Shown here: piece by piece, positions 1-47,747 of the stretch
Layout: the number at the start of each line of letters is the position of its first letter
Numbering within the stretch: the stretch's first letter is position 1
DNA from: Janthinobacterium sp.
Lineage (GTDB): Bacteria > Pseudomonadota > Gammaproteobacteria > Burkholderiales > Burkholderiaceae_D
Assembly (NCBI GenBank): GCA_025356595.1
Contig: JANXSQ010000269.1
Span: forward strand, 1 to 47,747
Length of the DNA: 47,747 bases
Direction: 5' to 3'
Position numbers and translations under genes: made by a program
Notes under the pieces: model-generated
Seen by the model: only the letters and a program-made list of their open reading frames with translations
What the model was told of the DNA's origin: nothing
The model's database searches: none

Positions 1-439
1 CCTTGAAACTCAAGGCCGGCGGCTGTTCCAGCGCGGCGTTGACGTGGGCGCGGAAGGCCTTGTAGCCGCCGTCCAGCTGCGCCGCCGGCCAGCCTATCTT
101 GGCCAGGATGTGCGCCATCGAGCCGCTGCGGTTGCCGCCGCGCCAGCAGTAGATCAAGGGTTTCCAGTCGCGCGGCTTGTCCAGCCACAGGGTTTCGATG
201 TGCGCGCCGATATTCTTCGCCACCATCGCGGCGCCGACCTTCTTCGCCTCGAAGGCGTTGACTTGCTTGTACAGGGTGCCGACCTCGATGCGCTGGGCGT
301 CGTCGAGCACCGGGCAGTTGATGGCGCCGGGCAGGTGGTCGAGCGCGTATTCGGCCGGCGTGCGGGCGTCGATGATGGCGTCGAAATCCTGCAGATTGGG
401 CAGGACGTCGTCAAAACTGAGCAGGGCAGGGTATTTCAT
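1..439 (-). CDS. selU: tRNA 2-selenouridine synthase, N-terminal rhodanese part (cut by window edge)
   Basis: The 146 visible residues form the rhodanese domain of SelU/MnmH (YbbB), which replaces sulfur by selenium at the wobble 2-thiouridine of Lys, Glu and Gln tRNAs through a geranylated intermediate. I see an acidic rhodanese start (IIDARTPAEY) and the active loop YCWRGGNRSGS with the expected catalytic Cys98. The C-terminal P-loop domain lies outside the window. The ATG shares ATGA with the stop of tesA upstream, so translation is probably coupled. A plain rhodanese is the alternative, but the WRGGxRSGS loop and the DxxKPRDW stretch before it favour SelU. No selD is visible, so use of selenium is inferred from the family. 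Confidence 0.85.
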   Translation of the reverse strand, partial: MKYPALLSFDDVLPNLQDFDAIIDARTPAEYALDHLPGAINCPVLDDAQRIEVGTLYKQVNAFEAKKVGAAMVAKNIGAHIETLWLDKPRDWKPLIYCWRGGNRSGSMAHILAKIGWPAAQLDGGYKAFRAHVNAALEQPPALSFK

Positions 440-1062
440 CGTGTCTTTAACATGGGAAGCAGTTGCGGCCAGATATTGGCCAGGATCAGGGGATGGGCTT
501 CGGCGGTCGGGTGCAGGCGGTCGGCCTGGAAGAGTTGCGCCTTGTCGGCCACGCCCTCGAGCATGAAGGGCACCAGCGGCGCCTTCAGCTCCTTGGCCAG
601 CTTGGCGTACAGGGCGAAGAACTTGTCGGCGTAGTCGCGCCCGTAGTTGGGCGGCATGCGCATGCCCACCAGCAGCACGCGGGCGCCGGCCTGTTTCGCC
701 TGGACGCTCATGGCGCTCAGATTCGCTTCGGCGGCGGCCACCGGCAGGCCGCGCAAGCCGTCGTTGGCGCCCAGTTCGATGACCACGATCTGCGGATGGT
801 ATTTTTCCAGCAGGGCCGGCAGGCGGGCCCGTCCGCCGCTGGTGGTTTCGCCGCTGACGCTGGCGTTGACGATGCCGGCGGCGATGCCCTGCGTGGCCAG
901 GCGGCGCTCCAGCAGCGCCACCCAACCGCTGCCGCGCTGCAGGCCGTACTCGGCCGACAGGCTGTCGCCAAGCACCAGGACCGTTTTTGGTGCAGAATAG
1001 GCGCTCGCCGCGCACAGCAGCGCGGCCAAGGGCAGGCACAGCAGCAGGCGCCGGCGCGGCAT
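436..1062 (-). CDS. tesA: TesA-like SGNH esterase / acyl-CoA thioesterase I
   Basis: A 208-residue SGNH hydrolase. The Arg-rich, hydrophobic N-terminus ending in AYSA is a signal peptide, so the enzyme is periplasmic. Catalytic blocks are GDSLS with Ser34, the Gly-containing loop SVSGETTSGG, GAND near residue 98 (oxyanion Asn) and DRLHP with the Asp181/His184 pair. Family members hydrolyse acyl-CoA, acyl esters and lysophospholipids; the true substrate cannot be read from sequence. The ATG at 1062 was chosen because it opens the signal peptide. An in-frame upstream ATG at 1119 would overlap the divergent ABC gene. The divergent tesA/ybbA arrangement is the same as in Escherichia coli. The stop overlaps the selU start by four bases. 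Confidence 0.9.
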   Translation of the reverse strand: MPRRRLLLCLPLAALLCAASAYSAPKTVLVLGDSLSAEYGLQRGSGWVALLERRLATQGIAAGIVNASVSGETTSGGRARLPALLEKYHPQIVVIELGANDGLRGLPVAAAEANLSAMSVQAKQAGARVLLVGMRMPPNYGRDYADKFFALYAKLAKELKAPLVPFMLEGVADKAQLFQADRLHPTAEAHPLILANIWPQLLPMLKTR

Positions 1063-1117
1063 CGGGCGTCCGCCGCGGGCGCTCAAGTATTCACGAATTT
1101 TTTTTAGATAGATCAGC

Positions 1118-1888
1118 ATGCCCGAATTTCCCAAAGCGACTTCCTCGCATTTCATTCCCAACGAACCGGCCGCCGTGGCGCCGGGGCATAGCGCCGCCGC
1201 GGCCCATCCGGGCCGCGCCACCGTGCCGGCCGCGATCGAAGTGGCCGGGCTGAGCAAGCGCGTGCCGGACGCCGACGGCGAACTGACGATCTTGCACAGC
1301 GTGGATTTTACCGTGCAAAGGGCGGAGACGCTTGCAATTGTCGGCGCCTCCGGTTCCGGCAAGTCGACCCTGCTCGGCCTGCTGGCCGGCCTGGACACGC
1401 CGTCCAGCGGCCGCGTGGTCCTCGACGGCGCCGACATCTTCGCGCTCGATGAGGATGGCCGCGCCGGTTTGCGCATGGCCAAGCTGGGTTTCGTGTTCCA
1501 GTCCTTCCAGCTTCTGCCGCATTTGACGGCCCTGGAAAACGTCATGTTGCCGCTGGAATTGCGCGGCGAGGCCAAGGCCACGGAAAAAGCGGCGGCGATG
1601 CTGGAGCGGGTGCGCCTGGGCACGCGCCTCAAGCATTATCCGAAATACCTGTCCGGCGGCGAGCAGCAGCGCGTCGCCCTGGCGCGCGCCTTCGTCACCG
1701 AGCCGCCGCTGCTGTTCGCCGACGAACCCACCGGCAGCCTGGACGCGGCCACCGGCGAGGCGGTGATCCAGCTGATGTTCCAGCTCAACCGCGAGCACGG
1801 CTCGACCCTGGTCCTGGTGACGCACGACACCTCGATCGCCGCGCGCTGCGGCCGCACCATCACCATCGCCGCCGGCCGGCTGGTCTAA
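1118..1888 (+). CDS. YbbA-type ABC transporter ATP-binding protein
   Basis: A 256-residue nucleotide-binding subunit of the LolD/MacB/YbbA class. In order it has Walker A GASGSGKST, Q-loop VFQSFQLLP, signature LSGGEQQR, Walker B LLFADEPT and H-loop VTHD. The first 35 residues are an Ala/Pro-rich extension absent from typical YbbA, so a later start is possible. Relatives pair with a MacB-like FtsX-type permease (YbbP), and in E. coli ybbA-ybbP lie divergent from tesA. Here no permease follows: the next gene is nnr on the opposite strand, with a 49-bp convergent gap. The permease must be elsewhere or absent. The P-loop class is certain; the cargo is unknown. Confidence 0.88.
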   Translation: MPEFPKATSSHFIPNEPAAVAPGHSAAAAHPGRATVPAAIEVAGLSKRVPDADGELTILHSVDFTVQRAETLAIVGASGSGKSTLLGLLAGLDTPSSGRVVLDGADIFALDEDGRAGLRMAKLGFVFQSFQLLPHLTALENVMLPLELRGEAKATEKAAAMLERVRLGTRLKHYPKYLSGGEQQRVALARAFVTEPPLLFADEPTGSLDAATGEAVIQLMFQLNREHGSTLVLVTHDTSIAARCGRTITIAAGRLV

Positions 1889-1894
1889 GCGTTG

Positions 1895-1929
1895 AAAAAA
1901 CGGCCGGGCGCCGCTCGCGGTTTCGCCCG
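1895..1929 (-). terminator. Probable intrinsic terminator of nnr
   Basis: Read on the minus strand just past the nnr stop, CGGGCG pairs with CGCCCG across a GC-rich loop, then GCCG and six T follow. The stem is only 6 bp with a 13-nt loop, so it is moderate. It lies in the convergent gap with the ABC gene. Confidence 0.45.
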
Positions 1930-1937
1930 TGCCCGCC

Positions 1938-3443
<1,506 letters not shown>

Positions 3444-3550
3444 GGTGGCGATGACCGTGGCAGGATAGAGGATACAAGCAACATAAAGCCGATCCCGCCG
3501 CGGCGCAAGGGGGGCGCGCCCGAAACGGCGAGAAAGATGCCGGGGCCGTC

Positions 3551-3556
3551 TACAAT
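3551..3556 (+). promoter_or_regulatory. Possible -10 element of the 5-oxoprolinase gene
   Basis: TACAAT lies 29 bases before the ATG in the 142-bp divergent gap. No convincing -35 is found 16-18 bases upstream, so this is a weak call. Confidence 0.3.
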
Positions 3557-3585
3557 AGGCTTTTTCGGACACGGGCGGGCAGACC

Positions 3586-6500
3586 ATGGATTGGCAATTC
3601 TGGATAGACCGGGGCGGCACCTTCACCGACATCGTCGCGCGCCGCCCGGACGGCCTGCTGGCGACGCACAAGCTGCTGTCGGAGAACCCCGGGCAGTACG
3701 GCGACGCGGCCTTGGCCGGGATCCGCCACCTGATGGGCGTGGCGGCCGGCGCGCCGCTTCCCGTGGCCCTGATCGGGGCCGTGAAGATGGGCACCACGGT
3801 GGCCACCAACGCCCTGCTCGAACGCAAGGGCGAACCGACCGCGCTGGCCATCACGCGCGGCTTCCGCGACGCGCTGCGCATCGCCTACCAGAACCGGCCG
3901 CGCCTGTTCGCGCGCCACATCGTGCTGCCCGAACTGCTGTACCGCCAGGTCGTCGAGATCGACGAGCGCGTCGGCGCGCACGGCGAGACGGTGCGCGCGC
4001 TGGACGAGGCGGCCGCGCGCGCCGGCCTGGAGGCGGCCTACGCCCGGGGGCTGCGCGCGCTGGCCATCGTCTTCATGCACGGCTACCGCTACGGCGCGCA
4101 CGAGGCGCGCGTGGCCGCCATCGCCCGCGAGATCGGCTTCACGCAAATTTCCGTCTCGCATGAAGTCAGTCCGATGATGAAACTGGTGGCGCGCGGCGAC
4201 ACCACCGTCGTCGACGCCTACCTCTCGCCCATCCTGCGCCGCTACGTCGAGCAGTTGGCGCTCGAGCTGCCCGGCGCCCGGCTGCAATTCATGCAGTCGA
4301 ACGGCGGCCTGACGGACGCGCGCGCCTTCCAGGGCAAGGACAGCATCCTCAGCGGCCCGGCCGGCGGCATCGTCGGCATGGTGCGGGCCAGCCAGTCGGC
4401 CGGCTTCGGGCGCGTCATCGGTTTCGACATGGGCGGCACCTCGACCGACGTGTCGCACTTTTCCGGCGAATTCGAGCGCGTCTTCGAGACCCGGATCGCC
4501 GGCGTGCGCATGCGCGCGCCGATGATGAACATCCACACCGTGGCGGCGGGCGGCGGTTCCATTCTGCACTTCGACGGCGCGCGCTACCGCGTCGGCCCGG
4601 ACAGCGCGGGCGCCAATCCGGGTCCCGCAAGCTACCGCCGCGGCGGCCCGCTGACCGTCACCGACTGCAACGTCATGCTGGGCAAGATACAGCCGGCGCA
4701 CTTTCCGCGCCTGTTCGGCCCGGGCGCCGACGAGGCGCTCGACGCCGCCGTGGTGCGCGAGAAATTCACCGCGCTGGCGGCGCGCATCGGCGCCGCCGGG
4801 GCCACGGCGCCCAGCCCGGAGCAGGTGGCCGAGGGCTATATCGAGATCGCCGTCGGCAACATGGCGAACGCCATCAAGCAGATCTCGGTGCAGCGCGGCC
4901 ACGACGTCAGCGACTACACCCTGACCAGCTTCGGCGGCGCCGGCGGCCAGCACGCCTGCCTGGTGGCCGACGCGCTGGGCATGAAGAGCGTGTTCATCCA
5001 CACCCTGGCCGGCGTCATGTCGGCCTACGGCATGGGCCTGGCCGACCAGAGCGCGATGCGCGAAGCGGCCATCGAGGCGCGCCTGGACGACGCCGCGCCG
5101 GCGCAACTGGCGGCCCGCCTCGAGGCCCTAGGCGCGCAAGCCCGCGCCGAGCTGCTCGAGCAGGGCGTGGCGGAGGAGCGCATCAGCCTGATGCGCCGCG
5201 TCCACCTGCGCTACGAAGGCACTGACTCGGCCCTGATCGTGCCCTTCGACAGCCTGGAGAGCATGCGGGCCCAGTTCGAACTGGCCTACCAGAAACGCTT
5301 TTCCTTCCTGATGCCGGGCAAGGCCCTGATCGCCGAGGCCGTCTCCGTGGAGGCGCTCGGCAAGTCCGACGCGCCGGCCGAAGCGCCGCCCGCGCATGCG
5401 CCGCGCCGCGCGCCGCTGGCGCCGCTGCAACTGCTGCCGATGTATAGCAATGGAGGCTGGCGCGAAACCGGCCTCTATCGGCGCGACAGCCTGCGCCCCG
5501 GCGACAGCCTGGACGGCCCGGCCATCATCGCCGAGGCCAACGCCACCACGATCGTCGAGGCGGGCTGGCGCGCCAGCGTCACCGCGCAAGACCATCTGGT
5601 GCTGCGGCGCGTCGCCGCCTTGCCGCAGCGGCGCGCCATCGGCACCAGCGCGGACCCGGTGATGCTGGAGATTTTCAACAATTTGTTCATGTCGATCGCC
5701 GAGCAGATGGGCATGCGCCTGCAAAACACCGCGTACTCCGTCAACATCAAGGAGCGGCTCGACTTCAGCTGCGCCATCTTCGACGCCGCCGGCAGCCTGA
5801 TCGCCAACGCGCCGCATATGCCGGTGCATCTGGGTTCCATGGGCGAGAGCATCAAGACCGTGATGCAGGGCAACGCCGGGACCATGCGGCCGGGCGACGT
5901 CTACATGCTCAACGACCCCTACCACGGCGGCACGCATCTGCCCGACGTGACGGTGATCTCGCCGGTCTTCGACGCGGCCGGCGCGGCCATCCTGTTCTAC
6001 GTCGGCTCGCGCGGCCACCACGCCGACATCGGCGGCACCACGCCGGGTTCGATGCCGCCGGACTCCCGCGACATCGAGCAGGAGGGCGTGCTGATCAACA
6101 ACTTCAAGCTGGTCGACGGCGCGCTGGGCGGCGGCCGCCTGCGCGACGCGGAGACGCGCGCCCTGCTGGCCGGCGCGCGCTACCCGGCCCGCAACCCCGA
6201 CCAGAACATGGCCGACCTGCGCGCGCAGGTGGCGGCGAACCAGAAGGGCGCCGAGGAATTGCGCAAGATGGTGGCCCACTTCGGCCTGGACGTCGTGCAA
6301 GCCTATATGGGCCACGTGCAGGACAACGCCGAGGAGGCGGTGCGGCGCGTCATCGGCGCGCTCAAGGATGGCGCCTACACGGTGGAGCTGGACAACGGCG
6401 CGCGCATCCAGGTGGCGATCCGCGTCGACGCCGCCGGGCGCAGCGCCGACATCGACTTCAGCGGCACCTCGGCGCAGTTGCCGAACAACTTCAACGCGCC

Positions 6501-7197
6501 CTCGGCCGTCTGCATGGCGGCCGTGCTGTACGTCTTCCGCACCCTGGTCGACGACGAGATTCCCCTCAACGCCGGCTGTCTGAAGCCCTTAAACGTCATC
6601 ATCCCGGCCGGCTCGATGCTCAATCCGCGCTATCCGGCCTCGGTGGTGTCGGGCAACGTGGAAACCTCGACCTGCATCACCAACGCCCTGTACGGCGCGC
6701 TGGGCGTGATGGCGGCGTCGCAGGGGACGATGAACAATTTCACCTTCGGCAACGCCAAGTACCAGTATTACGAGACGATCTCGGGCGGTTCGGGCGCCGG
6801 TCCCGGCTTCGACGGCACCGACGTGGTGCAGACGAATATGACCAATTCGCGCCTGACCGATCCGGAGATCCTGGAATGGCGCTTCCCCGTGCGTCTGGAG
6901 CGCTACGAGATACGCCCCGGCTCGGGCGGGGCGGGGCGCTGGTGCGGCGGCAACGGCGGCGTGCGCGCCTTGCGTTTCCTGGAACCGATGACGGCGGCCA
7001 TCCTGTCGAACAACCGCATCCACGCGCCCTTCGGCATGGCCGGCGGAGGGCCGGGCGCGCTGGGGCGCAACACGGTGCTGCGCGCCGACGGCGGCGTCGA
7101 GGAGCTGGCGCATATCGGCAAGACGGAAATGCGGGCCGGCGACGTCTTCGTCATCGAAACGCCCGGCGGCGGAGGCTACGGCGCAAGCGTGGAATGA
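3586..7197 (+). CDS. ATP-dependent 5-oxoprolinase (HyuA-HyuB fusion)
   Basis: A 1,203-residue enzyme predicted to open 5-oxo-L-proline to L-glutamate with ATP hydrolysis, thereby salvaging pyroglutamate from glutathione turnover and damaged glutamine. The N-terminal hydantoinase A-like half begins with the phosphate-binding block [15 protein letters not shown] and later has [14 protein letters not shown] and [16 protein letters not shown]. The HyuB-like half starts near residue 690 ([20 protein letters not shown]) and ends in a Gly-rich ETPGGGGYG. Length fits the single-chain 5-oxoprolinases rather than two-subunit hydantoinases or acetone carboxylase. The ATG at 3586 gives the canonical short N-terminus. 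The gene stands alone. Confidence 0.93.
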
Positions 7198-7268
7198 GGC
7201 CCATGTCCGCGCGGGCCGCGGCGGGCGCGCATGAGCGGGCAGCGCGGGAGGGTGCCCCCAAGAAAGTG

Positions 7269-7297
7269 TTCAGTGACGCAATGGCTGGTGCTATGAT
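7269..7297 (+). promoter_or_regulatory. Possible sigma-70 promoter of a small RNA
   Basis: TTCAGT, a 17-bp spacer and TATGAT lie downstream of the 5-oxoprolinase stop. Initiation would be expected near 7304, and an intrinsic terminator follows about 80 bases later. The -10 is good, the -35 imperfect. Confidence 0.4.
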
Positions 7298-7303
7298 GCG
7301 GCC

Positions 7304-7387
7304 CCGTTGCGTTTTGCATGGTGCGGTCGCGGGATGCCGTCCATGCGTGCAACTGGCACCTTGCCGTGCCCGGTGGCGGGCACTTTT
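7304..7387 (+). ncRNA. Candidate structured small RNA (about 84 nt)
   Basis: Between a promoter-like TTCAGT-N17-TATGAT and an intrinsic terminator, the sequence can fold into a composite hairpin. GTTGC 7306-7310 pairs with GCAAC 7349-7353, and GCATGG 7316-7321 pairs with CCATGC 7341-7346, around a 19-nt apical region. The terminator stem follows. No convincing reading frame is present. Promoter, structure and terminator together suggest an independent RNA, but the segment could instead be only the 3' end of the 5-oxoprolinase transcript. I recognise no known family. Confidence 0.4.
7366..7387 (+). terminator. Intrinsic terminator
   Basis: GTGCCCG, loop GTGG, CGGGCAC, then TTTTGTTGTT. The 7-bp perfect stem and T-rich tail form a good Rho-independent terminator, about 170 bases past the 5-oxoprolinase stop. 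Confidence 0.75.
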
Positions 7388-7392
7388 GTTGT

Positions 7393-7422
7393 TACCCAGT
7401 CCATTTTTTGCTACCCAGTCCA
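7393..7422 (+). repeat. Direct repeat TACCCAGTCCA x2 upstream of a promoter
   Basis: TACCCAGTCCA occurs at 7393-7403 and again at 7412-7422. The starts are 19 bases apart, near two helical turns, and end just before the TTGGCA at 7432. The placement suits an activator site, but I know of no factor with this motif. Confidence 0.5.
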
Positions 7423-7431
7423 AACAGACTA

Positions 7432-7460
7432 TTGGCACGGGTTCAATATCACTTTAATAT
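7432..7460 (+). promoter_or_regulatory. Sigma-70-like promoter of the two-partner secretion operon
   Basis: TTGGCA, an exact 17-bp spacer and TAATAT. The match is good and sits in AT-rich sequence, 272 bases before the transporter ATG. Confidence 0.5.
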
Positions 7461-7732
7461 CATAAACACCTCGCCGTTTCGCACGCGAACCGGAACATGC
7501 GTCTTGCCGCCCGGATTCAAAGGATGGGGCGGACTTTCGGGCGAGCCGTAATGTTGTGTTTTTTCAAGAATTTCCGTCATTGAAAATACATGTGGCACAT
7601 GGTTTTTAATGAATTTCCATCATTTCCTTTTACTGTGCTTAAACACGATCAGCGAACGCGGGCGTTATGCACGCCTGGCGCAAGGCGTGCGCCTGCGCCG
7701 TCCGGGCACGCCTCAATACAAGAAAGAAGAAT

Positions 7733-9502
7733 ATGCAGGATATTTCCCTCCCGGCAATTGCCTCCGCCTCCGGCAAAGGACGCGGCCAAAGGCTGGCGCG
7801 CGCCGCCCTGTTCGCGCTGTTGACCCTGTCCGCGCCGGCCATCTGGGCCCAGTCGCCGGCCGACATCGCCGCCGGCGCGCGCAACGCCGAGCGTATCCAG
7901 CGCGAGCAGGAGGAGCGCCAGCGCCAGCAGATCCAGCTGGAGCTGGAGGGCCGGCGGGCGCCGAGCCGCATCGAGGTTCAGCCGAGCCCGCCGCCCGCCG
8001 CCGGCCAGGGCGGCGCCTGCGTGCAGGTGCGCGCCATCAACATCCACGGCGCGCCCGGCCTGTCCGAGGCGGCGCGCCGGCGCATCGTCGGCCCCTATCT
8101 TGATCGCTGCCTGAGTCTGGTCGAGATACAGAAGCTGCTGGCCGATATCGTTGCCGATTATATCGGACGCGGCCTGATCGCGGCGCGCGCCTACGTCCAG
8201 CAGCAGGATGCCTCCAAGGGCAGCCTGGATATCCTGGTGGTCGAGGGGACGCTGGAGAAGATCTCGATCTCCGATGGCGGGAAACACAGCATTTCGCTCG
8301 GCAACGTCATGCCCGGCCTGCTGGGCCGGCCCCTGAATCTGCGCGATCTCGAGCAAGGCCTGGAGCAAATCAACCGCCTGGCCTCGAACAACGCGACGCT
8401 GGAAATCCAGCCCGGCGACGCCGCCGGCGGCAGCGCCGTCATGATCCACAACGCGCCCGGCGATCGCCTGCGCCTGAACCTCTCCGCCGACAACCAGGGC
8501 GGCGTATCGACCGGGCGCGATCAGGCTTCGGCCGGCGTCAGCATGGACAATCCACTGGGATGGAACGATTTCCTCAGTGTGACGCACCGCCGTTCCGTGC
8601 CGGTCGATTATGCGCGCCGCGCATCGACGGCCAACAACGCCGTGTACGTGCTGCCCTACGGCTACAACACCCTGAGCGCCGGCGCCGGCAATTCCACCTA
8701 TGTCAGCACGCTGCTCACGTCCGGCGGCCAGGAGTTGAAATCGAACGGCGACAGCAAGAATCTGTTCCTGAAGGGCGAACGCGTCGTCTATCGGGGGCAG
8801 AACGGCCGCGCCAGCCTGTCCAGCACCTTGACCGTCAAGGAAAGCAACAATTATCTGGCCGAGCAGTTTCTTGCCAGCAGCAGCCGCAAGCTGGCGGTAT
8901 GGGACCTCGACGCCAGCCTGTCCGGCCGCCTCGGCGACGGCGTGGTGGGCGCCGAACTGGGCCTGTCGCGCGGCCTGGACCGCTTCGGCGCGCGCCGCGA
9001 CGCGCCGGACCTGCCGGGCGAGGCGCCCAAGGCGCAGTTCCGCAAGATCCGTTACGGCGCCTCGTATATGTTGCCGTTCAGGGTGGCCAACACCGAGGCG
9101 GTGTTTTCCAGCCAGTTGTCGGGCCAGCGCGGCATCGACGCGCTCTTCGGTTCCGAACAGATTTTGATCGGCGGCATCTACAGCGTGCGCGGTTTCGTCA
9201 ACACCACCTTCACCGGCGACGAGGGTTACACGCTGCGCAACGACCTGTCGACGCGCCTGCCGCTGCCCTGGCCGGGCCGGCAGGCGGCCGTGCTGCGGCC
9301 CTATGTCGGCCTCGATTACGGCCGCGTCAGCGCGCGCGGCCCGAGCGCCGTCGGCGGTTATCTGGCCGGCGCGACGCTGGGCCTGGGCCTGAGCGTGGGC
9401 GCCTTCAACGCCGATCTCTTCAGCGCCTGGCCGATCGCCATGACGGACGGGGCGAAGCTGGAAAGCCCGCGTGTCTATCTGCAAGTGCGCCTGGCGCTGT
9501 AA
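7733..9502 (+). CDS. Two-partner secretion outer-membrane transporter (FhaC/ShlB, TpsB family)
   Basis: A 589-residue TpsB transporter that carries the partner exoprotein across the outer membrane. The start at 7733 follows an AAGAAAGAAG ribosome site and gives a clean signal peptide ending AIWA-Q near residue 39. Next comes a charged Glu/Arg/Gln helix, the expected TpsB N-terminal helix or linker, then two POTRA domains at about 95-250 (VEGTLEKISI marks the second) and a 16-strand barrel to the C-terminal LQVRLAL. The loop-6 motif VRGF is at 485-488 with Asp and Glu following in FTGDEG. The exoprotein gene follows 75 bases downstream in the same direction. The pairing is inferred from adjacency and family. 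Confidence 0.95.
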   Translation: MQDISLPAIASASGKGRGQRLARAALFALLTLSAPAIWAQSPADIAAGARNAERIQREQEERQRQQIQLELEGRRAPSRIEVQPSPPPAAGQGGACVQVRAINIHGAPGLSEAARRRIVGPYLDRCLSLVEIQKLLADIVADYIGRGLIAARAYVQQQDASKGSLDILVVEGTLEKISISDGGKHSISLGNVMPGLLGRPLNLRDLEQGLEQINRLASNNATLEIQPGDAAGGSAVMIHNAPGDRLRLNLSADNQGGVSTGRDQASAGVSMDNPLGWNDFLSVTHRRSVPVDYARRASTANNAVYVLPYGYNTLSAGAGNSTYVSTLLTSGGQELKSNGDSKNLFLKGERVVYRGQNGRASLSSTLTVKESNNYLAEQFLASSSRKLAVWDLDASLSGRLGDGVVGAELGLSRGLDRFGARRDAPDLPGEAPKAQFRKIRYGASYMLPFRVANTEAVFSSQLSGQRGIDALFGSEQILIGGIYSVRGFVNTTFTGDEGYTLRNDLSTRLPLPWPGRQAAVLRPYVGLDYGRVSARGPSAVGGYLAGATLGLGLSVGAFNADLFSAWPIAMTDGAKLESPRVYLQVRLAL

Positions 9503-9577
9503 CAGCGGCCCAAGTATCGAACAAGAACGGCAGTGGACCAAGGCGTCGGCTGCGATTGCCACGGCAACGAGGAAAAT

Positions 9578-12500
9578 ATGAACATCAAGCACACACAACT
9601 CCCGCAAGCGCTGACGCTGCGTCCCATGGCGCTGGCCTTGCTCGGCGCTTCCTTGTTCAGCCTGCCGACGCTGACCGCCGCGCAGGTCGTGGCCAACGGT
9701 GCCAACACCACGGTGTACAAGGCGCCGAACGGCGTGCCGGTGGTCGATATCGCCACCGCGAACGGCGCCGGGGTGTCGCATAACCGCTATACGCAATTCA
9801 ATGTCGACGGCAAGGGCCTGATTCTGAACAACGGCAACTCGGCGCAGATGGCGCGCCAGTCGCAACTCGCCGGTCAGCTCTCGGCGAACTTGAATCTGCT
9901 CGATCCGGCCAAACTCATCATCAATGAGGTGAACGGCGCCAACCGCAGCACGCTGGCCGGCTATATCGAGGTGCTGGGCAGCCGCGCCGAGGTGGTCATC
10001 GCCAATCCCTACGGCATCACCTGCAGCGGCTGCGGCTTCATCAACACGCCGCGCGTGACGCTGAGCACCGGCGTGCCGGGCATCGACCCGCTCACCGGCA
10101 ATCTGAGCGGCTTCCGGGTCACCCAGGGCGATATCCTGATCAACGGCGCCGGCCTGGACGGCAGGAGTGTCGCCTATCTGGACCTGGTGGCCCGCTCGGT
10201 CAAGGTCGACGGGCAAGTGAACGCGCAGGACCTGTCCATCGCCGCGGGCGCCAACAACTGGGACTACGCCAGTCGCGAGGCGAGCGCCAACGCGCCCGCC
10301 GGCGCCGCTTCCGCGCCCGGTTTCGATTCCACCGCGCTGGGCGGCATGTACGCCAACCGCATCCGCATTCTGTCCACCGAGCAAGGCGTGGGCGTGCGCA
10401 TGCTGGGCGACGCCGCCGCCGCGGCGGCCGAACTGACGATCACCGCGGCCGGCGCGATTCTCGTGCAAAGCCGCCTGAGCGCGGAGCGGGGCGCGCTCAA
10501 CGTGAGCAGCAACAATGCTTCCGGCATTGGCGCCGCCGCCTTGACCGTGAGCGGCGCCAATGCCGCGCTGAGCGCGGGCGGCGACCTCACGCTGCTGAGC
10601 AGCGGCGCCGGCAACGGCATCACGCTGAGCGACGCCAGCCTGAACGCCGGCGGGGCGCTGCTGCTGCGTTCGGCCGGCGACCTGTCCGACAGCGCCGCCG
10701 TCGGCACTGCCAAGGCCAGCCGTTTCGCGGCCGGCAAACTGAGCATCGACGTCGCCGGCAAGGCCGTCGTCGGCAATACCAGCTGGGGCGCCGGCGCGGC
10801 GCTCGACGCCACCTTCGGCGCGCTGCAGGTCGCGCCGGCGGGCGCCAGCTTCTACAGTGGCGCGGATGGCGGCGCCGCCGACAAGACGCTGAACATGACA
10901 ACGAGCGAGGGCGACCTGAACCTGGCCGGGGCGTCCCTGCGCGCGCCGGGCGCGATCAAGCTCAGCGCCGGGCAAGCTTCGCTGCAACTGGGCGCGGGCG
11001 GCAAGGTGGAATCGGGCGACGGCATCGCGCTGGACGCCGGGCGCAGGATCGACAACGCCGCCAGCGTGTCGGCGCAGAACGATCTGACGCTGCGCTCCAA
11101 CAACGCCAAGGCAAATCTCGCGCTGCTCAACAGCGGCGTGCTGCAGGCGGGCCGGACGCTGTCCATCGCCGGCTTCCCGGCCGGCGGCGTGGCCGGGCAG
11201 GGGCTCGATCTGAACAACACGGCGGGCGCCAAATTGCTCGCCGGCGCAACGCTGGACATCCAGGCCGACACCGTCGCCAACGCCGGCATCGTGCAGGCGG
11301 CGCGCGACGTGAACATCGCCGCGCGCGGCGCGCTGAGCAACGCCGGCGCCGGCCTGATTCTCAACACGGCCGGCGGCGCGCGTCTGAACCTGCGCGCGGC
11401 CAGCCTGGACAACGCGGGCAAGCTGCAATCGGCGGGCGCGCTGTCGGTCTCCAGCGACGCCGGCCTGAACAACAGCGGCAGCATGCTCACGCAAGCGCGC
11501 GCCCAGGGCGGCGGTGACGGCGCGTTGACGCTGCAGGGCGACACGATCAGCAACAGCGGCGTGCTCGACTCGGCCGCCGGCGCCGACCTGACGGCCGCCA
11601 AGACACTGGTGAACAGCGGCACGGTGCAAAGCGCGGGCGCCTTGACGGCGACGCTCGGCACGGCGCTGAGCAACGCCGAGGGCGCCACATGGCGTTCCGG
11701 CGGCAAGGTGCAAATCGGCAGCGCCAGCGCGGCGTTCGCGCTCGACAACCAAGGCCGCATCGAAGCGGGCGGCGACGTGGTGATCGGCGCCAACGGCCAT
11801 GTCGCCAACCTCAGCAACGGCGCCAAGGCGGTACTGCTGGGAACGACGGACACTTTGACCCTGGGCACCCTGTCGAACAGCGGCATCGTGCAGGCGGCGC
11901 AGGGCGTGGCGATCACGGCCAGCGGCAAGGTCGACAATACCGCCAGCGGCGTCATCCTGACGCAGGGCACGCCCGGCGCGGCCATCGTCATCGCGGCGGC
12001 GGGCGATCTGAACAATGCCGGCGCGCTGCAATCGAGCGGCGCGCTGCGCGCCGGCAGCGCGGCGAACATCGTCAACAGCGGCAGCATCGTGACGCGCGCG
12101 CCGGCGGACGGCGGCAACGACGGCGCGCTGGTCTTGCAAGGCGCGACGCTGAGCAATGCCGGCCTGGTCGCGGCCGGCGGCGACGCCACCCTGAGCGCGG
12201 ACGGCGCGCTGGACAATGGCGGCACGCTGCAAGGCGGGCGCAGCCTGACGGCGAGCGTCGGCACGGCGCTGAGCAACAGCGCAAGGGGCAAGATACTCTC
12301 GGGCGGCAACGTCCAGATCGGCGGCGCCGGCAGCGTCTTCGCCGTGAACAACGCCGGCCGTATCCAGTCCGGCGCCGCGCTGGGCGTCGGCGGCGCCGGG
12401 CATCGGACCCAGTTGCTCAACGCGTCCGGCGCCATTCTGCTCGGCGACAGCGTCACGCTGCTGGCGCAGAATGTCGACAACAGCGGCCTGGTGCAGGCGC

Positions 12501-15500
12501 GCGAAGGCTTGATGCTGGACGCCAGCGGCGGCGCGGTGCGCAACCGCCTGGCCGGCAGCATGCTGACCAAGGGCGCGGCGGGCAAGAACGTCAGCATCAC
12601 CGGCGGCTCGGTGGTCAACGAAGGTAGGCTGCAATCGACCGGCCAGCTGAGCTTGAGCAGCCTGTCCAGCCTCGACAACAGCGGCACGCTGCTGACGCTG
12701 GCCAGCGGCGCGGACGGCGGCAATGACGGCGCTCTGCGCGTCGCGGCCGGCCTGGCTTCCTATGGCGCGTTGAACAATAGCGGCAGGGCCTTGTCGAACG
12801 GCGCGGCGTCCTTCTCCGGCGCCGCCATCGACAACAGCGGCACGCTGCAAAGCGTCGGCGCGCTCGAGGTGCGCACCGCATCGACACTGAGCAACTCGGC
12901 GACGGGCAAAATTAGCGCGGACGGCGCCGTCAGCATCGACTCCGACCATGCGTTTACCCTGCAAAACGCCGGCCTGCTGCAAAGCGGCGCCGCACTCGGC
13001 ATTGGCGACGCCGCCCATCGGGTCACGATCACCAACACCGGCACCCTGATCGGCGCCAGCGTATCGCTGGTCGGCGTGACGCTCAATAACTCCGGCCAGG
13101 ACGCCCGCATCCTGAGCGTGGCCGGCGCGGGCGGCGACGTTGCGCTGGCATTCAGCGGCCAGGTCAGCAACGACGGCGCCATTCATGCGGATCGCGCCCT
13201 GAACATCGACGCCGCGGCCATTGCCAATTCCGCGACCGGAGGACTATCCGCAACGGGCGACCTGACGCTGAGCGCGAATAGCCAGGACATCGTCAACAGC
13301 GGCTGGATATTCAGCCAGCGCAACATGGCGCTCAGGACCTTCGGCCACGAGATCCGCAATACGGCGACCGGCAGTATCGAGGCGGCCACCGCGCCCTATG
13401 GCGCGATCAGCTTCGACACGGGCGGCGGTTCCTTCTACAACGGCAACTACATCAAGAGCGCCGGGGCGATGACGATCAACACCGGCCGTTTCCTCAACCA
13501 GGCCGGCGATCGTTTGCCGGACATACTGGAAGGGGCACTCAAGTCCGTGGGCGACACGCAAGTCGGGGACAGCGGCGATTTCCATTGCAACGTGTTCGGC
13601 CACGACTGTGCGCACAGCCGTCTCTATAGAACCGATTACACCTCGGATCAATACTTATCCTTCGCTCCGACCAACAACAGTCCCGCGCAGTTGCTTTCGA
13701 CCGGCGATATCCGTATCACGTACAGCGGGACGGCGGCAAATGTCATTTCCCTCATTTCCGGCGCTAACGTCACGATCACAGGCTTGCCTGGCGCGTCGTT
13801 CTTCGAGAACAAGGACTTGTCGCTGCTGCGCAAGAACTATAGTCGCCTCGTCTGGGAGCGCACGGATCACAACGAGGTCAGATATCCGGGCAGCGAGGCA
13901 GCCTACGACAGCGTCCAGGGTCACGAAAATGACAACGAGGCGCCGGGTTCATGGGCCTCCGCCAACTCGAATCCGGACTACGGCATCCCCTACGCCCGCG
14001 CAAATGGCTACGCCAAGCTGACCGATATGAAGGCCTTGCCTGGCGCGGTCGGGTACAACGCCGGCATCTATGCGTCCGGGGTGTTCAAGTATGTGGGCGG
14101 ATCCGGCGTGAAGCAGAGCGCCAGTCCGTTTGCCGCAAGCCGTCCGAACGGCGGCGCGGCCCCGACCGGCGCGCTCGATGGCCACGACGTGGCCCAAGCG
14201 AGCGCCGGCGACTCGGCCGCCGCTCTGGCCGCCGCCGCCGGCGCGGCGGGCTCCGGGCGTACGGGTCCGAGCACCTTCGTCGGCAGCGCCGGCGTGGTTT
14301 TCGTCGGTCCGGACTTGCGCCTGCCGAGCAATCCCAACGGGTTGTTCATCCTGGCCAAGAATCCGAACGCCGGCTATCTGATCGAAACCAATCCACTGTT
14401 CGGCGCCGACGGCGCGGGCGTCGGCTCTAACTATCTGGCGCAACGCCTCGGCTTCGATCCCGTCACCGTGGAGCGGCGTCTGGGCGACGCAAACTATGAA
14501 ACCAAGCTGGTGCGCGATCAATTGATCGCGCAAACCAATAATTTCATCCTGAAGGGCTACGCCAACGAGGCCGAGCAGATGAAAGGCTTGATGGACAGCG
14601 CCAGCAGCCAGTATCAGGAACTGGGCCTGGTGTTCGGCACACCGCTGACGGCGCAGCAGGCCGGCAAACTCAGCCAGGATCTGGTGTGGATGGTCGAGCA
14701 AACCGTCAAGGGCCAGAAAGTACTGGTTCCCGTGGTCTATCTGGCCGCGGCGACGCGCGCCTCGGTGCTGAACGGCGCCGTGATCGCGGCCAACGATGTT
14801 TCCATCGGCGGCAAGACGCTGCAAAACGACGGCGGCACCATCAAGGCCGCCAACAAGCTGACGATCGCCACCAGCGGCGACATCAACAATATCAGCGGCA
14901 ACATCAGCGGCGACAGCGTCGCGCTGAGCTCGACCGGCGGCAGCATCGTCAACCGCACCAGCGCCGAATTCCTCGGCACGGACACCTATGGCCGCACGGC
15001 CATCGGCGCCACCGCCACCATCAGCGCGGGCAAGGATCTGAGCTTGAGCGCGGCCAAGGATGTGAGCGTGATCGGCGCCGCCATCAAGTCCGGCGGCGCG
15101 ACCAGCATCGACGCCGGCCGCGATGTGCTGTTCGACACGATACAGAACAAGAGCGCCGATTCGAGCGCCGGTTCGAGCAGCGGCGCGTTCAGCAGCAGCA
15201 GCTGGTCGCGCAACGAGATCGACACCCGGCAGATCGGCGCCAGCGCCGACAGCGGCGGCAAACTGAGCATCAAAAGCGGCCAGGACGTGACTGTGGCGGG
15301 CAGCAAGATCAAGGCGGGCGGCAATGTCGCAGTGGACGCCGGCGCCAATCTGAATCTGCTCGACCGCCAGGACGTCAGGCAAGTGACGGAGATCAGCCGT
15401 TCCAGCGGCGTCAGCGTCAGCGCCAGCGGCGGCAAAGTCGGTGTCAACAATGTCACCAACGAAGAGACCAAGGCCACCCGCACCGGCACCAGCGTGGCTG

Positions 15501-18118
15501 CCTCCATCACCTCGGGCGGCGACACCAGCCTGAGCGCGGCGCAGACCCTGACCGTGCGCGGTTCGGACGTCGACGCCGGGGGCGAATTGAATCTCAGTGG
15601 CAAGAATGTGCAGGTGCTGGCCGGCCAGAACACCTTCGAGCAGACCATAGACACGAAGAAAACCACGGTCGGCCTGTCGGTCGGCGTCGATATCAGCGCC
15701 GTCACCAATGTCATCGACCTGGCGAAGGGCAACAAGGGCTCGGCCGCCGAGGTCGCGACCATGGCGGCGCAGGCGTACGCCAACCAGGGCGTATCGGTGG
15801 GCGTGAACATGTCCACCACCACCACCCATTCGGAGCAGTCGGATAGCACCGCGCGCGTCTCGACGCTGAAGTCGGGCGCGTCGACCCGCGTCAACGCGCA
15901 GCAGACGGCCACCTTCGAGGGCAGTAAAGTGGACGCCGGCGACAAGATCGAGGTCAAGGCCGCCGACATCAATATGGTGGCGGCGCGCAACACCAGCAGT
16001 TACACCTCGCAGTCCAACACCACCGGCTTGGACATCGCGATGCCGGTCGACGCCAGCGCCCTGGTGCGCAAGGCGGCCGCCGACAACGTCCGCTCCGGCG
16101 GCGGTGGCGGCGTCACCCTGGCGACCGTCAGCAACACCCAGCGCGACACCAGCGCGAACGCCGACAAGGGCACGGTCAGCACCTTCAATGCCGGCGGCAG
16201 CGTGAGCCGCGTCGCCAGCGGCACCATCACCGACCAGGGCACGCAGATTGTGGCCGGGGGCAATTTCGTCCAGAAGGCGACGAGCATCAATATGCTCGCC
16301 TCCACCGACACCACGAGCAGCACGAGCCGGGAAGTGAGCAACACCGGCACGGTGGGCGTGAGCATGGATTTCGAACCGGTCAAGGCGTTCAACGACCTGA
16401 AGTCGGGCAAGATCGCTACGCTCAAGGATCAACTGGGCGGACCGACCATGGGCGTCGACGCCAAGTATGTGCGCGCCGACACGGGGCAAAGCGCCGCCTC
16501 GAGCACGGCGGTGGTCGGCAATGTCGTCGCCGGCGGCGAGATCAGCAGCACGTCGACGGGTGCGACGCGCCTGCAGGGGACCAATCTGGCCAGCGGCGGC
16601 AACACGACGCTCACGGCCGGCAGCCTGACGGCGGACGCGGCGCACAATACCCAGAGCACCGACAACCAGGGCAATACGGTCACCGTCACGGGCCGGGCCG
16701 AGGTCGGCGCGAGCGGGAAACCGAGCGGCAGCCTGAGCGTCGACGTGGGCACCAGCAAGGACAAGAGCAGCGACAGCCAGGCGCAGACCGGCGCCATCCT
16801 CGCCGGCGGCAATCTGACCATCAAGACGACGGGCGACGCCAGGTTCGAAGGCACGACCATCGACGCCAAGGACAACGCCACGCTGCGCATCGGCGGCAAC
16901 CTGGACATGCGCGCGGCCAAGGACAGCAGGGAGGCGTCCGCCTCCTCGCTGGATCTGACGGCGGGCGTCAGCGGCAGCAAGGCCAGCAAGGGCGTCTCGG
17001 CCGGCGTGGCGGTCGCCGAGTCGTCCAGCAAGAGCTCCGACGCCGTGACCGGCAGCATCAGCGCCGGCAACAAGCTCGACATCAGCTCGGGCAAGGCCAT
17101 CACCTTCGAGGGAACCAGCATCGCCGCCGGCAACAACGCGTCGATTGCGGCGCTGGGCGACGTCAAGATGCTGGTCGCCACCAGCGGCAGCTCGTCGAAT
17201 AGTCTGGATGTCGCGGTCGGCGTCGGCGCCAGCCGCTCCAAGACCACGCAGGGCGCCAGCGGCAAGGTCAAGGTCGGCCTCAGCAAGGCCGATTCCATGG
17301 CCGAAACCGGTTCGACGATCGCCGTCGGCGGCGACCTGAAGATCAGCTCGGGCGGCGTCGTCACGATGCAGGGCACGCAGGCCGATGTCGGCGGCGCCGC
17401 CAGCGTCGCCGCGGCCGGCGGCGTGGTGCAGCGCGCGGCGGTGTCGGACAGCAGTTCCTCGAGTACCAACGTCAGCGTGTCCGGGCAAGTGGCCGGCAAG
17501 CGCGGCGGCGACAAGGCGGCCGACGCGCCGGCCGCTTCGGGCGCCGATACGGCGGAGGGCGGCGGCCGCCCGCGCAGCGACGCCGTGACCGAGGCCCCGG
17601 CCCCGGCCGCCAAGCCGGGCATCATGGACCGCATCAAGACGGGCGCCATCAATGCCAAGAACAAGATTGTCGCGCTGAAGGACCGGGCCAAGGAAAAGAA
17701 GAACAGCACCACCTACGTCATCCCGACCGAAGTCGATCCGCGCAAGATCCATAGCAGCGATTCGAGCCACAGCGAGACGGCGGTGGAGATCCGCCAGGGC
17801 GCCAGCGCGAACGTCTTCAAGCTGCCGGTGGTGGCCAATGTGCTGGCCCTGCCGGCGGTGGCGGCCGCGTCGCAGCTCAACGCCGGCTTGTCGGGGCCGC
17901 TCAAGCAGTACGGCACGCAGGCGGCGATACCGGACAGTGTCAAGCGCGCGCTGCTGACGCGGGCCGGCGTGGCGATACCGGCCGGAGCCGACTTGGCGGC
18001 CCTGCTCAAGCAGACGCAGGACGCCGGCAAGGCCGCGGCGAGCGCCGGCCTGGCCGGCGCCAACATCTCGGCGGCGCAGCAAAACACCGTGCTGCAGTCC
18101 ATGGGCATGAGCAACTAG
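9578..18118 (+). CDS. Filamentous haemagglutinin-like TpsA exoprotein (CdiA-like stalk, no recognised toxin end)
   Basis: A 2,846-residue secreted beta-helical protein. The ATG at 9578 follows GAGGAAAAT and gives a normal signal peptide ending near LTAAQ, without the extended ESPR signal of many relatives. The TPS secretion domain has VSHNRYTQFNVDGKGL and NPYGITCSGCGFINTPRV from residue 143. FHA-1-type repeats rich in NNSG and LQSxGAL run to about 1300. A non-repetitive, Tyr/Pro-containing segment follows (about 1300-1720), including NPNGLF, YLIET and QLIAQTNN. FHA-2-type haemagglutinin repeats (AGGDxxLxA) extend to about 2640. The last 200 residues are Ala/Ser-rich with a Lys-rich patch. No VENN pretoxin motif, nuclease-like end or downstream immunity gene is seen. 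A structural adhesin or biofilm role is most likely. Confidence 0.93.
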   Translation: MNIKHTQLPQALTLRPMALALLGASLFSLPTLTAAQVVANGANTTVYKAPNGVPVVDIATANGAGVSHNRYTQFNVDGKGLILNNGNSAQMARQSQLAGQLSANLNLLDPAKLIINEVNGANRSTLAGYIEVLGSRAEVVIANPYGITCSGCGFINTPRVTLSTGVPGIDPLTGNLSGFRVTQGDILINGAGLDGRSVAYLDLVARSVKVDGQVNAQDLSIAAGANNWDYASREASANAPAGAASAPGFDSTALGGMYANRIRILSTEQGVGVRMLGDAAAAAAELTITAAGAILVQSRLSAERGALNVSSNNASGIGAAALTVSGANAALSAGGDLTLLSSGAGNGITLSDASLNAGGALLLRSAGDLSDSAAVGTAKASRFAAGKLSIDVAGKAVVGNTSWGAGAALDATFGALQVAPAGASFYSGADGGAADKTLNMTTSEGDLNLAGASLRAPGAIKLSAGQASLQLGAGGKVESGDGIALDAGRRIDNAASVSAQNDLTLRSNNAKANLALLNSGVLQAGRTLSIAGFPAGGVAGQGLDLNNTAGAKLLAGATLDIQADTVANAGIVQAARDVNIAARGALSNAGAGLILNTAGGARLNLRAASLDNAGKLQSAGALSVSSDAGLNNSGSMLTQARAQGGGDGALTLQGDTISNSGVLDSAAGADLTAAKTLVNSGTVQSAGALTATLGTALSNAEGATWRSGGKVQIGSASAAFALDNQGRIEAGGDVVIGANGHVANLSNGAKAVLLGTTDTLTLGTLSNSGIVQAAQGVAITASGKVDNTASGVILTQGTPGAAIVIAAAGDLNNAGALQSSGALRAGSAANIVNSGSIVTRAPADGGNDGALVLQGATLSNAGLVAAGGDATLSADGALDNGGTLQGGRSLTASVGTALSNSARGKILSGGNVQIGGAGSVFAVNNAGRIQSGAALGVGGAGHRTQLLNASGAILLGDSVTLLAQNVDNSGLVQAREGLMLDASGGAVRNRLAGSMLTKGAAGKNVSITGGSVVNEGRLQSTGQLSLSSLSSLDNSGTLLTLASGADGGNDGALRVAAGLASYGALNNSGRALSNGAASFSGAAIDNSGTLQSVGALEVRTASTLSNSATGKISADGAVSIDSDHAFTLQNAGLLQSGAALGIGDAAHRVTITNTGTLIGASVSLVGVTLNNSGQDARILSVAGAGGDVALAFSGQVSNDGAIHADRALNIDAAAIANSATGGLSATGDLTLSANSQDIVNSGWIFSQRNMALRTFGHEIRNTATGSIEAATAPYGAISFDTGGGSFYNGNYIKSAGAMTINTGRFLNQAGDRLPDILEGALKSVGDTQVGDSGDFHCNVFGHDCAHSRLYRTDYTSDQYLSFAPTNNSPAQLLSTGDIRITYSGTAANVISLISGANVTITGLPGASFFENKDLSLLRKNYSRLVWERTDHNEVRYPGSEAAYDSVQGHENDNEAPGSWASANSNPDYGIPYARANGYAKLTDMKALPGAVGYNAGIYASGVFKYVGGSGVKQSASPFAASRPNGGAAPTGALDGHDVAQASAGDSAAALAAAAGAAGSGRTGPSTFVGSAGVVFVGPDLRLPSNPNGLFILAKNPNAGYLIETNPLFGADGAGVGSNYLAQRLGFDPVTVERRLGDANYETKLVRDQLIAQTNNFILKGYANEAEQMKGLMDSASSQYQELGLVFGTPLTAQQAGKLSQDLVWMVEQTVKGQKVLVPVVYLAAATRASVLNGAVIAANDVSIGGKTLQNDGGTIKAANKLTIATSGDINNISGNISGDSVALSSTGGSIVNRTSAEFLGTDTYGRTAIGATATISAGKDLSLSAAKDVSVIGAAIKSGGATSIDAGRDVLFDTIQNKSADSSAGSSSGAFSSSSWSRNEIDTRQIGASADSGGKLSIKSGQDVTVAGSKIKAGGNVAVDAGANLNLLDRQDVRQVTEISRSSGVSVSASGGKVGVNNVTNEETKATRTGTSVAASITSGGDTSLSAAQTLTVRGSDVDAGGELNLSGKNVQVLAGQNTFEQTIDTKKTTVGLSVGVDISAVTNVIDLAKGNKGSAAEVATMAAQAYANQGVSVGVNMSTTTTHSEQSDSTARVSTLKSGASTRVNAQQTATFEGSKVDAGDKIEVKAADINMVAARNTSSYTSQSNTTGLDIAMPVDASALVRKAAADNVRSGGGGGVTLATVSNTQRDTSANADKGTVSTFNAGGSVSRVASGTITDQGTQIVAGGNFVQKATSINMLASTDTTSSTSREVSNTGTVGVSMDFEPVKAFNDLKSGKIATLKDQLGGPTMGVDAKYVRADTGQSAASSTAVVGNVVAGGEISSTSTGATRLQGTNLASGGNTTLTAGSLTADAAHNTQSTDNQGNTVTVTGRAEVGASGKPSGSLSVDVGTSKDKSSDSQAQTGAILAGGNLTIKTTGDARFEGTTIDAKDNATLRIGGNLDMRAAKDSREASASSLDLTAGVSGSKASKGVSAGVAVAESSSKSSDAVTGSISAGNKLDISSGKAITFEGTSIAAGNNASIAALGDVKMLVATSGSSSNSLDVAVGVGASRSKTTQGASGKVKVGLSKADSMAETGSTIAVGGDLKISSGGVVTMQGTQADVGGAASVAAAGGVVQRAAVSDSSSSSTNVSVSGQVAGKRGGDKAADAPAASGADTAEGGGRPRSDAVTEAPAPAAKPGIMDRIKTGAINAKNKIVALKDRAKEKKNSTTYVIPTEVDPRKIHSSDSSHSETAVEIRQGASANVFKLPVVANVLALPAVAAASQLNAGLSGPLKQYGTQAAIPDSVKRALLTRAGVAIPAGADLAALLKQTQDAGKAAASAGLAGANISAAQQNTVLQSMGMSN
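11516..12727 (+). repeat. Superrepeat of about 201 codons inside the FHA-1 region
   Basis: The anchor GG(G/N)DGAL recurs with its Asp codon at 11516, 12119 and 12725, spacings of 603 and 606 bases (201 and 202 codons). Flanking blocks such as GTALSN, SGGNVQIG, NNAGRIQSG and the LNNSG pairs recur in the same order. It is a higher-order period above the short beta-helix repeats. Confidence 0.7.
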
Positions 18119-18204
18119 GACGGGCGGCCGGGACGAGGGATGCGGCGCGTGCCCGGCGCGCCGGCCGGGGGCGGGCGCCCGCCATTGAATGCGGGCGCAT
18201 CGGG

Positions 18205-18210
18205 TATAGT
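18205..18210 (+). promoter_or_regulatory. Possible -10 element of the polysaccharide deacetylase gene
   Basis: TATAGT lies 30 bases before the ATG. A TTGAAT at 18185 is only 14 bases upstream, too close for a normal -35, so the promoter is tentative. Confidence 0.35.
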
Positions 18211-18239
18211 GGCGGCCTCGCCACTTCCGTATCGCCGTG

Positions 18240-19139
18240 ATGAAAGCTGCTGCGCTCAAAACACTCCTGTCATTCTCTTGCGCGGCGCTCGCCGCGATTC
18301 CGGGCGGCCTGCTCCGGGCGGCCAACGGGCCGGCGCAATTGCCCGAGGCCAGGGCCGCCGTGCCCGGCGCCGCGCCCGCGCCCGCAGGCGACGAGGCGGC
18401 GGCGATACGCGCCCACCACCTGAAGCGCCTCAACGCCAGGTTGACGGTGGCGCCGGCGACGCTGGAGAAAAGCTGCCGCTACGAGTCCGACATCGCCACC
18501 GCGCCGCCCCTGAACCGGGTCGCGCTGACCTTCGACGACGGCCCGACGCCGGACGGCACGGAGCACATCCTCGCGGTGCTGCGCAAATACAATATCTCGG
18601 CCACCTTCTTCATGATCGGCGAGAAGGCGAAGCGCTATCCCGAGCTGGTGGCGAAGGTGCGGGCGGCCGGGCACGGCGTGATCGCCAACCATTCATGGAA
18701 TCACCCGAACTTCCACGACATCCTTCCCGCCGCCCAGGCCGACGAGGTCTTGCGCGACGATGCCCTGTTCACCGACAAGGGTCCGAAGTTGTTCCGCTAT
18801 CCCTACGGAAACTCGACCTGCGAGACGAACGATTTGCTGCGCGAGCACGGCTACAAGATCGCCGGCTGGCATATCGATTCCTGCGACTGGGCCTACGACA
18901 AGAACGGCGCCATCGACGTGCGCGAAGCGATTTCCTGCGGCGTGCCGGCGCAGTACCGCGCCGACTACGTGGGCCATGTCATCGCGGCGGCGCGCGCGCG
19001 CAAGGGCGGCATCATCCTGATGCACGAGATTCATCCGAATACGCTGAGCAGGCTGGATACGATAGTCGACGGCCTGCTGGCCGCCGGCTTTGTTTTCGGC
19101 ACGATCACCGACGTCGATTTCGCTCCCTCGCTGCGCTAA
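18240..19139 (+). CDS. Secreted polysaccharide deacetylase (CE4 / NodB domain)
   Basis: A 299-residue carbohydrate esterase family 4 protein, predicted to remove N- or O-acetyl groups from a surface or wall polysaccharide. The signal peptide spans about residues 1-28. All five CE4 motifs are present: TFDDGPTPDG (catalytic base and metal Asp), HSWNHPNF (metal HxxxH), RYPYGNST, GWHIDSCDWAYD and IILMHEIHP. Four cysteines in the exported domain may form disulfides. A GTG lies directly before the ATG at 18240, and neither has a strong ribosome site, so the start is uncertain by one codon. Chitooligosaccharide, peptidoglycan and exopolysaccharide are all possible substrates. The gene is monocistronic and followed by a 138-bp palindrome. 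Confidence 0.9.
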   Translation: MKAAALKTLLSFSCAALAAIPGGLLRAANGPAQLPEARAAVPGAAPAPAGDEAAAIRAHHLKRLNARLTVAPATLEKSCRYESDIATAPPLNRVALTFDDGPTPDGTEHILAVLRKYNISATFFMIGEKAKRYPELVAKVRAAGHGVIANHSWNHPNFHDILPAAQADEVLRDDALFTDKGPKLFRYPYGNSTCETNDLLREHGYKIAGWHIDSCDWAYDKNGAIDVREAISCGVPAQYRADYVGHVIAAARARKGGIILMHEIHPNTLSRLDTIVDGLLAAGFVFGTITDVDFAPSLR

Positions 19140-19148
19140 GTACCCTAG

Positions 19149-19286
19149 CGGAATAAATTGTGAGGTGGCTGTGGTTCCGGTCGGAAGCGATGCAAGGCGC
19201 CCGTTACGCCGCAGTGCGAGCACTGCAAGGAATGGGCAACACCGCAGCGATCCGACCAGAGCCGCAGACGCCCACAATTTATTCCG
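19149..19286. repeat. 138-bp imperfect palindromic element (MITE- or REP-like)
   Basis: The ends are perfect 14-bp inverted repeats, CGGAATAAATTGTG at 19149-19162 and CACAATTTATTCCG at 19273-19286. A second perfect dyad GCAGTGC-GA-GCACTGC (19211-19226) sits at the exact centre. Between them the arms remain partly complementary, for example GGTCGG against CCGACC. The whole can extrude as one long interrupted hairpin. It lies between convergent genes and encodes nothing. The shape suggests a non-autonomous mobile or extragenic palindromic element; it might also end transcription. Confidence 0.7.
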
Positions 19287-19345
19287 ATGGGCTACTTAGA
19301 GTCGCGGCGCGCCCGGCCGGCTCATTCCACAGCGGCGGGGCGGCG

Positions 19346-19390
19346 AAAAAATCCCCGCAAGCGCCGCGGATCGGGCGGCGTTTTGCGGGG
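19346..19390 (-). terminator. Intrinsic terminator of the metalloprotease operon
   Basis: On the minus strand CCCCGCAA pairs with TTGCGGGG around an inner CGCCGC/GCGGCG stem, followed by ATTTTTT. It lies about 25 bases past the stop of the 106-residue protein gene. Confidence 0.75.
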
Positions 19391-19415
19391 CGGGGCGCGT
19401 TTCAGCGCCCGCCGC

Positions 19416-19736
19416 TCAGGCGTCGCGCAGCTTGAGCAGGTCGGGGCGGGCTTCGACGATCTCGATCACCCGTCCCGGCGCTTCGGCCGCGCCGATGCGG
19501 AAGCGGTTCATGCCCAGCGGCGTCAAGGCGGCGGCGCTGAGGCGCGGCCGGTCGTCCGGACCCGGCGCGCCGCTGAGCACCTGCCCGGCGGTGTCGAAGT
19601 CCAGCGTTTCGCGGCCGCGCCGGCTGGGAGGGAAGGGGTAGCCGTGGGTCGGGCGGTACAGCCGCACGCCTGCCTCGTCCTCTTCGAAGGAGTGCGTCCA
19701 GCTGCCGCGCAGCGCCACCTCGTGCATGTCCATCAT
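19416..19736 (-). CDS. Conserved small protein of unknown function, coupled to the metalloprotease-lectin gene
   Basis: A 106-residue protein with no signal peptide or membrane segment. It has the look of a small beta-barrel or lipocalin-like domain: [48 protein letters not shown], then a C-terminal [16 protein letters not shown] recall similar unnamed proteins with the RGxWxHSxEED...YRP...FPPSRGR pattern, but know no function. Its ATG overlaps the stop of the upstream gene as ATGA, which implies translational coupling and probably a shared task, for example as inhibitor, chaperone or accessory factor. That is inference only. A strong terminator follows. Confidence 0.75.
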
Positions 19737-22135
19737 GTCCCCATTCCCATATTGGCCGGACGCATCTCGCGCTGCATGGGCGGAGCGGCCGGCACCGCGG
19801 CGGCCGCTTCGGCGCCGGGTATTTGCTTGAACGCCGAGATGACGCCGCCCATGTATTCGTAGCCGGTGACCGAGGGACCCCAGGCCGCGCCGTTCCACCA
19901 CTTGTGATACAGCGCGCTGTCGGTGCCGGTGACGAAGACGTCCAGGCGGTTCGGAGCCCAGGCCGCGACCCGCGGCTGCGAGGTGCAGACGCCGCCCATG
20001 TATTCGTAACCGCTGAGCGAGGGTCCCCACGCCGCGCCGTTCCACCACTTATGATACAGGGCGCTGTCGGTGCCGATGACGAACAGGTCGAGGCGGTTCG
20101 CTCCCCAGGACACGGCTTCCGGTGCGCCGACGCAGACCCCGCCCAGGCGTTCAAAGCCGGTCGGCGAGGGCCCCCAGGCATTGCCGTCCCACCATTTGTG
20201 GTAGAGCGCGCCGTCCGTCCCCGTGACGAAGACGTCGAGCCGGTTCGGACCCCAGGCCGTCACGCGCGGCGCCGACATGCAGACCCCGCCCAGGCGCTCA
20301 TAGCCGGTCAGCGATGGTCCCCAGGCGCTGCCGTTCCACCATTTGTGGTAGAGCGCGCGGTCGGTGCCGACGACGAAGACGTCGAGCCGGTCCGGTCCCC
20401 AGGCGGTCACCTCCGGCTGTCCCACGCAGACGCCGCCCATGTATTCGTAGCCGGTCACCGAGGGTCCCCAGGAGGAGCCGTTCCACCATTTGTGGTAGAG
20501 GGCGCGGTCGGTGCCGACGACGAAGGCGTCGAGCCGGTTCGGACCCCACGACACGATGCGCGGATCGTCCTCGCAGACACCGCTCATGTATTCGTAGCCG
20601 GTCACCGAGGGCCCCCAGGAGGAGCCGTTCCACCATTTGTGATACAGGGCGCTGTCGGTGCCGGTGACGAAGACGTCGAGCCGGTTCGGACCCCAGGCCA
20701 CCGCCTGCGGCACGCTGGTGCAGACGCCGCCCATGAACTCGTAGCCGGTGAGCGCCGGTCCCCAGGCGGCGCCGTTCCACCATTTGTGGTAGAGGGCGCG
20801 GTTGCTGCCGAGCACGAAGACGTCGAGCCGGTTGGCGTCCCAGGAAACCACCGGCGAGGAGCTTTCGCGGATCGATGCGGCCGCCGCCGTGCCGATGCTG
20901 GCGCGCGGGCCGTCCAGGCAGGCCTGCATGCGCCCCACCTGGCCGGCGGTGAACATGAACATGGCGCGGTCGTCGACGTAGTCCATATAGTTCATGAACA
21001 TGTCGCCGTTCGGGCCGTTGCTGCATGAAACGTGCGGGAAGCCGGGCGCGCCGAAATTGGCGCCGCCCTGGTTCGGCGTGTCGGCCACGTTGTCGGTGCC
21101 GCTGCAACCGGTGCCGTCGTCGCCCCAGATGTGGTTCAGGTTCAGCCAGTGGCCGATCTCGTGGGTCGCCGTGCGGCCCAGGTTGAAGGGCGCGGCCGCC
21201 GTGCCGCCGGTGCCGAAGGCCGATTGCAGGATGACGACGCCGTCGGTGGCGGCCGGGCCGCCGGGGAACTGGGCGTAGCCGAGCAGGCCGCCGCCCAGCT
21301 GGCAGACCCAGATGTTCAGGTACTTGTCGCGCGGCCAGGCGTCCATGCCGCCGCTGGCGCTGGACTTGACGGCGTCGTCGGCGCCGAAGGATGCCACGCC
21401 GGTCTGGTGGCGCTCGACGCCGGTGCTCGGCGCGTTGTTGGGGGCCACGTCGGCGAGGTAGAACTCGACGCGCGTATCGGCGGTCAGGGGCAGGAAGGGC
21501 GCCGGCGTGCCGCCGACGTCGGGATTGGTGCGGCGGAAGTCGCGGTTGAGCACGTCGATCTGGCTCTTGATCTGCGCGTCGGAGATGTTTTGCGCGGCGG
21601 CGTTCCAGATCACGTGCACGACGACGGGAATGCGCGTCACGCCGCTGCGCCCGCCGGCGAGTTCGCCCAGTTCGTAGCGCTGGGCATGGACTTCGATGTC
21701 GTCGCGGTTGCGGGCATACTCGGGGACCGTGGACAGCAGGCGCCTGTGCACGTCCATGGTGGCGCAGCGGCGGATCTGCGGCGGATTGGCGCCGCCGCCC
21801 GCGCCGCCTGCGCCACCGCCTGCGCCACCGCCGCCGGCACCCGCGCCACCAGCGCCGTTGACCGCGTGCGCCGCGCGCCCGGGCATGTCGCCGTCAAGGG
21901 ACGCGGCTTGCGCGGCCATGCCGTGTGCGTGGTCCATGGCGGCGCTGTCGGCGGATCCCGGCATCGCGAAGTCCGCTTCGCCCGCTTGCGCCATGGCGCG
22001 GTCGTCCGGCATAAGGTGCGTGGTGCCGCCGCCATTGTGCGTCGATGGCTGTGGCGGGTTGGCCGCCGCGGACATCCGCTCGCCGCCATCGCGCTCGTTC
22101 ATGGATGGCATCTCTTTGCTTAGTTTATCTTTCAT
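19733..22135 (-). CDS. M43 (pappalysin-like) zinc metalloprotease fused to a seven-repeat PLL-like lectin propeller
   Basis: An 800-residue protein with three parts. (1) About 115 residues without a signal peptide: polar, His/Met/Asp-rich, ending in a Gly/Ala-rich linker near 90-115. (2) An M43 metalloprotease at about 120-420, with zinc motif [11 protein letters not shown] from residue 325 (the usual Gly after HExxH is Asn) and Met-turn MNYMDY. (3) Seven tandem 49-residue repeats at about 429-766, each with [16 protein letters not shown] and WGPS. This is the pattern of seven-bladed Photorhabdus PLL-type fucose-binding lectins. The ATG at 22135 follows GGAGACGGAA; an in-frame TTG lies further up. 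It probably binds a glycosylated target and cleaves protein. Its export route is not evident. Confidence 0.88.
19841..20851 (-). repeat. Seven tandem 147-bp repeats encoding lectin blades
   Basis: The block coding HKWWNG recurs every 147 bases (for example 19893, 20040 and 20187 on the plus strand) for seven copies, each a 49-residue blade. The copies are highly alike at DNA level, including silent positions, which suggests recent amplification or homogenisation. Confidence 0.85.
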
Positions 22136-22426
22136 TTCCGTCTCCAGTATCAATAGAAAACGCCGCGTTGTGTGCTCAAACGCAAGCCATCGCCGGCCGA
22201 ATGGCCGCGATTGTTTACTGAGATGCCGGACGTGGTTAAATGTTCAATGTTGTCATCGGATGAATTCCGCGCGGGCGCGGGACGAGCGCGCGGCGCCGTT
22301 GTCGCGGCGCAGCAGGGGGCGGATGGCTGGAGTTCATGCGTGCCGCGGCGACGCCGGGCGCGATGCCGGGGCCCGACAGCGGGTTCGCGGCGCATGGCTG
22401 CGCACCCGGGGTCTGGTTTCTGGCGT
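22136..22426. other. Intergenic region without a supported gene
   Basis: About 290 bp between the metalloprotease gene and the receiver-TPR gene, both on the minus strand. AT-rich stretches near 22205-22260 may hold the metalloprotease promoter, but I cannot pick a clear -35/-10 pair. No terminator is obvious for the receiver-TPR gene. Confidence 0.4.
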
Positions 22427-24052
22427 TTAGTTGGCGATACCGTATTTGCGCTGGGTCGCGGCGTATTGATCTCGCAGCGAAGCAAGCATGGCGTGCGCGG
22501 GATCGAGCTTGTGGATGCGCTGCAGCTGATGCTGCGCCTGCTCGGCCAGCGGCGCTTCCCAACCCAGGGTGTTGAGCTGGCGCAGGATGGCCTCGACGGA
22601 GGCGAACAGCACCGCCAGGTTGCCGGGCGTCTTGCGCAAGGCCTGGCGCAGGGCGACGACGGCCGCTTTCAACTCGCCGTGGCTGGACTGGTCGGCCGCG
22701 TCGCTCATCAGTTCCTGGACTTGCTGGGTGATCTGCACGCCGACGCTCTGCGCCAGGTCATGGCGGCCGGCTTTTTCAAATTCCTCGACCGCCTGCTCCA
22801 TCGTCACGTCGCTGTCCGGGTCGTTCATCAGGGCCAGCATGACGTCCGCGGCGGCCTGGTCGAGCTTGTTGTTCAGGCAGCTGTGCACGAGACCGATCTT
22901 GAGCTGGGTCGACAAACCCTGGCTGGCGCCGACGGCGCCGACGGCCAGGGCGAGCTCCTTGGCGGCGCCCGCCACGTTGCCGCCCAGTTCGTGCAGCAGG
23001 GCGGCCGAGATGGCGCGGCAAGCCTCGACGTTGGGCGTGCCGCGCATCGAGCGCTCCAGGTCGCGCACCACGCCGCTGGCCTGGCCGGCGTCGCCTTTCT
23101 TGACCAGGGTCTTGACCAGGTTGACATGGTCCTCCGGGTCGCGGAATTCGGAATACTTGGCCTTCGCGACGACTTGCTTGAAGGCGCGCTCGGCCACGCC
23201 GATGTCGTCGGTGGCCAGCGCCACCTCGCCCAAGTGGCGCAGGCGGCGCACCATGTGCGGCGACAGCGCCACCGCGTCCTCGAGCGTCTTCTTGGCCGGC
23301 ACCGGCTGGCCCATCGCCTCCTGGGTCTTGGCCAGCAGGTCGTAGGCCGACATCAGGCGCGGGTTCTGCTCGATCAGCTTGACCAGCGCCTCATAGGTTT
23401 CCTCGTAGCGCTGTTGCGCGAACATGGTCTTGGCCAGGCCGAGGTGGGCCCAGTCCAGCGGCCTTGCGGCCAGCACGTCCTGATAGATCTGCTCGGCCGG
23501 CTCCAGCTCGTCCAGGCTCAGGTGCAGTTCCGCGCGCAGGCGCTGGAAGTCGGCGGCCAGGCGCGGGTGGGCCAGTTCGGCGGCGACGCAGGCGCGTATC
23601 GCTTCGCGCACATTGCCCTGGCCGATCAGTTGATAGACCGGCAGGAAGATGGCGCGCCGGTCGATGGCGCGGCCGATGCGTCCGCTCAGCACGTCGACCG
23701 TGAAGGGCTTCAGGATGTAGTCGGTGGGCGTCAGCTCGGCCGCGCTCATCACCTTGCTGTAGACGCCCTCCGAGGTGAGCATGATGAAAATGGTCCACAA
23801 GCCGATCAGCTTGTGGTGGCGCAGGTCTTCCAGCAATTGCTGGCCGTCCTGGCCGTCGGTGCCGCTGCCCAGATCGTATTCGCAGAGGATGATGTCGAAG
23901 GGCTTCTTGCCCAACTGCCGGATGGCGGTGCCGGAACTGACCGCGTAGTCGATCTTCGTGATCGAGGACTGGTTCAGCATATTGTGCAGATTGCCGCGCA
24001 TGCTGGGGTTGGGATCGACGATTAGAACGGATAGGTCGCTGTATTCTTGCAT
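22427..24052 (-). CDS. Receiver-like domain with TPR array (response-regulator-type signalling protein)
   Basis: A 541-residue cytosolic protein. Residues 1-125 have a receiver fold: [34 protein letters not shown] and DYILKPFT (Thr93, Lys115). The second acidic-pocket residue is Pro14, and the position of the phospho-accepting Asp is Glu58, so classical aspartyl phosphorylation is doubtful. Residues about 130-541 are helical TPR-like repeats, for example [23 protein letters not shown] and [23 protein letters not shown]. There is no DNA-binding or enzymatic output domain, so it probably works by protein binding. Start at 24052 sets the normal receiver N-terminus, although the ribosome site is weak. 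It is divergent from purL with no partner kinase nearby. Confidence 0.88.
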
Positions 24053-24260
24053 CGATGGTCTCTCTGGATTCGGGTTGCCCACTCTGTGGCCGACGGCGGC
24101 GGACATTGTTAAACGAGCATACTGCAAAGATGCCAAAAATCGCATCATTTTGGAAGCCCCCGGCCCGTTTTTCCGCAAAGAAGGCCAAAAATGTTGCTTT
24201 GGCCGCAGTCACTACCGTTGGCGTAGCCACTGGGGCCTGCTGGAAGGGGGGCGAAACGGG

Positions 24261-24266
24261 TATAAT
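24261..24266 (+). promoter_or_regulatory. -10 element of the purL promoter
   Basis: A perfect TATAAT, 85 bases before the purL ATG, in the 298-bp divergent gap. The -35 position (about 24238-24243) matches poorly. A purine-repressor box could be expected in such promoters, but I do not see one clearly. Confidence 0.5.
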
Positions 24267-24350
24267 GCGCGCAAAGGAATTTTAGCAAGACCATCTCGTG
24301 CCCTACCTACCTTCAACCCGCAGCCACGCTGCATCAACCACCTTCCCATC

Positions 24351-27300
24351 ATGTTGATTCTGCCGGGTTCTAATGCCCTTTCCGTATTCCGTAGCCAACG
24401 CCTGTTGACCCAATTGCAAGCCGTGCTGCCTGCCATTGCGTCCGTGCAAGCGCGCTTTGTCCACTTCATCGATGCCGCCGCGCCCCTCTCGGCCGACGAC
24501 AGCAGCCGCCTCGGCGCGCTGCTGACCTACGGCGAGCCGGCCGAGGCCGAGCACGCCGACGGCGTCTGCGAGGAATTCTTCGTCATCCCGCGCTTCGGCA
24601 CGATCTCGCCGTGGGCCTCGAAGGCCACCGACATCGCCCACAACTGCGGCATGGCGCACATCAAGCGCGTCGAGCGCGGCGTCGCCTACCGCGTCAATCT
24701 GAAGGCCGGCATCCTGGGCAGCAGCATAGGCGCGGCGAAGAAATTGTCGGACAGCCAGGCGCAGGACATCGCCGCCCTGTTGCACGACCGCATGACCGAA
24801 TCGGTGCTGCGCCATCCCGACGAGGCGGCCAATCTGTTCCGCACGCTCGAAGCGCGGCCGCTGGAATCGATCGACGTGCTGGGCGCCGGCAAGGGCGCGC
24901 TGGAAAAAGCCAACACCGACCTCGGCCTGGCCATGTCGGACGACGAGATCGACTATCTGCACGCCGCCTTCACGAAGGCGCGGCGCAACCCGACCGACGT
25001 CGAGCTGATGATGTTCGCGCAGGCCAACAGCGAGCATTGCCGCCACAAGATCTTCAACGCCGACTGGACCATCGACGGCGTGGCGCAGGAGAAATCCCTG
25101 TTCGGCATGATCAAGAACACCCATGAATTGCAGCCCAAGGGCACCGTGGTCGCCTACAGCGACAACTCGTCCATCATGGAGGGCGCCACGGTGTCGCGCT
25201 TCTATCCGCGCGGCGAGGGCAGCGGCCACGAATACGCCGCCTCGACGGAACTCACGCACACCCTGATGAAGGTCGAGACGCACAACCATCCGACCGCGAT
25301 TTCGCCCTTCCCGGGCGCCTCCACCGGCGCCGGCGGCGAAATCCGCGACGAGGGCGCGACCGGCCGCGGCGCCAAGCCGAAGGCCGGCCTGACCGGTTTC
25401 ACCGTCTCCAACCTGATGCTGCCGGGCGCCGTGCGGCCGTGGGAAAACGCCGCCAGCGTGACCGCGCCGCAGCAAGGCGGCGACAGCGCCGTTCATTACG
25501 GCAAGCCGGACCGCATCGCCTCGGCGCTGCAGATCATGATCGAAGGCCCGCTGGGCGGCGCCGCGTTCTCGAATGAATTCGGGCGTCCGGTGCTGGGCGG
25601 TTACTTCCGCACCTACGAACAGAACATCGGCCGCCAGTTCGCCGGCGCCGGCGACACCGTGTACGGCTACCACAAGCCGATCATGATTGCCGGCGGCATC
25701 GGCAACATCTCGGCGCAGCACACGCACAAGAACGACATCCCGGTCGGCAGCCTGCTGGTGCAACTGGGCGGTCCCGGCATGCGCATCGGCATGGGCGGCA
25801 GCGCCGCCTCGTCGATGGCCACCGGCACCAACACGGCCGACCTGGACTTCGATTCCGTGCAGCGCGGCAATCCCGAAATGGAGCGGCGCGCGCAGGAAGT
25901 CATCAACGCCTGCTGGCAGATGGGCGCCGACAATCCCATCATCTCCATCCACGACGTGGGCGCCGGCGGCCTGTCGAACGCCTTCCCGGAAATCACCAAC
26001 GACGCCAAGCGCGGCGCGATCTTCGACATGCGCAAGATTCCGCTGGAGGAGAGCGGCATGGCGCCCAAGGAAATCTGGAGCAATGAATCGCAGGAACGCT
26101 ACGTTCTGGCCATCGCGCCGGACAGCCTGCCGCTGTTCAAGGCCCTGTGCGAACGCGAACGCTGCCTGTTCGCCGCCGTCGGCGTGGCCACCGAGGAGCG
26201 CCAGCTGAAGCTGATCGACACCGAACTGGGCAACGAGCCGGTCGACATGCCGATGGACGTCCTGCTGGGCAAGCCGCCAAAGATGCTGCGCGACGTGCAC
26301 CACGTGCAAAACGATTTCCCGGCCGTCGATCTGACCGGCCTGGACCTGGCCGACGTGGCGCAGCGCGTGTTGCTGCTGCCGACCGTGGCCGACAAATCCT
26401 TCCTCATCACCATCGGCGACCGTTCCGTCGGCGGCATGACCGTGCGCGACCAGATGGTCGGCCCGTGGCAGGTGCCGGTGGCCGATTGCGCCGTCACGGC
26501 GATGAGTTTCGAGGGTTACCTGGGCGAAGCGATGTCCATGGGCGAGCGCACGCCGCTGGCCGTCATCAACGCGCCGGCCTCGGGCCGCATGGCCGTCGGC
26601 GAAGCGATCACCAATATCGCCGCCGCCGCCATCGGCGACATCTCCGACCTGAAGCTGTCGGCCAACTGGATGGCCGCCTGCGGCCAGCCGGGCCAGGACG
26701 CGGCCCTGTACGACACCGTCAAGGCGGTCGGCATGGAGCTGTGCCCGGCGCTGGGCATCAGCATCCCGGTCGGCAAGGATTCCCTGTCGATGCGCACCAC
26801 CTGGCGCGAGCGCGACGAAAACAAGGCCGTGGTTTCGCCGGTGTCGCTGATCGTCTCGGCCTTCGCGCCGGTGACGGACGTGCGCAAATCGCTGACGCCG
26901 CAAATCAAGACCGACGCCGGCGAAACGGCCATCATCGTCATCGATCTTGGCCGCGGCAAGAACCGCATGGGCGCCTCGGCGCTCACGCAGGTGATCGGCC
27001 AGTTGGGCAAGGAAACGCCGGACGTCGACAGCGCCGCCGACCTGAAGGGCTTCTTCGCCGCCATCCAGCAATTGAACGGCGACGGCAAGCTGCTGGCCTA
27101 CCATGACCGCTCCGACGGCGGCCTGTTCACCAGCCTGGTCGAAATGGCCTTCGCCGGCCACAGCGGCCTGTCGATCAACCTCGATATGCTGGTCATGGAA
27201 GGCGAGCACTCGAGCGACTGGGGCGACGCCAAGAACTGGGCCGGCCAGGTTTCCGAACGGCGCAACGAACTGACCCTGCGCGCCCTGTTCAGCGAAGAGC

Positions 27301-28403
27301 TGGGCGCCGTCATCCAGGTGCGCGCCGAAGAGAAATCGCTGGTCATGGACGTGCTGCGCAGCTTCGGCCTAGGCGCCTGCAGCCACATCATCGGCAAGCC
27401 GAACGACCGCGACGTGATCGAATTCACCCGCGACGCCAAGCTGATCTACACGCAAGCGCGCTCCGCGCTGCAACGCCTGTGGAGCGAAACGAGCTGGCGC
27501 ATCGCCCGCCTGCGCGACAACCCGGCCTGCGCCGACGCGGAATACGACAATCTGCTCGACCTGGCCGATCCGGGCATGACGCCGGTGCTGACCTTCGATC
27601 CGGCCGAGAACGTGGCCGCGCCCTTCATCCTGAGCGGCGTGCGGCCCCGCGTCGCCATCCTGCGCGAGCAGGGCGTCAACTCGCACATCGAGACGGCGTA
27701 TGTGATGCACCAGGCCGGCTTCACGGCGGTCGACGTGCACATGAGCGACCTGATCGCCGGGCGCACCCGCCTCGACGATTTCCAGGGCGTCATCGCCGTC
27801 GGCGGCTTCTCCTACGGCGACGTGCTGGGCGCGGGGGAGGGCTGGGCCAAGACCATCCTGTTCAACGCCAGCCTGGCCGAGCAGTTCGCGCGCTTCTTCG
27901 CGCGCGGCGACAGCTTCGGCCTGGGCATCTGCAACGGCTGCCAGATGATGAGCAACCTGAAATCCATCATCCCCGGCGCCCACGCCTGGCCCAAGTTCAC
28001 GCGCAACAAGTCGGAGAAATTCGAAGGCCGCTTCGCCATGGTCGAAGTGCTCGACTCGCCGTCGATCTTCTTCCAGGGCATGGCCGGCACGCAGAGCGCC
28101 ATCGCCATCGCCCACGGCGAAGGCTATGCCGACTTCTCGCAGACCGGCGACATCGGCGCGGTGACGGCGGCGATGCGCTTCGTCGACCACCGCGGCGTAG
28201 CCACCGAAGCCTATCCCTTCAATCCGAACGGTTCGCCGGACGGCCTGACCTCGGTGACGACGCCGGACGGCCGCTTCACCGTGCTGATGCCGCACGCCGA
28301 ACGCGTCTTCCGCACGGTGCAGCAATCCTGGCACCCGGAAGCGTGGGGCGAGGATTCGCCGTGGATGCGCATGTTCCGCAACGCCCGGAAATGGGTGGGA
28401 TAA
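24351..28403 (+). CDS. purL: Phosphoribosylformylglycinamidine synthase, single-chain PurL
   Basis: A 1,350-residue enzyme for the fourth step of purine biosynthesis: FGAR, glutamine and ATP give FGAM. Domain order is that of the large proteobacterial PurL: an N-terminal PurS-like region (to about 150), a linker, two AIRS-like halves and a C-terminal class I glutaminase. Visible motifs are [63 protein letters not shown], then glutaminase [24 protein letters not shown] (Cys1194) and [13 protein letters not shown]. The ATG at 24351 gives the normal N-terminus; the ribosome site is weak. A strong terminator follows. The gene is single and cytosolic. Confidence 0.97.
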
Positions 28404-28445
28404 GCGGCAAGGCCGGGCCAGCGCCCGGCATCTGAAGGTTTTCCA

Positions 28446-28470
28446 GCCGGGGCGAGTCCCCGGCTTTTTT
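28446..28470 (+). terminator. Intrinsic terminator of purL
   Basis: GCCGGGG, loop CGAGT, CCCCGGC and six T, 42 bases past the purL stop. The stem is 7 bp and perfect, with an extra A-T closing pair. Confidence 0.9.
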
Positions 28471-28867
28471 ACGTCGGCATATCGCGTTTGCGGTGCGCCT
28501 CGCTTCAGTGGCGCACGAGCATGCCTGGGATCGCGCCGGCGCGCGATCGACATCACGCGCGGCGGCGGCGCCGATGGCGACAAGACCGCGCCGGGCGGCG
28601 ACGGCGAAGCATGCGAACAGTCCCGCAATGCGGCCCACGTCATCGTGGGTGCCGAACGCGAGGGGAGAAAGTGTAGCCGGAATTGACGCGCAGCTTGCCC
28701 CGCAATGCTATCTGGTGTACGGAAATTATGTTACTAACAGGCATCATTTATGGGCGATTGGCCAGCATATCTTAAAGATAGTTTGAAAATGTTTCTCTCC
28801 CGCCCATACTGAATGCTCCTTGCGATATCCGCAGGCGAAATTTTTGTTAATACAGTGGAGCGATACT
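28471..28867. other. Intergenic region upstream of the chemoreceptor
   Basis: About 400 bp. The first 200 are GC-rich without a gene I can support. The last 170 are AT-rich and should hold the chemoreceptor promoter, but no good sigma-70 pair and no clear flagellar sigma-28 promoter could be picked out by eye. Confidence 0.4.
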
Positions 28868-30481
28868 ATGAAATTACGCAACAAAATGGCGACCTGCATG
28901 GCGGTGGTTTTCGCGTTTTTTGCAATCGCGCAGGGCGTTGCCATTTACGGGATGCAAAGTGCCGCGGCGCAGTTCGAGCGGTTTATCGAGCAGGACCAAG
29001 CATTTCTCGCCGCTAGCAGCAATCTGTATGCGCAAGGGCTGCAAATGGGCCAGGCACTGCGCAACGTCATTCTCTCGCCCACCAATCCGCTTGGCCACAA
29101 GAATCTCAGCGCTGCGCGCGACGCGTTTGGCAATGAGCTGGCGAGCGCGCTGGCGCTGGCGCAGCATGATCCTGCGGTGTCGCAGACTCTGCGCAAAGTG
29201 AAGGCATTGCAGGAACGCCAGTCGGAGATGCAGAAGAAAATTGTTGGCCTCTCCAAGGAGAATCAGGGCGCGGCGATCGAGAGCCTGAACAATGAAGAGA
29301 CGCCCTTGTGGCGGCAGATCCGGGGCGAGTTGCTCGAGCTGATCAAGGCCAAGAATGTCGCGGTCGCGGTCGCCAAGGTCGATCTGGTGAGCCGGACGCA
29401 CGACGCAACGACGTACAGCCTGCTTCTCGCCGCCGGCGCCATTCTCGGCGCGGCCGGCGTGGCGTTCTGGCTCACCCGCAACGTGATGCGTCAATTGGGC
29501 GGCGAGCCCGAGTATGCGGCCTCGATCGCCGCGTCGATCGCGGCGGGTGACCTGACCCGCCAGATCGAGGTCGACAACGAGCATAACTCCGCCAGCCTTC
29601 TGTTCGCCATGCGCGCGATGCAGGGAAGCCTGGCCGCACTCGTGCTGAAAGTGCGCTCGGGCACGGATGCGATTACTACGGCGTCGAGCGAGATCGCTGC
29701 CGGGAACCTCGACCTATCCGCCCGCACCGAGGAACAGGCCGGCTCTTTGGAGGAAACGGCGGCATCGATGGAGGAGTTGACGACAACGGTGCGGCAGAAT
29801 GGCGACAGTGTGCGCCAGGCGGATCAGTTGGCGAACGCGGCGTCGGAGGTGGCCAGCAAAGGCGGCGCGGCCGTTGCAGACGTGGTCGGCACGATGGATT
29901 CGATCAACGCCTCAGCCAAGCGGATCGTCGACATCATCGGCGTGATCGATGGCATTGCATTTCAGACCAATATTCTGGCCCTGAACGCGGCGGTCGAAGC
30001 GGCGCGCGCGGGAGAGCAGGGGCGCGGTTTCGCGGTGGTGGCGTCCGAAGTGCGCAACCTGGCCCAGCGCAGCGCCGCGGCCGCCAAGGAAATCAAGGAA
30101 CTGATCGGCGATTCGGTGGACAAGGTCGAAACCGGGAGCCGCATGGTCAATTCGGCCGGCGCGACGATGAGCGAGGTGGTCGCCAGCGTGAAGCGGGTCA
30201 CCGACATCATGGGCGAGATCGCCTCGGCCGGGCAAGAGCAAAGCGCCGGGATTGCGCAAGTGAACCAGGCAATTGCGCAGATGGACCAGATCACACAACA
30301 GAATGCGGCGCTGGTGGAACAGGCGGCGGCCGCTGCCGATTCGATGCGGGAGCAGGCAAAACAATTGTCGTCGGTGGTTGCTACGTTCAAACTCAACGCC
30401 GGCGCGGCGCCGCCGCGCCCCGCAAACCATGGGCGGCCGGAAATGGCATCTGCGAAGGCCGCGCGCGCGATATCGCGGTAG
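28868..30481 (+). CDS. Methyl-accepting chemotaxis protein
   Basis: A 537-residue inner-membrane chemoreceptor. TM1 is at about 8-28, a helical periplasmic domain of four-helix-bundle size spans about 29-180, and TM2 is at about 181-203. A HAMP domain follows, then the cytoplasmic signalling coiled coil with the hairpin tip [19 protein letters not shown] (about 358-376) and [18 protein letters not shown], which binds CheA and CheW. Methylation-type Gln/Glu patches flank it ([18 protein letters not shown]). There is no C-terminal CheR/CheB-binding pentapeptide. The start at 28868 follows GTGGAGCGA. The ligand is unknown, and no che genes are nearby. Confidence 0.95.
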
Positions 30482-30548
30482 CCAGCCTGAGTGCCGGCGT
30501 CAGCCCGGCGGAGCAAACCTTCGCTCCAACGATGGCGGCGCCGGGTCG

Positions 30549-30573
30549 AAAAAAAAAGCGCTCCGAAGAGCGC
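30549..30573 (-). terminator. Intrinsic terminator of the ppiC pair
   Basis: On the minus strand GCGCTC, tetraloop TTCG, GAGCGC and nine T. It lies 20 bases past the stop of the downstream ppiC and probably ends the whole minus-strand cluster. Confidence 0.9.
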
Positions 30574-30593
30574 CTTACCCGATCCAGACAAGC

Positions 30594-31370
30594 TTATTGG
30601 ATTTTTGCTTTTTTCAGCAGTTCTTCGCGGAAGGCCGCGACTTTCTTTTGTTGCAGCGCTTCGCCGATCTGGCCTTTGACTTCGTCGAACGACGGGATCT
30701 TGGCCGGGCGCGATTCTTCCAGCTTGATGACGTGGAAACCGAACTGCGTCTTGACCGGGGTCTCGGTGATCTGGCCGTTTTTCAGGGCCACCATGGCATC
30801 CGAGAATGGCTTGACGTAGGCGCCGGCGTTAGCCCAGTCCAGGTCGCCGCCATTGGCCGCCGAGCTGTCTTTCGAGACCTTGGCCAACTCTTCGAATTTG
30901 CCGCCGGCTTTCAGCTTGGTGATGATGTCTTTCGCTTCGGCTTCGGTGGCCACCAGGATGTGGCGGGCATGATATTCCTTGTCGCCGGCCTGGGCCTTGT
31001 ACTTGTCGTATTCGGCCTTGATGTCGGCGTCCTTGACCGGGTTTTTCTTGATGTGCTCGGCCAGCATGGCGTTGATGATGATGCTCTGGCGGGTGTTCTC
31101 GATCTGCGCCTTGACGTCGGCGCGGGTGCCGAAGCCTTGCTTGTCGGCTTCCTGGATCAGCACTTCGCGGCCGATCAGGTCGCGCTTGATGGCTTCGCGC
31201 AGTTGCGGCGAATCCGTTTGCTTGCCTTGGGCGACGACTTGCTTGACCAGTTGGTCGAGGCGGGCGGAGGTGATCGGCTTGCCGTTGACGGTGGCGATGT
31301 TTTGCGCGAAAGCGGGAATGGCGACGACGGCGATGAGGGCTATTAACAGACGGGCTGGCTTGAAAATCAT
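30594..31370 (-). CDS. Periplasmic peptidyl-prolyl isomerase, parvulin type (copy 1)
   Basis: A 258-residue PpiC/PrsA-like foldase. The signal peptide covers about residues 1-22 (ends AFAQ). A SurA-like helical N-terminal part (NGKPI..., LIGREVLIQEADKQGF) is followed by the parvulin core at about 130-225: ARHILVATEAEAKDII, FEELAKVSKDSSAANGGDLDW and FGFHVIKLEESRP. It should isomerise X-Pro bonds and chaperone outer-membrane or secreted proteins. The ATG at 31370 follows AGGATGTGATA; an in-frame GTG two codons earlier is too near the ribosome site. It is a tandem paralogue of the next gene, with about two-thirds of positions identical by eye. Confidence 0.93.
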   Translation of the reverse strand: MIFKPARLLIALIAVVAIPAFAQNIATVNGKPITSARLDQLVKQVVAQGKQTDSPQLREAIKRDLIGREVLIQEADKQGFGTRADVKAQIENTRQSIIINAMLAEHIKKNPVKDADIKAEYDKYKAQAGDKEYHARHILVATEAEAKDIITKLKAGGKFEELAKVSKDSSAANGGDLDWANAGAYVKPFSDAMVALKNGQITETPVKTQFGFHVIKLEESRPAKIPSFDEVKGQIGEALQQKKVAAFREELLKKAKIQ

Positions 31371-31438
31371 TATCACATCCTATAAAAACGAGGGGTCGCG
31401 CCTGCGGAACAGGGCGCTTGGTCTGCATGCAAAATGAC

Positions 31439-31462
31439 GCCGGCGCCGCGAACGGCGCCGGC
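31439..31462 (-). terminator. Strong hairpin between the two ppiC genes
   Basis: GCCGGCGCC, a 6-nt loop and GGCGCCGGC form a perfect 9-bp stem, 14 bases after the upstream ppiC stop. On the minus strand only GTCATTTTG follows, so it may attenuate transcription or protect RNA ends more than terminate fully. Confidence 0.5.
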
Positions 31463-31475
31463 AGGCACTACAGCA

Positions 31476-32255
31476 TTACTGGACTTTGGCTTTTTTGACC
31501 ATTTCTTCCTGGTACGCTTGCAGCTTCTTTTGTTGCAGCGCTTCGGTGATCTGTGGCTTGACTTCTTCCAGCGTCGGCAGTTTGGCGGCGCGGGTGTCGT
31601 CCAGCTTGATCACATGGAAACCGTTCGGCGATTGTACCGGGGTTTGCGTGAATTGGCCTTTCTGCAGGCCGACGAAGGCGTCCGAGAACACTTTCGGGAA
31701 GGACGACGGAGCCGCCCAGTCCAGGTCGCCGCCATTGTCGGCCGAGCCGGTGTCCTTCGAGGCCTTGGCCAGATCTTCGAATTTGGCGCCGCCCTTCAGC
31801 TTGGCGATGACGTCTTTCGCTTCGGCTTCGCTGGCCAGCAGGATGTGGCGCACATGGTATTCCTTGTCGCCGGACTGGGCCACGAAACGGTCGTATTCGG
31901 CCTTCACGTCGGCGTCCTTGACGGGGTTCTTCTGGATGAAGTCGCCGACCAGGGCGTTGATGACGATGGCTTGGCGGGTGTTTTCGATTTGCTGCTTGAC
32001 GGCGGCGTCTTTGCCGAAGCCTTGCTTTTCAGCTTCTTGCATGAGCACTTCGCGGCCGATCAAGTCTTTCTTGATCATGTCGCGCAATTCTTTCGAATCC
32101 GGTTGCTGGCCTTGCGCGACCACTTGTTTGACGATCGCGTCAACGCGCGAGGATGGAATAGGCTTGCCATTCACAACAGCAATATTTTGCGCGAGAACAG
32201 GTAAAGCGACAACGGCGAGTAGTGCTATCAGCAAGCGGGCTGGCTTAAAAGTCAT
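31476..32255 (-). CDS. Periplasmic peptidyl-prolyl isomerase, parvulin type (copy 2)
   Basis: A 259-residue paralogue of the neighbouring gene with the same layout: signal peptide ending VLAQ near residue 23, SurA-like N-terminal helices, and the parvulin core VRHILLASEAEAKDVI, FEDLAKASKDTGSADNGGDLDW and NGFHVIKLDDTR. The C-terminus (EALQQKKLQAYQEEMVKKAKVQ) matches its twin. The ATG at 32255 follows AACAGGATTTAATA. The 105 bases before the twin carry a strong hairpin, so the two may be expressed at different levels. It is likely to help outer-membrane protein folding. Divergence is concentrated in loops, which suggests different clients, but that is inference. Confidence 0.93.
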   Translation of the reverse strand: MTFKPARLLIALLAVVALPVLAQNIAVVNGKPIPSSRVDAIVKQVVAQGQQPDSKELRDMIKKDLIGREVLMQEAEKQGFGKDAAVKQQIENTRQAIVINALVGDFIQKNPVKDADVKAEYDRFVAQSGDKEYHVRHILLASEAEAKDVIAKLKGGAKFEDLAKASKDTGSADNGGDLDWAAPSSFPKVFSDAFVGLQKGQFTQTPVQSPNGFHVIKLDDTRAAKLPTLEEVKPQITEALQQKKLQAYQEEMVKKAKVQ

Positions 32256-32291
32256 TATTAAATCCTGTTAGGGAAAAGTTCGTGAAAAGTG

Positions 32292-32303
32292 CTTTTGCAA
32301 AAG
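32292..32303. promoter_or_regulatory. Perfect 12-bp palindrome upstream of ppiC copy 2
   Basis: CTTTTGCAAAAG is a perfect palindrome, 37 bases upstream of the ppiC ATG, in the 106-bp gap after bolA. It could be an operator of a separate ppiC promoter. No factor is known to me. Confidence 0.3.
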
Positions 32304-32361
32304 AGAAATCGACCAGCGCCAATTTCGTTCAGTGTAACAGTCCGATCCATTCATTCCGGTT

Positions 32362-32658
32362 TCACTGCGCGCCGCCGGCCTTTACTTCGGACGGCGCCAA
32401 GGCGATTATCGCCAACGCGTGTATCTCCGTATGCATCATATCGTGCACGGAATCATACACGAGTCGATGCCGCATGACGAGTCTGAGCCCCTCAAATTGC
32501 GCTGAAACAATGCGCAAATTATAATGCCCGCCGCCCGAGGCGGCGCCGGCGTGCCCGGCGTGGCGCGCCGAGTCGTCGTCGAGCACGCATTCGGTCGGCG
32601 CCAGGGCCGCCTGCAGGCGGCCGCGCATGCGTTCAATGCGGGTGTCGGGCGTGTTCAT
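32362..32658 (-). CDS. bolA: BolA family protein
   Basis: A 98-residue BolA-like protein. The class II KH-like core shows GGHYNLRIVSAQFEG followed by RHRLVYDSVHDMMHTEIHALAI, the family's conserved C-terminal block with its invariant His. BolA proteins bind monothiol glutaredoxins with a shared Fe-S cluster and act in iron handling, stress and envelope morphology. A His- and Ala-rich loop near residues 33-44 (RHAGHAGAASGGGH) may add metal ligands. The ATG overlaps the yciB stop by four bases, so the two are coupled. The yciB-bolA pairing is common in betaproteobacteria, as I recall. Confidence 0.93.
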   Translation of the reverse strand: MNTPDTRIERMRGRLQAALAPTECVLDDDSARHAGHAGAASGGGHYNLRIVSAQFEGLRLVMRHRLVYDSVHDMMHTEIHALAIIALAPSEVKAGGAQ

Positions 32659-33284
32659 GCATCCTCCTGGATGTGTTTGGACAGAAACAGGGTCTGGGCA
32701 ATGATAAAGACGAAGAAGATTCCGGTGGTGCCGAAGGCCTTGAAACTCACCCAGGCGCTCAAATCGTTCTTATAGATGACGAAGGCGACCAACAGGTTCA
32801 GCGCGCCGATGAAGGCCAGAAACACCATCCAGGCGACGAGGATTTTGTGCCAGATGGGGTCGGGCAACTTGATTTGCGCCTCCATCGCATTGCGCATCAG
32901 ATTCTTCTTGAAGAATACCTGGCTTATCAATAGCGCCAGGCCGAACAGCCAGTAAATCAGGGTCGGTTTCCATTTGATGAAAGTATCATCGTGGAAATAA
33001 ATACCGGCGCCGCCGAAGACGACGAAGACGAACAGCGACACCCACAGCATGCCGTGCACCTTTTGCCGGCGCGCCAGCAAATACACCACTTGCAGGAAGG
33101 TGGCGGCGATGCCGGCCAAGGTCGCCAGCATGATGGGGGCCTGCGCCTTGGCGGCCACGCCGCCGGAAATGAAGGCCGACAGGTATTGGCTGACCAGGGC
33201 GTAGGCCGTGTCCTCGTTGCCGCCGGCCCATTTGTAGACGCCGAAGAACAGGAACAGCGGAATATAGTCGAACAGAAATTTCAT
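32655..33284 (-). CDS. yciB: Inner-membrane septation protein A homologue (YciB/IspZ)
   Basis: A 209-residue polytopic inner-membrane protein with five or six hydrophobic segments. It opens with the family signature MKFLFDYIPLFLFFGVYKW; WKPTLIYWLFGLALL, WHKILVAWMVFLAFIGALNL and WVSFKAFGTTGIFF are further typical blocks. Family members affect cell division and envelope synthesis by contacts with elongasome and divisome proteins. It lies 9 bases after msrB and overlaps bolA by four bases, in the middle of the minus-strand cluster. It is slightly longer than the E. coli protein. Confidence 0.93.
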   Translation of the reverse strand: MKFLFDYIPLFLFFGVYKWAGGNEDTAYALVSQYLSAFISGGVAAKAQAPIMLATLAGIAATFLQVVYLLARRQKVHGMLWVSLFVFVVFGGAGIYFHDDTFIKWKPTLIYWLFGLALLISQVFFKKNLMRNAMEAQIKLPDPIWHKILVAWMVFLAFIGALNLLVAFVIYKNDLSAWVSFKAFGTTGIFFVFIIAQTLFLSKHIQEDA

Positions 33285-33293
33285 CGTATTCTT

Positions 33294-33701
33294 TTAAACG
33301 GTTTGTGGATCAAAGCGCAGCGACGCCGAGTTAATGCAATAGCGCAGGCCGGTGGGCGGCGGACCGTCCGGGAAAACATGGCCGAGATGGGCGTCGCAGA
33401 CCGCGCAGACGATTTCGGTGCGCAGCATACCATGGCTGCGGTCGACGATTTCCGTGACGTTGGCCGGGTCGAGGGCCTTGAAGTAGCTCGGCCAGCCGCA
33501 GCCGGAATCGAATTTGGCGTCGGAGGCGAACAGCGGCGTGTTGCAGCAGACGCAGGTGTAGATGCCGTGCCCGTGGTGGTCCCAGTATTCGCCCGTGAAG
33601 GCGCGCTCGGTGGCGGCCTGGCGCGCCACCTGGTATTGCATGCTGTCCAGCATGGCACGCCATTCGGCGTCGGTTTTCTGTACTTTATCGCGCATCATCA
33701 T
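33294..33701 (-). CDS. msrB: Peptide methionine-(R)-S-oxide reductase MsrB
   Basis: A 135-residue enzyme that reduces the R-sulfoxide of methionine in proteins with thioredoxin. Two CxxC pairs bind structural zinc (CVCCN and CAVCD). The active-site part is [35 protein letters not shown], with the catalytic Cys in RYCINSAS. The expected resolving Cys may be the one in SGCGWPS. There is no signal peptide, so it is cytosolic. Three ATGs stand in a row at 33701, 33698 and 33695; the first is placed best behind the GAG of CTGAGATTGAG, but any could be used. It begins 8 bases after the selO stop. Confidence 0.95.
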
Positions 33702-33708
33702 CTCAATC

Positions 33709-35217
33709 TCAGGAAGAACAACTAACTTCAAGGTGGCTGGCCCAGTCCGGCGGCAGGGCCGCGTAGTGCTCGTGCTCGGGCTGTTCATCGTAGGGACGCG
33801 CCAGTACGGACAGCAGGCGCTCCACTTCAGTAAAGTCCTTTTTCTGCGCTTTTTCAATGGCCACTTGCGCCAGGTAGTTGCGCAGCACGTACTTCGGGTT
33901 GACCCGGTTCATCGCCGCGCGGCGCGCCGCGTCGGCGCTGCCTTCGCGGCGCAGGCGCTGGCGGTACTGTGCGGCCCAGGCGTCGAAGGCGGGCCGGTCG
34001 ATGAACAGGTCGCGCAGGGGCGCGTCGGCGGCCGGCTCGTCCACGCGCAGGTCGCCGAGGCGGCGGAAGAACAGCGTGAAGTCGACATGGTTGGCCTGCA
34101 TCAGCGCGAACATGGCGTCGAACAGGACGGCGTCGGTGTCCAGCGCCGTGTCCAGGCCCAGCTTCTGGTGCAGCAACTGGTCCATCCTGGCGGCGAAGGC
34201 GGGCTGGTAGACGTCCAGCGCCTCCTGCGCGGCGGACACCTCGCCGATCAGCGGCAGCAGGGCCTGGCCCAGCGCGTAGCAATTCCAGTGGCCGATCTCC
34301 GGCTGCATCGCGTAGGAATAACGGCCCTGCTGGTCGGTGTGGTTGCAGATGTGCCGGGCGTCGAAGGCCTCCATGAAGCCGAAGGGACCGTAGTCCAGCG
34401 TCAGGCCGAGGATGGACATATTGTCGGTGTTGAGCACGCCGTGCATGAAGCCGACCGCCTGCCAGTGGGCGATGGTGTGCGCCGTGCGGCGCGCCACTTC
34501 GGCCAGCAGCGCCTGGTAGGGGTTGGCCTCCCGGCGCAATTGCGGATAGAAGGCGTCGATGACGTAGTCGGCGAGGATCTTCAGCTCGGCCGTCTGCTCG
34601 CGGTAGAACCAGTGCTCGAAGGAGCCGAAGCGCACGAAGCTGGGCGCCATGCGCGTCACCACGGCGGCGCTTTCCATGCTCTCGCGCAGCACGCCCTGGT
34701 CGGAGCCGGTCACGGCCAGCGCGCGCGAGCTGGGAATGCCCAGCGCGGCCATCGCTTCGGAGCAGAGGAATTCGCGGATCGAGGAGCGCAGCACGGCGCG
34801 CCCGTCGCCCATGCGCGAGTAGGGCGTGGCGCCGGCGCCCTTCAGCTGCAACTCCAGCGGACCGTCGGGCGTGGCCAGCTCGCCCAGCAAAATGGCGCGC
34901 CCGTCGCCCAGTTGGCCGGCCCAGACGCCGAACTGGTGGCCGGAATACACGGCCGCCAGCGGCTGCGCGGCCAGCGGTACGCGGTTGCCGCTGAGCGTGG
35001 CGACGAAATCCTCGGCGCCCAGCGCGGCCGCGTCCAGGCCGATCAGGGCGGCGGCGGCGGGGCTGGCGGCGATCAGATACGGCGCGGGCAGGGGCGTGGG
35101 CATCAGGCGGGTGTAGAACGCCGGCGGCAGGGCCGCGAATGAATTGCCCAGGGGCAGGGTGTCGGCAGTGATGGTGGTTCCAGTCGATCGAAAATGGGTG
35201 GCGCGCGCGGCGCGCAC
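33709..35217 (-). CDS. selO: Protein adenylyltransferase SelO (YdiU/UPF0061)
   Basis: A pseudokinase-fold enzyme, up to 502 residues, that transfers AMP from ATP to Ser, Thr or Tyr of proteins. Family blocks are [56 protein letters not shown] and [14 protein letters not shown] with [10 protein letters not shown]. The C-terminus ends SCSS, where eukaryotic SelO carries selenocysteine. In E. coli SelO modifies redox proteins such as glutaredoxin, and here msrB follows 8 bases away, consistent with an oxidative-stress operon. The listed start is a GTG; residues before TLPLGNSF are not typical, so the true start may lie up to 20 codons downstream. Confidence 0.93.
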
Positions 35218-35366
35218 GGGCGTGGGATGGATTTTACCGCACCGTGGGAGTTTATTCGCAAGCGCGGCATTTTTCGGCGCGTCTTACATTTTCTCACCAT
35301 CCGGCACGGGCAAAATCAAGGCCGCAGTGCCATATTGCAACGCAACATCGAAATACATTGACGCCT

Positions 35367-35384
35367 TTCGCACGGTCGTACGAA
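35367..35384. promoter_or_regulatory. Operator-like palindrome upstream of the acyl-CoA ligase
   Basis: TTCGCACGGTCGTACGAA is an 18-bp palindrome with few mismatches, 36 bases before the ligase ATG. Its reverse complement contains TACGACCGTGC, nearly the same as the sites at 37163 and 46205. The form fits a TetR-type dimer site. Confidence 0.55.
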
Positions 35385-35420
35385 ACTGGATATCGATTTG
35401 TACAACTTGCGGGAGATTCG

Positions 35421-37073
35421 ATGTCGCCTTACCCACAGAGCCCCTTGATGGGGCAAATGATGAGCCAACCGCTGCTCATCTCCAGCATCATCGAATTCGT
35501 CGCCCGCCACTACGGCGGCAACGAGATCGTCTCGCGCCGCGTCGAGGGCGATCTGCACCGCTACACCTACCGCGATTGCCACCGGCGCGCCAAGCGCCTG
35601 GCCAACGCCCTGCACGGCCTGGGCGTGCGCATGGGCGACCGGGTCGCCACCCTGGCCTGGAACGGCTACCGCCACCTGGAGGCCTACTACGCCGTGTCCG
35701 GCTCGGGCGCGGTGCTGCACACCATCAACCCGCGCCTGTTCCCGGAGCAGATCGCCTACATCTCCAATCACGCCGAGGACCAGTGCCTGCTGTTCGATCT
35801 GAGCTTCCTGCCGGTGGTCGAGGCGATCGCCGCGCAATGCCACAGCGTCAAGCATTTCGTGCTGATGTGCGAGCGCGACCGCATGCCGGCCGACAGCAAG
35901 ATCCCCGACCTGCTGTGCTACGAGGACTTGATCGCCACCCATTCGGACGATTACCAGTGGCCGCTGTTCGACGAGAACTCGGCGGCGACCCTGTGCTACA
36001 CCTCGGGCACCACCGGCAATCCGAAGGGCGCCCTGTATTCGCACCGCTCGACGGTGCTGCACGCCTACGGCTCGGCGATGCCGAACGCCCTGAACGTCTC
36101 GGCGGCCGACACGGTGCTGCCGGTGGTGCCCATGTTCCACGTCAACGCCTGGGGCTTGCCGTACTCGGTGCCCCTGTCGGGCGCGAAGATGGTCTTCCCC
36201 GGCCCGGCGCTGGACGGCAAATCGCTCTACGAGCTGTTCGAAGCCGAGAAGGTGACGTTCTCGGCGGGCGTGCCGACCGTCTGGCTGGGCCTGGTGAACC
36301 ACATGCTGCAGAACAATTTGCGCTTTTCCACCTTCCGCCGCACGGTCATCGGCGGCGCCGCCTGCCCGCCGGCGCTGATGGACACCCTCATCGACGAGCT
36401 CGACGTGGAGGTCATCCACGCCTGGGGCATGACGGAGATGTCGCCGCTGGGCACCACCGGCGGCCTGCAGGTGCGCCATCTGGATCTGCCGAAGGAGGCC
36501 CAGCGCAAGATCCTGCAGAAGCAGGGCCACGCGATCTACGGCGTCGACATGAAGATCGTCGACGACGAGGGCAAGGAGTTGCCGTGGGACGGCAGCAGCT
36601 ACGGCCATCTGCTGGTGAAGGGGCCGTGGGTCATCGCCCGCTATTACAAGGACGAGGGCGGCGAGGTCTTGCAGGACGGCTGGTTCGCCACCGGCGACGT
36701 GTCCACCATCGACGCCGACGGCTATATGCAGATCACCGACCGCAGCAAGGATGTCATCAAATCGGGCGGCGAGTGGATCGGCACCATCGACCTGGAAAAC
36801 CTGGCGATGGGCCACCCGGCCGTGCTGCAGGCGGCCTGCATCGGCGTGCCGCACCCGAAATGGGACGAGCGGCCCCTGCTGCTGGTGGTCAGGCGTCCCG
36901 GCCATGAGCTGAGCGGCGCCGAAGTGCTCGCCTTCATGGAGGGCAAGGTGGCGAAGTGGTGGATGCCCGACGACGTGCTGTTCATCGACGCCCTGCCGAT
37001 GGGCGCCACCGGCAAGATCCAGAAGAACAAGCTGCGCGAACTGTACCGCCAGCATCGCCTGCCCACGGTCTGA
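35421..37073 (+). CDS. Fatty acyl-CoA ligase (AMP-forming, AlkK / medium-chain type)
   Basis: A 550-residue ANL-superfamily enzyme that activates a fatty acid to its CoA thioester through an acyl-adenylate. Motifs are the P-loop [19 protein letters not shown] (about residue 192), [13 protein letters not shown] (A5), [17 protein letters not shown] (A7), [15 protein letters not shown] (A8 hinge and fatty-acid signature) and [13 protein letters not shown] with the catalytic Lys. The ATG at 35421 follows GGGAG; the frame is open further upstream but lacks a better start. The size and SGGEW block point to the medium-chain AlkK group rather than acetyl-CoA synthetase. It is divergent from selO and is the first of four fatty-acid genes in the window. 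Confidence 0.93.
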
Positions 37074-37091
37074 TAGTCTGACACAAGGCGC

Positions 37092-37138
37092 CGGCGGCGC
37101 GCGTGCGGGCCAAGTCCCGCGCTGCGCGCCGCCGTTTT
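37092..37138 (+). terminator. Intrinsic terminator after the acyl-CoA ligase
   Basis: CGGCGGCGCGC pairs with GCGCGCCGCCG, with an inner GCGGG/CCCGC stem, then TTTTCGTTTT. It separates the ligase from the next beta-oxidation gene. Confidence 0.8.
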
Positions 37139-37162
37139 CGTTTTCCAGGGCTCCCGCATAAA

Positions 37163-37180
37163 ATAATACGACCGTTCTTT
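37163..37180. promoter_or_regulatory. Operator-like site upstream of the FadJ-like gene
   Basis: ATAATACGACCGTTCTTT shares the core TACGACCGTnC with the sites at 35367 (reverse complement) and 46205. It lies directly before the -10 at 37187, where a bound repressor would block RNA polymerase. Confidence 0.5.
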
Positions 37181-37186
37181 TTGCGG

Positions 37187-37192
37187 TATAGT
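37187..37192 (+). promoter_or_regulatory. -10 element of the FadJ-like gene
   Basis: TATAGT lies 48 bases before the ATG. The predicted start near 37199 leaves a leader of about 40 nt with a GGAAGAG ribosome site. No good -35 is seen; the operator-like site occupies that zone. Confidence 0.5.
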
Positions 37193-37239
37193 GGGATACT
37201 GTGTTTGCCGAATTGAAGTTTTCACTAAAAGGAAGAGAC

Positions 37240-39327
<2,088 letters not shown>

Positions 39328-39343
39328 ACGCCGCGCGTAGCCC

Positions 39344-39383
39344 CAGGCGTCCCCGCGCGAGCATGCGCCGGGACGCCTGTTTT
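39344..39383 (+). terminator. Intrinsic terminator after the FadJ-like gene
   Basis: CAGGCGTCCC pairs with GGGACGCCTG across a GC-rich loop that itself can pair, then TTTTATTT. It starts 17 bases past the stop. Confidence 0.85.
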
Positions 39384-39414
39384 ATTTGAAAACATTGCCG
39401 ATTACATCAATATC

Positions 39415-39443
39415 TTGACTGCGTAGACGTGCTCATGGATACT
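39415..39443 (+). promoter_or_regulatory. Possible promoter of the small membrane protein gene
   Basis: TTGACT, a 17-bp spacer and GATACT, about 100 bases before the ATG at 39543. The -35 is good and the -10 fair. Confidence 0.45.
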
Positions 39444-39542
39444 TTCGCGCTGCGGCCGCATTGAACGAATTCCCACAACGATTCCTGTTATATCCGGCGC
39501 AATCGACCTTTTTGTATCACCGAGCGCCAACAGAGAACGAGC

Positions 39543-39851
39543 ATGCCACCATCAGTTGAAAGCGAGTCCCCGAGCGGGAATGTCTGGATTTTGCCGGCCG
39601 TCTTCGGCCTGCCCGGTTTGTATGACGGACTCAACGCCATCGCGGAAAACAATTTCGGCATGTTTCTATCCGGCTTCGGACGGGTGCTGTGTGCGTTGTT
39701 CTTTCTGCTGCAAGGCGTGCGCTGCTCGCTGGCCCATCCCCTGCAATGGCCCGTCGTGCGGCCGCGCCACTCCAGCACGGTGGCCGCCCTCGGTTTCGCC
39801 GGCGGCATTTTGACCATAGGCGGCTGGCTGATACGCCAGGGCTTCTTCTAG
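39543..39851 (+). CDS. Small membrane protein of unknown function
   Basis: A 102-residue protein with two or three hydrophobic segments: about 15-30 (VWILPAVFGLPGLY), 40-58 (FLSGFGRVLCALFFLLQGV) and 82-100 (VAALGFAGGILTIGGWLI). It has no signal peptidase site. I do not recognise a family. Its own promoter-like sequence and an AGAGAACGAGC ribosome site support expression, and codon use matches its neighbours. It ends 28 bases before the convergent DUF2798 gene. Confidence 0.65.
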   Translation: MPPSVESESPSGNVWILPAVFGLPGLYDGLNAIAENNFGMFLSGFGRVLCALFFLLQGVRCSLAHPLQWPVVRPRHSSTVAALGFAGGILTIGGWLIRQGFF

Positions 39852-39879
39852 ACGGACGCGGCGCGGCGGCAACCGCCCC

Positions 39880-40113
39880 TCATGCGCGGCGCCGCGCCAG
39901 CAGGCGCAGGCTCAGGGCCTGCACCTTGGGCGCGCACAGCACCACGGCGACAAAGGCCACCGGCCAAGCCGCCATGAAGGCGTGGCGCCAGCGGCCCAGG
40001 AAGTCGGCGGCGAAGCCGATGTTGAGCCAGGTGACCCACATGCTCATCAGCACGGTCATCAGCAGGGACATCAGGAAGGCGAAGGTGAAGCGCAGGCGCA
40101 GGGCGTCGGACAT
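39880..40113 (-). CDS. DUF2798 membrane protein
   Basis: A 77-residue protein with two membrane helices. The pattern FAFLMSLLMTVLMSMWVTWLN followed by FLGRWRHAFMAAWPVAFVAV is that of DUF2798, which is often found next to a LysR regulator. The function is unknown. The ATG at 40113 follows AAGGAAAACACC. It is divergent from a LysR gene with 100 bp between starts, so it is the most likely regulated target. Arg-rich C-terminus. Confidence 0.8.
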   Translation of the reverse strand: MSDALRLRFTFAFLMSLLMTVLMSMWVTWLNIGFAADFLGRWRHAFMAAWPVAFVAVVLCAPKVQALSLRLLARRRA

Positions 40114-40140
40114 GGTGTTTTCCTTGGAAGTGGTGAGTGT

Positions 40141-40157
40141 GCGTATAGCGTAGACGC
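40141..40157. promoter_or_regulatory. Candidate LysR operator in the divergent promoter region
   Basis: The 17-bp dyad GCGTATAGCGTAGACGC (pattern GCGTnTAnnnTAnACGC) is centred between the DUF2798 and LysR starts. A TATACT at 40169 downstream could be the LysR -10. Position and symmetry fit LysR binding, although the spacing is not the usual T-N11-A. Confidence 0.4.
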
Positions 40158-40213
40158 TTGCGCGGATCTATACTAGAGCGATATTTTTAATCTCAAATTC
40201 CAAAAATGACATC

Positions 40214-41137
40214 ATGCTCGACGATCTAGCCCTGTTTGTCGCCATAGTCGAGGCCGGCAGCCTGAACGCCGCCGCCGAGAAGGAGGGCGTGCCGGCGGCG
40301 ACGGTGACGCGGCGCCTGCAAAAGCTCGAGGGCACGCTCGGCTACCGCCTGCTGAACCGCAGCGCGCGGCGCATGCAGCCGACCGCCGAAGGCTGGCAGT
40401 ACTACGAACAGTGCCGGCCGCTGGTGCACGCCCTGCGCCAGGCGACCCGCCGCCTGGACGCCAGCCTGGGCGCGCTGTCCGGCACCATCCGGGTGCTGGC
40501 GCCGGTGAATTTCGCCAGCGGCCTGCTGACGCCGGCCTGGGTCGGCTTCATGCAGCGCTATCCCGACATCAATCTGGAGCTGGAATTGTCGAACCAGTTG
40601 CAAGACCTGGTCCTCAGCGGCGCCGACCTGGCCATCCGCGTCGGCGCGCTGGAGGATTCGACGCTGACCCAGCGCCGCCTCGGCAAGGCCGAACTGGTGC
40701 TGGTGGGGGCGCCGTCCTATCTGGCGCGCGCCGGCAGGCCGGCCGACGCGGCGGCGCTGGCCTCGCACGCGCTGCTGGTGGCCGAACCGCTGCGCCAATG
40801 GCGGCTGCGCCATCCGGAGACCGGCGCCGAGGTGACGCTGCAACCGCAGGCGCGGCTGCGCGTCAATGAAATGCGCCTGGCGGTGGAGATGGCCGAGGCC
40901 GGCCTGGGCATCCTGCTATGCCCCTTGCTGCAATGCCGTGAGCACATCCATTCCGGGGCTCTGCTGCGCGTCCTGCCGGAATGGATGCCGGAGCCGCGCC
41001 ACGTCTACGCGGTGTGGACCCAGCGCCGTTACCTGCCGGCACGGGTGCGCGCCCTGCTCGAGCATCTGGCCGCCTTCGCCGCCGGGAATCCCTTGCTGAA
41101 CGGTAAGGAGGAGGCCGGCGCGGGCAATGCGGGGTAA
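40214..41137 (+). CDS. LysR-family transcriptional regulator
   Basis: A 307-residue regulator. The N-terminal winged helix covers residues 1-60: MLDDLALFVAIVEAGSLNAA, PAATVTRRLQKLEGTLGYRLLNR. A linker helix and a periplasmic-binding-like effector domain from about 90 follow (GTIRVLAPVNFASGLLTPAW, GADLAIRVGALEDSTLTQRRLG). It resembles the AaeR/DmlR-type subgroup with the FxAIVEAGSxxAAA opening. The effector is unknown. It is divergent from the DUF2798 gene, which it probably controls together with itself through the dyad at 40141. Confidence 0.93.
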   Translation: MLDDLALFVAIVEAGSLNAAAEKEGVPAATVTRRLQKLEGTLGYRLLNRSARRMQPTAEGWQYYEQCRPLVHALRQATRRLDASLGALSGTIRVLAPVNFASGLLTPAWVGFMQRYPDINLELELSNQLQDLVLSGADLAIRVGALEDSTLTQRRLGKAELVLVGAPSYLARAGRPADAAALASHALLVAEPLRQWRLRHPETGAEVTLQPQARLRVNEMRLAVEMAEAGLGILLCPLLQCREHIHSGALLRVLPEWMPEPRHVYAVWTQRRYLPARVRALLEHLAAFAAGNPLLNGKEEAGAGNAG

Positions 41138-41200
41138 TGGTAGGCGCGGCGGCGCCGAGCGGATACTATATGCTTCACTTCACGCCAAAGCGCTCCCGTC

Positions 41201-42229
41201 ATGACGATAGAGAATAAGCTGCCCGAGTTGCTGTTCCTGGAACGCCTGATCGAAGAGGGCGGCGCGCATCTGGACGTGAACATCAGTTGCACCGTGCCGC
41301 TGGGAGGCCGTGAATTGCCTGTATACACCATAGCGATGGGCAACCCCAGCCTGGACGTGCCGGCCGTCGGCTTCTTCGGCGGCATCCACGGCCTGGAGCG
41401 GATCGGCACGCAGGTGCTGCTGTCCTTCCTGCAAAGCTTGCTGGCGCGGCTGCGCTGGGACCATGTGCTGCACCAGCAACTGGAGGCCGTGCGCCTGGTT
41501 TTCATGCCCCTGGTCAATCCGGGCGGCATGTGGCGCTCGACGCGCAGCAACCCGAACGGGGTCGACCTGATGCGCAACGCCCCGGTCGACTCGCTGGAAA
41601 GGGTGCCCTTCCTGCTCGGCGGCCAGCGCTTCAGCCCGCGCCTGCCCTGGTACCGCGGCCCCTTGGGCGCGGCGATGGAGGCGGAAAGCCAGGCCGTCTG
41701 CCGCATCGTCGAGCAGGAACTTTTGCCGCGCGACTTCAGCCTGGCCCTCGATTGCCATTCCGGCTTCGGCCTGCGCGACCGCATCTGGTTCCCGCACGCC
41801 CATACCACGACGCCGATCGCCCATCTGGCCGACATCGGCGCGCTGGAAGAGTTGTTCAGCCAAAGCCACCCCAACCACAACTACGTGTTCGAGCCGCAGA
41901 GCCTGCAGTACCGCACCCACGGCGACCTGTGGGATTACCTGTATCTGAACGCCGTCAGCGACAGCCGGCGCGTCTTCCTGCCGCTGACGCTGGAGATGGG
42001 TTCCTGGCTGTGGGTCAAGAAGAACCCGCTGCAATTGTTCAGCCGCCTGGGCATGTTCAATCCGCAACCGGTGCACCGCCTGCAGCGGGTGCTGCGCAGC
42101 CATACCGTCTGGCTCGACTTCCTGGCCCGCGCCGCCTGCGGCCATCAGCGCTGGTTGCCGGAGGGGCCGGCGCGCGGCACCCGCCAGGCCGACGCGCTCG
42201 CCCGTTGGTACGGCCTACCGCGGCCATGA
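41201..42229 (+). CDS. M14-family zinc carboxypeptidase / deacylase-like protein
   Basis: A 342-residue cytosolic protein of the M14 / succinylglutamate desuccinylase-aspartoacylase fold. The predicted zinc ligands are His63 and Glu66 in GGIHGLERIGT and His186 in LDCHSGFG; the general-base Glu is Glu265 in LTLEMGSW. FMPLVNPGGMWRSTRSNPNGVDLMRN matches the M14 substrate-binding Asn-Pro and Arg block. No signal peptide is visible. The reaction is probably hydrolysis of an amide or peptide bond at a carboxy end, but the substrate is unknown. Its stop overlaps the start of the alpha/beta hydrolase gene as ATGA. Confidence 0.85.
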   Translation: MTIENKLPELLFLERLIEEGGAHLDVNISCTVPLGGRELPVYTIAMGNPSLDVPAVGFFGGIHGLERIGTQVLLSFLQSLLARLRWDHVLHQQLEAVRLVFMPLVNPGGMWRSTRSNPNGVDLMRNAPVDSLERVPFLLGGQRFSPRLPWYRGPLGAAMEAESQAVCRIVEQELLPRDFSLALDCHSGFGLRDRIWFPHAHTTTPIAHLADIGALEELFSQSHPNHNYVFEPQSLQYRTHGDLWDYLYLNAVSDSRRVFLPLTLEMGSWLWVKKNPLQLFSRLGMFNPQPVHRLQRVLRSHTVWLDFLARAACGHQRWLPEGPARGTRQADALARWYGLPRP

Positions 42230-42990
42230 GCACCTGGGTGCTCCTGCGAGGCCTGATGCGCGAGCGGCGCCACTGGGGGGAATTCCCGGCCGTGCTCGGC
42301 GCGGCGCTGCCGCAGGCGCGCATCCTCACGCCCGACTTGCCCGGCAACGGCCGGCTGCACCGCATGTCCAGCGCCACCGACGTCGGGCAGATGGTCGAGT
42401 TTTGCCGCCGCGACCTGGCCGCGCAGGGGCACGCCGCGCCCTACCATATCCTGGCGCTGTCGCTGGGCGGCATGGTGGCCGTCGAATGGGCGGCCCGCTA
42501 TCCGGACGAGATCGCCGCACTGGTGCTGATCAACACCAGCATGCGCCCCTTCAGCCGTTTCTACCGCCGCTTGCGCTGGCAAAACTACTGGGCCATCCTC
42601 GGCATGGCGGCGCGCGGCGGCGTGGCGCGCCAAGAGAGCCTGATCCTGCGCCTGAGCAGCAACGACGGCGCCGCCCGGGCCGCGCAGTTGCCGCGCTGGA
42701 TAGGCTATCAGCGCGAGTATCCGGTGGCGCGCGCCAACGCCTGGCGCCAGTTGTGGGCGGCGGCGCGCTACCGCGCCCCGCCGCAGCGGCCGGCGCCGCC
42801 CATGCTGGTGCTGGCCAGCCGCGCCGACCGCCTGGTCGATGCCGCTTGTTCGCGGCGCCTGGCCGGGCATTGGCGCGCCGAATGCCATGTGCATCCCAGC
42901 GCCGGCCACGATTTGCCGCTCGACGACGGCGCCTGGATCGCGGCGCGGGTGCAAGCCTGGATCGGCGCCGCGCGCCTTGATATAAAGTAA
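42226..42990 (+). CDS. Alpha/beta hydrolase
   Basis: A 254-residue single-domain hydrolase. The oxyanion-side strand is VLLRGLMRERRHW, where relatives have HG. The nucleophile elbow is LALSLGGM with Ser79 (Ala instead of the first Gly of GxSxG). The Asp is probably in ASRADRLVD and the His in SAGHDLPLDD (His228). The small cap region near 105-165 is helical. Substrate not predictable. The ATG at 42226 overlaps the M14 gene stop by four bases, so both enzymes are probably made together and act in one pathway. A strong terminator follows. Confidence 0.88.
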   Translation: MSTWVLLRGLMRERRHWGEFPAVLGAALPQARILTPDLPGNGRLHRMSSATDVGQMVEFCRRDLAAQGHAAPYHILALSLGGMVAVEWAARYPDEIAALVLINTSMRPFSRFYRRLRWQNYWAILGMAARGGVARQESLILRLSSNDGAARAAQLPRWIGYQREYPVARANAWRQLWAAARYRAPPQRPAPPMLVLASRADRLVDAACSRRLAGHWRAECHVHPSAGHDLPLDDGAWIAARVQAWIGAARLDIK

Positions 42991-43061
42991 ACCATTGAAC
43001 TTGCGCCACCCAGCATGGTAGACTTATTTCACCGCTGAAGGACGGGCGGTTGCCTGAGCGA

Positions 43062-43092
43062 AGCCGGCCTCCGATGCGCGCCGGCTTTTTTT
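43062..43092 (+). terminator. Intrinsic terminator of the M14-hydrolase operon
   Basis: AGCCGGC pairs with GCCGGCT over an 11-nt loop and is followed by TTTTTTT, 72 bases past the hydrolase stop. Confidence 0.85.
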
Positions 43093-43121
43093 CTATCCAT
43101 GTCCCTACATTGCGTTCGTAA

Positions 43122-43337
43122 ATGAAGACTTCGATCAAGCTCCTGATATTCCCTGTTGTCATGGCCAATTCCGGCTGCAGCGTTGTGTATGACATCAATC
43201 AAGACCGCGTCGCCGAATATTGCAACAGTCTCAATAATGTGGACGACCGCAATGCCTGCCGGCAGCGCAACCGCACCAGTTACGAGGAATACGAGCGCGA
43301 ACGAAAGAAACTGCTCAACGGCGCCAGCGCCCAATAA
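43122..43337 (+). CDS. Small putative lipoprotein
   Basis: A 71-residue protein with a short hydrophobic N-terminus and a lipobox-like ANSGC at residues 15-19, so the mature form would be a lipid-anchored periplasmic peptide of about 53 residues. The mature part is polar and helical, has two further Cys (EYCNSL, NACRQR) and ends in Glu/Arg/Lys repeats. No ribosome site stands out, but terminators on both sides isolate it as its own unit. I do not recognise a family. Confidence 0.6.
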   Translation: MKTSIKLLIFPVVMANSGCSVVYDINQDRVAEYCNSLNNVDDRNACRQRNRTSYEEYERERKKLLNGASAQ

Positions 43338-43363
43338 ATCCGCCGATTGATCCGGCGCAAGTA

Positions 43364-43391
43364 AATCCACCGCAAACCGGTGGATTTTTTT
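43364..43391 (+). terminator. Intrinsic terminator of the small lipoprotein gene
   Basis: AATCCACCG, loop CAAAC, CGGTGGATT and a further T run: a perfect 9-bp stem, 27 bases past the stop. Confidence 0.9.
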
Positions 43392-43462
43392 CGCTGCCGC
43401 CCCTTGCGTGATGTTTCTTTATATCCAATCAATATTTCCATTAAGAAATATGAAATATTCTT

Positions 43463-43492
43463 TTGACACCTTGATCCAAGTCAACTTATAAT
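43463..43492 (+). promoter_or_regulatory. Near-consensus sigma-70 promoter of the PEP-CTERM gene
   Basis: TTGACA, an 18-bp spacer and TATAAT, both hexamers perfect, within an AT-rich region (43408-43510) that also contains an AATATT/AAATATT inverted repeat. Transcription near 43499 would leave a leader of about 147 nt before the ATG at 43646. Confidence 0.8.
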
Positions 43493-43645
43493 TACTTAAG
43501 AAAATTTTTTCGGTACGCATTCTACCTGCTTTCGAGCCCCAAAAAATGGATTCGGGAAGTGCCCAGAATGTCCTGCCGCCTCGGGCGTCCGACAAGGCCC
43601 GCAGCCGGTACTTCACTCCATATCACCTACTTTTAAGGGGTTCAC

Positions 43646-44290
43646 ATGAAAAAACTCACACTCGCAGTCACCCTGGCGCTGGCCACTTTCGCATCCGCCC
43701 AGGCGGCCGGCATCAACGGTCTGGTCAACACCGGCACGGGCGGCTCGGGCACCCAGGACCTGAACTATGAACTGACGGTGCTGCAGGGCACGACGGTTTT
43801 GGCCAGCAACCACGGCTACGCCGCTTTCGACAACATCTGGCCGATCAGCCCTTGGCTGGCCAACAGCGCCGATTCGAAATGGATCACGCCGACGGCCGCG
43901 CAAGGCGATTCCTTCGATTCCTCGTCCAACGGCCTGTACCGTTTCCAGCTGAAATTCGATCTGACCGGCTTCAACGCCGCCAGCGCCAGCTTCGCCGGCC
44001 GCTTCGCCGCCGACAATGCCGCGTCGATCACGCTGAACGGCACGCAAATCGCCAACGCCACCGGTTTTAGCTCGTGGAGCAGCTTCGGTGCCGCCTCCGG
44101 CTTCAATGCCGGCGTCAACACGCTCAATTTCGACGTGCTCAACTGGCAACAGAGCGGCGGCAATCCGGCCGGCCTGCGCGTCGAGTTCACGCAATCGAAC
44201 ATCGCCGCCGTACCGGAACCGGAAACCTATGGCATGTTGTTGGCCGGTCTTGGCTTGCTGGGCTTCGTCGCCCGCCGCCGCAAAGCCTGA
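43646..44290 (+). CDS. PEP-CTERM sorting-domain exoprotein
   Basis: A 214-residue secreted protein. The signal peptide (MKKLTLAVTLALATFASAQA) is about 20 residues. The middle is a Ser/Asn/Gly-rich beta-sandwich-like domain (LYRFQLKFDLTGFNAASAS, ASITLNGTQIAN, GVNTLNFDVLNW). The C-terminus is a textbook PEP-CTERM signal: VPEPETYGMLLAGLGLLGFVARRRKA, with the PEP motif, a membrane helix and Arg-rich end, cleaved by an exosortase. Such proteins go to the surface or the exopolysaccharide matrix. No exosortase or EPS genes lie in the window. Ribosome site AAGGGG. Near-consensus promoter upstream and a strong terminator after. Confidence 0.95.
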   Translation: MKKLTLAVTLALATFASAQAAGINGLVNTGTGGSGTQDLNYELTVLQGTTVLASNHGYAAFDNIWPISPWLANSADSKWITPTAAQGDSFDSSSNGLYRFQLKFDLTGFNAASASFAGRFAADNAASITLNGTQIANATGFSSWSSFGAASGFNAGVNTLNFDVLNWQQSGGNPAGLRVEFTQSNIAAVPEPETYGMLLAGLGLLGFVARRRKA

Positions 44291-44309
44291 GGCTTGCCCG
44301 GACAAACGA

Positions 44310-44334
44310 AACCGCCAGCGATGGCGGTTTTTTT
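44310..44334 (+). terminator. Intrinsic terminator of the PEP-CTERM gene
   Basis: AACCGCCA, tetraloop GCGA, TGGCGGTT and five more T. In the other direction the tail TTCGTTTG may give weaker termination of the convergent transporter gene. Confidence 0.9.
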
Positions 44335-44364
44335 CCGTCCGGAATTCGGCGCGTCCGCGCCGCC

Positions 44365-46068
44365 TCAATCGCTGGCGTAGATGTCCTTGTCCTTGGTCTC
44401 GGCGAGGAACAGGGTACCGATCAGGACCGTGAGGAGGGCGATGACGATGGGATACCAAAGCCCGTAATAGATGTCGCCCTTGAAGGCCACCAGGGCGAAG
44501 ACGGTGGTCGGCAACAGGCCGCCGAACCAGCCGTTGCCGATGTGGTAGGGCAAGGACATCGAGGTGTAGCGTATGCGGGTGGGGAACATCTCCACCAGCA
44601 TCGCCGCCACCGGGCCGTAGACCATCGTCACGTACAGCACCAGCAAGAACAGCAGCAGCACCACCATCGGTTTGTTGATCTGGTCGGGGTCGGCCTTGGC
44701 CGGATAGCCGGCCGCCTTGATGGCCGCGCCGGCCTCCTTCTTGAAGGCGCTTTCCCTCAGCTTGCTCTCGGGCGTGAAGTTCAGCTTGTCCGGCGTCAGT
44801 TCGGCGTTGAAGGCGGCGATCTCCCGGTCGCCGATCCTGATCCTGGCGATGCTGCCGGCCGGCGCCTCCTCCTTGCTGTAGTTGACCGAACTGGCCGACA
44901 GCACTTGCGTGGCGATGTCGCACGAGGAGGGGAATCTCTTCGTGTCGGTCAGGTTGAACTGGAAGTGGCAGGAGGCCGGGTCGGCGACCACCACCACGGG
45001 CGCCTTGCTCAGGGCCGCCTCCAGCGCCGGATTGGCGTAGTGGGTCAGGCCGGCGAAGATGGGGATATAGGTCAGCGCCGCCACCAGGCAACCGCCGAGG
45101 ATGATGTACTTGCGGCCGAGGTGGTCCGACAGGCTGCCGAAGACGATGAAGAAGGGCGTCGCCAGCAGCAGGGCGATGGCGATCAGGATGTTCGCCGTGG
45201 CCAGGTCCACCTTCAGGGTCTGGATCAGGAAGAACAGGGCATAGAACTGGCCGGTGTACCAGACCACGGCCTGGCCGGCGGTCAGGCCGAACAGGGCCAG
45301 CAGGACCAGTTTCAGGTTGCGCCAGCGGCCGAAGGCTTCGCTGAGCGGCGCCTTCGAGGTCTTGCCGCCGGCCTTCATCCGGGCGAAGGCCGGCGATTCC
45401 TTCATCGACATGCGTATCCACACCGACACGCCGAGCAGCAGCACGGAGACCAGGAAGGGCACGCGCCAGCCCCAGGCGGAGAATTCCTCCTCGCCGATGG
45501 CCATGCGGGTGGCGAGGATCACCATCAGCGACAGGAAGAAGCCCAGCGTCGCCGTGGTCTGCAACCAGGCGGTGTAGGCGCCGCGCTTGCCGTCCGGCGC
45601 GTGTTCGGCGATGTAGGTGGCCGCGCCGCCGTACTCGCCGCCCAGCGCCAGTCCCTGCAGGATGCGCAGGCTGACCAGAATGACGGGCGCGGCGATGCCG
45701 ATCGAGGCGTAGCCGGGCACGAGGCCGACGATGAAGGTCGCGGCGCCCATGATCAGGATGGTGATCAGGAAGGTGTACTTGCGCCCGATCATGTCGCCGA
45801 GGCGGCCGAAGAGCAGCGCGCCGAAGGGCCGCACGATGAAGCCGGCCGCGAAGGCGAGCAGGGCGAAGATGAAGGTGGTGCCCGGCTCGCCGACGAAGAA
45901 TTGCCTGGCGATGATGGGCGCGAGCGAACCATACAGGTAAAAATCGTACCATTCGAAGATGGTGCCCAAGGAGGAGACGAAGATGACCTTACGCTCTTCG
46001 GCCGTCATGGCCGTGCTCTTGGCGCCGACCTTGCGCGCGTCCACGCGGCTGCCCGGTACTACTGCCAT
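44365..46068 (-). CDS. Major facilitator superfamily transporter, metabolite:H+ symporter (MHS) type
   Basis: A 567-residue inner-membrane carrier. The N-terminal half has FEWYDFYLYGSLAPIIA (MHS signature), RPFGALLFGRLGDMIGRKYTF (the loop 2-3 MFS motif) and LQGLALGGEYGGAATYIAEHAP. The second half has GSLSDHLGRKYIILGG and MLVEMFPTRIRYTSMSLPYHIGNGWFGG. Relatives carry organic acids or osmolytes such as alpha-ketoglutarate, shikimate or proline-betaine. About 115 extra residues (around 355-470) with two Cys are inserted between helices in the second half, longer than in canonical ProP-like carriers. The start at 46068 follows GGGGAGACAG. It is divergent from the thiolase gene and may share its control. 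Confidence 0.92.
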   Translation of the reverse strand: MAVVPGSRVDARKVGAKSTAMTAEERKVIFVSSLGTIFEWYDFYLYGSLAPIIARQFFVGEPGTTFIFALLAFAAGFIVRPFGALLFGRLGDMIGRKYTFLITILIMGAATFIVGLVPGYASIGIAAPVILVSLRILQGLALGGEYGGAATYIAEHAPDGKRGAYTAWLQTTATLGFFLSLMVILATRMAIGEEEFSAWGWRVPFLVSVLLLGVSVWIRMSMKESPAFARMKAGGKTSKAPLSEAFGRWRNLKLVLLALFGLTAGQAVVWYTGQFYALFFLIQTLKVDLATANILIAIALLLATPFFIVFGSLSDHLGRKYIILGGCLVAALTYIPIFAGLTHYANPALEAALSKAPVVVVADPASCHFQFNLTDTKRFPSSCDIATQVLSASSVNYSKEEAPAGSIARIRIGDREIAAFNAELTPDKLNFTPESKLRESAFKKEAGAAIKAAGYPAKADPDQINKPMVVLLLFLLVLYVTMVYGPVAAMLVEMFPTRIRYTSMSLPYHIGNGWFGGLLPTTVFALVAFKGDIYYGLWYPIVIALLTVLIGTLFLAETKDKDIYASD

Positions 46069-46204
46069 GTCTGTCTCCCCATTTTTATATACACTGCCAT
46101 CGGCAGATTTGTTATAAGCGGCCCTGCGAGTGTGCGGGGATAAACTTACACCATGCTTGCTCGAAATCGCCGCTGGGGGAAGGGGGAACGGCCCTCGGCG
46201 GATT

Positions 46205-46222
46205 TGCGAACGACCGTACTAA
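46205..46222. promoter_or_regulatory. Operator-like site between the MHS transporter and thiolase genes
   Basis: TGCGAACGACCGTACTAA has the core AACGACCGTAC shared with the sites at 35367 and 37163. It lies 86 bases before the thiolase ATG. A weak -10 (TATTCT, 46230) follows. Confidence 0.5.
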
Positions 46223-46307
46223 AATGTGCTATTCTGCTTGCACAGCCTCACTCAATCCGCGCCATCCGGCCTTGCGCCGGCTCACCACCATTCATTAGGA
46301 GATTCAC

Positions 46308-47486
<1,179 letters not shown>

Positions 47487-47584
47487 ACCTAGGCGGCGTT
47501 TGGCCAGCGGAGCCAAGTTAAGACGGTTTCCCGCTGGAATGGACGCGCGCAGGCGAATCCGGCACGACCCAACGGCGCAAACCT

Positions 47585-47611
47585 GGGGTCGGACCCAGCG
47601 GGTCCGACCCC
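47585..47611. repeat. Nested palindrome of the GGGTCnGACCC type
   Basis: GGGGTCGGACCC and GGGTCCGACCCC form a perfect 12-bp inverted repeat with a 3-nt loop. Each arm is itself a palindrome with one central base (GGGTC-G-GACCC). There is no T tract, so it is more like an extragenic palindromic repeat than a terminator. Confidence 0.6.
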
Positions 47612-47641
47612 GGCTCTACGCCGTCGGGCTTAGCCGGCTCC

Positions 47642-47667
47642 CCGGCGCCTTCACGCCCAGGCGCCGG
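47642..47667. repeat. 9-bp stem hairpin before the acyl-CoA dehydrogenase start
   Basis: CCGGCGCCT and AGGCGCCGG are perfect inverted repeats with an 8-nt loop, ending 28 bases before the ATG. It may affect translation or end the thiolase transcript; no T run follows. Confidence 0.4.
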
Positions 47668-47695
47668 CGCATCCCAACTCCATCGAGGCACCCGA

Positions 47696-47747
47696 ATGCA
47701 ATCGACCCTGCTGTCGCGCCGCGACATCGAATTCATGCTCTACGAAT
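47696..47747 (+). CDS. Acyl-CoA dehydrogenase, N-terminal fragment (cut by window edge)
   Basis: Only 17 codons are visible: MQSTLLSRRDIEFMLYE. As I recall, the SRRDxEFxLYE opening is typical of a betaproteobacterial acyl-CoA dehydrogenase group that follows thiolase or other beta-oxidation genes. The location 209 bases after the thiolase supports this. The identification rests on a short stretch and context. The ribosome site is weak (GAGGCACCCGA). Confidence 0.6.
   Translation, partial: MQSTLLSRRDIEFMLYE

Follow-up and report, generated by a model that had tools for sequence, protein, structure and literature searches.

A gene for a leaderless ulilysin-type protease, fused to a PLL-type lectin propeller in Janthinobacterium, is paired with a gene for a small protein of predicted lipocalin-like fold

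The stretch of Janthinobacterium sp. DNA analyzed here (47,747 nucleotides, referred to as the window) encodes an M43 zinc protease joined to a lectin propeller (P0001) and, directly behind it, a small protein (P0002). The small gene had been overlooked in a sequence-only reading of the window. It follows leaderless proteases with or without a lectin, and its occurrence tracks the missing leader of the protease, not the lectin. The conserved pairing of protease gene and small gene is well supported, and the small gene sets the missing signal peptide of P0001 in a family-wide context. A testable rule follows, namely that signal-less ulilysin-type proteases tend to carry the small protein and exported ones do not. 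P0002 itself belongs to a small-protein family that is unnamed in the libraries searched.

The coding sequence of P0001 (positions 19733-22135, minus strand, as for all of its parts) comprises 800 amino acids plus stop. The combination of an M43 protease and a seven-blade PLL-type propeller in a single polypeptide, as proposed in the sequence-only reading, was confirmed by domain searches, motifs and predicted fold. The polar, Gly/Ala/Met-rich N-terminus (residues 1-117; 21785-22135) is predicted to be disordered (pLDDT about 30), and its sequence carries neither a Sec nor a Tat leader, as had likewise been claimed. It is followed by a prosegment (residues 118-162; 21650-21784) with the cysteine-switch motif R122-R123-C124; the boundary at 162/163 was inferred from the activation site of mirolysin. 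R122 and C124 are invariant across nine relatives, and in 21 of 21 aligned proteases the prosegment is retained and C124 is invariant, as are H325, E326, H329, H335 and M384. The ulilysin-type M43 catalytic domain (residues 163-418; 20882-21649) contains the zinc motif HExxHxxNxxH (residues 325-335; 21131-21163) and the Met-turn MNYMDY (residues 381-386; 20978-20995). The PLL-type propeller (residues 427-768; 19832-20857) consists of seven repeats of 49 amino acids, the last counted as 48, which close as a propeller in the predicted model. The C-terminal tail (residues 769-800; 19736-19831), predicted to be disordered, is missing from six of eight aligned relatives. The predicted fold of prosegment and catalytic domain matches a ulilysin-type M43 pappalysin; the model is poor at residues 337-391, and metal-site geometry is not readable from it. 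The assignment of P0001 as a ulilysin/mirolysin-type M43 zymogen with a closed seven-blade PLL-type propeller, both folds being predicted, is well supported.

The closest kin of the protease part are the unicellular M43 pappalysins ulilysin from Methanosarcina acetivorans and mirolysin from Tannerella forsythia, to which P0001 adds the disordered leaderless N-terminus of about 117 residues and the C-terminal propeller. Mirolysin has a signal peptide (it was cloned without the predicted one), whereas P0001 has none, and of the two disulfides in mirolysin only one has a positional counterpart in P0001 (C344-C371, by our own count). As an M43 pappalysin, P0001 would be expected to show Ca2+-dependent activity and cleavage before Arg/Lys.

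The small gene (19416-19736, minus strand) encodes 105 amino acids plus stop from the ATG at 19733, with a further in-frame ATG at 19736; it is co-linear with the protease gene and its start overlaps the protease stop codon TGA (19735-19733). Searches of the P0002 sequence against Pfam, NCBIfam and PDB gave no match even at an E-value of 10, and no staphostatin or potempin chain in PDB was matched at E-values up to 10. A lipocalin-like barrel is predicted for P0002 with moderate support. Residues 29-42 (19608-19649, minus strand) form a long strandless loop with conserved R39 and R41 in this prediction, which may be a bait loop.

In each of the first 20 loci read, among them that of the window, the small gene was found behind the protease. 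Of the 40 genomes of the genus, 36 contain the small gene and 37 the M43 domain, and in 36/36 genomes the small gene lies on the same contig, at most about 140 bases from the protease match; the sole genome with the protease domain and without the small gene (G013) is 82% complete. With a model built from this genus only (A2), a class-wide survey of 321 genomes picked up the small gene in two, own genome included, which called for a broader alignment. Plasmid sequence totalling 7.3 billion bases contained three matches to the small protein, each beside a ulilysin-type protease without lectin. A diverse alignment (A3), scanned against 84,980 genomes, yielded 132 relatives of the small protein, of which the best 80 were kept. 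The scan was seeded with the pattern GxW[TVL]H[SA]xEED, and conservation of those residues was thus partly selected; R27, R39, R41 and D61 of P0002 fall outside the pattern.

Among the best 80 small-gene loci, 59 contained a ulilysin-type M43 frame, at a distance of 300 bp or less in 55, compared to a chance expectation of approximately 0.0006 linked loci as derived from the density of such proteases in plasmids. The M43 gene is located upstream on the same strand in 44 of the linked loci and downstream on the same strand in four; eight, all from Streptomyces, are divergent, and one (L046) is convergent with a remote M43 (E 6e-28). Protease and small domain form a single polypeptide in two of the 59, from Geodermatophilus (L086) and Rhodococcoides trifolii (L109). 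Going by the titles of their records, the linked loci span Pseudomonadota, Actinomycetota, Acidobacteriota, Planctomycetota, Verrucomicrobiota and Bacteroidota, with Chloroflexota represented via L046 only. Clustering of their neighbours returned mostly clade-specific groups and antisense frames.

Several of the linked loci hold additional features. An M28 peptidase frame lies near protease and small gene in 12/59 (L100, L080, L076, L064, L078, L040, L102, L051, L104, L039, L066 and L109), with M43, small domain and M28 all in one polypeptide in L109, and is also present in L026 and L027; the M28 frames read look leaderless and have an N-terminal stretch in common. A subgroup of linked proteases (L023, L030, L031, L032, L053 and L134) carries long tails made mostly of short repeats, several of which end similarly near APFVLSTPHHSMAW.

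The pairing was also approached from the protease side, in a sample comprising proteases from Pseudomonadota (3 of 398 genomes, own included), Actinomycetota (8 of 396) and Bacteroidota (the 30 best loci of 58 positive among 296 genomes), together with the proteases of the plasmid search and two of 100 related genomes (G047, G081). The small gene adjoins nine of 12 leaderless proteases (L023, L024, L025, L027, L133, L134, L135, L136 and L141, as opposed to L026, L028 and L137) and none of 35 exported ones (L029, L112, L132, L138-L140 and L142-L170), a split with a Fisher p of 1.6e-7 in a test that ignores relatedness. Leaders were judged by a hydropathy script and by eye, not by SignalP, and the script was overridden by eye in five cases: L112, L132, L139 and L160 were moved from leaderless to exported, and L137 from signal-like to leaderless. 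L113, whose frame reaches the contig end, was set aside, and L111, of the fusion type and with the small gene present, was not counted. The loci from whole-genome searches show about 1.5 kb per side, such that a small gene farther off would escape.

The remaining 21 of the best 80 small-gene loci lack an M43 frame and comprise 17 from Hymenobacter and four others, among them L095, which starts at a distance of 190 bases from its contig end. None of the 17 Hymenobacter loci (between L054 and L094) is linked to M43; most lie beside further, weaker matches, and several of the Hymenobacter small-protein relatives have lipoprotein-like leaders. M43 is encoded elsewhere in 13 of these 17 genomes and not found in four. 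In all seven Hymenobacter M43 loci fetched, the small gene is absent and an M43 frame carries a Sec-like leader; in four of them (L114, L115, L116 and L120) a second M43 frame is cut by the locus edge, its leader is unreadable and no small gene was seen beside it. This pattern is weakly suggestive of partners that share one compartment.

Small proteins encoded beside proteases have precedents. In the staphopain-staphostatin pairs and the Bfp-Bfi pairs of Bacteroides fragilis, the protease gene is contiguous with a small-inhibitor gene, much as the genes of P0001 and P0002 adjoin each other, and staphostatins, described as lipocalin-like, are presumed to function in the cytoplasm (PMC2873492, PMC3462683). 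However, staphopains and the like are cysteine proteases made for export, unlike P0001, and P0002 has no sequence match to any PDB chain. A further precedent is given by the KLIKK protease-potempin pairs of Tannerella forsythia, where potD sits with the M43 protease mirolysin (PMC7296668, PMC4404884). P0001/P0002 would be a protease with a cognate lipocalin-like partner, a kind already known from staphostatin, here in the form of a leaderless pappalysin whose small partner is found across phyla.

Since a leaderless protease needs safekeeping in the producer cytoplasm, and given these two small-partner precedents, we propose with moderate confidence and by analogy that P0002 is a cytoplasmic cognate inhibitor or folding guard for the signal-less zymogen P0001, which would be released non-classically. 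Relatives of P0001 are described as zymogens held by a cysteine switch (Arg-x-Cys motif) and a calcium switch (PMC6949598). Following this, the first gene would give rise to a signal-less zymogen with disordered N-terminus, cysteine-switch prosegment, ulilysin-type M43 endopeptidase and PLL-type propeller, and the second to a signal-less small barrel that would bind the protease domain in the cytoplasm, hold it inactive and perhaps aid its folding, with residues 29-42 as putative bait. P0001 would leave the cell by lysis or another non-Sec route; once outside, where Ca2+ is higher, the enzyme would lose the cysteine switch, part from P0002, activate itself and cut before Arg/Lys, and the propeller might hold the activated enzyme on glycans. 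Lysis or a different non-classical exit can reasonably be guessed at because PLL lectins, although lacking recognized signal peptides, occur extracellularly in two reported cases (PMC12203525). The exoprotein table of J. agaricidamnosum, which contains predicted exoproteins only (PMC10470514), lists no M43 protein and lends no support for release.

The same pairing data would be seen if P0002 were no inhibitor and chiefly helped the leaderless zymogen to fold, as a chaperone, or to acquire its metal, which we consider unlikely but the most serious of the alternatives. A chaperone role was also suggested for a staphostatin (PMC3462683), and W12, H14, E17, E18 and D19 of P0002 might bind metal, their conservation being partly selected by the scan pattern. 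Contrarily, the aligned proteases all keep prosegment and cysteine switch, and prosegments usually do the folding themselves; moreover, ulilysin and mirolysin zymogens were produced recombinantly for structures deposited in PDB, possibly with a partner present. A leaderless enzyme adjoined by a leaderless partner is also the usual look of effector/immunity pairs, and the genome carries the type VI sheath gene VipB; P0001 might then be a toxin delivered into other cells and P0002 its cytoplasmic immunity protein. This is improbable: domain searches revealed no effector marker domain on P0001, PADLOC gave no match, and dependence on Ca2+ and disulfides, assumed by analogy with mirolysin, would suit the outside better than the cytosol. 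In addition, the pair occurs in Actinomycetota, Planctomycetota and others, groups in which one would mostly not expect type VI systems. Small ligands are frequently bound by lipocalin-like folds, and it is very improbable that P0002 does so within a shared physiological module, such as peptide use, without contacting the protease: the M28 frames indicate that further genes besides the pair can belong to the locus, and unlinked relatives of the small protein exist, but the complete adjacency in the genus, the natural fusion of the small domain to the protease in two cases and the contrast of leaderless with exported proteases argue against it.

Should P0002 indeed act as inhibitor, it would be a natural protein inhibitor of ulilysin-type enzymes, ulilysin being also known as LysargiNase and a tool in proteomics. 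It would also help to explain why so many bacteria maintain a protease of this type that lacks an export signal. As a broader and more tentative proposal, to which we give slightly less than even chances, the unnamed family of small proteins, found in at least six phyla, may be cytoplasmic, lipocalin-like and dedicated to leaderless pappalysins. It may represent an independent invention of the lipocalin-fold safety catch, in this case one that guards metalloproteases stored in the cytoplasm in zymogen form; with the leaderless-looking M28 peptidase it may constitute a stored proteolytic module freed by lysis or a non-Sec route, to which Janthinobacterium-type members would have added a glycan-binding propeller.

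Among 100 related genomes, 44 gave some match to P0001; three genomes of this search (G040, G073 and G090) were left out of the closer reading. Within the genus, matches were obtained in 38 of 40 genomes and a single match spanned both domains in 33 of 40. Most same-genus matches were scored with one internal stop; in the 20 loci read, this stop is the one that terminates the gene, and the frame before it is uninterrupted. The fusion is also present in a second genus of the family (G056/L111) and, with seven repeats, in Massilia sp. BJB1822 (L106), Nitrosomonas sp. Nm166 (L104) and a Polaromonas metagenome-assembled genome (L102). The architecture had been called unusual, which holds insofar as only four of the best 80 small-gene loci have a lectin attached to the protease and the majority of protease relatives lack one; the recurrence across the genus and in these four further lineages speaks against it, and the fusion is lineage-restricted, not unique. 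In two genomes of the genus (G002, G004) the lectin is gone or a remnant and the small gene is retained. In a third (G007, locus L131, G007:C6:179000-182700) protease and lectin are encoded in separate frames, and the small gene again follows them. In the literature searched, in which subscription journals are little covered, neither an M43-PLL fusion nor the small protein P0002 is described. A phage origin of the fusion was rejected, as 50,697 phage records gave a single match, weak and partial, and the gene is general in the genus; an anti-phage defence role was likewise dismissed, as none of four proteins tested matched PADLOC.

Compared to the PLL/PHL lectins of Photorhabdus, BP39L and CV39L, the propeller of P0001 differs in being joined to a protease. 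It scored below the NCBIfam lectin cut-offs (79.9 of 200 bits for NF052348, 57.3 of 350 for NF052350 and 54.4 of 400 for NF052349). The ligand residues reported for PHL are Trp199 and Trp214 at a fucose site and Arg186, Glu188 and Trp202 at a galactose-type site (PMC5584973), and these were matched to the repeats of P0001 by our own count on an alignment to PHL. Fucose binding, brought up in the sequence-only reading, is unsupported because one of the two fucose-holding Trp positions is Tyr in seven of seven repeats and the other is Tyr in six and Phe in one. At the galactose-type site, Arg and Trp of the three residues compared are retained in all seven repeats and Glu is replaced by Asp in all seven. 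From these residues, a sugar ligand for the propeller appears plausible. A Nocardia plasmid protein (L121, 1486-3027) consists of a PLL-type propeller (lectin model E 2.6e-39) followed by a papain-like Peptidase_C70 domain (E 3.4e-9); its sequence suggests that propeller-protease fusions arose separately, in more than one event.

Upstream of the protease gene, the window encodes a response regulator with TPR repeats (22427-24178, minus strand), and a polysaccharide deacetylase gene (18237-19139, plus strand) is convergent with the small gene. A two-partner secretion pair (7667-18118, plus strand) is composed of a ShlB/FhaC-type transporter (7667-9502) and a haemagglutinin-type protein of 2,861 amino acids with a TPS domain (9533-18118). 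Export of P0001 via this system is not favoured: P0001 is leaderless and no TPS domain was found on it, this domain being located on the neighbouring haemagglutinin-type protein.
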